64,000 bases of DNA from Candidatus Lightella neohaematopini (GTDB lineage: Bacteria; Pseudomonadota; Gammaproteobacteria; Enterobacterales; Enterobacteriaceae), in NCBI GenBank assembly GCA_025728535.1, contig JAOBJO010000001.1:124001-188000 (forward strand), written 5' to 3'. The notes below the pieces were generated by a model. The model was not told the DNA's origin. It made no database searches and was given only the letters and a program-made list of their open reading frames with translations. Positions 1 through 64,000 of this stretch are shown here, piece after piece. Positions within the stretch are counted from its first letter, which is position 1; each line of letters starts with the position of its first letter. Both the position numbers and the translations under genes were made by a program.

Positions 1-279
1 GTTAATATTAATAATAATATAAAATTAGTTAATAATACATTAAATCGTAATAAATTATGGCAAGCATTAACCCCACAAATATTTAATTTTGAATTATTAA
101 AATATTGTTTTGAACAAATATTAAAAGAAAATATATCAGTTACAGATGAATCTAGTGTATTAGAATACTTTGGTTATAAACCAATTGTTATTCATGGTAG
201 ATCAGATAACATTAAAATAACTAATAAAAGTGATATTATTTTAATTAAAAATTATTTTAATAAATTTAAATATTATTAA
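1..279 (+). CDS. ispD: IspD C-terminal part (MEP cytidylyltransferase), cut by window edge
   Basis: This is the last 92 codons of 2-C-methyl-D-erythritol 4-phosphate cytidylyltransferase, which joins CTP and MEP in the non-mevalonate isoprenoid pathway in the cytosol. The frame is open from base 1 to a TAA. It carries blocks that line up with the E. coli C-terminus: LWQALTPQIF, then VTDESSVLEY, then GRSDNIKITN. The CTP-binding N-terminal half lies outside the window. The gene is followed after 1 nt by ispF, the usual ispDF pairing, so both are probably on one transcript. The identity rests on recalled family sequence and on this neighbour. Confidence 0.93.
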   Translation, partial: VNINNNIKLVNNTLNRNKLWQALTPQIFNFELLKYCFEQILKENISVTDESSVLEYFGYKPIVIHGRSDNIKITNKSDIILIKNYFNKFKYY

Positions 280-280
280 C

Positions 281-748
281 ATGCGCATTGGTTATGGTTT
301 TGACATTCACAAATTTGATGATTTTGGTAGTTTAGTTTTAGGAGGTGTGAAAATACCAACATTTAATAAATTACTAGCTCATTCTGATGGTGATGTATTA
401 TTACATGCTATAATAGATGCTTTATTAGGAGCTGCTAACATGAATGATATTGGTACTTTATTTCCTAATAATAATAAATCTAAAAATATAAATAGTAGAA
501 TTATGTTAATAAATACCTGGAAAGTAATAACAAATAAAAAAAAATATATTATTAATAATCTTGATACTACCATAATTGCACAAAAACCAAAATTATCTAA
601 TTATCTTTATAAGATGAGAACAAATATTTCTATAGATCTTAATTGTTCAATAAATAATATTAATCTTAAGGCCACTACAACAAACGGAGTACCATTTATT
701 AATAATATTAACGCTATAGCGTGCATAGCTGTAGTATTACTGTTATAA
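281..748 (+). CDS. ispF: IspF, 2-C-methyl-D-erythritol 2,4-cyclodiphosphate synthase
   Basis: IspF cyclises CDP-ME 2-phosphate to ME-cyclodiphosphate, releasing CMP, in the isoprenoid pathway; the family is a homotrimer with active sites between subunits. The 155-aa length is close to E. coli (159). The zinc ligands Asp8, His10 and His42 are all present (GFDIH; LLHA), as is the LAHSDGDV loop. Odd: after ATTT, where E. coli has Glu135 and a GRGEGIAC stretch, this protein has Asn135 and FINNINAIAC, so the acidic ligand for the catalytic Mg and the Gly-Arg loop are gone. The start codon lies 1 nt after the ispD stop. Identity is firm; full activity is less certain. Confidence 0.95.
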   Translation: MRIGYGFDIHKFDDFGSLVLGGVKIPTFNKLLAHSDGDVLLHAIIDALLGAANMNDIGTLFPNNNKSKNINSRIMLINTWKVITNKKKYIINNLDTTIIAQKPKLSNYLYKMRTNISIDLNCSINNINLKATTTNGVPFINNINAIACIAVVLLL

Positions 749-840
749 TATTTAATATAAAATTAATTTTAGTATATTGGAAATTAATATATTACTAGAT
801 GGTATCTATTACCAATATTTTAATAATTTATTAACGTTAT

Positions 841-863
841 TAATCATAAAAATTTTATGATTA
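841..863. promoter_or_regulatory. Perfect 11-bp inverted repeat just upstream of recA
   Basis: Two perfectly complementary 11-base arms (TAATCATAAAA and its complement) flank a single A. The element ends 13 nt before the recA ATG, next to its ribosome-binding site AAGGA (867-871). It could be an operator or an mRNA hairpin. No LexA-type box (CTGT-N8-ACAG) is visible between ispF and recA. In DNA this AT-rich, about one such repeat per window could arise by chance, so a function is only suggested. Confidence 0.3.
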
Positions 864-876
864 TTTAAGGAATATC

Positions 877-1920
877 ATGATTACTGATGATAATAAAAAA
901 AAAGCATTAGCAATAGCTTTAACACAAATAGAAAAGCAATTTGGTAAGGGATCTATTATGCGTTTAGGTGAAGATCGGTCAATGGACATTGAGACAATTT
1001 CAACTGGATCAATATCTTTAGATATTGCGTTAGGTGGTGGTCTACCGATGGGTAGAATGATTGAGATTTATGGTCCAGAATCATCTGGTAAAACTACTTT
1101 AACTTTACAAATTATTTCTTCAGCACAAGATAATAATAAGATATGTGCTTTTATAGATGCTGAACATACATTAGATCCAATATATGCAAAAAAATTAGGT
1201 GTTGATATAGATAATTTATTGTGTTCTCAACCAGATACTGGTGAACAAGCATTAGAAATATGTGATGCTTTAGTAAAATCAGGTGCTGTTGATGTTATTG
1301 TAATTGACTCAGTAGCAGCATTAGCACCAAAAGCAGAAATAGATGGAGAAATAGGTGACGCGCATATAGGATTAGCTGCTAGAATGATGAGTCAAGCAAT
1401 GAGAAAGTTAGCTAGTAATTTAAAACATGCAAATACGTTATTAATTTTTACTAATCAAATTCGTATGAAAATAGGAGCTATGTTTGGGAATACAGAAACT
1501 ACTGCTGGTGGTAATGCATTAAAATTTTATGCTTCTGTACGTTTAGATATTAGACGTATAGGTCCAGTAAAAGACGGTGAATTAGTTATAGGTAACGAAA
1601 CACGTATTAAGGTAGTAAAAAATAAAATAGCAGCTCCTTTTAAACAAGCTGAATTCCAGATTCTTTACGGAGCTGGTATTAACAAACTAGGAGAACTAAT
1701 TGATCTTGGTTTAAAGTATAAAATAATAGAAAAATTAGGTACTTGGTACCGTTATAATAATAATAACATTGGTCAAGGAAAATTAAATGCATGTAAATTT
1801 TTAAAAGATAATCATCATATGTTAGCTCAGCTAGATAAGGAATTACGTAATTTACTACTAAGTAAATGTGAACTAAAAACAGTTACAAATGATATTAATA
1901 CAGATGAAAAATTAATTTAA
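877..1920 (+). CDS. recA: RecA recombinase
   Basis: RecA forms ATP-dependent filaments on single-stranded DNA and drives strand exchange in recombinational repair. The 347-aa protein (E. coli 353) has the Walker A motif GPESSGKTT, the Walker B region [10 protein letters not shown] and the L2-loop region [18 protein letters not shown]. The C-terminal tail is short and less acidic than in E. coli. A ribosome-binding site AAGGA lies 5 nt before the ATG. The usual neighbour recX is missing and alaS follows after 13 nt. I see no SOS box upstream, so damage-inducible control by LexA looks lost. RecA is absent from some reduced symbionts, so its retention suggests some recombination is still selected. 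Confidence 0.98.
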
Positions 1921-1933
1921 TTGGTAATAATTA

Positions 1934-4546
1934 ATGTATAAATCTTCTTTAGAAATTCGACAAATTTTTTTAAATTATTTTACTAGTAGAAATCATCAAT
2001 TAGTTGATAGTAGTTCATTAGTACCAAAAAATGATTCAACATTAATGTTTACTAATGCTGGAATGAATCAATTTAAAAATATTTTTCTCGGTATTGAAAA
2101 GCCAAAGTATATTAATGTTGTTACTGTGCAGAGATGTGTAAGAGTAGGTGGTAAACATAATGATTTAAATAATATTGGTCATACTAAACAACATCATACC
2201 TTTTTTGAAATGTTAGGTAATTTTAGTTTTGGTGGATACTATAAATTAGAAGCTATTCAATTTGCCTGGCAACTATTAACTAATAGTAAATTTTTTGCAA
2301 TACCAAAAAATAAATTATTAATAACAGTAAATGCACATGATACTTCTACAATACGTTATTGGTTAGAATTAGGATTATCTAATAATCAATTAATATTAAT
2401 AGGTAGTAAAGAAAAAAAAATTTATTATTCTAGTAATTTTTGGTATATGGATGAGTTTGGTCCGTGTGGACCATGTACAGAAATTTTTTATTATTTAGGT
2501 AAAGATAGTATTAATAATTGTTTAAAAAAACTTAACTTTGAAGAAAACAATGAAGATTTTTTAGAATTATGGAATTTAGTATTTATACAATTTAATAAAC
2601 AAAATAACAATATCTTTTTGCCATTAAATAATAATTCTGTTGATACAGGTATGAGTTTGGAACGAATAACTTCAGTTTTACAAAATGTTAATTCTTGTTA
2701 CGAAATTGATGTATTTAAATTATTAATCGCAGCTATTACAAAAAAATTAGAGATTAAAAATTTTTGTAATTCTTCACTATATATAATAGCTGATCATATA
2801 CGTACTTGTGTATTTATTATAAGTGACGGTGTTTTTCCTAGTAATAGTGGTAGAGGTTATGTTTTAAGAAAAATTATACGGCGCGCGATAAATTGTGGTA
2901 GAAGATTAGGTATTAGACATTTATTTTTATATAAGTTAGTAATTCCATTAATTAAAATTATGAAAATAAAAACAAATCATTTTATTATTTCAATAAAAAA
3001 TATTATATATATTCTTAAACAAGAAGAAAAACAATATGATAATACTATAGATAAAGGTAAAAAAATAGTAAGTAAAATAATATCTAAATTAAATAATAAT
3101 ATGCTTAATGGTAAAATAGTATATTATTTGTACGATACCCATGGTATTTCTTTAAATATAATTAAAGATATATGTAACAATAATAATATACAAATAAATG
3201 AATCAGAGTTTAAAAAAGAATTAAAGAAAAGACAAAGTCTAATATTAAATAAAAATAAAGTAGGTGTTAATACTTTATTAAATAATTATAAAAAAACTAA
3301 GTTCATTGGCTATAATTATATAGAATCTATCAGTGTTGTACAAGGAATAATATATAATAATAAAAATATTGATAAGTTATATTATAATAGTAGTAGTAAT
3401 AAGATATATATTATTCTTGATCAAACACCATTTTATGGTGAATCTGGTGGTCAAGTTGGTGACCATGGGAAAATATTATCAGATAATGTTATGGTTAATA
3501 TTACTAACACAAAAAAATATGGTGATGTATTTGTGCATGAAGGTATTTTAGAATATGGTGAGTTAAAAGTTGGCATGAAAGTAACTGCGCTAATTAATCA
3601 CGTAAGACGTAATTTAATTAGTATAAATCATACTGCTACTCATATGCTGTATGCTGCTTTAAAAAAAATTATCAGTACCCATATTAAACAATATGGTTCG
3701 TATATTGATGAGTATCATTTACGCTTTGATGTGATTAGTAATATACCATTGAAAAATTACGTATTAGAGATAGAAGATATTATTAATAAACAAATTAAAG
3801 ATAATATTCCTGTTGTAACTTATATTGATAATAATACTAAATATAAAAATATTAATAATTTAAGAAGTGTAAAAATTAGTAATATATCTTATGAAGATTG
3901 TGGTGGTACACACGTTAAATCTACTAAAGATATTAATTTATTTTGTATTGTACAAGAATCAGGAATTGCTAAAGGTATAAGACGTTTAGAAGCAATTACT
4001 AATGAGGTTGCGTTTAATTTTTTAAGAGAACAAAAAAATAGTGTACTAAAAATTTCTAAATTAACTAAATCTAATATACAATCAGTATTTAAACAAGTAT
4101 CAACACTTGTAAATAACTATAAAATTTTAAAGCAAGATATAATAAATCTGGAAAGACAGTATATTAATAGTCAGGTAGAAGTTTTACGTTACAAAGTTAG
4201 ATATTTTTTAAATAAAAATAATCATATTTTAATAGAACAAATTAGTTGCAATAATGTTAGTATATTGGTTAATATTGTTAAATTATTAAAAAAATATTTA
4301 AGTTCATTAATTATTATACTATTTACTAAATTAAATAATATTGTTTATTTAGTAGTTGGTGTAACCAATAATATAATTCAGTATATACAAGCAAATAATA
4401 TTATTAGATATTTAATTGATAATGTTGGTGGTAAAGGTGGTGGCACATCGGATATATCACAAATAGTAATTGATAATATCAATTTGTTACCTAATATTAT
4501 AAATAATATACGTGTATTATTATCTAGTAAAAAAATAATATACTAA
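1934..4546 (+). CDS. alaS: Alanyl-tRNA synthetase
   Basis: AlaRS charges tRNA-Ala and normally hydrolyses Ser- and Gly-tRNA-Ala. The length is 870 aa (E. coli 876). Visible in order: class II aminoacylation domain with RCVRVGGKHNDL and GPCGPCTEIF; tRNA recognition region with GRGYVLRKIIRRA; editing domain with the zinc motif HTATH and the partner motif CGGTH; C-terminal domain with the glycine-rich GGKGGG. Odd: the highly conserved GAMALFGEKY segment between the two halves of the editing site is missing, replaced by a short NINNLRSV stretch. It lies 13 nt downstream of recA, probably co-transcribed, with no strong ribosome-binding site. Confidence 0.97.
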   Translation: MYKSSLEIRQIFLNYFTSRNHQLVDSSSLVPKNDSTLMFTNAGMNQFKNIFLGIEKPKYINVVTVQRCVRVGGKHNDLNNIGHTKQHHTFFEMLGNFSFGGYYKLEAIQFAWQLLTNSKFFAIPKNKLLITVNAHDTSTIRYWLELGLSNNQLILIGSKEKKIYYSSNFWYMDEFGPCGPCTEIFYYLGKDSINNCLKKLNFEENNEDFLELWNLVFIQFNKQNNNIFLPLNNNSVDTGMSLERITSVLQNVNSCYEIDVFKLLIAAITKKLEIKNFCNSSLYIIADHIRTCVFIISDGVFPSNSGRGYVLRKIIRRAINCGRRLGIRHLFLYKLVIPLIKIMKIKTNHFIISIKNIIYILKQEEKQYDNTIDKGKKIVSKIISKLNNNMLNGKIVYYLYDTHGISLNIIKDICNNNNIQINESEFKKELKKRQSLILNKNKVGVNTLLNNYKKTKFIGYNYIESISVVQGIIYNNKNIDKLYYNSSSNKIYIILDQTPFYGESGGQVGDHGKILSDNVMVNITNTKKYGDVFVHEGILEYGELKVGMKVTALINHVRRNLISINHTATHMLYAALKKIISTHIKQYGSYIDEYHLRFDVISNIPLKNYVLEIEDIINKQIKDNIPVVTYIDNNTKYKNINNLRSVKISNISYEDCGGTHVKSTKDINLFCIVQESGIAKGIRRLEAITNEVAFNFLREQKNSVLKISKLTKSNIQSVFKQVSTLVNNYKILKQDIINLERQYINSQVEVLRYKVRYFLNKNNHILIEQISCNNVSILVNIVKLLKKYLSSLIIILFTKLNNIVYLVVGVTNNIIQYIQANNIIRYLIDNVGGKGGGTSDISQIVIDNINLLPNIINNIRVLLSSKKIIY

Positions 4547-4626
4547 TAACAAGATTATATCATTTATTTAATATATTAAAATTTTTAAATAACATTTAAA
4601 TATTAAAAAAAAGGTACAATGTAGTA

Positions 4627-4803
4627 ATGCTTATTTTAACTCGTCGAATTGGTGAAACTCTAATTATTAATGATAATATTACGGTTACTATTTTAAATAC
4701 TAAAGGTAATCAAGTTCGTATTGGTATAAATGCACCTAAAGAAATATCTGTACATCGTAAAGAAGTATACCAACGACTTAAAATAAAGAATAAGATATCT
4801 TAG
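4627..4803 (+). CDS. csrA: CsrA, carbon storage regulator
   Basis: CsrA is a small dimeric RNA-binding protein that blocks translation by binding GGA-containing leaders. The 58-aa product starts [12 protein letters not shown], matching the family N-terminus, and keeps the second RNA-contact region [20 protein letters not shown]. coli CsrA has 61 aa. The gene lies between alaS and the tRNA-Ser/tRNA-Arg pair exactly as in E. coli. Retaining a global post-transcriptional regulator in so reduced a genome is notable. None of the CsrB/CsrC-type antagonist RNAs is recognisable here. Confidence 0.95.
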
Positions 4804-4860
4804 ATTATAATAATATTTAATAAAATTATTAATATACTAATATTATGTAATAACTAACTA

Positions 4861-4947
4861 GGTGAGGTGGCCGAGAGGATTAAGGCACTCCCCTGCTAAG
4901 GGAGTATATAGGTATCTGTATCGAGGGTTCGAATCCCTCCCTCATCG
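4861..4947 (+). tRNA. serV: tRNA-Ser (GCU)
   Basis: An 87-nt cloverleaf with acceptor arms GGTGAGG / CCTCATC (one G-T pair), discriminator G, anticodon loop containing GCT and the long variable arm typical of serine tRNAs. The sequence closely follows E. coli serV. The 3' CCA is not encoded; the next bases are ACT. It sits between csrA and tRNA-Arg as in E. coli. Confidence 0.97.
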
Positions 4948-4956
4948 ACTTATTTT

Positions 4957-5030
4957 GCATCCGTAGCTCAGTTGGATAGAGTACCCGGCTACGAACCGGG
5001 AGGTCGGGGGTTCAAATCCTCCCGGATGTA
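4957..5030 (+). tRNA. argV: tRNA-Arg (ACG)
   Basis: A 74-nt cloverleaf with acceptor arms GCATCCG / CGGATGT and anticodon ACG, matching E. coli argV. It would need A34-to-inosine editing by TadA (not in this window) to read all CGN codons it serves. No 3' CCA is encoded; AAA follows. It lies 9 nt after tRNA-Ser, probably on the same precursor. Confidence 0.97.
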
Positions 5031-5052
5031 AAATTCATTAATAGGAAGTAAG

Positions 5053-6648
5053 TTGATTTTTGATATATCGAAAAGTTTAACCTGGTTAAAAAATAATCCA
5101 AAAATTATTAATGGTATCTGTAGAGGTATTGAACGAGAAGCTTTACGAATAGATATCAATGGTAATATTGCCTACACTGATCATCCTTATAAATTTGGTT
5201 CTGCATTAACTCATAGATGGATTACAACTGATTTTTCAGAGTCTTTATTAGAATTTATTACTCCAGCACATAGTAATATAAATTATGTACTTATGATATT
5301 ACATGATTTACATAAATACGTTATTGATAATTTAAAATATGAATTATTATGGCCAATGAGCATGCCTTGTTACATTGATGATAGTAGGTTTATTAAAGTA
5401 GCTAAATATGGTAATTCTAATATAGGACTAATGAAAACTTTATATAGAACAGGATTAAAGTATCGTTATGGTAGTTCAATGCAAATTATTGCTGGAGTAC
5501 ATTATAATTTTTCTTTACCATCGACTTTTTGGCAAGCATATAGTAGTATAATGGATTTAGATAATAAACAAACAGTAGCAACTATTGGTTATTTAAAAAT
5601 AATTAGAAATTATTATAGATTCGGTTGGATTATTCCGTATTTATTTGGTGCTTCTCCAGCTATTTGTAGTTCATTCTTAGAAAATAAAAATACTAATTTG
5701 CCATTACGTAATATTATAGGTTCCACATTACAATATTTACCTCATGCTACTTCTTTACGATTAAGCACGTTAGGTTACACGAATCATAATAACATAAATA
5801 ATTTTATTATTACTTTTAATGATCTAAAAGAGTATACAAATATGTTAAGAACAATTATAAATACACCATGTTCAGATTATCAAAAAATAGGAATATTTGA
5901 TAACAATAATTATTTACAATTAAACACTAATATACTACAAATGGAAAATGAATTATATTCTCTAATTAGACCAAAATGTATTTTATCAAATAATGAATTA
6001 CTATTAGATGCACTTAACAAAAAAGGAATTGAGTATATTGAAATTAGGTCATTAGATATTAATCCATTTTCTCCTGTTGGTATTAGTAAGGAACAAGTAT
6101 TATTTTTAGATATATTCTTAATTTGGTGTATTCTTTTAGAATCACCAGAAATTAATAAAAATGAGTTGTCTTACATTAATAGAAATTGGAATAAAGTTAT
6201 TTTAGAGGGAAGAAAACCAGGCCTTAATATTAATATTTTTTCTAAAAGAAATATTATAAAGTTATCTATAACTAATTTTGGTAAATTATTATTACATGAT
6301 TTAGCATTAATAGCTAAGATACTAGATATGAATTATGGTAGTATTTCATATCAACTCATATGTAGTAGAATTATTAATTCTTTTATCAATCCTAATTTAA
6401 CCTTATCAGCTTTCTTATTAAAGAAATTAGTTATATTTAATTTAAATCAGTTTGGTTTAATATTAGCAAATCATTATGCGTATTATTTTAGTCAACAACC
6501 TATGATAGTGATAAAAAAAGATGATTTACAATATGAAAATAGACATTCCTGGAACAAACAATATTCTTTAGAGAAGAATAATAAAATTAGTTTTAGTAAT
6601 TTTTTAATGCAACTAAACCAAAAGTATAATTTATATAATACTAAATAA
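5053..6648 (+). CDS. gshA: Glutamate-cysteine ligase GshA
   Basis: GshA joins L-glutamate and L-cysteine with ATP to give gamma-glutamylcysteine, the first step of glutathione synthesis. The 531-aa protein (E. coli 518) shows family blocks throughout: GIEREALRI near the N-terminus, SALTHRWITTDFSE, SGVHYNFSLP-like GVHYNFSLP, NYYRFGWIIPYLFGASPAIC, and EIRSLDINPFSP. The start is TTG at 5053, preceded by AGGAAG (5043-5048); E. coli gshA also starts with TTG, so this rare start is conserved. It follows the csrA/tRNA cluster as in E. coli. The second-step gene gshB and luxS, the next gene in E. coli, are not seen here. Confidence 0.97.
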   Translation: MIFDISKSLTWLKNNPKIINGICRGIEREALRIDINGNIAYTDHPYKFGSALTHRWITTDFSESLLEFITPAHSNINYVLMILHDLHKYVIDNLKYELLWPMSMPCYIDDSRFIKVAKYGNSNIGLMKTLYRTGLKYRYGSSMQIIAGVHYNFSLPSTFWQAYSSIMDLDNKQTVATIGYLKIIRNYYRFGWIIPYLFGASPAICSSFLENKNTNLPLRNIIGSTLQYLPHATSLRLSTLGYTNHNNINNFIITFNDLKEYTNMLRTIINTPCSDYQKIGIFDNNNYLQLNTNILQMENELYSLIRPKCILSNNELLLDALNKKGIEYIEIRSLDINPFSPVGISKEQVLFLDIFLIWCILLESPEINKNELSYINRNWNKVILEGRKPGLNINIFSKRNIIKLSITNFGKLLLHDLALIAKILDMNYGSISYQLICSRIINSFINPNLTLSAFLLKKLVIFNLNQFGLILANHYAYYFSQQPMIVIKKDDLQYENRHSWNKQYSLEKNNKISFSNFLMQLNQKYNLYNTK

Positions 6649-7025
6649 CCTTAAGTTTATTTTAATTATTTTATATAACTAGTATTAGTAAATATTATAA
6701 TTAGATATTATATTTTCTAAATAAAATTTTTTTTTATTATTAACAAATATATGATACGATAATTATTTATGTTAATTTTTGTGTTAGTAAGATTACTAGT
6801 AAGTAAATTTAGTTCAATTAAAATTTAACAATTATTAATTAATGAAATTTTGTTATTAAATTCTAAAAATAAATTAATTATTTCTTTATAAAAGAATAAA
6901 AATTCTTATTAAGAATATCTTAGATAGATATTAGTGTAATTTAATTATCTTTAATTATATTTCTTAATATAGTTAAATTGACTATTATAGAGTTCGTATA
7001 AAATAATTCATTATAATTAAATATT
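6649..7025. other. Gene-free spacer upstream of prfB with overlapping hairpins
   Basis: These 377 nt between gshA and prfB hold no supportable gene. Three short inverted repeats lie close together: 6892-6907 (AAGAAT/ATTCTT), 6902-6916 (ATTCTT/AAGAAT) and 6914-6932 (AATATCT/AGATATT). They overlap, so forming the middle one excludes its neighbours. That could be a leader structure for prfB, or chance pairing in AT-rich DNA. No clear promoter can be singled out. Confidence 0.3.
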
Positions 7026-8123
7026 ATGTCCAAAATAAATATTATTCTTGATCACGCATATAATATTAAAGAAAAAATAACTACATTAAAATCAAAAATT
7101 AATTTTTCTTGTAAAGAAAAAGAATTAAATAAAATTAATAAAGAATTAAATTTACTAGATGCATCTGTTAATAGTAATTATATAATTAAATTAAAAAGAC
7201 AATATAATACATTATATTATGATATTAATATAATTAATAATCTTATTAATCAATTAAATGACGTTATAGAATTAATAAAATTGTTTTCTAACCAATGTAA
7301 CTATAATTTAATTAATGAAATGAAACACGAATTAAATAATATTAATAGCCAATTAAATATATTTGAATTTAATCAAATGTTTTCTGGTAAATATGACAGT
7401 ACTAATTGTTATATTGATATACAAGCTGGATCTGGTGGTATAGAAGCTCAAGATTGGGCTAATATGTTGCTTAAAATGTATTTACGTTGGTCAGAATTAC
7501 ATAAATTTAAAGCTAGTATTATCCATGAAATGTTAGGTGAAAAACAGGGTATTAAATCAGTTACTGTTAAGGTAATTGGTAAATATGCATATGGATGGTT
7601 ACGTACTGAAACTGGAGTACATCGTTTAGTTAGACAAAATCCAATTAATTCTAATAAACGTAGACATACTTCGTTTAGTGCATTATTTGTATATCCTGAT
7701 ATTAAAATTAACAATAATATAATACTAAGAAGAGATGATTTAAAGATTGATGTTTATCGTTCTTCTGGATCTGGTGGACAACATGTAAATAAAACGGAAT
7801 CAGCAGTACGTATTACACATTTACCAACAAAAATTGTTACTCAATGTCAAAACAATAGATCTCAACATAAAAATAAATCACAAGCGTTAAAACAATTAAA
7901 AATAAAACTTTACCAATTAGAAATTAAAAAACAATATGTACAGCAACAGTATTTGGAAAATAATAAAGTAAAAATTAATTGGGGTAATCATATACGTTCC
8001 TATATTATAGATAATTCCCTAGTTAAAGATATTCGTACTGGGTTAGAAATACGTGATGTACAATCTGTACTAAATGGAAATTTAGACAAATTCATTAAAG
8101 CTAGTCTTAGAGCAGGTTTATAA
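7026..8123 (+). CDS. prfB: Peptide chain release factor 2
   Basis: RF2 reads UGA and UAA stop codons on the ribosome and triggers peptide release. The 365-aa protein has a helical N-terminal domain, the DIQAGSGGIEAQDWA block and the catalytic GGQ (250-252, in SGSGGQHVNKTES). Two oddities. First, the gene is one continuous frame: the usual in-frame UGA near codon 26, read by a programmed +1 frameshift for autoregulation, is absent (the region reads KINFSCKEKE). Second, residues 205-207, the SPF tripeptide that discriminates the stop codon in E. coli RF2, are Asn-Pro-Ile. lysS follows after 1 nt, as in E. coli. Confidence 0.96.
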   Translation: MSKINIILDHAYNIKEKITTLKSKINFSCKEKELNKINKELNLLDASVNSNYIIKLKRQYNTLYYDINIINNLINQLNDVIELIKLFSNQCNYNLINEMKHELNNINSQLNIFEFNQMFSGKYDSTNCYIDIQAGSGGIEAQDWANMLLKMYLRWSELHKFKASIIHEMLGEKQGIKSVTVKVIGKYAYGWLRTETGVHRLVRQNPINSNKRRHTSFSALFVYPDIKINNNIILRRDDLKIDVYRSSGSGGQHVNKTESAVRITHLPTKIVTQCQNNRSQHKNKSQALKQLKIKLYQLEIKKQYVQQQYLENNKVKINWGNHIRSYIIDNSLVKDIRTGLEIRDVQSVLNGNLDKFIKASLRAGL

Positions 8124-8124
8124 T

Positions 8125-9582
8125 ATGAAAGAATTAGAATATTCAATTCGTAAAAATAAGTTACGTAATTTAAAGAATAAATACAAAATAGTATTCCCAA
8201 ATAATTTTAAGCATGACACATATTCGATTTTTTTACATAAATGTTTTTTTAATAAAACTCGTAATGAGCTAGAAAAACTTAGTATTAGTGTAAAAATTAC
8301 TGGTAGAATTATAAATAAACGAGTTATGGGTAAAGCATCTTTTATTGTAGTTAAAGATACTAAGGGTAAGATACAAATTTATGTAGCTTATAGTAATATA
8401 TCACATGAACAATACAAGTTATTTAAAGATTTCGATTTAGGTGATATTATTGGTGTAGAAGGTACTGTATTTAAAACTAATAGTGGAGAATTATCAATAA
8501 AATGTAAAAATATTATTTTATTAACCAAAGCTATAAGACCATTACCTAATAAATTTCATGGTTTATCTAGTAAAGATAAATGTTATCGCCAACGATACTT
8601 AGAACTTATTACAAATGATAAAACCTATAAATTATTTTATACTAGATCATTAATAATAACAAAAATTCGTGATTTTATGATCAAACATGGCTTTATTGAA
8701 GTAGAAACACCAATCATGCAATCTAGTTCTGGCGGAGCAATTGCAAAACCATTTGTTACTTATCATAATAAATTACATACTAAAATGTACTTACGTATTG
8801 CTCCAGAATTATATTTAAAACAACTAATCATTGGTGGTTTTGAAAAAATATTTGAAATTGGTAAAAATTTTCGTAATGAAGGAATATCTCCATATCATAA
8901 TCCAGAATTTACTATGTTAGAATTGTATATAGCTTATGCAAATTATAATGACTTAATTATTTTATTAGAAAAATTAATACGTACATTAGCTATTAGCGTT
9001 TTTGGTGATCAAAAATTATTATTAAATCAAGAATATATTGATATTAGTAAACCATTTACTAAAATGTCTATGAAAGATGCAATTTGTTATTATCAAAATA
9101 TTGATATACATAATTTAGAGGATCTTTACTTAATTACTAAGCTAGCTAAATCAATTAATATTAAAATAAATAAACATTGGAGTATAGGACATATCCAATC
9201 AGAAATTTTTGATAAGACAGTTACTCATAATTTAATAAAACCAATATTTATTACTGATTACCCAATTGAAGTTTCACCATTAGCAAGAAAAAATGATTAT
9301 AATCATAATATAGCTGATCGTTTTGAATTATTTATTGGTGGTTATGAAATTAGTAATGGATTTTCTGAGTTAAATGATGCTGAAGAGCAAAAAATTCGTT
9401 TTGCTCAACAACATATAATAAATAAAAATAGCAATAATCAAGATTATATTACTGCTTTAGAACATGGACTTCCACCAACTGCTGGTTTAGGTATTGGTAT
9501 TGATAGGTTAGTTATGTTACTTACTAATAGTAAAAATATACGTGATGTTATTTTATTTCCAACATTAAAAAATCAAACATAA
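8125..9582 (+). CDS. lysS: Lysyl-tRNA synthetase, class II
   Basis: LysRS attaches lysine to tRNA-Lys; its substrate tRNA-Lys(UUU) is encoded in this window at 15.7 kb. The 485-aa protein (E. coli 505) has an N-terminal OB-fold anticodon-binding domain (VKITGRIINKRVMGKASF) and the class II catalytic core: motif 2 FRNEGISPYHNPEFTMLE and motif 3 GLGIGIDRLVML. The short N-terminal extension is trimmed relative to E. coli. It is translationally close to prfB (1-nt gap). It ends on a TAA inside a hairpin shared with the convergent bioD. Confidence 0.97.
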   Translation: MKELEYSIRKNKLRNLKNKYKIVFPNNFKHDTYSIFLHKCFFNKTRNELEKLSISVKITGRIINKRVMGKASFIVVKDTKGKIQIYVAYSNISHEQYKLFKDFDLGDIIGVEGTVFKTNSGELSIKCKNIILLTKAIRPLPNKFHGLSSKDKCYRQRYLELITNDKTYKLFYTRSLIITKIRDFMIKHGFIEVETPIMQSSSGGAIAKPFVTYHNKLHTKMYLRIAPELYLKQLIIGGFEKIFEIGKNFRNEGISPYHNPEFTMLELYIAYANYNDLIILLEKLIRTLAISVFGDQKLLLNQEYIDISKPFTKMSMKDAICYYQNIDIHNLEDLYLITKLAKSINIKINKHWSIGHIQSEIFDKTVTHNLIKPIFITDYPIEVSPLARKNDYNHNIADRFELFIGGYEISNGFSELNDAEEQKIRFAQQHIINKNSNNQDYITALEHGLPPTAGLGIGIDRLVMLLTNSKNIRDVILFPTLKNQT

Positions 9583-9608
9583 AAAAACTTATAATATTAA
9601 GTTTTTTT
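9581..9608. terminator. Bidirectional terminator-like hairpin between lysS and bioD
   Basis: A perfect 11-bp stem (AAAAAAACTTA at 9581-9591 pairing with TAAGTTTTTTT at 9598-9608) with a 6-nt loop. Read in either direction it ends in a run of seven T, the layout of a shared intrinsic terminator for convergent genes. The left arm begins within the lysS stop codon and the element includes the bioD stop. The stem has only one G-C pair, so efficiency is uncertain. Confidence 0.45.
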
Positions 9609-10266
9609 CTAAAAAATTACTTGCTATATGTGGTTTATGTTGTTCACTACCAGTTAATTTAGGTATTATTCCTATTAGGGGAGCAGATAATTTATGTTTA
9701 ATTGTGTTTATATATTCTATTTTGAATGGAATATCTGATACTCCACAATTAGCAATCCAACCAATTAAATTTAGTTTATGTGTTTTAATAGCTAAATTTG
9801 TTAGTAATGAATGATTAATACAACCTAATTTTATTTTAACGACCATAATTACAGATAATTTTTGACTAATAACCCAATCGCTATAATTATAGTTATCATC
9901 AATAGGAGTTAACCATCCTCCAGCACCTTCTATTATTATAAAATTTGCTAAATTAGTTATTATATTTAAATTACTAGATATTTTATCTAAACTAATTTTT
10001 ACTTTCTCAATACAACTTGCTATGTTTGGAGCAGTACACTGTTGAAAAGAAAACGGATTAATAATATTATAATTTAATTTTACACTACTATAGTGTGATA
10101 ATAATGATATATCACTATTAAATTTATCATTAACATTACTTGTAGCAATTGGTTTATAACCAACTGTATTATAACCATAGTCATTGGCTATTTTTAATAA
10201 AGCACAAGATACTATGGTTTTACCAACATTCGTATCAGTACCAGTAATAAAGAAAATTTTAGTCAT
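9589..10266 (-). CDS. bioD: Dethiobiotin synthetase BioD
   Basis: BioD closes the ureido ring of dethiobiotin from DAPA, CO2 and ATP, the penultimate step of biotin synthesis. The protein has the P-loop GTDTNVGKT at its N-terminus, the EGAGGWLTPI block and VKLGCINHSLLT. I chose the ATG at 10266, giving MTKIFFITG, which matches the E. coli start; an upstream start at 10281 would only add five residues. The gene overlaps the bioC stop by 8 nt, suggesting translational coupling. It is the last gene of bioBFCD, in E. coli order. About 225 aa, as in E. coli. Confidence 0.95.
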   Translation of the reverse strand: MTKIFFITGTDTNVGKTIVSCALLKIANDYGYNTVGYKPIATSNVNDKFNSDISLLSHYSSVKLNYNIINPFSFQQCTAPNIASCIEKVKISLDKISSNLNIITNLANFIIIEGAGGWLTPIDDNYNYSDWVISQKLSVIMVVKIKLGCINHSLLTNLAIKTHKLNLIGWIANCGVSDIPFKIEYINTIKHKLSAPLIGIIPKLTGSEQHKPHIASNFLEKNLIL

Positions 10267-11014
10267 AATATAATATACCATAAACTACTTGATAACTTAA
10301 TGATAACAATTTATTATTTTTATTAGGCCAATATTTTTCTAGTAATTTTAATTTGTTACTACCAGTTAATCCAAATGTGTTTCTACTATATAAATAATTA
10401 GCACCAACACCTTTAATTCCTCTTAATAAGTTTAATAATTTATTATGATAAATTCTATATGTTTTGGTAAAAATATTATGACGATAAATACTAAATATAT
10501 TAGATATACTTTTTATAGATAAAAATTTATTTACATGTACGTTATCATCTATTTTACTCCATGCTTGTTTTAATTCAATAAGAGAACCATTAGCTAAAGT
10601 AGATAATGCTAATTTACCACCTGGTTTTAATACTCTAAAAAATTCTAATAATACTGATTCTAAACTAATGCACCATTGTACTGCTAAATTACTATATATA
10701 ATATCAATTGATGAATTCATCAACGGTAATTGTTCAATATCACCTAATAAATACATATGAGCTGACTTATTTCTTTTAGCATACATAATCATACCTGGAG
10801 AAATGTCTAAGGCAATTATACTATTATTATATAACTTCCAATATTTACTAAACCATCCAGTACCACATCCTGCATCTAATAAATATTGTTTATGAACTAA
10901 TCCTAATAAGTTACATAGTGTATTACCACACTTACGTTGTAAATAAGCATATTGATCATAATATTTTGCTGATTTACTAAAAGTATTAGCAATTTTTATT
11001 TTATGTTTATTCAT
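10259..11014 (-). CDS. bioC: Malonyl-ACP O-methyltransferase BioC
   Basis: BioC methylates malonyl-ACP so that the fatty acid machinery can build the pimeloyl chain of biotin. The product has 251 aa, the same as E. coli. It shows the SAM-binding motif LDAGCGTGW near residue 45, ALDISPGM, the SNLAVQWC block, and RGIKGVGANYL, which resembles the E. coli LKGIGATHL stretch. It lies 8 nt after bioF and overlaps bioD. The esterase that releases pimeloyl-ACP (BioH or a substitute) is not in the window. Its substrates are supplied by the fab and acp genes at 33.8-36.8 kb. Confidence 0.95.
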   Translation of the reverse strand: MNKHKIKIANTFSKSAKYYDQYAYLQRKCGNTLCNLLGLVHKQYLLDAGCGTGWFSKYWKLYNNSIIALDISPGMIMYAKRNKSAHMYLLGDIEQLPLMNSSIDIIYSNLAVQWCISLESVLLEFFRVLKPGGKLALSTLANGSLIELKQAWSKIDDNVHVNKFLSIKSISNIFSIYRHNIFTKTYRIYHNKLLNLLRGIKGVGANYLYSRNTFGLTGSNKLKLLEKYWPNKNNKLLSLSYQVVYGILYYD

Positions 11015-11022
11015 ATTTATTA

Positions 11023-12195
11023 TTAAAATAACGATAATAATTTTAATAAATTGTCTATGTCATGTTTTCTGTGCATTGCGGTAATCGTAACACGTATTCT
11101 TGATGAAAATAATGGTACTGTTGGTGGTCTAATAGCATTTAACCATATACCATATTTACGTGCTTTTCTAACTAGATTAATAACATGTCTAGTATCATTA
11201 AATATAATAGATTGAATTGCCGTATTAGATGGAATTAGTTGTAATTTTAATTTTTTTATCCCACTTTTAAATCTTTGAATATTACGTCTTAATCTTTTTC
11301 TTAAATAATTACTATCCTGCATAATTGTTATAGCTGTATCAATTGCACTAATTTGAGCAATAGATAATGATGTACTATATATTAATTGACGGGCACACTG
11401 AATTAAGTAATCTGCTAATATTTTATATTTACATAATATTGCTGCTCCATTTACTCCTATTGCTTTACTAAAAGTAATAACTAGTATTTCAGGCTTATAA
11501 TTACTTAAGTAAGTACTACCTATTCCATTTCTACCAATAATTCCAAATCCATGAGCATCATCAATCATGACCCAACTATTAGTAGCTTTGGCACGAATTA
11601 TAATATCTTGTAATGGTGCTTGATCACCATCCATGCTAAAAACACCTTCTGTTACTATCAATCTATTATCAAATTTATTTGTTGTTTCTAATATTTTAGC
11701 CAATGATAATATATCATTATGACGAAATCTTTTTAAAGTTCCTGGTGATTGCATAACTGCTGATATTATTGAAGCATGCGTTAGTCGATCTGCAATAACA
11801 CAATCATTTTTACTTATAATCGTGCTAATAATAGCTTGGTTAGCATCAAATCCAGAATTAAATAATATTGCATTTGGATAACCTAATAAGTTAGCTAATT
11901 TTTTTTCTAACATTTTATGTTTGATACTATACCCGATGATGTGACCAGAACTACTAGTACTAACTCCACTAACTTTAATTTCATTTTGATAAGATGATAT
12001 TATATGTGGATGATTTGATAAACCTAAATAATTATTACTAGAAAAATTAATATATTTCTTATTTAAGAATGTAATTAGACGAGCATTACTATTAGTAATA
12101 GATTGCCTATATCTATAAATTAATAATTCTTTTCTTTTAGTTATTACTTTTTTAAATTTACTTAACCAATTATAATTATTATATCGAAGCATCAT
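11023..12195 (-). CDS. bioF: 8-amino-7-oxononanoate synthase BioF
   Basis: BioF is a PLP enzyme condensing pimeloyl-ACP with L-alanine to give KAPA. Family blocks: [14 protein letters not shown] near the N-terminus, [30 protein letters not shown], and the PLP lysine region [12 protein letters not shown]. The start is uncertain: paired ATGs at 12195 and 12192 give an N-terminus closest in length to E. coli (384 aa), while an in-frame ATG at 12225 would add ten residues. No clear ribosome-binding site separates them. The gene overlaps the end of bioB by 17 nt with the chosen start, so it is probably coupled to it. Confidence 0.94.
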
Positions 12196-13186
12196 AATAT
12201 TTATCATTAAATGATTGTTGTTCACTTACAGTATTAATTAAATTGGATTCTGTTACTATATTTAATTTATTAAATAGTAATCTATCTCGTTTACATGATG
12301 GATTAGATGTAGTAAGTAATTTTTCACCATAAAATATTGAATTTGCTCCAGCAATAAAACATAATGCTTGTGTTTGTTCGTTCATATATTCCCGCCCAGC
12401 AGCTAAACGTATATAAGATTTTGGCATTATAATTCTTGTAGTAGCTACTATACGAATAAATTCAAATGGATCAATATTATTATTATTAGCTAAAGGAGTA
12501 CCTTTAATTTTAACTAACATATTAATAGGAATACTCTCTGGTTGTTTAGGTAAATTAGCTAACTGTAACAATAAATTAATACGATCATCTATGGTTTCAC
12601 CTAATCCTAAAATACCTCCAGAACATATTTTTATATTAGCTTTTCTTACTATATCTAAAGAATTTAATCTATCTTGATAACTATGGGTGGTAGTAATATT
12701 ATGATAAAATTCAGGAGAAGTATCTAAATTATGATTATAAAAATCTAATCCTGCTTTAGCTAATCTGTTAGCTTGTTGTTCACTTAACATACCTAAAGTC
12801 ATACATGTTTCTAATCCAATATCTTTAACATTTTTTATCATCTGTTCTAATAATGGCATATCACGATCATTAGGATTTCTCCAAGCAGCACCCATACAAA
12901 ATCTAGTTGCGCCAGATTTTTTAGCTTTTTTTGCTGCATTAATTACCTGTTCTAACTTAACTAATTGTTGATTTTTTAATCCTGTATTATTTCTGGCACT
13001 TTGAGCACAATATTTACAATCTTCTGGACACAACCCAGTTTTAATTGACATTAAAGTACTAATTTGTATTTTATTAGCAATAAAATTTTTACGGTGAATA
13101 TTTTGTGCAATAAATAACAGATCAAAAAATGGTTTATTTATAATTTTTTTAATTTTATCTATAGTCCATAATTGATTAGTTGACAT
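12179..13186 (-). CDS. bioB: Biotin synthase BioB
   Basis: BioB is a radical-SAM iron-sulfur enzyme that inserts sulfur into dethiobiotin. The 335-aa protein (E. coli 346) carries the radical-SAM cysteine motif CPEDCKYC, the [12 protein letters not shown] block and the C-terminal [14 protein letters not shown] region that helps hold the [2Fe-2S] cluster. It needs a reducing partner; flavodoxin FldA is encoded at 20.5 kb. It is the first gene of the leftward bioBFCD run and is divergent from bioA. A ribosome-binding site AGGT precedes the ATG. Confidence 0.97.
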
Positions 13187-13274
13187 GATATTTACCTATA
13201 TAGTAAGTTAAGTAATTTAATTTTTTTAATTAATTAAAATTATACATTATTTATTTTTAATAAAATAGAAAAAA
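13187..13274. promoter_or_regulatory. Divergent bioA / bioB promoter region
   Basis: These 88 nt must hold both bio promoters. In E. coli the matching region has a 40-bp BirA operator with TTGTAAACC/GGTTTACAA half sites; I see no such half site here. Instead a 16-bp perfect palindrome made only of A and T (13224-13239) sits almost exactly at the midpoint. This suggests that biotin-dependent repression was lost or that the operator has drifted beyond recognition. Confidence 0.4.
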
Positions 13275-14564
13275 ATGAACATTAGTAACCTAAAATTTGA
13301 CAGAAAATATATATGGCATCCATACTCATCTATGAGTAATCCATTACCTACATATCAAATTAATTACGCTTATAGCTATAAATTAGTATTAAGTAATGGA
13401 AAAAAATTAATTGATGGTATGTCTTCATGGTGGTCAGCAATTCACGGATATAATCATCCGGTAATAAATAATGCTTTAATAAAACAAATTAAACACATGT
13501 CTCATGTTATGTTTGGAGGTATAACTCATATACCTGCTATTAAATTATGTAAAAGACTTATTAAGATAACTCCAGGTAATCTAAATTGTGTATTTCTAGC
13601 TGATTCTGGATCAGTTTCTGTAGAAATAGCAATTAAAATGGCATTACAGTATTGGCATTCTTTAAAAATATCAAAAAATAAATTTATAGCATTATATCAT
13701 GGTTATCATGGTGATACATTTGGAGCAATGTCAGTATCTGATCCTTATAATTCTATGCATAGAATTTATAGAAATTATTTTTCTAGTCAATTATTTGTTG
13801 ATATTTCTAAATATCGTTTCAACGACATTTGGACTAACGATACTAGTCATTTAGATAATATAATAAAATTAAATCATCATTGTATAGCTGCAGTTATTTT
13901 AGAACCTATTGTACAAGGCGCTGGAGGTATGTATTTTTATCATCCTCAATATTTAGTACATATACGTGAATTATGTAATAAATATAATATTTTACTTATT
14001 GCAGATGAGATAGCTACTGGTTTTGGACGTACTGGTAAATTGTTTGCTTGTAATCATGCAAAAATTGTACCAGATATTTTATGTGTCGGTAAAGCTTTAA
14101 CTGGAGGTACCATAACATTAGCTGCAACTATTACTAATAAAAAAATTGCTAATATTATTAGTAATAATGAAACTAAATGTTTAATGCACGGACCAACATT
14201 TATGGGAAATCCATTAGCTTGTGTAGCTGCTAATGCTAGTTTAAAATTATTAAATCAGTACAATTGGAAAAAATGTGTATTTATGATTAATAAACAATTA
14301 AAAAAAGACTTACTCCCTCTAATAAATCATGAAATGGTAATAGATGTAAGGATTTTAGGAGCTATTGGAGTAGTTGAAACCAAATATAAAATAAATATTG
14401 CTAATATTCAACGTTGGTTTATTAAGTACGGTGTTTGGATAAGACCATTTAACAAATTAATATATGTTATGCCTCCATACATTATTAGGCAATCAGCGCT
14501 TAAAATATTAACTAATGCTATACAAAAATCTCTAAATGTTAATAGTAATTTTATTATAACATAA
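13275..14564 (+). CDS. bioA: Adenosylmethionine-8-amino-7-oxononanoate aminotransferase BioA
   Basis: BioA is a PLP aminotransferase that uses SAM to convert KAPA to DAPA, the antepenultimate step to biotin. The 429-aa length equals E. coli. Blocks include IWHPYSSM and DGMSSWWSAIHGYNHP at the N-terminus, LADSGSVSVE, LIADEIATGFGRTGKLFAC, and GKALTGGT with the PLP lysine. Substrate-site context MHGPTFMGNPLAC is intact. It is transcribed divergently from bioBFCD as in E. coli. The 3' end overlaps the convergent ddlA by 11 nt. Confidence 0.97.
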   Translation: MNISNLKFDRKYIWHPYSSMSNPLPTYQINYAYSYKLVLSNGKKLIDGMSSWWSAIHGYNHPVINNALIKQIKHMSHVMFGGITHIPAIKLCKRLIKITPGNLNCVFLADSGSVSVEIAIKMALQYWHSLKISKNKFIALYHGYHGDTFGAMSVSDPYNSMHRIYRNYFSSQLFVDISKYRFNDIWTNDTSHLDNIIKLNHHCIAAVILEPIVQGAGGMYFYHPQYLVHIRELCNKYNILLIADEIATGFGRTGKLFACNHAKIVPDILCVGKALTGGTITLAATITNKKIANIISNNETKCLMHGPTFMGNPLACVAANASLKLLNQYNWKKCVFMINKQLKKDLLPLINHEMVIDVRILGAIGVVETKYKINIANIQRWFIKYGVWIRPFNKLIYVMPPYIIRQSALKILTNAIQKSLNVNSNFIIT

Positions 14565-15618
14565 TAGTTTTTGATTTATGTCTTTGTATAGCTAATAATA
14601 TTAATTGATCTATTAATTTACTATAACTTAGACCTTTTGCCATAAATAATTTTGGAAACATACTATCATTAGTAAATCCTGGGATAGTATTAATCTCATT
14701 AACTATTATATTATTATTTTTTTGTAAAAAAAAGTCTATTCTTGCCATAATATTACATCCTAATAGTAAATATATTTTAATTGCTAATTTCTTAATTTTT
14801 TTTACTATAGTAGTATTTAATTTAGCTGGTATAATCAATTTAATTTTTTTATTATTTATATACTTATCATAATACGAATAAAAATTATTATTAGTAATAA
14901 TTTCCCCACAAGCACTAACTTTAGGAAACTTATTACCTATAATTCCTATTTCGATTTCTCTAGCATTTACTAACTGTTCTACTAAAATTTTTTTGTCTAA
15001 ATTAAATGCTAGTTTTAGTGCATTAATAAATTCATATTCATTATTTATTTTGCTAATACCAATTGATGAACCGTGTCTAGCTGGTTTAACAAACCATGGT
15101 AATTTTAATTTTTTGGTAATATTATAAAAACTAGGTATATAACTATCTTTATATAATGTGATAAATGGTGTTACATTAATATTTAGTTTTTTTAATAACC
15201 GTTTTGTTATATCTTTGTCAATACAAATTGATGATCCAATAATGTCAGTACTTACATATGGGATATTTAATAAATTTAATAGACCTTGAACGGATCCACT
15301 TTCTCCGTAAAAACCATGTAATATTGGAAATACTACATCTATTTTTGGTAACAATGTATTATTCTTAGTATTAATTAAATTATATTTATTACCTAAAATA
15401 ATTGCTATTTGATTTTTTAATAATAATTTATTCTCATTTAATATATTGTTAATATCACATAAATACCATTTTCCTAATTTATTTATTTTAATTAATAAAA
15501 TATTATATTTATTCTTATCTATTGCTCTTATTAAATAAATAACAGAGTACAATGATATTTTGTATTCAGTGGATTGACCACCAAATAATATTGCAATAGT
15601 TTTTTTTGGTATTAGCAT
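14554..15618 (-). CDS. ddlA: D-alanine-D-alanine ligase (DdlA type)
   Basis: Ddl joins two D-alanines with ATP for the peptidoglycan stem peptide. The 354-aa length and sequence fit DdlA (364 aa) better than DdlB (306 aa). Visible: FGGQSTEYKISL at the N-terminus with the binding-site Glu kept, FVKPARHGSSIGISK in the ATP-grasp fold, and the C-terminal NEINTIPGFTNDSMFPKL with metal-binding Glu/Asn. Together with dapE, mreB and lpoB it shows peptidoglycan is still made. It is convergent with bioA, sharing 11 nt. Confidence 0.94.
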   Translation of the reverse strand: MLIPKKTIAILFGGQSTEYKISLYSVIYLIRAIDKNKYNILLIKINKLGKWYLCDINNILNENKLLLKNQIAIILGNKYNLINTKNNTLLPKIDVVFPILHGFYGESGSVQGLLNLLNIPYVSTDIIGSSICIDKDITKRLLKKLNINVTPFITLYKDSYIPSFYNITKKLKLPWFVKPARHGSSIGISKINNEYEFINALKLAFNLDKKILVEQLVNAREIEIGIIGNKFPKVSACGEIITNNNFYSYYDKYINNKKIKLIIPAKLNTTIVKKIKKLAIKIYLLLGCNIMARIDFFLQKNNNIIVNEINTIPGFTNDSMFPKLFMAKGLSYSKLIDQLILLAIQRHKSKTIML

Positions 15619-15657
15619 ACGATTTTGGTTATAAAAATTAGTATTTATTTTTAAATA

Positions 15658-15730
15658 TGGGTCGTACAGGATTTGAACCTGTGACCAATTGATTAAAAGT
15701 CAACTGCTCTACCAACTGAGCTAACGACCC
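15658..15730 (-). tRNA. lysT: tRNA-Lys (UUU)
   Basis: A 73-nt cloverleaf on the minus strand, acceptor arms GGGTCGT / ACGACCC with discriminator A and anticodon TTT in the loop CTTTTAA. The sequence follows E. coli lysT closely. No 3' CCA is encoded; TAT follows. It stands alone between ddlA and sucB. Confidence 0.97.
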
Positions 15731-15834
15731 AAAATTACTACAATAGATTAAATATTATATCAAAAACTTTTGTAGTTAGTAAATACAATGTTTATGCTAT
15801 ATAAAATTTACTATTTTTTATTGATAGAATCTGT

Positions 15835-16968
15835 TTAAAAATTAAATAATAATTTTATTGGATTTTCTATAATATCTTTTATTTTTAGTAGAAACTTAAT
15901 AGCTTCCTTGCCGTCTATAATTTTGTGATCATATGATAAAGCGACATACATCATAGGTAAAATAATAATTTTTTTATTTATTACTACTGTTCTATCTTTA
16001 ATAGTATGTAGTCCTAAAATACCAATTTGTGGTATATTAATAATTGGAGTTGACATTAATGATCCAAACACACCACCATTAGTAATAGTAAAATTACCAT
16101 TAATTAGATCTTTTGATGTTAATTTATTTATTTTGCTTTTAAAAGATAACTGTTTTATTATTTTTTCAATTTTACAAATACTTAGTTTATCAACATTTTT
16201 AATAATAGGAGTAACTAAACCATTTTTTGTTGACATAGCTATATTAATATCAAAATAATTATAGTATCCAATATTATTGTTACTGACAAAAGCATTAATT
16301 TCTGGAATTAATTTTAACGCTTCAACTGTTGCTTTTAAATAAAAAGGCATAAATCCTAATTTTATACCGTGTATAGATTTAAAATCTTTACCATATCTTT
16401 TTTTTATATCAATTAATGGTTTCATATTAATTTCATTAAAAGTAGTAACCATAGCAGTATTACTTTTCGCTTTCATTAATTTTTCTGATATTCTTCTACG
16501 TAAATTAGATATAGGTATATATTTTATAGTACGTTTATGTGTTAAATTTATATTTTTTTTTCTAGTTATTTTATTTTTATTAATAATATTATTGATATCT
16601 ATATTATGTTTATTTATTAATCGTCTAACTGATGGGCTAAAATTACTACTTAACTTATTTATAATTACATTACGTATATCATTCTCATCAAGAAATTTAT
16701 TATTGGCTTGTATCCTATTATTACTAATAGATGAATCTATCGTTCCTATAACTTGTTTAGAAAAAACAATAGATCCTGTTTTTAATTTAATATCAATTAA
16801 TATACCATTAGTTTTTGCTGGTACTTCTAATATTACTTTATCTGTTTCTATTTCTACAATAACATCATTATAATTTATATAATCACCAATATTTTTATGC
16901 CATGTTATTATCGTAGCGTTATTAATTGATTCTGGTAACTCAGGTACAGTTATGTTTATAATACTCAT
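15835..16968 (-). CDS. sucB: Dihydrolipoyl succinyltransferase SucB (E2 of 2-oxoglutarate dehydrogenase)
   Basis: SucB is the E2 core that carries succinyl groups on a lipoyl arm to CoA. The 377-aa protein (E. coli 405) has an N-terminal lipoyl domain with the modified Lys44 in EIETDKVILEVPA, a peripheral-subunit-binding domain starting at SPSVRRLINKHNI (about 112), and the catalytic domain ending with ALSYDHKIIDGKEA. Odd: the binding domain loses the GTGVGGRLTREDV stretch, which aligns to a lysine/asparagine-rich NKNKITRKKNINL. Start ATG at 16968 follows AGGAT. It is 18 nt after sucA. Lipoylation would rely on lipB and lipA in this window. Confidence 0.96.
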   Translation of the reverse strand: MSIINITVPELPESINNATIITWHKNIGDYINYNDVIVEIETDKVILEVPAKTNGILIDIKLKTGSIVFSKQVIGTIDSSISNNRIQANNKFLDENDIRNVIINKLSSNFSPSVRRLINKHNIDINNIINKNKITRKKNINLTHKRTIKYIPISNLRRRISEKLMKAKSNTAMVTTFNEINMKPLIDIKKRYGKDFKSIHGIKLGFMPFYLKATVEALKLIPEINAFVSNNNIGYYNYFDINIAMSTKNGLVTPIIKNVDKLSICKIEKIIKQLSFKSKINKLTSKDLINGNFTITNGGVFGSLMSTPIINIPQIGILGLHTIKDRTVVINKKIIILPMMYVALSYDHKIIDGKEAIKFLLKIKDIIENPIKLLFNF

Positions 16969-16986
16969 ACCAATATCCTATTATTC

Positions 16987-19482
16987 TTAATTTATTGCTT
17001 CATTAAGTAATTTATCTTGTACTATTTTATGTGTTTTTAAATTACCTTCTGCAGTAGTAGCTGAATGAGAACGTCCTACATATTGTATGTTATTATAACC
17101 TAATATTTTAACTAAAAAATTTTTACAGTATAACCAAGCTCCTTGATTTTTTGGTTCTTCTTGGCACCAAATAAAAGAATTAATATATTCATATTTTTTT
17201 ATAATACTACTAAGTATTTTTGTAGGAAATGGATATAACTGTTCTATACGTATAATTGCAATATAATTTTTATTTTTTTTTCTTCTTAAATTTAGTAGCT
17301 CATAATATATTTTACCAACGCATATAATAACTTTTCTTATTTTATCTGTATTAATATTATCTATCTCATCTATAACTTTATTAAATTTACTAGAAGCTAA
17401 TTCTATCAGTGGTGAATATGATAATTTATTTCCTATTAATGATTTTGGATAAATTAATACTAATGGTTTATTAATATTATTAATTGCTTGTGTACATAAC
17501 AAATGATATATTTGAGAAGTAGTAGTGGGCGCACATACTTTCATATTATTTAAAGCACAAAGTTGTAAGTATCGTTCTATACGAGCAGAAGAATGTTCCG
17601 GACCACTACCTTCATAACCATGAGGTAAAAACATTACTAACCCGCACATTATACCCCATTTATGTTCACCGGAGCTAATAAATTGATCAATAACTATTTG
17701 AGCTCCATTAGCAAAATCACCGAATTGTGCCTCCCAAATAACTAATGTGTACGGTTTATTAAAAATAGAATAACCATATTCAAAAGCTAATACAGATTCT
17801 TCTGACAATGGTGAATTCCATACTTGGAATTTATTGTTATTTATATTAGATAATGGAGTATATATATTACCATTATTTTGATCATATACTGAAATATGTC
17901 TTTGAAAAAACGTTCCTCTTATTACATCTTCTCCAGATAATCTAATAGAAATACCTAGATCTATTATAGTAGCATAAGCTAATAATTCAGCATTACCCCA
18001 ATCAAATAATTTTTTTTCATTTACTTGATGACTACGATTTTGATATATTTTTTTTACTAACGGTTGTAAAACAATATTATTTGGTATTTTATTAATTATA
18101 TTATTTAGATAAATTAAATGATTAATATCTTTTTTGGAGTTATAAATATTTTTTTCTTTGATTTTATTAAAATATTCATTGTTTATAGTATAGTTTTTAT
18201 AAAATTTATTATTTGCTATTATTTTTAAATAACTTAATTTTAGCATATTTTTATGTTGGGAATTTAAAATATTATTTTTCTTTAACTTATTAAAATATAA
18301 CCTAATTACAGATGGATGGTTATTAATTTTTTTATACATTATTGGTTGTGTAACACTAGGATCATCAATTTCATTATGTCCATTTCTACGATAACAAACT
18401 AAATTAATCATAACATCTTGTTTAAAAGTAAAACAAAATGCTAACGCAAACTTAATTACAAATAATGAAGCTTCTGGATCATCAGCATTAACGTGAATAA
18501 TTGGTGATTGTATTATTTTTGCAATATCAGCACAACAATAATTAGAAGCATTAAAAATATTAGAGGTTGTAAACCCTATTTGATTATTTATAATAATATG
18601 CAACGTACCATTATTACTGTAACCATTAATTTTTAACATATTAATAGTTTCTTGAACAATACCTTGACCACTAATAGCTAAATCACCATGTATTATTATT
18701 GGAATTATATTACAATTATCAATTTTATCAATACGTGATCTAGTTAATCCCATTATTACTGGATAAATAATCTCTAAATGAGATGGGTTAAATAATAAAC
18801 TTAATTTTATTATTTTACTATTAAATTTTAATTTAGAAAAAAATCCTTGATGATATTTTACATCATTAGTATTAATTTCGTTATTAAATTCATTGATTAT
18901 ATTCTTGATATCTTTACCAAATACATTTACTAATACATTTAATCTACCTCTATGACTCATACCTAGTATTATTTCATTAAAATTATTCATGCTAGCATAA
19001 TATATAACTTCTTTTAACATTGGTATTAATACATCAACACCTTCTAAAGAAAATCTTTTTACTTTAGGAAACATATGATTTAAATAATGTTCAAATTTTT
19101 CTGTAATAATTAAATCCTCTAGTAATTTTATTTTCTTTTCATTATTTAATATTATTAAATTATTATTTTTTTCTAAATATTTCTGAATCCATAATTTCTG
19201 TACTTTATTATTTATATACATATATTCAATACCAATTGAATTACAATATATTTTTTTCATTAACTTATATAAGTTAATTATTTTTATTTTTTTATTATTA
19301 ATACATACTGTTGATTGTAACTCTAGATTGGTAAATTTATAGTAATTTATATTTAGTTCTGGTATTAGTGGTTTATTACATAAATTTAATGGATTTAGAT
19401 TAGCTAACTTATATCCATAAAAACGAAAATTATTAATTAAATTTAATACTTTTGTGTAAATTAAGTATTTACAATTTTTCAT
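16987..19482 (-). CDS. sucA: 2-oxoglutarate dehydrogenase E1, N-terminally short
   Basis: SucA is the thiamine-diphosphate E1 subunit that decarboxylates 2-oxoglutarate in the TCA cycle. Core blocks are clear: KRFSLEGVDVLIPMLKE, GMSHRGRLNVLVNVFGKD, IHGDLAISGQGIVQET, HVNADDPEA, CYRRNGHNEIDDPS and FGDFANGAQIVIDQFISSGE. The protein is 831 aa against 933 in E. coli. It begins at the position equal to E. coli residue about 80-85, so the N-terminal E2-docking segment is missing. An in-frame TAA two codons upstream rules out a longer start, and no ribosome-binding site is evident. The partner E3 (lpd) is not in the window. Confidence 0.95.
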   Translation of the reverse strand: MKNCKYLIYTKVLNLINNFRFYGYKLANLNPLNLCNKPLIPELNINYYKFTNLELQSTVCINNKKIKIINLYKLMKKIYCNSIGIEYMYINNKVQKLWIQKYLEKNNNLIILNNEKKIKLLEDLIITEKFEHYLNHMFPKVKRFSLEGVDVLIPMLKEVIYYASMNNFNEIILGMSHRGRLNVLVNVFGKDIKNIINEFNNEINTNDVKYHQGFFSKLKFNSKIIKLSLLFNPSHLEIIYPVIMGLTRSRIDKIDNCNIIPIIIHGDLAISGQGIVQETINMLKINGYSNNGTLHIIINNQIGFTTSNIFNASNYCCADIAKIIQSPIIHVNADDPEASLFVIKFALAFCFTFKQDVMINLVCYRRNGHNEIDDPSVTQPIMYKKINNHPSVIRLYFNKLKKNNILNSQHKNMLKLSYLKIIANNKFYKNYTINNEYFNKIKEKNIYNSKKDINHLIYLNNIINKIPNNIVLQPLVKKIYQNRSHQVNEKKLFDWGNAELLAYATIIDLGISIRLSGEDVIRGTFFQRHISVYDQNNGNIYTPLSNINNNKFQVWNSPLSEESVLAFEYGYSIFNKPYTLVIWEAQFGDFANGAQIVIDQFISSGEHKWGIMCGLVMFLPHGYEGSGPEHSSARIERYLQLCALNNMKVCAPTTTSQIYHLLCTQAINNINKPLVLIYPKSLIGNKLSYSPLIELASSKFNKVIDEIDNINTDKIRKVIICVGKIYYELLNLRRKKNKNYIAIIRIEQLYPFPTKILSSIIKKYEYINSFIWCQEEPKNQGAWLYCKNFLVKILGYNNIQYVGRSHSATTAEGNLKTHKIVQDKLLNEAIN

Positions 19483-19602
19483 AATTTAATTATTAGTTTG
19501 ATATTTTGCTTTCTTATTTAATTAAATAACTTTAATAAAAGTTATGCTTAATGATAAAAGATAATTATTTTTTATTTAATAAATAGAACAACTGATTGTA
19601 AT

Positions 19603-20355
19603 TTATTTTTTATTATTTTTAGTAGATAAATTAATAAATGTAACATCAAAATTTTTTTTTCTTAACCAACTACTAAGAGCATAAATACCACCAATTTCAG
19701 TACTATCATGCTCAGCTGCATAAAAATTCATATTATATTCTTGAGAATAATATATAGTATTTCCAGATACATTACCTGTTATAAAACATTTTATTCCAGA
19801 TCTAGCAACTAACTCAATATAATTATGTCCACTACCAGTACACCATGCTACTTCATTAATTAGATTATTATTATAATTATAGTGTATAATATTACAATTT
19901 AATTTATTAGTTAATATTAAATGTAATTCGTTACTTGTAATTTTTTTATTAAAACTTCCATACATTACTAAATTATTTAAATTACCAATAATGTCAATAT
20001 CTAACAACTTAGCAAATTGTACATTATTACCTAATTCTAAATGAATATCTAATGGTATATGCCATGCATACAAATTAATATTATTAGTTAGTAATAATTT
20101 TAGTCTATTAGACATCATACCAATAACTTTTAAGTTATCTTTAGGTCTAAATAAACCATGATGAACAATTATAGCATTTGCATTTAACTTGATGGCATGA
20201 TCTATTAGTTTTTGACAAATGGTTACACCAGTAACTATTTTATTTACTCTTCTCCTTCCTTCTACCTGTAATCCATTAACAGAATAAGGATCATATACAC
20301 TATGACTTTTTAATTTGTTATCAATAAATTTTTCAAGTTCAATATTATCTATCAT
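19603..20355 (-). CDS. ybgI: YbgI/NIF3 family (DUF34) metal-binding protein
   Basis: Members are toroidal hexamers with a two-metal site; a GTP cyclohydrolase-like or metal-handling role has been proposed but the function is not settled. The 250-aa length is near E. coli YbgI (247). Blocks: NGLQVEGRRRVNKIVTGVT, the metal-ligand stretch IVHHGLF, YAWHIPLDIH, LGNN, and the C-terminal YAAEHDSTEIGGI with the final His and Glu ligands. The gene points the same way as sucAB, 120 nt upstream of sucA. An 8-bp hairpin (19526-19545) lies in that gap and could end this gene's transcript or sit in the sucA leader. Confidence 0.92.
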   Translation of the reverse strand: MIDNIELEKFIDNKLKSHSVYDPYSVNGLQVEGRRRVNKIVTGVTICQKLIDHAIKLNANAIIVHHGLFRPKDNLKVIGMMSNRLKLLLTNNINLYAWHIPLDIHLELGNNVQFAKLLDIDIIGNLNNLVMYGSFNKKITSNELHLILTNKLNCNIIHYNYNNNLINEVAWCTGSGHNYIELVARSGIKCFITGNVSGNTIYYSQEYNMNFYAAEHDSTEIGGIYALSSWLRKKNFDVTFINLSTKNNKK

Positions 20356-20489
20356 ATTTTATTATTATATACAATAATAATATAATTTTCAATTTTAATT
20401 AATTTTTATTGAAAAAATTATTATATATTTGACAATTTAAGATAAATTAATATAATATGTGTTACTTTAATTCTTTAATGGAAGGTGTT

Positions 20490-21011
20490 ATGAATATAGG
20501 TATTTTTTTTGGTAGTGATACAGGTAATACTGAGAATGTAGCTAATATTATTCATAATAAATTAGGTAAAGATAATAGTGATTTATTTGATATAGCTGAT
20601 AGTAAAAAAAGTGATCTAGAGAAGTACGATAATTTAATATTTGGGGTACCTACCTGGTATTATGGAGAAGTACAGTGTGATTGGGATGACTTTATACCAA
20701 TATTAAAAGAAATTAATTTTTCCAAAAAGAATGTTGCAATATTTGGTTGTGGAGATCAAGAAGATTATCCACAATATTTTTGTGATGCAATAGGAATAAT
20801 AGGAAATATTGTTAAACAGAATAACGCAAATTTATGTGGTTATTGGTCTGTTAAAGGCTATAATTTTGAATCTTCTAAAGGTTTATTAAACAAGGATTAT
20901 TTTATTGGCTTAGCATTAGATGAAGATAGACAATCAGAATTATCTATTAATAGAATAGATATATGGATTAGACAAGTGTTAAAAGAAATGAAAATTGATT
21001 TAGTTTTATAA
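20490..21011 (+). CDS. fldA: Flavodoxin I
   Basis: FldA is an FMN electron carrier that can reduce radical-SAM enzymes and the Fe-S enzymes IspG/IspH in enterobacteria. The 173-aa product has the FMN phosphate loop [10 protein letters not shown], the [13 protein letters not shown] region and [17 protein letters not shown] chose the ATG at 20490, preceded by GGAAGG (20480-20485); it gives [10 protein letters not shown], matching the family. A longer reading from 20457 has no homology in its first residues. In this window BioB and LipA are its likely clients. It is convergent with glnS. Confidence 0.96.
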
Positions 21012-21021
21012 TAAAGTTAAA

Positions 21022-22653
21022 TTAGTTTTGTTTTCTCATATTAGTTATTCTATTAAATACTATTGGCGATTTACCTAAATGGTTTTTATCTAAACAAAAA
21101 TATCCTTCTCTTTCAAATTGAAAAGTATTGTTTGAATCTATATTAATATTTTTTTCTATAAATCCATGCTTAATAATTAATGAATTTTTGTTTATATATG
21201 AAATGAAATTTACTTTATTTTCTACATTGGCTGTATTAAATAAATTTTCATATAATCTAAATTCTGCAGGTAGACTATAATCTTTAGATACCCAGTGTAT
21301 AACGCTTATTTTATTTTTATAATTCTTATTTGTTTGATACTTTTCATGATTACATAAAATAGCTACTATTTTATTATTTCTTTTTAAGATTTTATATGCT
21401 CTTACTACGTAAGAGTATCTTAATTTTACTTTTTTAAATAAAGTTAATTTTTTAAAACTTTTAGTATAAAATTCACTAAAATCTTTTTTATCTATATATA
21501 TTTCTCTAGTTAGTATTATATCTTTTTTTCCCATGTTAGGATTATTAGGATGATTTGGTGCGTCAATATGCATATAATAATCTTTTGGTAAACTATTTAT
21601 GATTAATAGTAATGGATCTATTACAGCCATAATTCTTGGAGCACTAATATTTAGTTCTTTATTAATACAATATTCTAATAGTTTTATATTAATTAAACTA
21701 TTTTGTTTAGTCACACCAATAAGTTTACAAAACTCTATTAAGGAATTTGCGGTGTAACCTCGACGTCTTAATCCAGCTATAGTAGGCATTCTAGGATCAT
21801 CCCATCCATTAACGATTTTTTTATTTACTAATATTTTTAGTTTTCTTTTTGATAATACATGATACGATAAATTTAATGGAGCAAATTCATATTGTTTAGG
21901 ATAATGATTAATTGATATGTTTTTTAATATCCAATTATATAATTTTCTATTTTCTATAAATTCTGAAGTACATAAAGAGTGTGTTATACCTTCAATTGCA
22001 TCAGATATACAGTGAGCAAAATCATATGTTGGATATATACACCAGTCATTATTAGTTTGATGATGATTAATATATTTTATTCTATATAATACTGGATCCC
22101 GCATAATTAAGCATGGTGATTTCATATCTATTTTTGCTCTTAGACAAGCTGTTCCTTGGTTAAAATCACCACAACGCATCTTCTTAAATAAAATTAAGTT
22201 ATTTTTTTTACTTTGATTTCTATAAGGGCTATCTATTCCTGGTTTTGTTAGTGTACCCCTATAGTTTTTTATTTCTTCTTTACTTAACAGATCAACATAA
22301 GCTAAATTTTTATTTATTAATTCAATTGCATAATTATACATCTGAGAAAAATAGTTTGATGCATAAAAAATTTTTTTATAGTAAAAACATCCTAACCACT
22401 TTATATCATTTATTATAGAATGAATAAATTTTAATTTTTCATTATCCGGATTAGTATCATCAAATCTTAAATTAAATTGACCAACGTAATTTCTAGCAAT
22501 ACTAAAATTTAAATATATTGATTTTATATGACCTATATGTAAGTAACCATTTGGTTCTGGAGAAAATCTAGTATGTATTATTTTGTATTTATTCTTTAAT
22601 ATATCATTATTTATAATATTATAAATAAAATTTTTTTTACTAAAATCTTTCAT
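21022..22653 (-). CDS. glnS: Glutaminyl-tRNA synthetase
   Basis: GlnRS charges tRNA-Gln directly with glutamine; tRNA-Gln(UUG) is encoded at 22.96 kb. The 543-aa protein (E. coli 554) has the class I motif HIGHIKS, the catalytic stretch RFDDTNP, TYDFAHCISDAIEG, the KMSKS-equivalent LSKRKL, and GWDDPRMPTIAGLRRRG. The C-terminal anticodon-binding beta-barrels are present up to FQFEREGYFCLD. A direct GlnRS supports a gammaproteobacterial origin. The 186 nt upstream, before the tRNA cluster, hold no gene. Confidence 0.97.
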   Translation of the reverse strand: MKDFSKKNFIYNIINNDILKNKYKIIHTRFSPEPNGYLHIGHIKSIYLNFSIARNYVGQFNLRFDDTNPDNEKLKFIHSIINDIKWLGCFYYKKIFYASNYFSQMYNYAIELINKNLAYVDLLSKEEIKNYRGTLTKPGIDSPYRNQSKKNNLILFKKMRCGDFNQGTACLRAKIDMKSPCLIMRDPVLYRIKYINHHQTNNDWCIYPTYDFAHCISDAIEGITHSLCTSEFIENRKLYNWILKNISINHYPKQYEFAPLNLSYHVLSKRKLKILVNKKIVNGWDDPRMPTIAGLRRRGYTANSLIEFCKLIGVTKQNSLINIKLLEYCINKELNISAPRIMAVIDPLLLIINSLPKDYYMHIDAPNHPNNPNMGKKDIILTREIYIDKKDFSEFYTKSFKKLTLFKKVKLRYSYVVRAYKILKRNNKIVAILCNHEKYQTNKNYKNKISVIHWVSKDYSLPAEFRLYENLFNTANVENKVNFISYINKNSLIIKHGFIEKNINIDSNNTFQFEREGYFCLDKNHLGKSPIVFNRITNMRKQN

Positions 22654-22839
22654 ATTTAATATTATTCCTATATATTTATTATATACTATAAATTATTAAT
22701 GGTACTGTTTTAATTGTATTACATTAAGTATTATAATTATAATACACATGTAATGTACTTTTAAAAATTTAATTAATTACGAATTATATTATTAATATAA
22801 TAATAAAATTCTAAATTTATTATAGTTTTATTTATTAAG

Positions 22840-22926
22840 GCGGAAGTGGCGAAATTGGTAGACGCACCAGATTTAGGTTCTGGTACTATTTTTTTTGGTG
22901 TACGAGTTCAAATCTCGTCTTCCGCA
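22840..22926 (+). tRNA. leuW: tRNA-Leu (UAG)
   Basis: An 87-nt cloverleaf with acceptor arms GCGGAAG / CTTCCGC, discriminator A, anticodon TAG and a long variable arm, matching E. coli leuW. Odd: the variable arm contains eight T in a row (22889-22896), so its stem is weak compared with the GC-rich E. coli one. No 3' CCA is encoded; TAA follows. Confidence 0.97.
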
Positions 22927-22954
22927 TAAGTATAGTATGTATTAGTTTACTTAT

Positions 22955-23025
22955 TGGGGTATAGCCAAGAGGAAAGGCAATGGGTTTTGATCCCATCATC
23001 CCAGGTTCGAATCCTGGTACCCCAG
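22955..23025 (+). tRNA. glnU: tRNA-Gln (UUG)
   Basis: A 71-nt cloverleaf with acceptor arms TGGGGTA / TACCCCA, discriminator G, and anticodon TTG in the loop TTTTGAT between ATGGG and CCCAT. It resembles E. coli glnU. No 3' CCA is encoded; ACT follows. It lies 28 nt after tRNA-Leu and 11 nt before tRNA-Met, probably one precursor. Confidence 0.96.
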
Positions 23026-23036
23026 ACTTATAATTT

Positions 23037-23110
23037 GGCTACGTAGCTTATTTGGTTAGAGCACAGCATTCATAACGCTGATGGTACAGGTTCGAATCCT
23101 GTCGTAGCTA
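23037..23110 (+). tRNA. metT: Elongator tRNA-Met (CAU)
   Basis: A 74-nt cloverleaf with acceptor arms GGCTACG / CGTAGCT and anticodon CAT in the loop TTCATAA. The paired first acceptor position and similarity to E. coli metT mark it as the elongator rather than the initiator tRNA. No 3' CCA is encoded; ATT follows. Last of the leuW-glnU-metT cluster. Confidence 0.95.
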
Positions 23111-24305
23111 ATTACTTATTAATTTAAATTAAATATAAATCAAAAATGTATTTTGTAATTATTTTTTTATAAAATTATTATTAATTCATAATCTTTCTTA
23201 ATACATAAGAATTACTTTTAAAAATGTTATATATTAAATTAATACTAACTTCCATTGATAAATTTTTATACAAATAAAGAATCTTGTAATAGTAAATTAA
23301 TGGGGACAAATTATAGTAATTACTATTATAATTATTTGTTAATTAGATAGTATATTTATATTATAATTAATATTAGACTAATGAGTAAATAATATAGATA
23401 TTGTTTGTTGATATATAATTAAATAATATTAATTTTTTTGTTATCATTATTTTATAGGTAAAGATGATTTATTAAGTATCTCAAAATTACCTAATCTTTT
23501 AGAAAAAATTTTTTTATCTAGCTAGATAATTAATTTGTTAATAAACTATAAATAGTTAATAACTAATTGGTATCTATACCAAATTAATAATGATTAATTA
23601 CTTAATAGTGGTAAAAATAATTTTAAATTATCAAAATAAAATTCTTACCATACAGTACTATTGATTTTTACTAAAAATAGTTTATAATTAATAAACATAA
23701 CTATTTATTTAATTGTTTTTTAACCAATGATAATAATTTATCATATTAGAATAAAAAATATCATTATTTAGTAGTATTTCTTATTTATTAAACTTATAAT
23801 TAAAATCAACGTTAATTAATATTTCCTCTCTGTACTTTAGGAATATACTTAATAGTATTTCTTAAAATATATTATTTTCTGTTATAAAACCTAATTCTTT
23901 TAGCTTTAGAATATTATAATCAAATGATAATTTTAAGTTATTATTTTTCTGTACTTCTAATTTTTTTATATTAATACTTTACTAAAAAATTAATCTTTTT
24001 TTAAAAAATCTAGAAGGATAATTAGAAGTCGTTATTTTATATGTATTATAGTAATTATTATAATAGTTATAATTATGATTAATTAATTTTATTTTAAATT
24101 TGTTTAATTTTAATAGATAAAGCTAAATACATAATTATAGTAATACTACAGATTATAAAAATATCATGTATTTTATTATACATTTTAATACTAAAATTAT
24201 TAAAAATTAATTAATTTAATTATTTTTATTTTTTATTAATAAATAGTAAAATACTATGATCATATAGTATTATGAAGTGTATTTATAATTTATTAAAAAT
24301 ATAAA
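23111..24305. other. 1.2-kb gene-free spacer between tRNA cluster and ybeY
   Basis: The longest stretch without a supportable gene in the window. In E. coli the genes just before ybeY are miaB and ybeZ, so this may be their eroded remains, but I could not match any piece to them. Two short open stretches end in stops: about 35 codons on the plus strand (to about 23525) and about 40 codons on the minus strand (23862-23984, ending ELGFITENNIF). Both are within chance expectation. A small dyad TTGGTAT/ATACCAA lies at 23567-23582. No RNA gene was recognised. Confidence 0.5.
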
Positions 24306-24746
24306 ATGTATAAGATAATATCTGAAATTCTAATTTTAGGAAAAAGACCAATTAATTTACCATCAAATAAAAAAATTAGATATTGGCTTAACAGTATATT
24401 ACCAATACTATTACATAGTATACATGTTAATGTAATTATTGTTAGTAGATCTATAATATATTTTCTAAATAAAAAGTATAGAAATTTAAATAATTTGACT
24501 AATGTATTAGTATTTCCATTTGTTCCTGTAAAAGAGGTTATGATTCCTATAATAGGTGATATTATAATATGTTGGCAAGTAATTGAGTATGAGTCAGTTA
24601 AGTTAAATAAAAAATTAGAAATGCATTATGCACATATGTTAATTCATGGATTACTACATTTATTAAATTATAGTCATAATTCTAAAAAAAATAGTATAAT
24701 CATGATGAATTTGGAAAAAGATATTTTGAATAACTTAAAATACTAG
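24306..24746 (+). CDS. ybeY: YbeY endoribonuclease
   Basis: YbeY is a zinc endoribonuclease involved in 16S rRNA 3'-end maturation and ribosome quality control. The 146-aa protein (E. coli 155) keeps the diagnostic HGLLHLLNYSH (H-x3-H-x5-H) zinc motif near its C-terminus, and the upstream stretch YRNLNNLTNVLVFPF corresponds to the family's substrate-groove region. The C-terminus after the motif is a little short. Its usual partner ybeZ is missing from the gap upstream. leuS follows after 149 nt. Confidence 0.9.
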   Translation: MYKIISEILILGKRPINLPSNKKIRYWLNSILPILLHSIHVNVIIVSRSIIYFLNKKYRNLNNLTNVLVFPFVPVKEVMIPIIGDIIICWQVIEYESVKLNKKLEMHYAHMLIHGLLHLLNYSHNSKKNSIIMMNLEKDILNNLKY

Positions 24747-24895
24747 TTTATATTTATATTAGTTTTTATTAAAATTATTTTTATTAAGTAGTATTATTCT
24801 CTCTCTAAAGATTTTAGCATATATATTAACTAATATTTTATTATTTTAGAGTAACATTAATTTATTTACATAAAAAGTATATTAATTAAGATATT

Positions 24896-27379
24896 ATGTT
24901 TAATGAATATAATCATAAAGAAATAGAACATATTGTACAAAAATATTGGCAAATAAATAATATATTTAAAGTTAATGAAGATGTTAATAAAGAAAAATAT
25001 TATTGTTTATCTATGCTACCGTATCCTTCTGGGAATCTACATATAGGTCACATACGTAACTATACAATTGGTGATATTATATCACGTTACCATCGTATGT
25101 TAGGAAAAAATGTCTTATATCCTATAGGTTGGGATTCTTTTGGTTTACCAGCAGAAGAAGCAGCTATAAAAAATAAAGTTAAGCCAGAAGAATGGACATA
25201 TAAAAATATTCTTTACATGAAAAGACAATTAAAAATGTTAGGATTTAGTTATGATTGGAGTAGAGAAATAATTACTTGTAAACCAGAATATTATCGTTGG
25301 GAACAATTATTTTTTTTATATTTATATAATAAAAAGTTAGCATATAAAAAAAAATCAATAGTTAATTGGTGTTCAAATGATAAAACTGTCTTGGCTAATG
25401 AACAAGTTATTGATAATCGTTGTTGGCGTTGTAATACAGTAGTTACTTATAAAAATATATCTCAATGGTTTTTAAAAATTACTAATTATGCAGATGAGTT
25501 ACTTAGTAGTTTAGATACATTACATGATTGGCCAATAGAAGTAAAGAATATGCAACGTAATTGGATAGGAAAAACAAAAGGTTTTGAAATTAAGTTTAAA
25601 ATTCTTAATAGTGAAAATTATATAAAATCTTACACTAATAGTATAGATAATATTATGAAAGTAACTTGTATATTAATTAATATAAAATATTTTCTAGATA
25701 AAAAATTTTTACTATCTCAATCTATTAAAGATTTTATCAATAAACATAAACTATATTCTAATATATCTAATTGTGATCAAGTTGGAATTCCTACCGAAAT
25801 GTATGCTATACATCCAATAAATAAGCAACATATACCTATATGGTTAGTAAATAATATATTAACTAATACTACCAATAGTAGTATGTTAATTCCTAGTAAT
25901 AATGAATATGATTTAATGTTTGCAAATAAGTATAATTTAACAAAAACTATAACTAAGAAAAATAAAGAATTAAATAGTTTAAAATATGGTAAAAGTAAAT
26001 TAAATATTACTAATTTTCTATTAAAACATGGTTATATCAAAAGAAAAATATTATACCGTATACATGATTGGTGTATTTCTAGACAACGTTACTGGGGTGT
26101 ACCAATACCTATGATGACTATAAACAAAAATATTATACCAGTACCATATAGTCAAATACCAGTTATACTACCTAAAAATAATAAATATGATAATCCATTA
26201 CTTAATCCAAAATGGTATAAAATTAGTTACAATAATAAATTAGCTTTAAGAGAAACAGATACATTTGATACATTTATGGAATCATCATGGTACTATATTC
26301 GTTATACTTGTCCAAATTATAATTTAGGTATGGTAGATAGTACAGCTGCTAATTATTGGTTACCAATTGATCAGTATATTGGAGGAATTGAACATGCTAC
26401 TATGCATTTGATATATTTTCGTTTTTATCATAAATTAATGCGTGACGCAAAATTAGTTAATTGTAATGAACCTGTAAAAAAATTATTATGTCAAGGGATG
26501 GTATTATCTAATGCTTTTTACTATATTTCTAGTAAGAATAAAAAAATTTGGGTTTCTCCAGATAAAGTAAAAGTACATTATAATAATGATGGAAATATAA
26601 TATCAGCTAATGACATATATGGTAATAAATTAAAGTATGCTGGTTTAGTTAAGATGTCCAAATCAAAAAATAATGGTATAGATCCAATAAAAATAATTAA
26701 TAAATATGGTGCTGATTCTTTAAGACTGTTTTTAATGTTTGCTGCTCCTGCCACTATGCCTTTAGTTTGGTGTGAATCGGGTATTATAGGAATTAATCGT
26801 TTTTTAAAGAAAGTATGGACTCTAACATATTGTTATATTAAATTAAGAAAATCAAATAGTAATTATTCTAATATTTTAAAAACTAATCATAAATTAATAA
26901 GATACCAAATACATTCCACTATACATAAAGTTACTTATGATATAGAAAAAAAACAGACGTTTAATACCACTATTAGTGAATTAATGAAGTTAACTAATAC
27001 ACTACTAAAGTATAGTAATAATAAAATTATAAATAATATTAATGTTTTAAAAGAAGGACTATACACATTAATAAAATTATTGTATCCGTTTGCTCCACAT
27101 ATTTGTTTTGTACTATGGAAAATTTTAGGTAATAAAAATAATATTGATTATTCTGATTGGCCTTGTATAGACAAAGAAGCGTTAACACTAAATAATATTA
27201 ATATTATTTTCCAGATAAATGGTAAGTTTAAGGGAAAAATTAATGTTCCGGTTAACTCAAGTCAAGAATTAGTTTATAATTTACTGTATAATAAATACTT
27301 ATCTAAAAAAAATATAAATATTTTTAAAATTAAAAATATTATTTTTTTATGTAATAAATTAATAAATATAGTTATTTAA
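24896..27379 (+). CDS. leuS: Leucyl-tRNA synthetase with degenerate editing domain
   Basis: LeuRS charges tRNA-Leu. The 827-aa protein (E. coli 860) has the class I motif HIGHIRNY (49-56), the WDSFGLPAE block, DWCISRQRYWGVPIP and the KMSKS loop VKMSKSKNNG. The CP1 editing domain is present in length but not in its active site. E. coli residues 247-252 (TTRPDT) read Thr-Asn-Ser-Ile-Asp-Asn at the same numbering, so catalytic Thr252 is lost. The GTGAVM and PGHDQRD blocks read TNSSML and PSNNEYD. Synthetic function looks intact while hydrolysis of mischarged tRNA is probably lost. It is followed after 2 nt by lptE, as in E. coli. Confidence 0.97.
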   Translation: MFNEYNHKEIEHIVQKYWQINNIFKVNEDVNKEKYYCLSMLPYPSGNLHIGHIRNYTIGDIISRYHRMLGKNVLYPIGWDSFGLPAEEAAIKNKVKPEEWTYKNILYMKRQLKMLGFSYDWSREIITCKPEYYRWEQLFFLYLYNKKLAYKKKSIVNWCSNDKTVLANEQVIDNRCWRCNTVVTYKNISQWFLKITNYADELLSSLDTLHDWPIEVKNMQRNWIGKTKGFEIKFKILNSENYIKSYTNSIDNIMKVTCILINIKYFLDKKFLLSQSIKDFINKHKLYSNISNCDQVGIPTEMYAIHPINKQHIPIWLVNNILTNTTNSSMLIPSNNEYDLMFANKYNLTKTITKKNKELNSLKYGKSKLNITNFLLKHGYIKRKILYRIHDWCISRQRYWGVPIPMMTINKNIIPVPYSQIPVILPKNNKYDNPLLNPKWYKISYNNKLALRETDTFDTFMESSWYYIRYTCPNYNLGMVDSTAANYWLPIDQYIGGIEHATMHLIYFRFYHKLMRDAKLVNCNEPVKKLLCQGMVLSNAFYYISSKNKKIWVSPDKVKVHYNNDGNIISANDIYGNKLKYAGLVKMSKSKNNGIDPIKIINKYGADSLRLFLMFAAPATMPLVWCESGIIGINRFLKKVWTLTYCYIKLRKSNSNYSNILKTNHKLIRYQIHSTIHKVTYDIEKKQTFNTTISELMKLTNTLLKYSNNKIINNINVLKEGLYTLIKLLYPFAPHICFVLWKILGNKNNIDYSDWPCIDKEALTLNNINIIFQINGKFKGKINVPVNSSQELVYNLLYNKYLSKKNINIFKIKNIIFLCNKLINIVI

Positions 27380-27381
27380 AA

Positions 27382-27840
27382 ATGAAAAAATATTTATTAC
27401 TGATGTTTTCCTCAATTTTGATTTTTGGTTGTTCTTCAAATATTAGTTTTATAATTGACAAAACAAGGTATATTAATATTAATAGTAATAGTTATAATAA
27501 TTTATTTATGAAAATTATATTTAGAGAATTTAATTTATATAATATAGTAATTACTGATAATTATAATAGTAATATACCAGAATTAATTATTGATAATTTA
27601 ACTAATAATTTAACTATTTGTCATATAGATAAAAATTATATTAATATATCGTTATATGTTAGTATTAAGTTAATATTATCTGATAGAATTATTTGTAAAG
27701 TTATTAAAGTCAGTCATACACTAATCGGTAGTTATGATTTTATATGTTTAGAAAAAATAAAAAATAATTTACCTTTAAAACATAAATTGTATCAAGAAAT
27801 AGCTGAAAAACTATTGTTGCATATTATAAGTTATATTTAA
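27382..27840 (+). CDS. lptE: LPS-assembly lipoprotein LptE
   Basis: LptE plugs the LptD barrel and helps deliver LPS to the outer membrane. The 152-aa product (E. coli 193) starts with a lipoprotein signal: charged MKKY, hydrophobic run, then the lipobox IFGC, giving a predicted lipidated Cys at about residue 17. The body is poorly conserved and shorter than E. coli. The identification rests mainly on its place between leuS and holA, the E. coli order, together with the lipobox. It implies that an LPS-bearing outer membrane is kept. Confidence 0.8.
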   Translation: MKKYLLLMFSSILIFGCSSNISFIIDKTRYININSNSYNNLFMKIIFREFNLYNIVITDNYNSNIPELIIDNLTNNLTICHIDKNYINISLYVSIKLILSDRIICKVIKVSHTLIGSYDFICLEKIKNNLPLKHKLYQEIAEKLLLHIISYI

Positions 27841-27857
27841 TTTAATATTATTAATTA

Positions 27858-28820
27858 ATGAAATTAATTTATCCAGAGCACTTAATTAAGTATATAAAAT
27901 ACGATAAATATTTATTGTATATTTTAGTCGGAAATGATTATTCTTTAATACAAGAAACTAAAGATTACATTAAATATTATTTTTATAGAAAGAATTTTTT
28001 TATACATAATAATTTACAAATAGTATGTAATAATAATTTTCATAATATAATTAATTTATTTAAAACAAATGATTTATTTAGTCATAAACAATGTTTTATT
28101 ATTATGATAAATCATGTTTATGAAAATAATTTAAAAAAAGAATTTATATTATTATGTACTAAATTAGTAAATATTAAATTACGTATCGTACTATACTGTC
28201 AAGATGATTATAGTAACATAATTAATTATTCTAAATATAATTTAACGAATGTATTGATAGTAGATTGTAATATCATACCTAAAAACAGACTATGTAATTG
28301 GCTAAAATTTTATTCTTATAATAATCATGTTATATTAAATAAATATTGTTTTAAATATTTAGAAAAATTATATAATTTCGATCTAGAATTCATAATTAAT
28401 TTAATAAAAGTATTAAAAATAGCGTATCCAGATAATTATAATATTAATATTGATGATATCAATGTTTATCTGTATAAAAATAATAAAGATTTTTATAAAT
28501 TAAATAAAGCAATTAATTCTTTATTTACAAAGAAAGATATGAACATAATTAGTGTTATGAAATTATTATTTAATTATCAAGAAGAAGCAGGTATATTAAT
28601 TCGTATAATACAAAATAAGATAGTATCAATTATTAATAATAGTCAATTATATATAACAAAAAATAATGATAACATTAGTTATAATTTATGTTATAATTAT
28701 AAAAAGATCAAAGATATTATTAATATAATTTATAATATGGAAATTGATATAAAATATTGTGGAAATAAACTATTTCTTATCAATATTATTAGATTAGTAA
28801 TTCTGATATATTATAATTAA
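27858..28820 (+). CDS. holA: DNA polymerase III delta subunit HolA
   Basis: HolA is the delta subunit of the clamp loader, the wrench that opens the beta clamp. The 320-aa protein (E. coli 343) matches at the N-terminus (IYPEHLIKYI then YLLYILVGNDYSLIQETKDYI) and shows the SLFTKKDMN and EEAGILIRIIQ regions of the helical domains. Overall it is highly divergent and Asn/Lys/Ile-rich. Its position after leuS-lptE is that of E. coli. The partner delta-prime gene holB is at 38.5 kb. Confidence 0.87.
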   Translation: MKLIYPEHLIKYIKYDKYLLYILVGNDYSLIQETKDYIKYYFYRKNFFIHNNLQIVCNNNFHNIINLFKTNDLFSHKQCFIIMINHVYENNLKKEFILLCTKLVNIKLRIVLYCQDDYSNIINYSKYNLTNVLIVDCNIIPKNRLCNWLKFYSYNNHVILNKYCFKYLEKLYNFDLEFIINLIKVLKIAYPDNYNINIDDINVYLYKNNKDFYKLNKAINSLFTKKDMNIISVMKLLFNYQEEAGILIRIIQNKIVSIINNSQLYITKNNDNISYNLCYNYKKIKDIINIIYNMEIDIKYCGNKLFLINIIRLVILIYYN

Positions 28821-28909
28821 TTTCTAATAGCACTTAGTTTTTATATTTACTAGTGATGTTGTTTTTATGTTATGTTTATATTTTGTTAATCATCTAGATT
28901 AGACACTAA

Positions 28910-29553
28910 ATGTTATCAAATACTATAATTATAAGAAAATTTGGACTACAGCCGTACAAAAAAATTTTATCATTGATGCAAACATTAACTAAAAATCGTA
29001 ATTGTAATACTGTTGACGAAGTTTGGTTACTACAACATTATCCAGTATTTACGTATGGTTATAATTATTATAATAATTATGGGTTAGCTATACATAATAT
29101 TCCAGTTATTAAAGCTGATCGGGGTGGTAAAATTACATTTCATGGTCCAGGACAACAAATTATGTATGTATTAATAGACTTACATCGAAGAAAAATTAGT
29201 GTTAATTATTTTATTCATATATTAAATTATATAGTAATTAATACTCTGAAAAAAATAGGAATATATTCTTACTTCTCTAAAAACATGCCTGGTATATATG
29301 TATTAAAAAAAAAATCTGTTCTATTGGATTGAGAATAAGTAGAGGATGTTCATCTCATGGTATAGCTATAAATGTATTAATGGATTTAACACCATTTAAT
29401 TACATAAATCCATGTGGTTATAGTAAACTACATATGACACAAGTAAATGATATTGTATCTAATGTAGATTTATTTATTATATCTAAATTATTAATAAAAG
29501 AATTTTTAAGTATACTTAATATTAGTAATATTAAATATTATAACTATTTATAA
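28910..29553 (+). CDS. lipB: Octanoyltransferase LipB, split by a frameshift in an A10 tract
   Basis: LipB moves octanoate from acyl-carrier protein to lipoyl domains. The gene is in two frames: 28910-29332 (140 codons) and a second frame to 29553. The frame changes at ten A (29305-29314). One extra A, or a -1 ribosomal slip on A-AAA-AAA, restores one 214-aa protein (E. coli 213) reading [16 protein letters not shown]. In that product catalytic Lys135 falls in the A tract and catalytic Cys169 (INPCGY) lies in the second frame, so neither half alone could work. The N-terminal half has the [15 protein letters not shown] motif. The undisturbed homology on both sides suggests selection is still acting. 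Confidence 0.9.
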
Positions 29554-29565
29554 TATTATTATGTT

Positions 29566-30450
29566 ATGACAGATAAAAATTACCCACTAAATAAACCTGA
29601 TTGGTTAAAAATTAAGGTTCCGAAAGAATATAACAATATAAAAAATACTGAAAGTATTATAAACTATTATCGTGTTAATACAATATGTAAAGCTGCTAAT
29701 TGTCCTAATATTATTAATTGTTTTAGTCATGGTGTTGCTACATTCTTAATTTTAGGTAATTTATGTACTCGTCATTGTAAATTTTGTAATGTTAAACATG
29801 GTTTTCCTAATAAACCTGATGATGATGAACCAAATAGATTAGCTAAAGCTGTACATCAAATGAAATTAAAACATGTAGTTCTTACTTCTGTTAATAGAGA
29901 TGATTTATATGACGGTGGAGCTAGTCATTTTGCTAAATGTATTGATACTATCAAAAAATACAATAGTAAGACTAATATAGAAATATTAGTACCAGATTTT
30001 CGTAATTGTGTAAAAATAGCATTAGATCTATTTAAAGAATCATTACCAGATATATTTAGTCATAATATCGAGAGTGTACCAAGATTATATTCTTTTATCA
30101 AACCTGGTTTTAATTATATAAATTCTTTAAAATTATTAAGATTATTTAAAATTAGATATCCTAACATACCAACTAAATCTAGTATTATTGTTGGATTAGG
30201 TGAAACTTTAGAAGAAATAATAAATACTATGTACGATTTATATAATAATGGAGTAAGTTTACTTACTATAGGCCAATACTTACAACCAACAAATAAACAT
30301 ATATCTGTAAAACGTTTTTTCAGTAAAAAAGAATTCTCTTTCCTTAAAAAGGAAGCTTTAATTATTGGTTTTAGCTATGTTGCTAGCGGGCCACTAATTA
30401 GATCATCTTATAAGGCAGACTTACAATTATGTAACATATCAATAGATTAA
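29566..30450 (+). CDS. lipA: Lipoyl synthase LipA
   Basis: LipA is a radical-SAM enzyme with two [4Fe-4S] clusters that inserts two sulfurs into octanoyl groups on lipoyl domains. The 294-aa protein (E. coli 321, longer N-terminus) has the auxiliary-cluster motif CKAANCPNIINC, the radical-SAM motif CTRHCKFC, and RSSYKADLQL near the C-terminus carrying the R-S-S-Y cluster-ligand motif. It is intact and 12 nt after the lipB second frame. Its main visible client is SucB. Keeping an intact lipA argues that octanoylation by lipB still happens. Confidence 0.97.
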   Translation: MTDKNYPLNKPDWLKIKVPKEYNNIKNTESIINYYRVNTICKAANCPNIINCFSHGVATFLILGNLCTRHCKFCNVKHGFPNKPDDDEPNRLAKAVHQMKLKHVVLTSVNRDDLYDGGASHFAKCIDTIKKYNSKTNIEILVPDFRNCVKIALDLFKESLPDIFSHNIESVPRLYSFIKPGFNYINSLKLLRLFKIRYPNIPTKSSIIVGLGETLEEIINTMYDLYNNGVSLLTIGQYLQPTNKHISVKRFFSKKEFSFLKKEALIIGFSYVASGPLIRSSYKADLQLCNISID

Positions 30451-30486
30451 ATAACTAGTTATTAAATATCCTGCTAATTAGATTTT

Positions 30487-31341
30487 TTAATTCTTAATAA
30501 TATAAGAATATATAATTATAACTATACCTATAATCAACATAGGTATAGATAATATCTGACCAATACTTAAAGTATAAGTAAATATATTAATATCAATGGA
30601 TTGACGAAAGTTTTCTACTAGAATACGAAATAAACTATAACATACTAAAAATAAGCCAGAAATACTACCAACTGGTAATTGAAAATATTTTTTTAAAATT
30701 TTGATTATAAAAAATAACAAAACACCTTCAGTAATAAATTCATATAATTGTGACGGATGTCTTGGTAAAGCATGATAAAAATAAAAAAATTGTTTTAATT
30801 TATAATTACATGATAATGCAATTAAATCATCATAATAAGCATTAGGAAATATTACAGCTAACGGAGCATAATTATTAATTATTTTTCCCCATAACTCACC
30901 ATTAATAAAATTTCCTAACCTACCAATTCCTAAACCAAATGGAATAGTGGGAGTAATAATATCAGTTAAATAAAAAAATTTTACATTATTTCTACATGAG
31001 AAAATTTTTATTACTAAAATAGCTCCAATTAATCCACCATGGAATGACATTCCTCCATTCCAAACTTTAAATAAAATTAATGGATCACATATTATTATGT
31101 GTGGACTATAAAATATTATATAACCTATCCTACCACCAATTAATAAACCTAAAAAACAATAGTATAATAAATTATCTAATTTATATTTATCAATTAACAG
31201 ATTATTATTTTTCTTTATTAATTTATATCTAGTATAAAAAAACGCTAGTATATACATTAATCCATACCATCTAACAGATATAAAACTAATATTAAATATG
31301 ACCGGATTAATTTTATTAATAAATAAAATACTGTATTTCAT
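30487..31341 (-). CDS. lgt: Prolipoprotein diacylglyceryl transferase Lgt
   Basis: Lgt transfers diacylglycerol from phosphatidylglycerol to the lipobox cysteine of prolipoproteins in the inner membrane. The 284-aa protein (E. coli 291) is hydrophobic throughout with several membrane segments, and has the motifs SVRWYGLMY, MSFHGGLIGA and the Lgt signature GRLGNFINGELWG. Clients visible here are LptE and LpoB. LspA and Lnt are not in this window. It is convergent with lipA and lies 37 nt downstream of rne on the same strand. Confidence 0.96.
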   Translation of the reverse strand: MKYSILFINKINPVIFNISFISVRWYGLMYILAFFYTRYKLIKKNNNLLIDKYKLDNLLYYCFLGLLIGGRIGYIIFYSPHIIICDPLILFKVWNGGMSFHGGLIGAILVIKIFSCRNNVKFFYLTDIITPTIPFGLGIGRLGNFINGELWGKIINNYAPLAVIFPNAYYDDLIALSCNYKLKQFFYFYHALPRHPSQLYEFITEGVLLFFIIKILKKYFQLPVGSISGLFLVCYSLFRILVENFRQSIDINIFTYTLSIGQILSIPMLIIGIVIIIYSYIIKN

Positions 31342-31378
31342 AATTTTTAATATTTTTTTACTTTAAAAAGTATTATTT

Positions 31379-33223
31379 TTATGATTTAATTACTTTATAT
31401 TTTTTATATTTACTACAAAAATTATTTTTTTTTCTTAATTTTTTATTTTTATTATAACAAATTAATTTATTTATACGAATAAATACACATTTAATAAAAT
31501 TAAAAAAAAATACCAATAAATTTATTTTTTTACAAAAATATCTTTTTTTCAATAGAGAATTTTTAGTTTTTGAAATATTTGATGTATTATAATTTTTATA
31601 TTTTGATAAGTTATTAATTTTATTATATTTAATATGAGATATTTTACTACTATCTGATTTTAGTATAATCTTATTATCTAAGTAATGAAAATTTTTTATT
31701 GTGTATAATTTAGAAGAAAAATAGTTTACATTCGGTAATTTTTCTCCCTTACGTAATCTTAATACTATAAAATGTGGAGTTTGCATTTTATCATCTGGAA
31801 CTATTATAGTTCGTACTCCTCCTTGTCTTTTTTCAATTGCACTTACTTCTGCCCGTTTTTCATTTAGTAAATAAGAAGCAATTGGTACAGGAGCGATTGC
31901 TCTTACTTCATAAGTATTTTCTTTTAAAGCTTCTTCTTCTATTAATCTTAGTATTGATAAAGATAAAGATTCATTATCTCTAATATGACCTGTACCATTA
32001 CATCTAGGGCAAATATAATGACTTGATTCTCTTAATGATGGGCTAAGACGTTGTCTAGATAATTCTAATAATCCAAATCTAGAAATCCGTCCTATTTGAA
32101 TACGTGCTCGATCAATACGAACAGCTTCTTTTAAAGAATTTTCTACCTCTCTACGATGAGAAAAATTAGACATATCAATAAAATCAATGACAATTAATCC
32201 ACCTAAATCTCGTAATCTTAATTGACGAGCTATTTCAATAGTTGCTTCTATATTAGTATTAAAAGCAGTTTCTTCTATATCTAATCCTTTTGTTGATTTA
32301 GCTGAATTAATATCAACTGCTGTTAGTGCTTCTGCTGTGTCAATTATAATTGATCCTCCAGATGGTAAAAGTACTTTACGTTGAAAAGCTGACTCAATTT
32401 GTGATTCAATATGATAATGACTAAATAATGGAATATCACCATTATATAATTTAATTTTATTGATAAAATCTGGCCTACCTAAAGTATTAATGTGTTCTTT
32501 TGCTATATTTAATGTATCCTTATCATCAATTAATATTTCTCTTATATCAGGTCGTAAATAATCTCTAAAAGCACGTACTATTACATTACTATCTTGATGA
32601 ATTAAAAAAGGTGCTTGTTTTTTACTAGCAATTTTTTTTATCATTTGCCAATGTTTTAATCTTAATGATAAATCCCACTGTAATGCTTCTATTGGTTTAC
32701 CAATACCTGCAGTTCTTATAATAATACTCATACCAATTGGTATTTCTAGTATTGATAATATTTTTTTTAGTGCAACTCTATCATAACCTTCTATTCTTCT
32801 AGAAATACCAATTGGACGAGGATTATTTGGCATTAATACTAAATAGCTACCAGCTAAATTAATAAAAGTAGTTAATACAGCTCCTTTACTACCTCTTTCT
32901 TCTTTATGAATTTGTATAATAATTTCTTGTCCTTCAAATAAAATATCTTTTATATTTTTTTTGTTAAAAAAATGATTTTTATCATTTATAAAGTACTCTT
33001 TAGAAATCTCTTTAAATGGAAGAAATCCATTTTTTTCTGTTCCGTAATCTACAAATACAGCTTCTAAACTAGGTTCTATACGAGATATTTTACCTTTGTA
33101 AATATTAGATTTTTTTTGTTCGTATCCAAAATTTTCAATATTTAAATCATATAATTGTTGCCCATCTACTAATGCTATACGTAATTCTTCCTTTTGTGTT
33201 GCATTAATTAACATTCTTTTCAT
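31379..33223 (-). CDS. rne: Ribonuclease E, catalytic half with short tail
   Basis: RNase E is the main mRNA-decay and RNA-processing endonuclease. The first about 510 residues match the E. coli catalytic half closely: MKRMLINATQKEELR, S1 domain GKISRIEPSLEAVFVDYG, DNase I-like region with GGLIVIDFIDM, and the zinc-link CPRC. The total is 614 aa against 1061, so the degradosome scaffold (RhlB, enolase and PNPase sites) is gone. The remaining tail is Lys-rich with a hydrophobic stretch LLVFFFNFIKCVFI at 569-582. E. coli has its membrane-targeting helix at about 568-582, so this may be the same element. It is divergent from rpmF. Confidence 0.95.
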   Translation of the reverse strand: MKRMLINATQKEELRIALVDGQQLYDLNIENFGYEQKKSNIYKGKISRIEPSLEAVFVDYGTEKNGFLPFKEISKEYFINDKNHFFNKKNIKDILFEGQEIIIQIHKEERGSKGAVLTTFINLAGSYLVLMPNNPRPIGISRRIEGYDRVALKKILSILEIPIGMSIIIRTAGIGKPIEALQWDLSLRLKHWQMIKKIASKKQAPFLIHQDSNVIVRAFRDYLRPDIREILIDDKDTLNIAKEHINTLGRPDFINKIKLYNGDIPLFSHYHIESQIESAFQRKVLLPSGGSIIIDTAEALTAVDINSAKSTKGLDIEETAFNTNIEATIEIARQLRLRDLGGLIVIDFIDMSNFSHRREVENSLKEAVRIDRARIQIGRISRFGLLELSRQRLSPSLRESSHYICPRCNGTGHIRDNESLSLSILRLIEEEALKENTYEVRAIAPVPIASYLLNEKRAEVSAIEKRQGGVRTIIVPDDKMQTPHFIVLRLRKGEKLPNVNYFSSKLYTIKNFHYLDNKIILKSDSSKISHIKYNKINNLSKYKNYNTSNISKTKNSLLKKRYFCKKINLLVFFFNFIKCVFIRINKLICYNKNKKLRKKNNFCSKYKKYKVIKS

Positions 33224-33579
33224 TTAGTATTACTCATATTTAATAATTATATGAATGATATATTAACTATATTAAAAAATAATTAATTGACATATTGTTA
33301 CAATTAAATGTTAAGTTTAGTAACTTTAGAATATTATAATCATCGATATTATTATAGTTAATATTATAAAAATTTTTATATATAATATATTATTATAACA
33401 ACATAAAAATATTAATTTTTATTAAATAAATTTAATTAAAAATAAGATACTAATTTACTAAATTATATTGTACAATAATACTGTGGTTATTTGTTGTAGT
33501 TAATATTTAACTATTCAATGTTAGTAATTATTAATTATCTAATTTTATTAAAGTTTATTTTACAGTGTAGGAATTGTTT
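33224..33579. other. Divergent rne / rpmF spacer
   Basis: These 356 nt hold no gene. In E. coli the rne leader is about as long and carries hairpins for autoregulation; I could not identify an equivalent. A perfect -35 hexamer TTGACA is at 33287-33292 pointing toward rpmF, without a convincing -10 at the right spacing. A 12-bp palindrome TATTGTACAATA occurs near 33470. The E. coli gene before rpmF (yceD) is absent. Confidence 0.35.
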
Positions 33580-33753
33580 ATGGCTGTTCAACAGAGTAGA
33601 TCAACAAGATCAAAAAGAGGTATGAGAAGATCTCATCATGCATTATCTAGTATAAATTTATCATTTAATAAATATTCAAATGAAGTACATTTAAGACATC
33701 ATATTACGCCTAATAAAATTTATAGAAAGTATAAATTATTTACTAGTAAATAA
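33580..33753 (+). CDS. rpmF: 50S ribosomal protein L32
   Basis: L32 is a small basic large-subunit protein. The 57-aa product starts [22 protein letters not shown] and has HLRHHIT, matching E. coli L32 along its whole length (57 aa). The ribosome-binding site is TAGGA, 8-10 nt before the ATG. It heads the fatty acid cluster as in E. coli, but plsX, which should follow, is missing: fabH starts 68 nt later. Confidence 0.96.
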
Positions 33754-33821
33754 ATTAACAAAATAAATATGGTTATTTATTTAATTTTGTTTTATTAATT
33801 AAAATATAAATATTTACATTC

Positions 33822-34772
33822 ATGTTTACTAAGATTATTGGTACTGGTAGTTATTTACCAAAAAATATTAGATCTAATAATGATCTAGAAAAAATAATTA
33901 ATACTTCTGATGAATGGATTATTACTAGAACTGGTATTAAAACAAGACATATAGCAGATGTGAATGATACTGTATCTAGTATGGGTAGTTACGCAGCAAA
34001 AAAAGCATTAACGATGGCTGGTATTAACTTTAATCAGATTGATATGATTATTACAGCTACAACGACATCTAGCCATGCCTTTCCTAGTTCTGCTTGTCAA
34101 ATTCAATTTAATTTAAATATTAATAATAGTATATCTTTTGATATAGCTGCTGCTTGTACTGGATTTATATATGGATTAAGCATTGCTGATAGTTATATTA
34201 GAAATGGGTTAATTAATTATGCATTAGTTGTTGGTTCTGATATCTTAAGTAAGACTATAGATATTAGTGATAGAGAAGCAATAGTATTGTTTGGTGATGG
34301 TGCTGGAGCTGCTGTACTTTGTAAATCTAATACTCCTGGTATTATATCTACTAATTTAAGTGCAAATAGCACATATGGCCATTTATTATCACTACCGTAT
34401 TATAATTACGATTATAAAACAATACCTACTTTAAAAATGTTTGGTAATGAAGTATTTAAAATCGCAATAAATAAAATGGTAGATTTAGTTAATGAAACAC
34501 TATATATAAATAAAATTAATATTAGTAATATTGATTGGTTTATACCACATCAATCTAATTTACGTATGATTACAGCTATTTCTAAAAAATTAAATATAGA
34601 GATGAAAAAAATTATTATTACCATTAATAAACATGGTAATACTTCAGCTGCTTCTATTCCTTTAGCTTTAGATGAAGCTATAAGAGATGGTAGAATAAAA
34701 TTAAATGATCTTATATTGTTAAAAGCGTTTGGTGGTGGATTTACGTGGGGATCAATTTTATTAAGGTTTTAA
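33822..34772 (+). CDS. fabH: 3-oxoacyl-ACP synthase III FabH
   Basis: FabH starts fatty acid synthesis by condensing acetyl-CoA with malonyl-ACP. The 316-aa protein (E. coli 317) has the active-site triad in its contexts: Cys in AAACTGFIYG, His in WFIPHQSNLRM, Asn in HGNTSAASIP. GSDEW-like TSDEWIITRTGI near the N-terminus is the CoA-binding region. It is followed by fabD after 3 nt. Since BioC enters a malonyl methyl ester through this same enzyme, FabH probably also primes biotin's pimeloyl chain. Confidence 0.97.
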   Translation: MFTKIIGTGSYLPKNIRSNNDLEKIINTSDEWIITRTGIKTRHIADVNDTVSSMGSYAAKKALTMAGINFNQIDMIITATTTSSHAFPSSACQIQFNLNINNSISFDIAAACTGFIYGLSIADSYIRNGLINYALVVGSDILSKTIDISDREAIVLFGDGAGAAVLCKSNTPGIISTNLSANSTYGHLLSLPYYNYDYKTIPTLKMFGNEVFKIAINKMVDLVNETLYINKINISNIDWFIPHQSNLRMITAISKKLNIEMKKIIITINKHGNTSAASIPLALDEAIRDGRIKLNDLILLKAFGGGFTWGSILLRF

Positions 34773-34775
34773 TTA

Positions 34776-35714
34776 ATGAACAATATTGCATTAGTTTTTC
34801 CAGGACAAGGAATCCAATCTATTGGAATGTTAAATAAATTTAGTGATTTTTGCCCATTAATAAAAAATACTTTTAATGAAGCATCAACAGTACTAAATTA
34901 TGATCTATGGTACCTGTTAAATTATGGTCCAGTTAAAGAATTAAATAAAACTTATTTAACTCAACCAGTTATATTAACCGCTTGTGTTTCTATATGGCGT
35001 ATATGGAATACTTTTTGTAAAGTAAAACCAATAATAGTTGCAGGTCATAGTTTGGGTGAGTATACAGCTTTAGTGTGTAATGGTTGTTTAGATTTTAATT
35101 TAGCATTAAAAATAGTGTATTTTAGAGGAAAATTAATGCAAAAATTTACATCTAGTGGAATTATGTTAGCTGTTATTGGTTTAGACAAACATAAAATTAG
35201 TTATGCATGTAAACAAGCAGCAAAAAATCAAGTAGTAGTACCATCGAATTATAATTCATATAATCAAATTGTGATTTCCGGACATAAGTCAGCGGTGTTA
35301 CGTGCTGAATTAATATGTAAAAAACTTGGTGCTAAATATACAAAAATATTACCTATTAGTGTTCCATCGCACTGTATTTTAATGAAACCGGTAGCAAAAA
35401 TTTTTAGAAGATATTTAGAGAAAATTCAATTTAATAATTTTACAATACCAATTATTCATAATACTCACAGTAGTATAAATAGTTGTAATAAAAAAATATT
35501 TAAATTATTAGCTAAGCAATTATACTATCCAGTAGATTGGGTTAAAATAATTAATTATATTGTAAAAATAATTAAAGTGAATAAAATAATAGAAATTAGT
35601 CCTATTAATGTACTTACTAAGTTTAATATTAATATAACTTATAATAATGTATTTTGTGTTAGTATAAATAGTACTAAACTACTAATAGATTTAGCAAAAA
35701 AAATTAATACATGA
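34776..35714 (+). CDS. fabD: Malonyl-CoA:ACP transacylase FabD
   Basis: FabD loads malonyl groups onto AcpP. The 312-aa protein (E. coli 309) has FPGQGIQSIGM at the N-terminus, the nucleophile motif GHSLGEY, and the catalytic His in VPSHCILMKP. It ends in TGA, one of only two genes I found here using that stop (the other is tsaB). It lies 3 nt after fabH and 7 nt before fabG, so the three are almost certainly co-transcribed. Confidence 0.97.
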   Translation: MNNIALVFPGQGIQSIGMLNKFSDFCPLIKNTFNEASTVLNYDLWYLLNYGPVKELNKTYLTQPVILTACVSIWRIWNTFCKVKPIIVAGHSLGEYTALVCNGCLDFNLALKIVYFRGKLMQKFTSSGIMLAVIGLDKHKISYACKQAAKNQVVVPSNYNSYNQIVISGHKSAVLRAELICKKLGAKYTKILPISVPSHCILMKPVAKIFRRYLEKIQFNNFTIPIIHNTHSSINSCNKKIFKLLAKQLYYPVDWVKIINYIVKIIKVNKIIEISPINVLTKFNINITYNNVFCVSINSTKLLIDLAKKINT

Positions 35715-35721
35715 GTTAACT

Positions 35722-36453
35722 ATGAATAATAATAAAATAGCATTAGTAACAGGAGCTAGTAGAGGTATCGGTTTTGCTATAGCAAAATTATTAGCATTAA
35801 ATAATTTTACAGTAATTGGTACAGCAACTAATAAAAATGGAGTAAATATTATTAATAATTGTCTAGAATCTAATATAATTGGTAAAATACTAGATTTATC
35901 TAATTTTAACAGTATTAATAATTTTTTAAAAAATTTATTTAATGAATTTAATAATATAGATGTATTAGTAAATAATGCTGGTATTACTAATGATAGTCTA
36001 TTTATACGTATGTCAAATGAATTTTGGCATTCAGTAATTAATATTAACTTAACATCAATGTTTTATATTACTAAAGCTGTAATAAAACGTATGATAATTA
36101 ATAAATTCGGTAGAATAATTAATATAGGTTCAGTTATAAGTAATATTGGTAATATTGGACAAGTAAATTATGCAACTACAAAAGCTGGTATAACTGGATT
36201 TAGTAAGTCTTTAGCTAAAGAAGTATCAAAATATAATATCACAGTTAATGTAGTATCACCAGGATTTATTATTACAGATATGACAAAAAATTTAAACGAT
36301 AAACAAAAAAATAGTATATTATCTAAAATTCCTTTAAATCGTTTTGGTACTCCGGAAGACATTGCGCATGTTGTCTTATTTTTGTCTTCTAATAATGCAT
36401 CCTATATTACTGGAGAAACTATTAATGTAAATGGTGGTATGTATATGGTATAA
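35722..36453 (+). CDS. fabG: 3-oxoacyl-ACP reductase FabG
   Basis: FabG reduces 3-oxoacyl-ACP with NADPH in the elongation cycle. The 243-aa protein (E. coli 244) is a short-chain dehydrogenase with the nucleotide loop TGASRGIGFAI, NNAGITND, catalytic Ser in IGSVISNIGNIGQ, and the Tyr-x3-Lys pair in NYATTKAG. The C-terminal YITGETINVNGGMYM is standard. It sits between fabD and acpP as in E. coli. Confidence 0.97.
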   Translation: MNNNKIALVTGASRGIGFAIAKLLALNNFTVIGTATNKNGVNIINNCLESNIIGKILDLSNFNSINNFLKNLFNEFNNIDVLVNNAGITNDSLFIRMSNEFWHSVININLTSMFYITKAVIKRMIINKFGRIINIGSVISNIGNIGQVNYATTKAGITGFSKSLAKEVSKYNITVNVVSPGFIITDMTKNLNDKQKNSILSKIPLNRFGTPEDIAHVVLFLSSNNASYITGETINVNGGMYMV

Positions 36454-36516
36454 TAAAGTTATAATTTATTGATTTATATTAAATTTTATAAAATATAAAA
36501 AAAAGGTGGTTAAATT

Positions 36517-36756
36517 ATGAATAATGTAGAAGAACGTGTTAAAAGTATTATAGCTGAACAGTTAAGTATAAAAAAAGAAGACATAGTTAATAGTTCATCA
36601 TTTGTAGATGATTTAGGAGCTGATTCATTAGATACTGTAGAATTAGTTATGGCTTTAGAAGAAGAATTTAATATAGAAATTCCTGATGAAGAAGCTGAAA
36701 AAATTACTACTGTACAAGCAGCAATAGACTTTATTCAGTCACATACTAATGAGTAA
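36517..36756 (+). CDS. acpP: Acyl carrier protein
   Basis: AcpP carries acyl chains on 4'-phosphopantetheine for fatty acid, lipid A, biotin and lipoate synthesis. The 79-aa acidic protein has the attachment motif [10 protein letters not shown] with Ser37, and closely matches E. coli (78 aa). A strong purine-rich ribosome-binding site AAAAGGTGG precedes the ATG. In E. coli fabF follows; here the next gene is pabC after 100 nt with no fabF trace, so elongation would rest on another condensing enzyme such as FabB. Confidence 0.98.
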
Positions 36757-36856
36757 ATTACTATTCATTAATAATATTTATTTGGTAAAATACCTTAGTA
36801 TGTAATTAATAAAGATAATATTTAGTTTTTAATTTATTTTTTTATAACTACATCTA

Positions 36857-37672
36857 ATGTATTTTATCAATGGTGTTGAATATAAATGTCCTATACCAAA
36901 TAGTCGTTATTTAAAGTTGGGTGATGGTTTTTTTACGACTATTAAATATTTTAATGGTAGATTATTGTTGTTAGATTGGCATATTGATAGATTAATTTAT
37001 ACTGCTAAAAGATTATTATTTATTAAATTTAATCCTGATGTTGTTTATCAAGATATATTAAGTTTTAGTAAAAATAAAAATAATGGTATTATTAAAATAA
37101 CTATAAGTAATATTATAAGTAATGATTTTGTAGTTAGTATCAATAACCGTAGTTTACTATATACTCTTTCCTTTACTAAAATACCAAAATATTATAGTAA
37201 ATGGTATTTAAACGGTATAACTTTAGGTATTAGTCCAATAAAATTATGTCACAATAGTTTTTTAGCTGGATTGAAACATACTAATAGGTTGGAACAATTA
37301 TTAATATATTCATACATAAAAAGTACTAATGTTGACGAAGTAATAGTATTGGATATTAATAAAAACATTATAGAATGTTGTAATTCTAATATATTTTGGC
37401 GTAAAGGAAATATAGTTTATACACCACTACTTACTTATGCTGGTGTTTCTGGAATTATGCGTAGATTAATAATTAAACTATTACCAAAATTTAATTACGT
37501 ATTAAAAGAAGTTTTTGCTTCTTTAGAAGAAATAGTTAATTCAGAAGAAGTTTTTATTACTAATTCATTAATATTAATTATATCAGTAAATAAAATTAAT
37601 AATTACTATTTTCATAGTAAATTATTATTTAAAATTTTATCAAAATATTTTAAAGAAATTAATTTTATATAA
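36857..37672 (+). CDS. pabC: Aminodeoxychorismate lyase PabC
   Basis: PabC is a PLP fold-type IV enzyme that converts 4-amino-4-deoxychorismate to p-aminobenzoate and pyruvate, feeding folate synthesis. The 271-aa protein (E. coli 269) has the N-terminal GDGFFTTIKYFNGRLLLLDWHIDRL-type region and the LKHTNRLEQLL block around the PLP lysine, then DEVIVLD and ECCNSNIFW. Its partner PabB is at 50.4 kb; PabA is not seen. In E. coli mltG lies between pabC and tmk; here 218 nt without a gene replace it. Confidence 0.95.
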   Translation: MYFINGVEYKCPIPNSRYLKLGDGFFTTIKYFNGRLLLLDWHIDRLIYTAKRLLFIKFNPDVVYQDILSFSKNKNNGIIKITISNIISNDFVVSINNRSLLYTLSFTKIPKYYSKWYLNGITLGISPIKLCHNSFLAGLKHTNRLEQLLIYSYIKSTNVDEVIVLDINKNIIECCNSNIFWRKGNIVYTPLLTYAGVSGIMRRLIIKLLPKFNYVLKEVFASLEEIVNSEEVFITNSLILIISVNKINNYYFHSKLLFKILSKYFKEINFI

Positions 37673-37890
37673 AAAAAATTTAACTTTTCTTATAGCTAAT
37701 ATTTTAAACATTAATATTTTACTTATATATTTAAATTTATATGAAATATAACTTTTATTTTTTATAATTTAATTATATAAAATATTAATATTTATTAATA
37801 ATAGCATATTAAAAATTAACACTAATAAAAAATTAGTTAGTATATTTATTTTGATTGATCTATATATTAAAAAAATAAATTATTATTAGT

Positions 37891-38541
37891 ATGAGTATTT
37901 ACAATGGAAAATTTATAGTAGTAGAAGGATTAGACGGGGCAGGAAAAACTAGTGCTGCTAAACAAATATTAAAAATATTACGTTGTTATGGTATAGTTAA
38001 TGTTAATATTGTTCGAGATCCTGGCGGAACACCATTATCAGAAATTTTAAGGTTACTTATTACTGGTAAGTTTAATTATAATATTGATGAGCCTACTAAT
38101 TATGCAGAATTATTTATGTTATATGCAGCTAGAGTTCAGTTAATCGAAAAATTTATTAAACCTAAGTTAAAAAATAACTACTGGATTATTAGTGACAGAT
38201 ATTATCTTTCTTCTTATGCATATCAGAGTGGTGGTAGATATATTAATAATCAAATATTAAAATTTTTAGATAACGTAATATTACATGGGGTATATCCAGA
38301 CTTAACAATATTTTTAGATGTATTACCTAAGATTGGTTTAAATAGAATAAAAAATAATAATGCTAAATTAGATCGTATAGAAAATGAATCATTAAATTTT
38401 TTTTATCGTGTTTATAATTATTATAAAAAATTAGTTAAATTTAAAAAAAATATTATTTGTATTAATGCTAATCAATCGTTACCTACCGTAAATCAAGAAA
38501 TCAATTATTATATATCAAAATGGCTTATGAAAATAATGTAA
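37891..38541 (+). CDS. tmk: Thymidylate kinase
   Basis: Tmk phosphorylates dTMP to dTDP for DNA synthesis. The 216-aa protein (E. coli 213) has the P-loop EGLDGAGKTSA, the DPGGTPLSEILR segment, the DRYYLSSYAYQSGGR motif and a lid region near LDRIENESLNFF. The 3' end overlaps the holB start by 22 nt, as is common for this pair, which points to coupled translation. Confidence 0.97.
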   Translation: MSIYNGKFIVVEGLDGAGKTSAAKQILKILRCYGIVNVNIVRDPGGTPLSEILRLLITGKFNYNIDEPTNYAELFMLYAARVQLIEKFIKPKLKNNYWIISDRYYLSSYAYQSGGRYINNQILKFLDNVILHGVYPDLTIFLDVLPKIGLNRIKNNNAKLDRIENESLNFFYRVYNYYKKLVKFKKNIICINANQSLPTVNQEINYYISKWLMKIM

Positions 38542-39488
38542 ATAATTTTACATGGTATCCTTGGTTAAATAACCAATATAAGAAAATTATAGATTACTAT
38601 AGCAAAAAACAGTGTAATGCAATGATTATATATAATTCAATTGATAATAGTAATAATTTACTTTGTTATGCAATTAGTCGTAGATTAATATGTCAAGGTA
38701 AAAATCATTATAAATCTTGTAATGTATGTGATAGTTGCGTATTAATGTCAAGTAATAGTTATCCATATTATTATGAGTTACATTATTTTACATTAAATAC
38801 ACAAAAAATTAGAAATATTATTACTAGTATTAATCAATTTAGTTTTAAACAAGTAAAAGTTATATATATTATTAATATTGAAAAACTAACATATCAGATA
38901 ATTAGTACATTATTAAAAATTATAGAATATCCACCAGCAATGACATATTTTATTTTATCATGTAATAATATTTCAATAATACCAATGACAATAAAAAGTA
39001 GGTGTATTTGTTGGAATATGAAAATCCCTGATGAAAATTATAGTATTAAGTGGTTACAAACTAATATTTTCGATAAAGAAGTTATTATTCGTACTTCTTT
39101 ACGTATTTGTAATGGTAGTCCAATTAACGCATTGGTATTATTAAGATCTAAATTATGGAATAATAGATATATATTATTAAGTCAATTAAGTCATGCTTTG
39201 TCAGAAAATAATATGATGTTATTACTATCAATTTTAAATACTAATAATAAACTAATATATTTGTTAATTACATTAATTAGTGATACTATTAAAATGTTAA
39301 ATGGTGTTAATGAATCATTTTTGATAAATCTTGATGCTATTAGTATAATAAAAAAGATATTATATAAAAATAGTACTTGTAGAATATATCAATTATGGAG
39401 TAATTTAATTAATTGTTGGTATAATTTAAATTATAGAAGTAATATAAATCGTGAATTATTAATATTGCATTGTTTAGTTAATTGGTAA
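38520..39488 (+). CDS. holB: DNA polymerase III delta-prime subunit HolB
   Basis: HolB is the rigid stator subunit of the clamp loader. The 322-aa protein (E. coli 334) begins with the family's WYPWL motif, then the four-cysteine zinc module CQG...CNVCDSC, and the STLLKIIEYPPAMTYFILS block (E. coli NALLKTLEEPP) followed by TIKSRC. It is an AAA+ fold without a working P-loop, as in the family. The start at 38520 lies within tmk; no better start precedes WYPWL. The partner subunit HolA is at 27.9 kb. Confidence 0.93.
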   Translation: MAYENNVNNFTWYPWLNNQYKKIIDYYSKKQCNAMIIYNSIDNSNNLLCYAISRRLICQGKNHYKSCNVCDSCVLMSSNSYPYYYELHYFTLNTQKIRNIITSINQFSFKQVKVIYIINIEKLTYQIISTLLKIIEYPPAMTYFILSCNNISIIPMTIKSRCICWNMKIPDENYSIKWLQTNIFDKEVIIRTSLRICNGSPINALVLLRSKLWNNRYILLSQLSHALSENNMMLLLSILNTNNKLIYLLITLISDTIKMLNGVNESFLINLDAISIIKKILYKNSTCRIYQLWSNLINCWYNLNYRSNINRELLILHCLVNW

Positions 39489-39497
39489 TTATAAATT

Positions 39498-40271
39498 ATG
39501 TTTTTAATTGATTCTCATTGTCATATTGATAAATTTCATTATAGTAGTGTTATAGATTATAATTTAGAAAATTTAATATGTAATGCTAAATTAAATAATG
39601 TTAAATTATTATTATCAGTATGTACTAAATTAGATTATTTTTATGAATTAGTTAATATTAATAAAAGCTATAATAATATATTAATTTCTTGTGGTGTACA
39701 TCCTTTATTTATTAATAATAATTATAATTATTATAAATTATTAGATTTGTCATCAAATAACAATATTATTGCAGTTGGTGAGACTGGATTAGATTTCTTT
39801 TATGAAAAAGATTTAAGAAAAAGAAATATACAAAAAAAAGTATTTATTGATCATATATCAATAGCAAGAAAATTAGATAAACCAATTATAGTACATACTA
39901 GAAATTCATTTAACGACGTAATAGATATATTGAACAATTATAATAAATTGTCTGGAGTATTTCATTGTTTTAATGAAAATACCAAATGTGCTAGTTTAGT
40001 GTTAGATATTGGTTTTTATATATCATTTTCTGGAATTTTAACATTTAAAAATGCTCAGGTAACTAGAGATACATTAAAATATATACCATTAAATAAATTA
40101 TTATTAGAAACAGATTCTCCATATCTTACTCCAGAGCCATATAGGGGTACTTATAATCAGCCAGCTTATTTAAAAAATATTATTGAATATGTTTCAGTAA
40201 TAAAAAATATTTCATTAGAAAAATTATCTAGTATATTATTAAATAATTTTTTAGAATTATTTAAAATATAA
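39498..40271 (+). CDS. ycfH: TatD-family metal-dependent hydrolase (YcfH)
   Basis: TatD-like proteins are TIM-barrel metallohydrolases; DNase activity is reported for relatives, but the role of YcfH is not settled. The 257-aa protein has the metal motif DSHCHID at the N-terminus, GETGLDFFYE, PIIVHTRNS, GVFHCFNEN and LLETDSPYLTPEPYRG, all diagnostic. It sits 9 nt after holB as in E. coli, where it is called ycfH. It is retained together with the holB-hinT block. Confidence 0.94.
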   Translation: MFLIDSHCHIDKFHYSSVIDYNLENLICNAKLNNVKLLLSVCTKLDYFYELVNINKSYNNILISCGVHPLFINNNYNYYKLLDLSSNNNIIAVGETGLDFFYEKDLRKRNIQKKVFIDHISIARKLDKPIIVHTRNSFNDVIDILNNYNKLSGVFHCFNENTKCASLVLDIGFYISFSGILTFKNAQVTRDTLKYIPLNKLLLETDSPYLTPEPYRGTYNQPAYLKNIIEYVSVIKNISLEKLSSILLNNFLELFKI

Positions 40272-40286
40272 AATATAGAGTGTAAA

Positions 40287-40631
40287 ATGAATAAACATCT
40301 TATTTTTATGAATATTATAAATAGAAAAACTAACACTAAAATTCTATATCAAGATAATTTTGTTACTGCTTTTCATGATATTAATAAAAAAGCTCCAATA
40401 CATATATTGATTGTGACTAATAAGTTAATTGCTTCGTTAAATGATCTTAATGATGATGATACTATTTTGTCAGGAAAATTATTAATTACTGCTACTAAAA
40501 TAGCTAAAAAATATCACATAGATAAAAGTGGTTATAGATTAATTATAAACTGTAATTCTCATGGAGGACAAGAAATTAATCATTTACATATTCATTTGTT
40601 AGGTGGTAAACCATTAGGTAATATTTTATAG
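40287..40631 (+). CDS. hinT: HinT purine nucleoside phosphoramidase
   Basis: HinT hydrolyses AMP-lysine and other nucleoside phosphoramidates. The 114-aa protein (E. coli 119) ends with the HIT motif HLHIHLLGG; the N-terminal IINRKTNTKILYQDNFVTAFHDI and KAPIHILIV stretches are typical. The gene follows tatD after 15 nt and shares one base with the lpoB GTG start, so the two are tightly linked. The order is conserved from E. coli (ycfF-ycfM). Confidence 0.95.
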   Translation: MNKHLIFMNIINRKTNTKILYQDNFVTAFHDINKKAPIHILIVTNKLIASLNDLNDDDTILSGKLLITATKIAKKYHIDKSGYRLIINCNSHGGQEINHLHIHLLGGKPLGNIL

Positions 40632-41179
40632 TGAGGATTAAATTTTTAATAAACAGTATATCAGTATTTTTGTTATTATCTGTGTTAAGTAGTTGTTCCT
40701 ATTTTAGGGTAAGAAATTTAAGAACTAATAATTCTTGTCATAAATCTAGTGTTAATTACTTAATTAATACTAAAATTGATAATTGGTGTAGTTATTTTCT
40801 AACAATATTCAAACAATCATCAAAATTAAACTTTATTAAAGATAACGAATTAATACTAATTGATAGTATAATTAACAATACTAATGATTCTTTAAATAAA
40901 GAAAATATTATTAGAGGATTAATAAAAGCATTAAGTAATTTTGTAGATAAAAAACAAATAATTAGTATTAAACAATTAAAATTAGCTTATTATAAATTAG
41001 GTAGTGAAATTAATTCTATACCACTATCAATAAATAGATTAGTATGGTTAGGTAATTATTTACATAGTAAGTACATAATGTATACTATTATTAGTAATAA
41101 TCATAATAATTTTATTGATGCTAAAATACAAATTTTTAATACTAGGACAGGAGAAATAGTATGGTCTAATGAATTTTAG
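40631..41179 (+). CDS. lpoB: Penicillin-binding protein activator LpoB
   Basis: LpoB is an outer-membrane lipoprotein that reaches through the peptidoglycan to stimulate PBP1b. The 182-aa product (E. coli 213) starts with GTG overlapping the hinT stop. It has a lipoprotein signal ending in the lipobox LSSC (Cys about residue 22). Conserved pieces are LILIDSIINNTNDSLN and TGEIVWSN at the C-terminus. The Pro/Gln-rich spacer of E. coli LpoB is replaced by a shorter Asn/Ser/Lys segment, suggesting a thinner periplasmic gap. PBP1b itself (mrcB) is not in the window. Confidence 0.85.
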   Translation: MRIKFLINSISVFLLLSVLSSCSYFRVRNLRTNNSCHKSSVNYLINTKIDNWCSYFLTIFKQSSKLNFIKDNELILIDSIINNTNDSLNKENIIRGLIKALSNFVDKKQIISIKQLKLAYYKLGSEINSIPLSINRLVWLGNYLHSKYIMYTIISNNHNNFIDAKIQIFNTRTGEIVWSNEF

Positions 41180-42015
41180 GAAATTAAACTTTCTAACCAA
41201 TTTATTTCATTTGTCCAGTTTTTTGATTTGGTCTCTATAATTAGAGGAATATTATTTAAATCGTTATTTAACATAATCCATTTAAACATTTTAGCACCTA
41301 TCATTCCCTTTCCTAAGGACGCATGTCGATCAATTCTACTATTAAATTTATTTTTTGAATCATTTAGATGAATAGCTTTTAGATACTTTAGTCCAATAAT
41401 ATTATTAAATTTATCAAATACTTCATAATAATTACTACTTAGATCATAACCAGCTGCAAAGGCATGACAAGTATCCAGACATATACCAACTCTATTTTTG
41501 TCATCAATCATACTAATAATATTAGATAAATGTTTAAAATTAAATCCTACACTACTTCCTTGTCCAGCAGAATTTTCCATAATCAGTATAATATCACTAA
41601 ACTTATTTAATGCTAAATTAATTGACTCAGCTATTCTTATTAAGCAACTAGTAGTACTAATTTTATATAAGTGATTACCTAAATGAAAATTAATTAGTTT
41701 TAACCCTAATTGTTTACATCTATATAGTTCATTAAAAAATAAATATCTTGACCTATTAATACCATTAATTGTTGGGTGACCTAAATTAATCAGATAATTG
41801 CTATGAACTAAAATTTGTTTAGGCGAATAACCATATTTTTTACAATTATTACGAAAATTAATAATTTCTTTTTTATCTAAAAATGTATTTATTTGATTAA
41901 TATTAGTTACAAATAATGAAAATACTTTAATTTTAAGTCTGTTAGCAATTAATACTATTTTTGATAACTTACATTTTGTTGTAATATGAAAGCCAATTAA
42001 TTTTTTATTTTTCAT
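41176..42015 (-). CDS. nfo: Endonuclease IV (AP endonuclease)
   Basis: Nfo cleaves DNA 5' to abasic sites in base excision repair. The 279-aa protein (E. coli 285) is a TIM barrel with zinc ligands in recognisable blocks: FHLGNHL, MENSAGQGSSVGF, GICLDTCHAFAAGYD, HLNDSKNKFNSRIDRHASLGKG and IIETKS. It is convergent with lpoB, overlapping by 4 nt. The next gene on this strand, ligA, seals nicks, so both may serve the same repair path. Confidence 0.97.
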   Translation of the reverse strand: MKNKKLIGFHITTKCKLSKIVLIANRLKIKVFSLFVTNINQINTFLDKKEIINFRNNCKKYGYSPKQILVHSNYLINLGHPTINGINRSRYLFFNELYRCKQLGLKLINFHLGNHLYKISTTSCLIRIAESINLALNKFSDIILIMENSAGQGSSVGFNFKHLSNIISMIDDKNRVGICLDTCHAFAAGYDLSSNYYEVFDKFNNIIGLKYLKAIHLNDSKNKFNSRIDRHASLGKGMIGAKMFKWIMLNNDLNNIPLIIETKSKNWTNEINWLESLIS

Positions 42016-42068
42016 AATAATTAAAAATAAATACTTTAAAAATTTATAGTTCTAAATATAATCTTTGT

Positions 42069-43823
<1,755 letters not shown>

Positions 43824-43987
43824 TTATCAAAATATTAAATATTAAATTATAGATTAATTTAATAAATTAATATATTTAATTTATTAAAAATTAATTTAAT
43901 ATTAATTATTTGATAGTATATAATTAATTATGTAATATTTTATATTATAATAACTAGTTAAATAATAATTTTATTGGATAATAAATT

Positions 43988-44941
43988 TTGGAACAATTAA
44001 ACTTTTTAAAAAAAGTTACTAATCTATCAATAGATACTGGTAATATTAATTTTATTAAATATTATATGATTGATCATGTAACTACAAATCCATCAATAAT
44101 TTTTCAAATCATTAATTCTTTTAGTTATAAAAATCTTTTAGATAATGCAATATTATATGCAAGAAAAAAGAGTATTTTTTTAACACAAAGAATAAATTAT
44201 GCTATAAATAAATTTTTAGTTAATTTAATTTATAAAATTTTAAATATTATATCTGGTACTATATCAATAGAAATAGATGCTAGATTTTCTTTTAATATTG
44301 ATTTATGTATACAAAAAGCACAAGAATTAATTAATATGTGTAAAGAATACGATATTGATAAATCACGTATTTTAATTAAAATAATATCTACTTGGGAAGG
44401 TATAAAAGCAGCTGAAGAGCTGCAAAGAGATGGTATTAATTGTAATTTAACATTAATATTGTCTTTCATTCAAGCTAGAGCTTGCGCTGAAGCTGGAGTA
44501 TATTTAGTATCTCCTTTTGTTGGTAGAATTAATGATTGGTATGATAATAATAAAAATAAAAATTATCATAGTAATTATGATTATGGTGTACATTTAGTAA
44601 AAAAAATAAGTAGGTTCTATAAGAGTTATAATTATACAACAGCAATAATGGGGGCTAGTATACGTAGTTTAGATCAAATTGTATCATTAGTTGAATGTGA
44701 TTATTTAACAGTTTCTCCGAATGTATTATCTAGACTCAATAATATTAGCTTTATTCAAAGTCCAATAATTAATAAACACAATTATAGTAATAGGAATAAA
44801 TTATCATATATATCAGAGAGAGAATTTAAGATTAAATGTAGTAAAAATTTAATTATTATGAATAAACTATATGAAGGAATTAATAAATTTACTTCAGATC
44901 AAATTAATATAGAATATTTTTTAGCATCTAAATTGTATTAA
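43988..44941 (+). CDS. tal: Transaldolase
   Basis: Transaldolase moves dihydroxyacetone units between sugar phosphates in the non-oxidative pentose phosphate pathway. The 317-aa length equals E. coli TalB. Blocks: DTGNINFIK, DHVTTNPSII, ISIEIDARFS, the Schiff-base lysine in RILIKIISTWEGI, GINCNLTLILSF, ARACAEAGVYLVSPFVGR and MGASIR. The start is TTG at 43988 with a weak GGA about 10 nt upstream; no ATG gives the family N-terminus. Transketolase follows after 68 nt, so the two probably act and are expressed together. Assignment to talA or talB is not attempted. Confidence 0.95.
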   Translation: MEQLNFLKKVTNLSIDTGNINFIKYYMIDHVTTNPSIIFQIINSFSYKNLLDNAILYARKKSIFLTQRINYAINKFLVNLIYKILNIISGTISIEIDARFSFNIDLCIQKAQELINMCKEYDIDKSRILIKIISTWEGIKAAEELQRDGINCNLTLILSFIQARACAEAGVYLVSPFVGRINDWYDNNKNKNYHSNYDYGVHLVKKISRFYKSYNYTTAIMGASIRSLDQIVSLVECDYLTVSPNVLSRLNNISFIQSPIINKHNYSNRNKLSYISEREFKIKCSKNLIIMNKLYEGINKFTSDQINIEYFLASKLY

Positions 44942-45009
44942 ATACAATAGTATTGTTTTTTTTAACTATTTAAATCAAATACAAGTTAATCAAAATATTT
45001 ATATTACTT

Positions 45010-47001
45010 ATGATAAGTAGAAAAGTTTTAGCAAATGCTATTCGTATATTAAGTATTGATGCTATACAAAATGCTAATTCTGGTCATCCAGGAACACCTT
45101 TAGGTATGGCTGATATTGCTGAAGTACTTTGGCGGGATTATTTAAATCATAATCCATTAAATCCGTTTTGGTTTAATAGGGATAGATTTGTTTTATCTAA
45201 CGGTCATAGTTCTATGCTATTATACTCAATATTACATCTAACCGGGTATGATATTTCAATAGATGATTTAAAAAATTTTCGTCAATTATATTCTAATACT
45301 CCTGGCCATCCGGAACGGGGAATAGGTATTGAAGTAACTACAGGGCCATTAGGTCAAGGATTTGCAAATGCAGTTGGTTTAGCTATCGCTGAAAAAATAT
45401 TATCGATAAATTTTAATAAGCCAAATTATAATATTATAGATCACTATACATATGTTTTAGTTGGTGATGGATGTATGATGGAAGGTATATCACATGAAGT
45501 TGGATCTTTAGCTGGATTAATGAAATTAGGTAAATTAATTGTGTTATACGATAGTAATGATATATCAATAGATGGTAACGTTAAAAATTGGTTTATTGAT
45601 GATACAGCATTAAGATTTAAATCTTATCATTGGCATGTTTTAGATAATATAAATGGTCATAATAGTAAAGAAATTAGCAAAGCTATAAGTATTGCCAGAA
45701 ATGTTACTGATAAACCATCATTAATTATTTGTAAAACTATTATTGCATTCGGCTCACCTAATAAAAGTGGTAAATCTATTTCTCATGGTTCTCCATTAGG
45801 AGAAGAAGAAAATATTGAGGTAAGAAAATCATTAAATTGGCGTAATATGTCATTATTTAAGATTTCGAAAAAAATTTATAGTTTATGGAATGCTCGTAAT
45901 ATAGGGAGGCAAAAAGAATTAGATTGGAATAATAAACTAACTCAATATACTAAATATTATCCTCATTTAGCAAAAGAATTAAAAAGACGAATACAAAATG
46001 ATTTACCTAAAAATTGGATTGATATTAATAATAATTTAGTTAAAAAATTTTTGAAAAATCATGATGCCTCTTCCACTAGACAAATATCTCAAAAAGTACT
46101 AAATCATATTGGAGTTTATTTACCAGAATTAATTGGTGGATCTGCTGATTTATCAGTTAGTAACTGTGTTTTATGGAATAAGTCTAAATCTATTAATAAA
46201 AATATTTTTGGTAACTACATTAATTATGGTGTACGTGAATTTGGTATGACAGCTATTGCTAATGGCATATCTTGTCACGGTGGATTATTACCATATACTG
46301 CTACATTTTTAGTATTTTCTGATTACGCAAAAAATGCTATACGTATGGCAGCTCTAATGAAAATACGTCATATTATGATATATACTCATGATTCTATAGG
46401 TGTAGGAGAAGATGGTCCTACACATCAACCAATAGAACAACTATCAAGTTTACGTATTATACCTAATTTAATAGTTTGGAGACCATGTAATTATATAGAA
46501 ACATTATTTTCTTGGAAGTTTGCTATTGAGTATAAAGGACCTACTGTTTTAATTTTGTCAAAGCAAACATTAAAACAAAAATATGATATATCAAATGTTA
46601 ATCTTTCGAATATTACTAAAGGGGGTTACATAATAAGGGATTGTATTAATAGGTTACCTGAATTAATAATTATTGCTACTGGATCAGAAGTTATATTAGC
46701 TATTGAAGCTTACTATTTACTAAGTAAAGAAAATTATAATGTTCGCGTGGTATCATTACCATCAACTAATATTTTTGATCTGCAAGATGATAATTATAAA
46801 AGTTATATATTACCTAATTTAGTAAGTAAACGTATTGCTATAGAATCTGGTATTAGTGATTTTTGGTATAAATATGTTGGTATTAATGGAACTATTATAG
46901 GAATTAATAAGTTTGGTAAGTCAGCAAAAAAGGAAGACCTATTTAATTTATTTAAATTTAATGTTGAAAATATTGTTAATCAAGCAAAAAAACTACTATA
47001 A
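45010..47001 (+). CDS. tkt: Transketolase
   Basis: Transketolase transfers two-carbon units between sugar phosphates with thiamine diphosphate, yielding ribose 5-P and erythrose 4-P for nucleotides and aromatic compounds. The 663-aa length matches E. coli TktA. Blocks: ANSGHPGTPLGMADIAEVLWRD (start), TTGPLGQGFANAVG, the ThDP motif GDGCMMEGISHE, EFGMTAIANGI and GEDGPTHQPIEQ. One small oddity: the NGHGSM motif reads NGHSSM, and LSRQ reads LSKQ near the phosphate site. It follows tal. Confidence 0.97.
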   Translation: MISRKVLANAIRILSIDAIQNANSGHPGTPLGMADIAEVLWRDYLNHNPLNPFWFNRDRFVLSNGHSSMLLYSILHLTGYDISIDDLKNFRQLYSNTPGHPERGIGIEVTTGPLGQGFANAVGLAIAEKILSINFNKPNYNIIDHYTYVLVGDGCMMEGISHEVGSLAGLMKLGKLIVLYDSNDISIDGNVKNWFIDDTALRFKSYHWHVLDNINGHNSKEISKAISIARNVTDKPSLIICKTIIAFGSPNKSGKSISHGSPLGEEENIEVRKSLNWRNMSLFKISKKIYSLWNARNIGRQKELDWNNKLTQYTKYYPHLAKELKRRIQNDLPKNWIDINNNLVKKFLKNHDASSTRQISQKVLNHIGVYLPELIGGSADLSVSNCVLWNKSKSINKNIFGNYINYGVREFGMTAIANGISCHGGLLPYTATFLVFSDYAKNAIRMAALMKIRHIMIYTHDSIGVGEDGPTHQPIEQLSSLRIIPNLIVWRPCNYIETLFSWKFAIEYKGPTVLILSKQTLKQKYDISNVNLSNITKGGYIIRDCINRLPELIIIATGSEVILAIEAYYLLSKENYNVRVVSLPSTNIFDLQDDNYKSYILPNLVSKRIAIESGISDFWYKYVGINGTIIGINKFGKSAKKEDLFNLFKFNVENIVNQAKKLL

Positions 47002-47027
47002 ATATCTATTTTTTTAAATTATGTTTA

Positions 47028-48179
47028 ATGAATAATATTAGTATACTAAACTCAGTATTATTATTAACTAAGAAGCTAATTAGAATAAAATCTATTAGTC
47101 CAATTGATAATGGCTGTCAAGATATTCTAATAGATAGATTAAATAAATTAGGATTTGTAATTCAGTTAGTTCCTAGTAAGAGTGCTAGTAATTTTATTGC
47201 TCGGCATGGTATTAAAGAACCAACTTTAGCATTTTTGGGTCATACTGATATAGTTGGTCCAGGAAATATTTGTAATTGGTATTTTAATCCTTTTAATCCT
47301 ACTATATACAATGGAATGTTATATGGTAGAGGATCTGTAGATATGAAAGGTTCATTGTCAGCTATGATAATAGCAACAGAATACTTTTTAAAGTATCATC
47401 CACGTCATTTTGGTACTTTATTATTTTTAGTAACTTCTGATGAAGAAGCAAATGCTACTGATGGGACTATTAAAATAGTTAATAAATTAACTAGTATAAA
47501 ACAAAAAATAAATTATTGCATTATTGGTGAGCCTTCTAGTATATATAAATTAGGCGATAATATAAAGAATGGTCGTAGAGGATCATTAAGTTGTAATTTA
47601 ACTATTTATAGTAGACAAAAACATGTTGCTTATTCTAGTATTTTAGATAATCCAATTTATCAAGTAATGAATATAATTAATCAAATATCAGAAATTATAA
47701 AAAATTTAAATTTATCAAGTGTAATGATACCACCAACTACTTTTCAAGTTATCAATATTATTACTGACAACAGTTACATTAATACTACTCCAAAGAAAAT
47801 AACAATACAACTTAATTTTCGCTTTAATTATAAACTTAAAATATCTTTTATTAAGAAAAAAATTGAATTTTTAATTAATAAATATAATTTACATTATCAA
47901 ATTAATTGGATATTATCCAGTAATGCTTTTATTAGTTATACTGGTGAATTATTAAATATAGTTAAGGATGCAATAAATTTTTATCAGGGTATTAATCCTA
48001 GTATTAATAATAATGGTGGTACTTCTGATGGAAGATTTATTAATGAATTAGGCGCCCAAATAATTGAATTGGGACTAGTAAATAAAACTATCCATCAAGA
48101 AAATGAATGTGTAAGTATTACTGATTTACAACAGTTAGTAAAAATATATTATCGTATTATGAAAAACATACTCACTTAA
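47028..48179 (+). CDS. dapE: Succinyl-diaminopimelate desuccinylase DapE
   Basis: DapE releases succinate from N-succinyl-LL-DAP in the lysine/meso-DAP pathway. The 383-aa protein (E. coli 375) has the two-metal ligands in context: His in FLGHTDIV, Asp in GRGSVDMKGS, the catalytic Glu pair in TSDEEANATDG, Glu in IIGEPSS, and His in KTIHQENE. GGTSDGRFI is intact. It supplies meso-DAP for peptidoglycan and possibly lysine for the host. It is convergent with pmbA (8-nt gap). Confidence 0.97.
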   Translation: MNNISILNSVLLLTKKLIRIKSISPIDNGCQDILIDRLNKLGFVIQLVPSKSASNFIARHGIKEPTLAFLGHTDIVGPGNICNWYFNPFNPTIYNGMLYGRGSVDMKGSLSAMIIATEYFLKYHPRHFGTLLFLVTSDEEANATDGTIKIVNKLTSIKQKINYCIIGEPSSIYKLGDNIKNGRRGSLSCNLTIYSRQKHVAYSSILDNPIYQVMNIINQISEIIKNLNLSSVMIPPTTFQVINIITDNSYINTTPKKITIQLNFRFNYKLKISFIKKKIEFLINKYNLHYQINWILSSNAFISYTGELLNIVKDAINFYQGINPSINNNGGTSDGRFINELGAQIIELGLVNKTIHQENECVSITDLQQLVKIYYRIMKNILT

Positions 48180-48187
48180 CAATAAAA

Positions 48188-49531
48188 CTATAATCCGGCC
48201 ACGTTCATATTACTAATTAGTATTGACCCGCATTTAATATTACTGCGTAATTCAATATCATTACTAATACTACTAATATTACTAAACATATCAATTAAAT
48301 TACTAGCAATGGTTATTCCGCTTATTGGATAAGAAATATGACCATTTTTTATTAAAAATCCAAATATTCCTTTTGAATAATTACCATTAGTAATATTGAC
48401 TTCATGTCCCATTAATTCTGTTACTAGTATACCATTATACATTAATTTTAATAAATCATTAAAACTAATATTATTATTTGTTACATACCAATTATAAATT
48501 CCTCCAGCATGTCCATTATTGTTAATATTTAATTTCCTGGATGAGTAACTATCTAATAGCCAAGTATTTAATATTCCATTTTCTATAATATAAATATCGT
48601 TAGTTTTTACTCCTTCACGATCAAATGGAGATGATCCTAATTCATACGGTATATTAGGTTGCTCAATAATATTAAACCAACTAGGAAATATAATTTTTTT
48701 AAGTTTTTTTATTAAAAAGGTAGATTTTTTATATACATTGTATCCATTAATAGCTTTTGCTAAATAATAAAATAGTTCAGTAGCTACTTCTGATAAAAAT
48801 ATAACTGGATACTTTTTAGTTTGTATTAAACTAGAATTAAGTCTTTGTATAGCACGATGTGCTGCTTTTTTCCCAACTGTATTATATGATTCTAACTTAT
48901 TAAAATCAGAATTTATAGTGTAATAATAATCTCGTTCCATGCTATTATTATTTCTTGCAACTACCTGACAATACATTTGATAACAACTATTAGTATAACT
49001 TTGTAACATACCATGACTATTACCAAATGTACGTACAGTATAATAATAACTAAAATATCCATAAGTATTACTAATTAATTTAGTATTATAAAGTTTAGCT
49101 GATTGTTCAGTTAAATTTATTATTTCTATACATTTATTAGATGTTAATTCGTATGGATTAAATAAATTTAAATCTGGTATTTTACCAATAGCTAATTGTT
49201 TTAAATCTGCTAGACCATGAGCATTATCATAAGATAAATATTTTGTTATAGTAATCAAATTATGAACTATTTTAATTAATTTGTTTAAATTGGTACTACT
49301 TGATGAAGTACTACTCTTTTTATTTTTAAAAAAAATATCAATAATAACATTATTACTATGATGAGATGTAATATATTCTATTTTATTATTATATGTACTA
49401 AATGTACTACCAATAGTAGTAATAAAGTTAATTGCTGCGGTAGCAGAATAGTTACTAACTAACGTTAGTAATTCGCTAATAATTTTTTTTGCATAATAAA
49501 TGCTTTCTTTTATTTCTAATACATTATTCAT
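48188..49531 (-). CDS. pmbA: PmbA/TldE metalloprotease partner
   Basis: PmbA (TldE) forms a heterodimer with TldD that degrades unfolded peptides; in E. coli it also matures microcin B17 and degrades the antitoxin CcdA. The 447-aa length fits E. coli (450). Blocks include GNSHGMLQSYTNSCYQM, ERDYYYT, GKKAAHRAIQRLN, GSSPFDREGVKTND, and AGGIYNWYVTNN with VTELMGHEVN. PmbA lacks the HExxxH site, which is on TldD, encoded at 57.7 kb. No substrate peptide is evident nearby. Confidence 0.94.
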   Translation of the reverse strand: MNNVLEIKESIYYAKKIISELLTLVSNYSATAAINFITTIGSTFSTYNNKIEYITSHHSNNVIIDIFFKNKKSSTSSSSTNLNKLIKIVHNLITITKYLSYDNAHGLADLKQLAIGKIPDLNLFNPYELTSNKCIEIINLTEQSAKLYNTKLISNTYGYFSYYYTVRTFGNSHGMLQSYTNSCYQMYCQVVARNNNSMERDYYYTINSDFNKLESYNTVGKKAAHRAIQRLNSSLIQTKKYPVIFLSEVATELFYYLAKAINGYNVYKKSTFLIKKLKKIIFPSWFNIIEQPNIPYELGSSPFDREGVKTNDIYIIENGILNTWLLDSYSSRKLNINNNGHAGGIYNWYVTNNNISFNDLLKLMYNGILVTELMGHEVNITNGNYSKGIFGFLIKNGHISYPISGITIASNLIDMFSNISSISNDIELRSNIKCGSILISNMNVAGL

Positions 49532-49682
49532 ATACTAAATTTATTAATTATACCTAAGTATGTATAATAACTTAACTATATATTAAAATGTTAATTTAAT
49601 AAATATACTTACTAATTTATAATTAGTTAAATATTTTTAATAAATTAATTTTACATAATTATATTTATTAATATATATATTA

Positions 49683-50339
49683 TCAAATATATATTGGTAA
49701 AATTTTATTTAATTCAAATAATTTATTTGTATTAAGTTTATTTACTACTAGCGTACACATATCTAATATATTACAATTATTATTACTTATTATAGTGAAT
49801 TTATTATTTAAGTAAATTTTTATTTCTGGATTTAATAACCAAATATCACCGGTTAATATCCAATTATTTGATAAAGTGTTACAAAAAGTTGTAATATCCT
49901 TAACATTTAACAAAATAATTTTATTTTTTAAATACCATTTATTATTAACTTTTTGATATTTAGCAACATATGATTTATTGTTGTATGCATAGTTAATAAC
50001 TAGTATTTTATTTGCTTTAGTACAACGCCATGCTCCTTCAGCTAATACAATAAGATTTGATATATTAATTAATGTTATATTACTATTTAATGATAATCCT
50101 TGAGCTATACTATTGATTATTCTAACTTTAGTAAAACTACCAGGACCATTATTAAATGCTAATACATTTAATTTTTTTAATGAAATATTAGAATTATAAA
50201 GTACACGATCAATTGTTGTTAATAAATAATTAATATAATCATTATTGTTTACTGTTACACCACATAACGTTACACTATATTTGTGTATTAGTGCTATTGA
50301 ATAATCAATTGTTGCATTATTAATAATTAGTATATTCAT
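49683..50339 (-). CDS. tsaB: tRNA threonylcarbamoyladenosine protein TsaB
   Basis: TsaB is the inactive ASKHA-fold partner of TsaD in making t6A37 on ANN-decoding tRNAs. The 218-aa protein (E. coli 231) has the GPGSFTKVRI block and EGAWRCTKANKILV, both typical of TsaB, while the N-terminal IDTATEAC motif is eroded to INNATIDY. The C-terminus ends PIYI at a TGA directly followed by TAA, cutting off the family's RNNVAWK tail. One of only two genes here with a TGA stop. It is divergent from pabB. Confidence 0.88.
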   Translation of the reverse strand: MNILIINNATIDYSIALIHKYSVTLCGVTVNNNDYINYLLTTIDRVLYNSNISLKKLNVLAFNNGPGSFTKVRIINSIAQGLSLNSNITLINISNLIVLAEGAWRCTKANKILVINYAYNNKSYVAKYQKVNNKWYLKNKIILLNVKDITTFCNTLSNNWILTGDIWLLNPEIKIYLNNKFTIISNNNCNILDMCTLVVNKLNTNKLFELNKILPIYI

Positions 50340-50408
50340 AATAAAAAAATAATATATTATATTAATTTTAGTTGTAATTTTATTATAAATTTAATATTAT
50401 TAATCTAT

Positions 50409-51779
50409 ATGTCATTAAATTTAATATCTTTACCATATAAAGAAGATTTTTTATTATCTTTGTTATTTAAATTATATAATAAACCATGGACAATGTTATT
50501 ACATTCTGGTTTAAGTAATAATCAAAATAGTTATTACGACATTTTTGTAACTGATCCAATAGTTAAATTAGTTACGTATGGAAAAATAACTAAAATACAA
50601 TATAACAATAGTATCATATTTAGTAATAATAATCCTTTTTTATTAGTTAATAATTATTTAGATAAATTAAAAGTTGAAACTAATTTTAATAGTGAGATAC
50701 CATTTCATGGTGGAGCTGTTGGTATTTTTGGCTATGATTTAGTGCGTAATATAGAAAATATACCAGAAATTTCTAAAAAAGATATATATATCCCTGATAT
50801 GATAGTTGGTATTTATAATTGGGCTATAATAACTAATCACAAAAATAAAACTAGTACTTTAGTTGGTTATAGTAATTTAAGTAAGATATTAAATAATATT
50901 AAAACACTAATGAAAAGTAATCGTAGTGAAGATAATACTAGTTTCTTAGTGAAATCATGGAAATCTAACATGACTTTATCTAAATATAATAATAAATTTA
51001 ATTATATTAAACAATGTTTGTATTCTGGTGAATGCTATCAAGTATGCTTAGCACAACGTTTTAGTACTTCATACTATGGAAATGAAGTAATTGCTTTTAA
51101 TAACTTATTAAATTATAATCAAGCTCCGTTTTCAGCATTTATAAAATTTGATAATTGTTCTATTATTAGTTTATCTCCAGAAAGATTTATAAAAGTAAAT
51201 AATAAAAATATTATTTCTAGTCCAATTAAAGGTACTATAAAAAAATTAAGTAATATTAGTGATGATAATATACAAATTAATAAATTACTTAATTCCGCTA
51301 AAGATAAAGCTGAAAATATTATGATTGTTGACTTAATACGTAGTGATATTAGTAAATTATCTATACCTGGTAGTGTTTATGTATCATCGTTTCTAAAATT
51401 GGAAACTTATAAATCTGTACATCATATAGTTAGTACTATTAATGCTAAATTAATGAAACAGCATAATAATCTTGAATTACTAAATTCATGTTTTCCTGGT
51501 GGTTCAGTTACTGGCACCCCAAAAACTAAAGCTATAAATATAATAGAAAGTTTAGAGCCTAATAGACGTAGTTTATGGTGTGGTAGTATTGGTTATATTA
51601 GTTATTGTGGTAATATGGATACTAATATTAGTATTAGAACTATAATTATGAGCAATAATAAAATTTATTGTTACGTTGGTTCTGGTATTGTATTAGATAG
51701 CGATATGAGATCTGAGTTTGATGAAATGTTAGCAAAAGTTAATTCAATTATTCCTGTATTAAGTAAAAATAGTAATTAA
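50409..51779 (+). CDS. pabB: Aminodeoxychorismate synthase component I PabB
   Basis: PabB aminates chorismate to 4-amino-4-deoxychorismate, with ammonia from PabA, for p-aminobenzoate and folate. The 456-aa protein (E. coli 453) has the N-terminal HGGAVGIFGYDLVR block, GECYQVCLAQRFS, the PIKGTI motif with the pabB-type lysine, MIVDLIRSD and FPGGSVTGTPK. The PIKGT lysine distinguishes PabB from anthranilate synthase TrpE. The second-step enzyme PabC is at 36.9 kb; pabA is not in this window. Confidence 0.96.
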   Translation: MSLNLISLPYKEDFLLSLLFKLYNKPWTMLLHSGLSNNQNSYYDIFVTDPIVKLVTYGKITKIQYNNSIIFSNNNPFLLVNNYLDKLKVETNFNSEIPFHGGAVGIFGYDLVRNIENIPEISKKDIYIPDMIVGIYNWAIITNHKNKTSTLVGYSNLSKILNNIKTLMKSNRSEDNTSFLVKSWKSNMTLSKYNNKFNYIKQCLYSGECYQVCLAQRFSTSYYGNEVIAFNNLLNYNQAPFSAFIKFDNCSIISLSPERFIKVNNKNIISSPIKGTIKKLSNISDDNIQINKLLNSAKDKAENIMIVDLIRSDISKLSIPGSVYVSSFLKLETYKSVHHIVSTINAKLMKQHNNLELLNSCFPGGSVTGTPKTKAINIIESLEPNRRSLWCGSIGYISYCGNMDTNISIRTIIMSNNKIYCYVGSGIVLDSDMRSEFDEMLAKVNSIIPVLSKNSN

Positions 51780-51782
51780 AAA

Positions 51783-52424
51783 TTATCTAAAAAATTGACT
51801 AATTTTAGCTTTTAGAATATCTATTGCTATTCTATTTTTTCCTCCTTTAGGTACAATAATATCAGCATATTGCTTTGATGGTTCAATAAATTGAAAAAAC
51901 ATTGGTCTAACTGTTTTTTGATATTGATTTATTACTGAATCTATTGATCTACCACGTTCATTAACATCCCGTTTAATACGTCTTACTAAACAAATATCTA
52001 GCGGGGTATCTATAAAAATAGAAAAGTTCATTTCCCTTCTTAATTTTATATTAGTTAAGAGTAATATGCCTTCTAGAATTATAACTTTCTTTGGTGATAA
52101 ATATCTTGTAATTTGTGTTCTAGTATGTTCCGTATAACTATAAATAGGTACCTTAATTGGTAATCCAGATTTTAGTTTATATATGTGTTTTAGTAATAAA
52201 TTATGATCCATAGAACTTGGATGATCATAATTTGTTTTAGTTCTATCGATAATTTTAATATTACTTTGATCTTTATAATAACTATCTTCTGGTATAATAC
52301 CTATATTATGATCTCCAACCTGTTCTCGTAGTTCTTTATATAAAGTACTCGCAATAAGACTTTTTCCAGAAGCAGAAGCACCAGCAATACCAATTATAAT
52401 ACATTGGTTAAATTTATCGACCAT
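51783..52424 (-). CDS. udk: Uridine kinase
   Basis: Udk phosphorylates uridine and cytidine in pyrimidine salvage. The 213-aa length equals E. coli. Visible: the P-loop [33 protein letters not shown], the EGILLL block and [13 protein letters not shown]. Salvage implies the cell imports nucleosides, possibly from the host. It is convergent with pabB (3-nt gap) and divergent from metG, as in the E. coli udk-metG neighbourhood. Confidence 0.97.
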
Positions 52425-52583
52425 AAAATTAAATACAAAATATAAAATATTGTATTTTCATTATATTAAATTTAATATTAAAAATGAATTAATATATATT
52501 CTATATATACAATTTATTTATCTTTTGTGTATTAATTATAGTTTTTTAGTTATAGTATACATTTAAATAAGATTACTTAACTT

Positions 52584-54212
52584 ATGAAAAAAAAAATATT
52601 AGTTACATGTGCATTACCTTATGCTAATGGCCCAATCCATTTAGGTCATATATATGAACATATACAAGCTGATATATGGGTACGTTATCAAAAACTAATT
52701 GGTAATACAGTTTATTTTATTTGTGCTGATGATGCACACGGAACACCAATTTTATTACAGTCAAAAAAATTAGGTTTATCTATAGAAAATATGATTAATC
52801 AAATATATTTAGAGCATACTAGTGATTTATCCAGATTTAACATTAGTTATGATAATTATTATTCAACACATAGTATTGAAAATAAAAGATTATTAATTAA
52901 TATTTATATAAAACTAAAACGAAAAAAATTAATATATAGTGATACGATTGCTCAATTATATGATACCAAACATAATTTATTCTTACCAGATCGTTTTATT
53001 ATTGGTACTTGTCCTAAATGTTTTTCCTCTAATCAATACGGAGATTGTTGTGAAGTTTGTAGCACTACATATAATGCATTAGATCTAATAAATCCTAAGT
53101 CTGTATTATCTAGTACAACTCCAGAAATACGTATGTCCAAACATTTATTTTTTAATTTACCAATATTTAATAATATGTTATATCAATGGATTAATTCTGG
53201 TGTATTGGATAATTGTATATTAAATAAAGTAAAAGAATGGTTTAATGTTGGACTAAAACCATGGAATATTTCTAGAGATGCTCCATATTTTGGATTCTTA
53301 ATACCAAAAGAAGTAAATAAGTATTTTTATGTGTGGTTAGATGCTCCTATTGCTTATATAAGTACTTTTAAAAATTTTTGTAAAAAAAATAATAATGTAA
53401 ATTTTTATGAATTTTGGGATGAACATTCCAACACATACTTATACCATTTTATTGGTAAAGATATTATATATTTTCATAGTTTGTTTTGGCCTGCAATTCT
53501 TCATAGTATTAATTTTCGTAAACCTAACAAATTATTTGTTCATGGACATGTTAGTATTAATGGAAAAAAGTTATCTAAGTCTAAGAATAATTTTATTACA
53601 GCTAATTCATATTTATCTGTATTAGAAGCTGATTATTTACGTTATTATTATGCTAGTAAATTAACGTTAGGTATTAATGATATTAATTTTAATCTAGAAG
53701 AATTTGTACAAAAAATTAATCATGATATTATTAATAAAATAATTAATTTAGCAGCAAGAAGTTCTAGATTCATAATAGAAAAATTTAATGGATACTTATC
53801 AAAAAAAATATTTGACCAAACATTAAATAATATTTTCATTAATTCATCTAATGATATTCAAATTGCTTTTGAAAAATTAGACATTAGTTTGGTAATAAAA
53901 AAGATTATATATTTAGCTGATTTGGCTAATATTTTTATTAATAAAAATAAACCATGGTTACTAACAAAAAAAGACAATTATCATGATCTACATAATATTT
54001 GTTCCATGGGTATACATTTGTTTGCTATTATTATGGCTTATCTTAAACCTATCTTACCATCTTTAGTAGAAAAAACAGAATTATTTCTTAATACTAAGTT
54101 AGTATGGGTTAATCATATTACTTACTCTAAATTAATTACCAGTAAAATTAATTCATTTATCCATCTGGCAAAAAGAATAGAATTATCACAAGTAAAATTA
54201 ATTATGATATAA
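52584..54212 (+). CDS. metG: Methionyl-tRNA synthetase without the C-terminal domain
   Basis: MetRS charges initiator and elongator tRNA-Met. The 542-aa protein (E. coli 677) has the class I HLGH motif (PIHLGHIYEH), a zinc knuckle CPKC...CCEVC, the methionine-site stretch FYVWLDAPIAYI, the KMSKS loop as KKLSKSKNN, and the anticodon-binding helices with NKNKPWLL. It ends near E. coli residue 545-550, so the C-terminal tRNA-binding/dimerisation domain is absent. Monomeric truncated MetRS is active in the family, so function is expected. Confidence 0.97.
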   Translation: MKKKILVTCALPYANGPIHLGHIYEHIQADIWVRYQKLIGNTVYFICADDAHGTPILLQSKKLGLSIENMINQIYLEHTSDLSRFNISYDNYYSTHSIENKRLLINIYIKLKRKKLIYSDTIAQLYDTKHNLFLPDRFIIGTCPKCFSSNQYGDCCEVCSTTYNALDLINPKSVLSSTTPEIRMSKHLFFNLPIFNNMLYQWINSGVLDNCILNKVKEWFNVGLKPWNISRDAPYFGFLIPKEVNKYFYVWLDAPIAYISTFKNFCKKNNNVNFYEFWDEHSNTYLYHFIGKDIIYFHSLFWPAILHSINFRKPNKLFVHGHVSINGKKLSKSKNNFITANSYLSVLEADYLRYYYASKLTLGINDINFNLEEFVQKINHDIINKIINLAARSSRFIIEKFNGYLSKKIFDQTLNNIFINSSNDIQIAFEKLDISLVIKKIIYLADLANIFINKNKPWLLTKKDNYHDLHNICSMGIHLFAIIMAYLKPILPSLVEKTELFLNTKLVWVNHITYSKLITSKINSFIHLAKRIELSQVKLIMI

Positions 54213-54223
54213 ATTTAATTTAA

Positions 54224-55549
54224 TTATAAATATTTTATATTAAAAGTACCTTGTTGTTGAAAATAACTATTATGGATAATTGAGTTAATAAACTGAATAT
54301 TCGTATCTATTCCATCTATAATTAATTCACTTAAAGCATTTTTCATACGTAAAACAGCAATATCTCGATTTTTACCAAAACATATTAACTTACCAATCAT
54401 AGAATCGTAATATATAGGAACTTTATATCCAGCGTAGATATGTGATTCCCAACGAATACCTAATCCTCCAGGAGGATGAAAATAATTAATTGTACCAGCA
54501 CTAGGAATAAATTTATTAGAATCTTCTGCATTTATTCTACATTCAATAGCATGACCTAAAATATTAATTTCATGTTGTTTTATTGATAATGGTTGTCCAA
54601 ATGCAATCAATAATTGTTCTTTTACTATATCTATTCCAGTAATCATTTCAGTTACTGTATGCTCTACCTGAATTCTAGTATTCATTTCTATAAAATAGAA
54701 CATATCATCTTTATATAAAAATTCAAATGTACCTACTCCTCTATAATTAATTGCAGCACAAACTTCAATACATTTATTCTTAATATTATTTAATAAACTA
54801 TTATTGATATTAAATACTGGTGCTTCTTCTATAATTTTTTGATAACGTCGTTGTATTGAACAATCTCGTTCATATAAAGTAATCACATTACCGTAATTAT
54901 CAGCCATAATTTGTATTTCAATATGTCTAGGATTATCTAAATATTTTTCAATGTAAATTGAATCATGATTATTAATAATTTTTTCCTTTGTTTTTATACA
55001 GTTTAATGAAAATATTAAATCTTTATCATTATGTACAATATACATATTTTGACCACCACCACCATATGCTGATTTAATAATTAAAGGATAACCAATATTA
55101 TTAGCAATACTAATATTTTTTTTCATATCATCTAATGATAAATAACTAGATCCTAAAATACATTGTATTCCCATTTGTTTCATGGTATTTATAGCAAGAA
55201 TTTTATTACCCATTAATTTTATATTACTAGCTGTTGGACCAATAAAAATAAATCCTGATTTTTCTACCTGTTCAGCAAAATTAGCATTTTCTGATAAGAA
55301 ACCATAACCAGGATGAATAGCTGTAGATGCAGTAATTTCTGCAGCTGATATAATTGCTGGAATATTTAAATAACTATCTTTAGGGTCTGGAGATCCTATA
55401 CATATTGTTTCATCAGCTAGAAATACATGTTGTAAATTTTTATCTACAGTTGAATATATAGCTACAGTTTTAATATTTAGTTCTTTGCATGCTCTAAGAA
55501 TACGTAGAGCAATTTCTCCTCTATTAGCAATTATAACTTTATGTAACAT
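54224..55549 (-). CDS. accC: Biotin carboxylase AccC
   Basis: AccC carboxylates the biotin on AccB with ATP and bicarbonate, the first half of acetyl-CoA carboxylase. I chose the ATG at 55549, giving [17 protein letters not shown], which matches the family start; the TTG at 55561 would add four unrelated residues. ATP-grasp blocks: [46 protein letters not shown]. The overlap with accB is 11 nt, indicating coupled translation. It is convergent with metG. The biotin it needs is made by the bio genes in this window. Confidence 0.97.
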
Positions 55550-55973
55550 ATGTATTTTCAATAATTATTAATGGTTCATTGAATTCTACTGGTTGTCCGT
55601 TATTTAATAAAATTTTTTTTATTATACCTGATTTTTCTGATTTAATTTGATTCATAACTTTCATTGCCTCAATAATACATAAGACATCACCTACGTTAAT
55701 TTTTTGTCCTATTTGAATAAATGGTTTTGCGTTTGGATAAGGTGTACAATAAAAAGTACCTACCATAGGTGATCTTATTATATTATTTTCATTTGTTTGT
55801 TCTTTTATTTTAAGATTTTTTTTACTATCTTTATACTGTTCAATTGATTTATTATTTATATTATAATTATTACGACTTAATCGAATTGTTTCTTGATTTT
55901 CTCTAATCTCTAATTCTAAAATACTAGAATTTTCAATTAAATCTATTAGTTTTTTTATTTTATTAATTTTCAT
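55539..55973 (-). CDS. accB: Biotin carboxyl carrier protein AccB
   Basis: AccB holds the biotin that shuttles carboxyl groups in acetyl-CoA carboxylase. The 144-aa protein (E. coli 156) has an N-terminal helical segment ([15 protein letters not shown]), a shortened non-proline linker, and the biotinyl domain with the attachment motif EAMKVMNQI at Lys105. [10 protein letters not shown] is typical. It is the only biotin acceptor visible in the window. Attachment requires BirA, not seen here. Order aroQ-accB-accC matches many enterobacteria. Confidence 0.97.
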
Positions 55974-55996
55974 AATAATAATCCAGATTATAAATT

Positions 55997-56449
55997 TTAC
56001 TGTTTACTTATTAAGTATTTTACTGCTTTTTGTAACGCAAAATAATACCCTTCTGACCCTAAACCTGATATTATTCCTAATGCAATATCAGAAAAATATG
56101 AATAACTACGAAAATTTTCTCTTGCGTATATATTAGAAATATGTATTTCAATAAATGGTATATTAACTGCTATTAATGTATCTCTTAGAGCAATACTAGT
56201 ATGTGTAAAAGCTGCTGGATTAAACAATATAAAATTAGTATTATTATATGATCGTTGAATACAATTAATTATTTTATGTTCTGCGTTAGATTGGAAATAA
56301 TTAAAATTAACTTTTAATTTGTTTGCTAATAATTTAAGATTACGTATAATATTATCAATATTAATATTATTATAATATTTATTTTCTCTTAAAGATAAAA
56401 TGTTAATGTTTGGACCATTAATTAATAATATATTAAATTTATTACGCAT
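55997..56449 (-). CDS. aroQ: Type II 3-dehydroquinate dehydratase AroQ
   Basis: AroQ dehydrates 3-dehydroquinate in the shikimate pathway. The 150-aa protein is the small type II enzyme, not the type I AroD of E. coli. Blocks: [19 protein letters not shown] (with the active-loop Arg and Tyr), [17 protein letters not shown], and [20 protein letters not shown]. The position ahead of accBC is that seen in Yersinia-like enterobacteria. Chorismate from this pathway feeds PabB. Possibly one transcript with accB (23-nt gap). Confidence 0.95.
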
Positions 56450-56550
56450 ATTTATTTTTAATTTATAGTTAAATCTAAATTTATTAATGTTCTATATTTA
56501 TTATAGTAATACTAAATTAACAAAGTATATATATTTTATTTTAAATTTAA

Positions 56551-57672
<1,122 letters not shown>

Positions 57673-57680
57673 AAATTTTA

Positions 57681-59129
57681 TTATTTTATTTTAGTCCCTC
57701 CAACTACCATATTGTCTATTTTTATTGTTGGTTGACCTACAGTTACTGGAATAGTTTGTCCATTTTTACTACATAAACTAATTCCACTATCTATTTTTAG
57801 ATCATTTCCAACCATAGAAATTTTATTCATAATGTCAATACCTGATCCAATCAATGTTGCATTTTTAATCGGTTTATTTATATATCCGTTTTTTATTAAG
57901 TATGCTTCTGAAGTAGAAAATACAAATTTTCCAGAAGTGATATCTACCTGACCACCACTAAAATTTACAGCATATATACCATAATCAACACTTTTAATAA
58001 TGTCCTGAGCATTAGTATTACCAGATAACATATATGTATTAGTCATTCTTGGCATTGGTAAATGCGCATATGATTCTCTACGACCATTACCAGTTGGACT
58101 TAACCCCATTAATTTAGCATTTAACTTATCTTGCATATACTTTACTAAATAGCCATTTTTAATTAATATATTACATTGACTAGGAGTACCTTCATCATCA
58201 ATAATTGATGATCCTCGATGTTCTTTTATAGTTCCATCATCGATAATAGTACATAATTCTGATATTACTAATGTGTTTAATTTATCACTGAATACTGAAC
58301 TACCTTGTCGATTAAAATCACTTTCTAAACCATGTCCTACCGCTTCATGTAATAATACTCCCGGCCAACCAGCTCCTAATACTACAGGCATAGTACCTGC
58401 AGGAGCTGGAACAGCAGATAAATTAACTAATGCAATTTTTAAAGCATCATGTATTAGATTATTTATAAAGACATTATTATTAACAAAGTATTTATAATCA
58501 GTTCTTTTACTACTACTAATAGCTCCCCATTCAATTTTGTTATTTTGCTCAACTTGAATATTTATTGATAAGTTTACTAGTGGTCTGATATCAGCGGTTA
58601 ATATTCCATCTGATGTTACGATTAGTATATATTCATATGAACTAGATAACGTAATAATAACTTCTTTTACTCTATGATCCATATTTCTTGCTGTATGATT
58701 TATATTATGTAATAATGATACCTTATCATCCATACTTAAACTACTTAATGGATTATTATCATGAGAGTAGATATTATGTTTTATATTTTGAGGAATTAAT
58801 GTTTTAACTTTAAATATGCCACTTTTATTAGTTATATCACGAGCTAATATAATACTTTTTTGTAATGTATGAGTATTAATTTGATTAGCATAAGCAAATC
58901 CGGTTTTATTATTACGAATAACTCTAACACCAACCCCGTTATCAATATTATAATTACTATATTTGATAATATTGTTTTCCATTACTAGTCGTTCATAATA
59001 TGATAATTGTATATATATATCAGAATAATGTACATTATAGTTATTAGTAAACTCTAATATAGAAAATAAATCATCATGTGTGATTTTATTTTGTACTAAT
59101 AATATATCGGTAACTTTATTAAGTATCAT
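57681..59129 (-). CDS. tldD: Metalloprotease TldD
   Basis: TldD is the catalytic half of the TldD/TldE (PmbA) peptidase. The 482-aa protein (E. coli 481) has the zinc motif HEAVGH (LLHEAVGHGLESDFNR) near residue 260, plus DDEGTPS, GNGRRESYAHLPMPRMTNTY and SGGQVDITSGKFVFSTSEAY. Both halves of the protease are therefore kept, though far apart (pmbA at 48.2 kb). Its natural substrates in a reduced symbiont are unknown. It is convergent with mreB. Confidence 0.96.
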   Translation of the reverse strand: MILNKVTDILLVQNKITHDDLFSILEFTNNYNVHYSDIYIQLSYYERLVMENNIIKYSNYNIDNGVGVRVIRNNKTGFAYANQINTHTLQKSIILARDITNKSGIFKVKTLIPQNIKHNIYSHDNNPLSSLSMDDKVSLLHNINHTARNMDHRVKEVIITLSSSYEYILIVTSDGILTADIRPLVNLSINIQVEQNNKIEWGAISSSKRTDYKYFVNNNVFINNLIHDALKIALVNLSAVPAPAGTMPVVLGAGWPGVLLHEAVGHGLESDFNRQGSSVFSDKLNTLVISELCTIIDDGTIKEHRGSSIIDDEGTPSQCNILIKNGYLVKYMQDKLNAKLMGLSPTGNGRRESYAHLPMPRMTNTYMLSGNTNAQDIIKSVDYGIYAVNFSGGQVDITSGKFVFSTSEAYLIKNGYINKPIKNATLIGSGIDIMNKISMVGNDLKIDSGISLCSKNGQTIPVTVGQPTIKIDNMVVGGTKIK

Positions 59130-59173
59130 AAAACTATAAAATAATCTAAATATATTAAGTTAATATAAAAATA

Positions 59174-60589
59174 TTACAATATATAGATACTAAGTAGATT
59201 AAATAATAAATCTGGATATATACCTACTACTAGTAGTAATAAAGAACATAATGTAGTATATACCAAACAAATTATTTTACTTGTATCATAATTAATAACA
59301 TTATCGTAATTTACATATTTATAAGTACTGCTAATAATACGTAAGTAGTATACAAAACCAATTATAGTAGCTATCATCATAATAATCATTAACCACCAAA
59401 TATGATAACTACTAATATATAAAAATGTATAAAACTTATTAATAAATCCTAAAGTTATCGGGATACCAGATAGTGATAATATATTAATTATTAATAAAGT
59501 TGTCAATAATGGATATTTGTAAAATATTCCGTAATATAGTGATAATGGTAATGTATCATGTCTATTATCTTGATAGTTATCAATTATATGTATAATAGTG
59601 ATAATATTCAAATTAGTAATAATATAATTTATAATATTACTAAACATTATTGGTATAAATTTATTATTATAGTATGTAATTACTAACCCAATTAACAAAT
59701 AACCAATATGTGATATTGAAGAATAAGCAATTATCTTTTTAAGATTAATTTGATTTAATGTCATTAAGTTACCTACAATAATAGATAAAACAGAAATAAT
59801 TTCTAGTACATATAAGAAATTATCATTTGGTAAATTATATAATACCAGTTTAAATAATATAGTAAATGTAGCTAATTTAATTGTTATGTTAAATATAGCT
59901 AATACTGGAATAGGTATATTTTGGTAAATACTATTAACCCATAAATGACATGGTACTAATGATAATTTAAAACAGATACCAATTAGTAGTATAATTAATC
60001 CAGATGTATAAATTTGTCTATTATTAATAGTATTTGTTGTAATTAATAACAAACTATGACTACTACTATAAATTAGTAGTACACCTAACATAGTTAATAA
60101 TATTGTTACAACAGAAATAATCATATATTTAATTGATATACTTATTATACGACAAGTAGTTTTATAATTAATTACACCAATTAAAGATATAGAAGTTAAT
60201 TCCATACCTAATAATACAACAGCTAAATGATTAGTATTAATTAGTAAATAAGAACTAATTACTGTAACAAGAATAAATAAATAAATTTCGTCATATTTAA
60301 TATTAGATAATTTCATCCAGTTATTAATTTGCACAATATTAATTATACTAATTATTAATAGTAGTATACTAAATAATTTCGTATGGTAATTAATAGTAAT
60401 TAAATTATTAATATTGATTACATTATGTGTATTAATAATTGTAACTATTAATGCGCAAAATACACTAATAATAGTAATCATATAACTAACTATTGTTGCA
60501 TAATTTAATAAGATTGTACATATAACTAAAAATATTGCCCCACCAATAATAATTGGTGGTAACAACATAAATAATTCATAATTAACCAT
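59174..60589 (-). CDS. nuoN: NADH-quinone oxidoreductase subunit N
   Basis: NuoN is one of the three antiporter-like proton-pumping subunits of complex I in the inner membrane. The 471-aa protein (E. coli 485) is hydrophobic with about 14 predicted membrane segments. Blocks: the TM5 glutamate in LLGMELTSISLIGVI, PCHLWVNSIYQN on the quinone-side helices, and NLMTLNQINLKKIIAYSSISHIGYLLIG. It is the last gene of the leftward nuo operon, 31 nt after nuoM, and about 45 nt before the end of tldD's reading start. Confidence 0.95.
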   Translation of the reverse strand: MVNYELFMLLPPIIIGGAIFLVICTILLNYATIVSYMITIISVFCALIVTIINTHNVININNLITINYHTKLFSILLLIISIINIVQINNWMKLSNIKYDEIYLFILVTVISSYLLINTNHLAVVLLGMELTSISLIGVINYKTTCRIISISIKYMIISVVTILLTMLGVLLIYSSSHSLLLITTNTINNRQIYTSGLIILLIGICFKLSLVPCHLWVNSIYQNIPIPVLAIFNITIKLATFTILFKLVLYNLPNDNFLYVLEIISVLSIIVGNLMTLNQINLKKIIAYSSISHIGYLLIGLVITYYNNKFIPIMFSNIINYIITNLNIITIIHIIDNYQDNRHDTLPLSLYYGIFYKYPLLTTLLIINILSLSGIPITLGFINKFYTFLYISSYHIWWLMIIMMIATIIGFVYYLRIISSTYKYVNYDNVINYDTSKIICLVYTTLCSLLLLVVGIYPDLLFNLLSIYIL

Positions 60590-60620
60590 AGTTGTTAAAA
60601 CATTTATATAATTATTATAA

Positions 60621-62081
60621 TTAAGTATTTAAAATTAACTGTGGATATAAACCTAATAGTAACACCAACAATACTAGTATTAATAATACTAACTGATCTT
60701 TTTTAGTCACATTGTATATAAACTTATTAGATAATTTGTATTTGCCATAACATATTAACTGTATTACTTTTAACGATGGTATAACTAATAGTAATAAACT
60801 TATAGTAGTTATTATAGTTAATATTGGATTTTTATTAAAATTAGTTAATAATATTATAAATTCACCAATAAAATTACCAGTGCCAGGTAATCCAAATATA
60901 GTTACAACTAATATTATTAACAATGCTGGTATAATACCCATACTACTCCATAATCCACCAATAGTATTAATATCTCTTGTATTTAAGTATTTATGTAAAT
61001 AACCTGCAATAATAATTAATCCGGCAGTAGATATACTATGTGATAGTATAAATATTATGATGCCATGATAGGCAATACTATAAACATTATATATTGCTAT
61101 CAATAGCAATCCCATATGCGATATACTAACATACGATATAATTTTTTTTATATCCGTTTGGTTAAATGACATTATAGCACCGTAAATAATATTAAATAAA
61201 CCAATTATTGATATAATTGATATAAACTGGTTAGAACTAACTGGAAAGAATGGTATACAAAAACGTATAATACCGTATATTGCTACTTTTAATAAAAAAC
61301 CATTTAAATCCATAACTCCATTAGCTGGAGCATACGTTTGTATGTCAATATACCATTTATGTAAAGGTACAATTGGAACTTTAATAGCAAATGCTAAAAA
61401 TAACATTAACATTAGTAAATATTCATAATTCCTATTTATATTTAAAGATATCATATCTTGATAATTAAAGCTCCATACACCATAACTATCATGATATATG
61501 CTAGCCAAAATAACAATAACACTTAATATACACAAACTACTAATTTGAGAATATATAAAGAATTTCGTTGCAGCTTGTAAACATGAATGATTATTAATAG
61601 ATCGATTATAACCAAAATTAGTAGTTAAGAAATATATTGGAATATTAACTATTTCCCAAAAACACAAAAATAAAAACATATTAACTGATAAGAAGATACC
61701 AACAGTACTACCAATAATAATTAGTATATTACAATGAAATAATCCTGTATTAGAATCATCACGTGATATACATAATACTGATATTAGTCCTAATAAAATT
61801 GTTAGTGATAACATTATAATAGTTAAATTATCTATAGCTAAAAAAAAGCTAATACCAGCAGTTGGTATCCAACTAATATTATATGTTAGTAACCACGAAG
61901 TATGGTCACAACATACATGTGTTATATTCTGACATTGTTGATATACTAAAATAAATAATAGTAATTCTATAAGTAAAATAATAACTGCAATAATATTTGG
62001 TAAAATATTATTAATGCGTTCACATTGCCAACATAAAACACCACCAATTATAGGAATAATTATTAACCAGGGTAATAACAT
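60621..62081 (-). CDS. nuoM: NADH-quinone oxidoreductase subunit M
   Basis: NuoM is an antiporter-like pumping subunit of complex I. The 486-aa protein (E. coli 509) keeps the pumping glutamate in CFWEIVNIPIYFL (E. coli Glu144 context), the lysine helix PLHKWYIDIQTYAPANGVMDL and LLKVAIYGIIRF, and the ISYVSISHMGLLLIAIY helix. Membrane segments run through the whole length. It lies 24 nt after nuoL. Together with SucAB this means NADH oxidation is coupled to proton pumping, so the cell respires. Confidence 0.96.
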   Translation of the reverse strand: MLLPWLIIIPIIGGVLCWQCERINNILPNIIAVIILLIELLLFILVYQQCQNITHVCCDHTSWLLTYNISWIPTAGISFFLAIDNLTIIMLSLTILLGLISVLCISRDDSNTGLFHCNILIIIGSTVGIFLSVNMFLFLCFWEIVNIPIYFLTTNFGYNRSINNHSCLQAATKFFIYSQISSLCILSVIVILASIYHDSYGVWSFNYQDMISLNINRNYEYLLMLMLFLAFAIKVPIVPLHKWYIDIQTYAPANGVMDLNGFLLKVAIYGIIRFCIPFFPVSSNQFISIISIIGLFNIIYGAIMSFNQTDIKKIISYVSISHMGLLLIAIYNVYSIAYHGIIIFILSHSISTAGLIIIAGYLHKYLNTRDINTIGGLWSSMGIIPALLIILVVTIFGLPGTGNFIGEFIILLTNFNKNPILTIITTISLLLLVIPSLKVIQLICYGKYKLSNKFIYNVTKKDQLVLLILVLLVLLLGLYPQLILNT

Positions 62082-62105
62082 ATAAATGATTTAAAAAATG
62101 TAAAA

Positions 62106-63911
62106 TTATAAAATATATATAATTAGTATTGTAACTAATCCTATTAATATACTATTAACATACCAATGTAACATATTAGTTTCGGTATGTAATACAATAC
62201 TACTAATGTATTTTATCATAAAAACAAAAAAGTTAATTAATTTTATTAATGGATCAGATTTTAATTTATTGGTAATTAAATAATAAAATTTTACAATAGT
62301 ATTTTCATATAGTTTATCCAATCCACATAATAATAAATATTTTATAAGAGTAAAAAAATAATTATTATTAATAAGTACTATGTGATAGTACCAAATACTA
62401 ACGGATACAATAAGACTAATAATATTAATTATAATAAAGACTAATTCTGTCAATATACTACTTATAAAATTATCATAATCTATAATATTAATTTTATGAG
62501 AAACTACTACTGCTCCAATAGCAGTAGCTAATATAATTAATATAATAATTGGTAAATCACGATAAAAATTAAAGTTATTTAGTATTCTAAATTCAACACT
62601 AACCTTATTATACAAAGTTAATATAACACGAAAAATATACATCGTAGTTATGATAGTACTGAATATAACAATATAAAATAAATAATAATTACTATTAGTA
62701 CTATTAATTAAAATATGATTAATCATATTACTTTTAGAATAAAAACCAGCTGTAATAATCGGGAATGCAGACAAAGAACCACCACCAACTAAAAATCCTA
62801 CATATGGAATAAAAGGTAATTTTTTTATTGATGATAATTTAAATATATGTTGTTCATTATAAGTATGAATTAATACACCAGTAGAAAGAAATAATAATGC
62901 TTTACAAAAAGCATGTATGATTAAATAATACAATGACGTATTCCAAGCACTAATACTTAATGTTATAAACATATAACTAATTTGACTAATAGTAGAATAC
63001 GCTAATATTTTTTTAATATTATTTTGTAATAGTGCTGATAAACTAGTTATAATGATTGTTACAACTCCTATATACTGAATAAATAATAATGTCTCTGGTG
63101 TAAGAGAAAATATTTTATGCATACGAATGACTAAGTATACCCCCATAGTTACCATAGTAGTAGAATGAATTAGGGCAGATACTGGAGTTGGACCTACCAT
63201 TGCATCTTTTAGCCATGGATAAAGTGGAAATTGTGCCGATTTACCAATGATTCCAATAACTATCATATATGTAATTAGTGATAAAATAGTTTTGTTATGA
63301 CTATAAATTAGACTATTATCAATATTATTAAAATTAAAACTATTAAACTCATAATAAACTAAAAATATTGCTATCATTAAAAATATGTCACTAAACCGAT
63401 TCATAATAAAGGATTTCATAGCAGAATAATAATTATTATCTACATGATAATAAAATCCTATTAATAAATAACTACAAAAACTTACTAATTCCCATCCAAA
63501 AAACATAAAAAATAGATTATCTGCTAATAATACAATTAGTATACTAGTAATAAATAAATTAATATAAGCAAAAAATCTTGCATAACCATCTCTGTTATTC
63601 ATATACCATAATGAGTATATTTTAATTAGTGATCCTATTCCTATAGTTAACCAAGACATAACTAACGATAATTGATCTAAATATAATGAATATGTTAACT
63701 CTATTTTAGATAAAAATAATTTCCATAATGTTTGTTTTATTACTAAAGTATTATTACTATAATAAATAGTAATCATTGTAATAGTTATTACTAATGATCC
63801 AATGATAAATAAATTAATTAAATTTATTACTAAATAATTATTTTTATTAACACAACAAAGTAATAAATATCCTATGAGTGGAAATAATATTAATAAGTAT
63901 AATAAGCTCAT
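62106..63911 (-). CDS. nuoL: NADH-quinone oxidoreductase subunit L
   Basis: NuoL is the distal pumping subunit of complex I with the long lateral helix. The 601-aa protein (E. coli 613) has the pumping glutamate in FGWELVSFCSYLLIGF, GKSAQFPLYPWLKDAMVGPTPVSALIHSTTMVT with the lysine and histidine helices, and KILAYSTISQISYM. The C-terminal part includes the amphipathic arm and a final membrane helix. A ribosome-binding site AAAGGA precedes the ATG and touches the nuoK stop. Confidence 0.96.
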   Translation of the reverse strand: MSLLYLLILFPLIGYLLLCCVNKNNYLVINLINLFIIGSLVITITMITIYYSNNTLVIKQTLWKLFLSKIELTYSLYLDQLSLVMSWLTIGIGSLIKIYSLWYMNNRDGYARFFAYINLFITSILIVLLADNLFFMFFGWELVSFCSYLLIGFYYHVDNNYYSAMKSFIMNRFSDIFLMIAIFLVYYEFNSFNFNNIDNSLIYSHNKTILSLITYMIVIGIIGKSAQFPLYPWLKDAMVGPTPVSALIHSTTMVTMGVYLVIRMHKIFSLTPETLLFIQYIGVVTIIITSLSALLQNNIKKILAYSTISQISYMFITLSISAWNTSLYYLIIHAFCKALLFLSTGVLIHTYNEQHIFKLSSIKKLPFIPYVGFLVGGGSLSAFPIITAGFYSKSNMINHILINSTNSNYYLFYIVIFSTIITTMYIFRVILTLYNKVSVEFRILNNFNFYRDLPIIILIILATAIGAVVVSHKINIIDYDNFISSILTELVFIIINIISLIVSVSIWYYHIVLINNNYFFTLIKYLLLCGLDKLYENTIVKFYYLITNKLKSDPLIKLINFFVFMIKYISSIVLHTETNMLHWYVNSILIGLVTILIIYIL

Positions 63912-63922
63912 ATAGCATCCTT

Positions 63923-64000
63923 TTAATGTATATTACGAATACTAATAATATTATATGTACGATATGCTTTTAGTATTAGTGATAAATTAATACTAGTGTC
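63923..64000 (-). CDS. nuoK: NADH-quinone oxidoreductase subunit K, C-terminal end only
   Basis: The last 25 codons of NuoK, cut by the window edge. The frame reads DTSINLSLILKAYRTYNI and ends at a TAA 11 nt before nuoL. It lines up with the E. coli NuoK end [21 protein letters not shown]. The operon order nuoK-L-M-N is the standard one, so the rest of the nuo operon presumably lies beyond the window on this strand. Confidence 0.85.
   Translation of the reverse strand, partial: DTSINLSLILKAYRTYNIISIRNIH

Follow-up and report, generated by a model that had tools for sequence, protein, structure and literature searches.

A degenerate leucyl-tRNA synthetase editing site in Candidatus Lightella neohaematopini, one of several probable proofreading losses in a louse endosymbiont

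The leuS gene and its editing domain

The DNA considered here, referred to as the window, is a stretch of 64,000 nucleotides corresponding to bases 124001-188000 of contig C2 in the genome of Candidatus Lightella neohaematopini (G000; 461,635 bases in six contigs). This bacterium, described in 2022, is an endosymbiont of chipmunk lice (PMC9376444) and, as a louse symbiont with a genome of that size, belongs with the host-restricted bacteria of reduced genome. The gene of interest, leuS, occupies positions 24896-27379 of the forward strand and encodes a leucyl-tRNA synthetase (LeuRS) of 827 amino acids, recognized by its Pfam domains and by TIGR00396, which matches the open reading frame over residues 5-827 as a full-length bacterial LeuRS (923 bits, the cut-off being 548.4; E 1.6e-277). 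A second LeuRS is ruled out, as this is the sole leuS in the Lightella genome. Its best relative in the PDB is E. coli LeuRS, the comparison reference is E. coli K-12 leuS from NC_000913, and the protein is 82-85% identical to the LeuRS of six further Lightella genomes. Elsewhere in the window, a tRNA-Leu (anticodon TAG, positions 22840-22926) is located some 2 kb upstream of the leuS gene and adjoins tRNA-Gln and tRNA-Met; an RNase E-like protein of only 614 amino acids (31379-33223, reverse strand) apparently lacks the C-terminal scaffold; and a methionyl-tRNA synthetase of 542 amino acids (52584-54212) apparently lacks the C-terminal domain of its E. coli counterpart.

The synthetic part of the enzyme is preserved, in agreement with the initial annotation. 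The HIGH motif (residues 49-52, positions 25040-25051, forward strand) and the KMSKS motif (residues 586-590, positions 26651-26665, forward strand) are intact, and these motifs together with M40, Y43, D80, F493, S496, Y527, H533 and H537 equal those of E. coli wherever the Lightella gene is complete.

The editing site presents a different picture. At positions 25634-25651 of the forward strand, the codons ACT AAT AGT ATA GAT AAT specify TNSIDN at residues 247-252, where the alignment with E. coli and the six other Lightella sequences places the threonine-rich motif, TTRPDT in E. coli K-12 at identical residue numbers, just as the initial annotation had read it. Further along (positions 25868-25912, forward strand, residues 325-339), what was once the GTG loop and the PGHDQRD block reads TTNSSMLIPSNNEYD: GTGAVM has become TTNSSM (window residues 325-330) and PGHDQRD has become PSNNEYD (333-339), the window numbering there being 6 below that of E. 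coli. The decay of both blocks had been noted before, with PSNNEYD given correctly and the loop given as TNSSML, which is shifted by one, while the aspartate D345 within the second block is retained. In E. coli numbering, the residues gone from the window LeuRS are T248, R249, P250, T252, E292, G331, G333, A334, G340, H341 and D342, with H341 and D342 both replaced by asparagine, and those kept are Y246, T247, D251, T332, D345 (window D339) and R416. The reported loss of Thr252, the arginine and the proline is therefore correct, and extends to T248, with T247 and D251 kept; Thr252 is not simply catalytic, as this residue helps to set the size of the editing pocket (PMC7229842) and is better described as a pocket-size residue.

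Both the threonine-rich region and the GTG loop have been described as essential for editing (PMC7229842), the salt bridge between E292 and R416 holds the 3' end of the tRNA (PMC9424281), and an E. coli mutant with D345 changed to alanine is unable to clear Nva-tRNA (PMC4932531). Compared with an editing-competent LeuRS, all seven Lightella enzymes lack a threonine-rich motif with T248, R249 and T252; the GTG loop and the H341/D342 pair are also missing, and Asp345 is present in all seven, being invariant across 35 aligned LeuRSs. This combination, key editing residues gone and synthetic site intact, is that of an editing-deficient aminoacyl-tRNA synthetase (aaRS), and the Lightella LeuRS editing site is very probably non-functional.

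These residues lie in the CP1 editing domain (residues 224-389, positions 25565-26062, forward strand), which is supported by the Pfam family PF13603, per-domain identity and an AlphaFold2 model. The E. coli domain, residues 224-417, is longer by 28 residues. Lightella CP1 is 27-28% identical to it, as compared with about 66-70% for the catalytic core, and the value of 0.27 compares with 0.42-0.73 in reduced genomes with intact sites; between Lightella species, CP1 is about 69-84% identical. PF13603 still matches at residues 221-358 with 89.9 bits. The AlphaFold2 model, built on an alignment of 35 sequences (mean pLDDT 85, pTM 0.82), superposes over its full length on E. coli LeuRS (Foldseek TM 0.84-0.89, VIA-align Z 46) and predicts that the CP1 fold persists, with its strands, helices and barrel kept and with low confidence (pLDDT 54-62) in blocks 321-340, which include the GTG loop, and 351-370. 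The natural reading of the model is that of a preserved scaffold with a degraded pocket, even if the prediction may lean towards an intact fold because the alignment includes intact LeuRSs.

Loss within the genus, within the genome and across the family

The comparison with sister symbionts finds the editing-motif loss in all seven Lightella genomes, so that an assembly error does not account for it. Within the genus, residue 248 is N, D or K, residue 249 is S, N or D, residue 341 is N, I, S or D, and residue 342 is N or S; T247 is kept in six genomes and is alanine in one, and S334, S335, S340 and N252 are fixed. As the motif is still changing inside Lightella, drift is indicated instead of a newly fixed site. 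R249, T252, G333, A334, H341, R416 and D345 show no departure in any of the 12 larger genomes of Enterobacteriaceae that were aligned, E. coli included. When these 12 genomes are used to define invariant columns, Lightella keeps 8/17 of those in the editing motifs versus 255/343 in the core (Fisher p = 0.02), and 7/17 versus 49/343 vary within the genus (p = 0.008).

The dN/dS values for Lightella LeuRS are 0.24-0.54 in CP1 and 0.11-0.22 in the core: constraint on CP1 is relaxed yet present and purifying selection persists, and since these values are well below 1 the domain is still needed for something. The rate over the whole of CP1 was rejected as proof of relaxed selection; it is weak by itself because CP1 outpaces the core in intact lineages too, where the CP1/core divergence ratio of 1.2-2.1 overlaps that of Lightella (1.6-2.9), and the motif-column and dN/dS comparisons were used in its place. 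The C-terminal and LS domains of Lightella LeuRS are likewise strongly diverged.

The initial annotation took the loss of proofreading to be selective for LeuRS, a view contradicted by the other editing synthetases of the same genome. For ThrRS, PheRS, ProRS, AlaRS, ValRS and IleRS, residues are discussed in terms of the roles of their E. coli equivalents. ThrRS (G000:C3:36800-39600, reverse strand, L228) has 413 amino acids where the E. coli enzyme has 642. Across the seven Lightella genomes its length is 413-417, its match to the E. coli protein begins no earlier than residue 242, and the whole of the N-terminal editing domain is missing. No remnant of that domain was found nearby (tblastn with the E. 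coli N-terminal 241 amino acids, best E 0.29), and in Lightella the SAD domain is found only in AlaRS. The pocket of PheRS beta (G000:C3, about 33200-36200, L227/L130) is destroyed in all six Lightella genomes with an identified gene, through H265 to M, E334 to G, N or S (G in the window genome), T354 to N and A356 to F. ProRS (G000:C3:108200-110087, L229) is damaged in its INS domain: K279 and D350 survive there, the GPG loop and H369 do not, and identity to E. coli is 24% for this domain as against 51% for the ProRS core; the PF04073 profile gives no match in G003 and G004. As for a possible rescue in trans, a free-standing YbaK/ProXp protein was not seen, the PF04073 matches lying solely inside ProRS frames of 549-556 amino acids.

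Three further enzymes retain their editing residues. The window itself carries alaS (positions 1934-4546, forward strand), whose product has the HTATH and CGGTH motifs and conserves E. coli H564, H568, C666 and H670; ValRS keeps TTRPET and GTGCVKITPAHDFNDY; and IleRS (G000:C2:85800-89300, L226) keeps WTT-PWT and GTG-VH-APGH..D, with T243 changed to N in the five Lightella sequences examined. Judged by residues and domains, editing is gone in LeuRS, ThrRS and PheRS, damaged in ProRS, and intact in AlaRS, ValRS and, nearly so, IleRS.

The survey was widened to the LeuRS of 74 other, mostly reduced, Enterobacteriaceae genomes and a set of large ones, with a key score counted over seven key residues and a pocket score over 17. 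Among the 66 genomes below 1 Mb, G000 being one of them, 36 have a key score of 3/7 or lower, against none of the nine genomes of 1-3 Mb, and KMSKS is present in every surveyed LeuRS. Smaller genomes have lower pocket scores (rho 0.51), as do those with a lower core identity to E. coli (rho 0.69), the genomes compared being phylogenetically non-independent. On a tree of LeuRS core columns, a quick tree with uneven composition, explaining the decayed state takes about 12 changes, of which well-supported branches force at least 5. The ThrRS SAD domain is undetected in 20/36 genomes with decayed LeuRS versus 10/39 others (p = 0.01). From these residue patterns, LeuRS editing appears to have decayed repeatedly across reduced Enterobacteriaceae, and this recurrence makes Lightella one case among many.

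Two surveyed genomes of about 300-400 kb without leuA (L144 in G038 and L146 in G176) keep the LeuRS pocket almost whole (15/17 residues), an exception to the size trend. Another genus, of about 260 kb (L214 in G216 and L215 in G107), has a LeuRS whose editing site is decayed throughout and whose frame contains 19 TGA codons, consistent with TGA coding for tryptophan.

Norvaline supply and the competing explanations

Norvaline arises as a side product of the pathway to leucine (PMC3834818), and E. coli LeuRS discriminates against it only 1169-fold (PMC4932531). In E. coli carrying the D345A enzyme, norvaline reaches about 10% of the measured leucine residues under microaerobic conditions and isoleucine is not put in at leucine positions; when leuB is also mutated, norvaline cannot be made and valine amounts to 0.0072% (PMC4932531). 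The published Lightella metabolism retains only the synthesis of lysine, glycine and serine (PMC9376444), and the HMGL/LeuA and IlvD families are absent from all Lightella genomes searched, with 14/14 control genomes positive. Because leuA and ilvD are missing, Lightella has no evident source of norvaline; the hazard against which LeuRS editing guards is probably missing as well, and errors at leucine caused by the editing loss are probably few. This suggests that a proteome is not necessarily mistranslated when LeuRS editing is lost, because norvaline, the main hazard, depends on a leucine pathway that is absent here. Norvaline supplied by the host, or a synthetic site of lower selectivity, is possible, and so, by analogy with Mycoplasma and microsporidia, is some misincorporation at leucine codons.

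Loss of the norvaline substrate was also considered as a family-wide cause and rejected: among small genomes, the pocket score is 7.9/17 with leuA and 7.5/17 without it (Mann-Whitney p = 0.39). Since leuA fails to predict retention of editing, the norvaline argument concerns the consequence in Lightella and not a general cause, for which general genome erosion is simpler.

The explanation that we favor, with a probability of about 0.88, is reductive evolution: a class Ia LeuRS of ordinary type in which the post-transfer editing site of CP1 has decayed. Because its synthetic site is unchanged, the enzyme would still charge tRNA-Leu with leucine. The CP1 domain would be a shrunken scaffold, most likely serving folding and placement of the tRNA 3' end, and the pocket that would bind and hydrolyse mischarged Nva-tRNA-Leu appears stripped of T248, R249, T252, the GTG loop and H341/D342. 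We infer that hydrolytic activity is absent, with the reserve that some residual hydrolysis is conceivable since D345, and T247 in six of seven genomes, are kept. The loss would have arisen before the seven Lightella lineages separated and would be one among several editing losses in this genome, its likely cause being a small population, mutation biased towards AT, and selection that is weak in a leucine auxotroph without evident norvaline source; the actual error rate at leucine codons would be low.

That residual chemistry is the basis of a very unlikely alternative, in which D345 and T247 are helped by N252 or by the serines at 334, 335 and 340 to restore hydrolysis. The invariance of D345, the presence of T247 in six of seven genomes, the fixation of the three serines and N252 in the genus and the purifying selection on CP1 all speak for it, but with CP1 about 69-84% identical between species, shared residues are expected even without selection. 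Moreover, the GTG loop, R249, H341 and D342 are gone and drifting in the genus, the threonine-rich region and the GTG loop are both held to be essential (PMC7229842), and without the Thr252 side chain, given its role in pocket size, correct Leu-tRNA would presumably be at risk. Sequencing or assembly error, or a pseudogene, would be suggested by the record being a draft metagenome assembly; it is refuted by the six sister genomes, as all seven assemblies, made separately, show the loss, the frame is open from end to end, and core dN/dS is 0.11-0.22.

The remaining alternatives accept that the editing site is lost and differ in what follows from it. According to the initial annotation, the loss points to a proteome tolerant of isoleucine, valine or norvaline at leucine codons, and Mycoplasma and microsporidia with defective LeuRS editing do mistranslate leucine codons measurably (PMC7373986, PMC10057733). 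For Lightella, such appreciable substitution following a selective LeuRS loss is improbable and the claim is unsupported: ThrRS, PheRS and ProRS editing are also hit, the LeuRS synthetic site is unchanged, the editing-dead E. coli enzyme does not incorporate isoleucine and gives the trace of valine cited above in a leuB auxotroph, and norvaline requires a leucine pathway (PMC4932531) of which Lightella lacks leuA and ilvD. Somewhat more plausible, if still doubtful, is that editing is gone and the synthetic site alone maintains fidelity, as in human mitochondrial LeuRS, which has a degenerated CP1 (PMC3834818). Every checked synthetic-site residue is conserved, and editing loss need not mean errors (PMC11415595); yet the checked positions equal those of E. 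coli and so give no sign of a gain in selectivity, and the norvaline discrimination of the E. coli enzyme is modest, at the 1169-fold already mentioned (PMC4932531).

Relation to known proofreading losses

The loss of editing in host-restricted bacteria is already published, and Lightella adds another instance. Degenerate or deleted LeuRS, ThrRS and PheRS editing domains have been described in Mycoplasma, microsporidia and host-restricted bacteria (PMC7373986, PMC11415595, PMC10057733), and editing loss in intracellular bacteria is noted in a review on insect endosymbionts from 2024 (PMC11020763); the article describing Lightella (PMC9376444) was found to mention neither tRNA nor fidelity in its main text. 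As relayed by reviews (PMC7373986, PMC11020763, PMC10057733, PMC11415595), Melnikov et al. (2018, PNAS 115:E11505) reported that host-restricted organisms had lost aaRS editing, with small genomes, missing editing residues or domains and intact synthetic sites in several aaRS. Lightella resembles those cases, so far as the reviews convey them, and differs in being an additional lineage; what it brings to the published pattern is a well-sampled genus of seven genomes.

Individual LeuRS precedents can be set beside it. In M. mobile, CP1 is wholly missing (PMC3834818), whereas in Lightella a degenerate CP1 remains, as seen in the PF13603 match and the AlphaFold2 model. Human mitochondrial LeuRS is closer, with CP1 present but degenerate and the synthetic site intact (PMC3834818), and microsporidian LeuRS, according to the review account of Melnikov et al. 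(PMC7373986), also has a corrupted editing domain in a highly reduced genome. In the mitochondrial enzyme, synthetic-site discrimination is reported to take over (PMC3834818), and the microsporidian case, as reviewed, differs from Lightella in involving a deletion in a eukaryotic LeuRS and leucine-codon errors of up to 5.9% by proteomics (PMC7373986).

As to the number of enzymes affected, Mycoplasma (Li et al. 2011, as cited in PMC7373986) likewise combines a reduced genome with losses of LeuRS, PheRS and ThrRS editing. That review knows of no Mycoplasma in which three or more enzymes have lost editing (PMC7373986), whereas Lightella apparently has three and a fourth enzyme damaged. It is about as likely as not that three, possibly four, editing functions (LeuRS, ThrRS, PheRS and probably ProRS) were lost at once, with AlaRS, ValRS and IleRS keeping theirs; if true, the losses would go beyond the ceiling of two enzymes given for Mycoplasma and reveal which mischarging errors a bacterium cannot leave uncorrected. 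The losses in Lightella are graded, with four editing functions lost or damaged and three kept.
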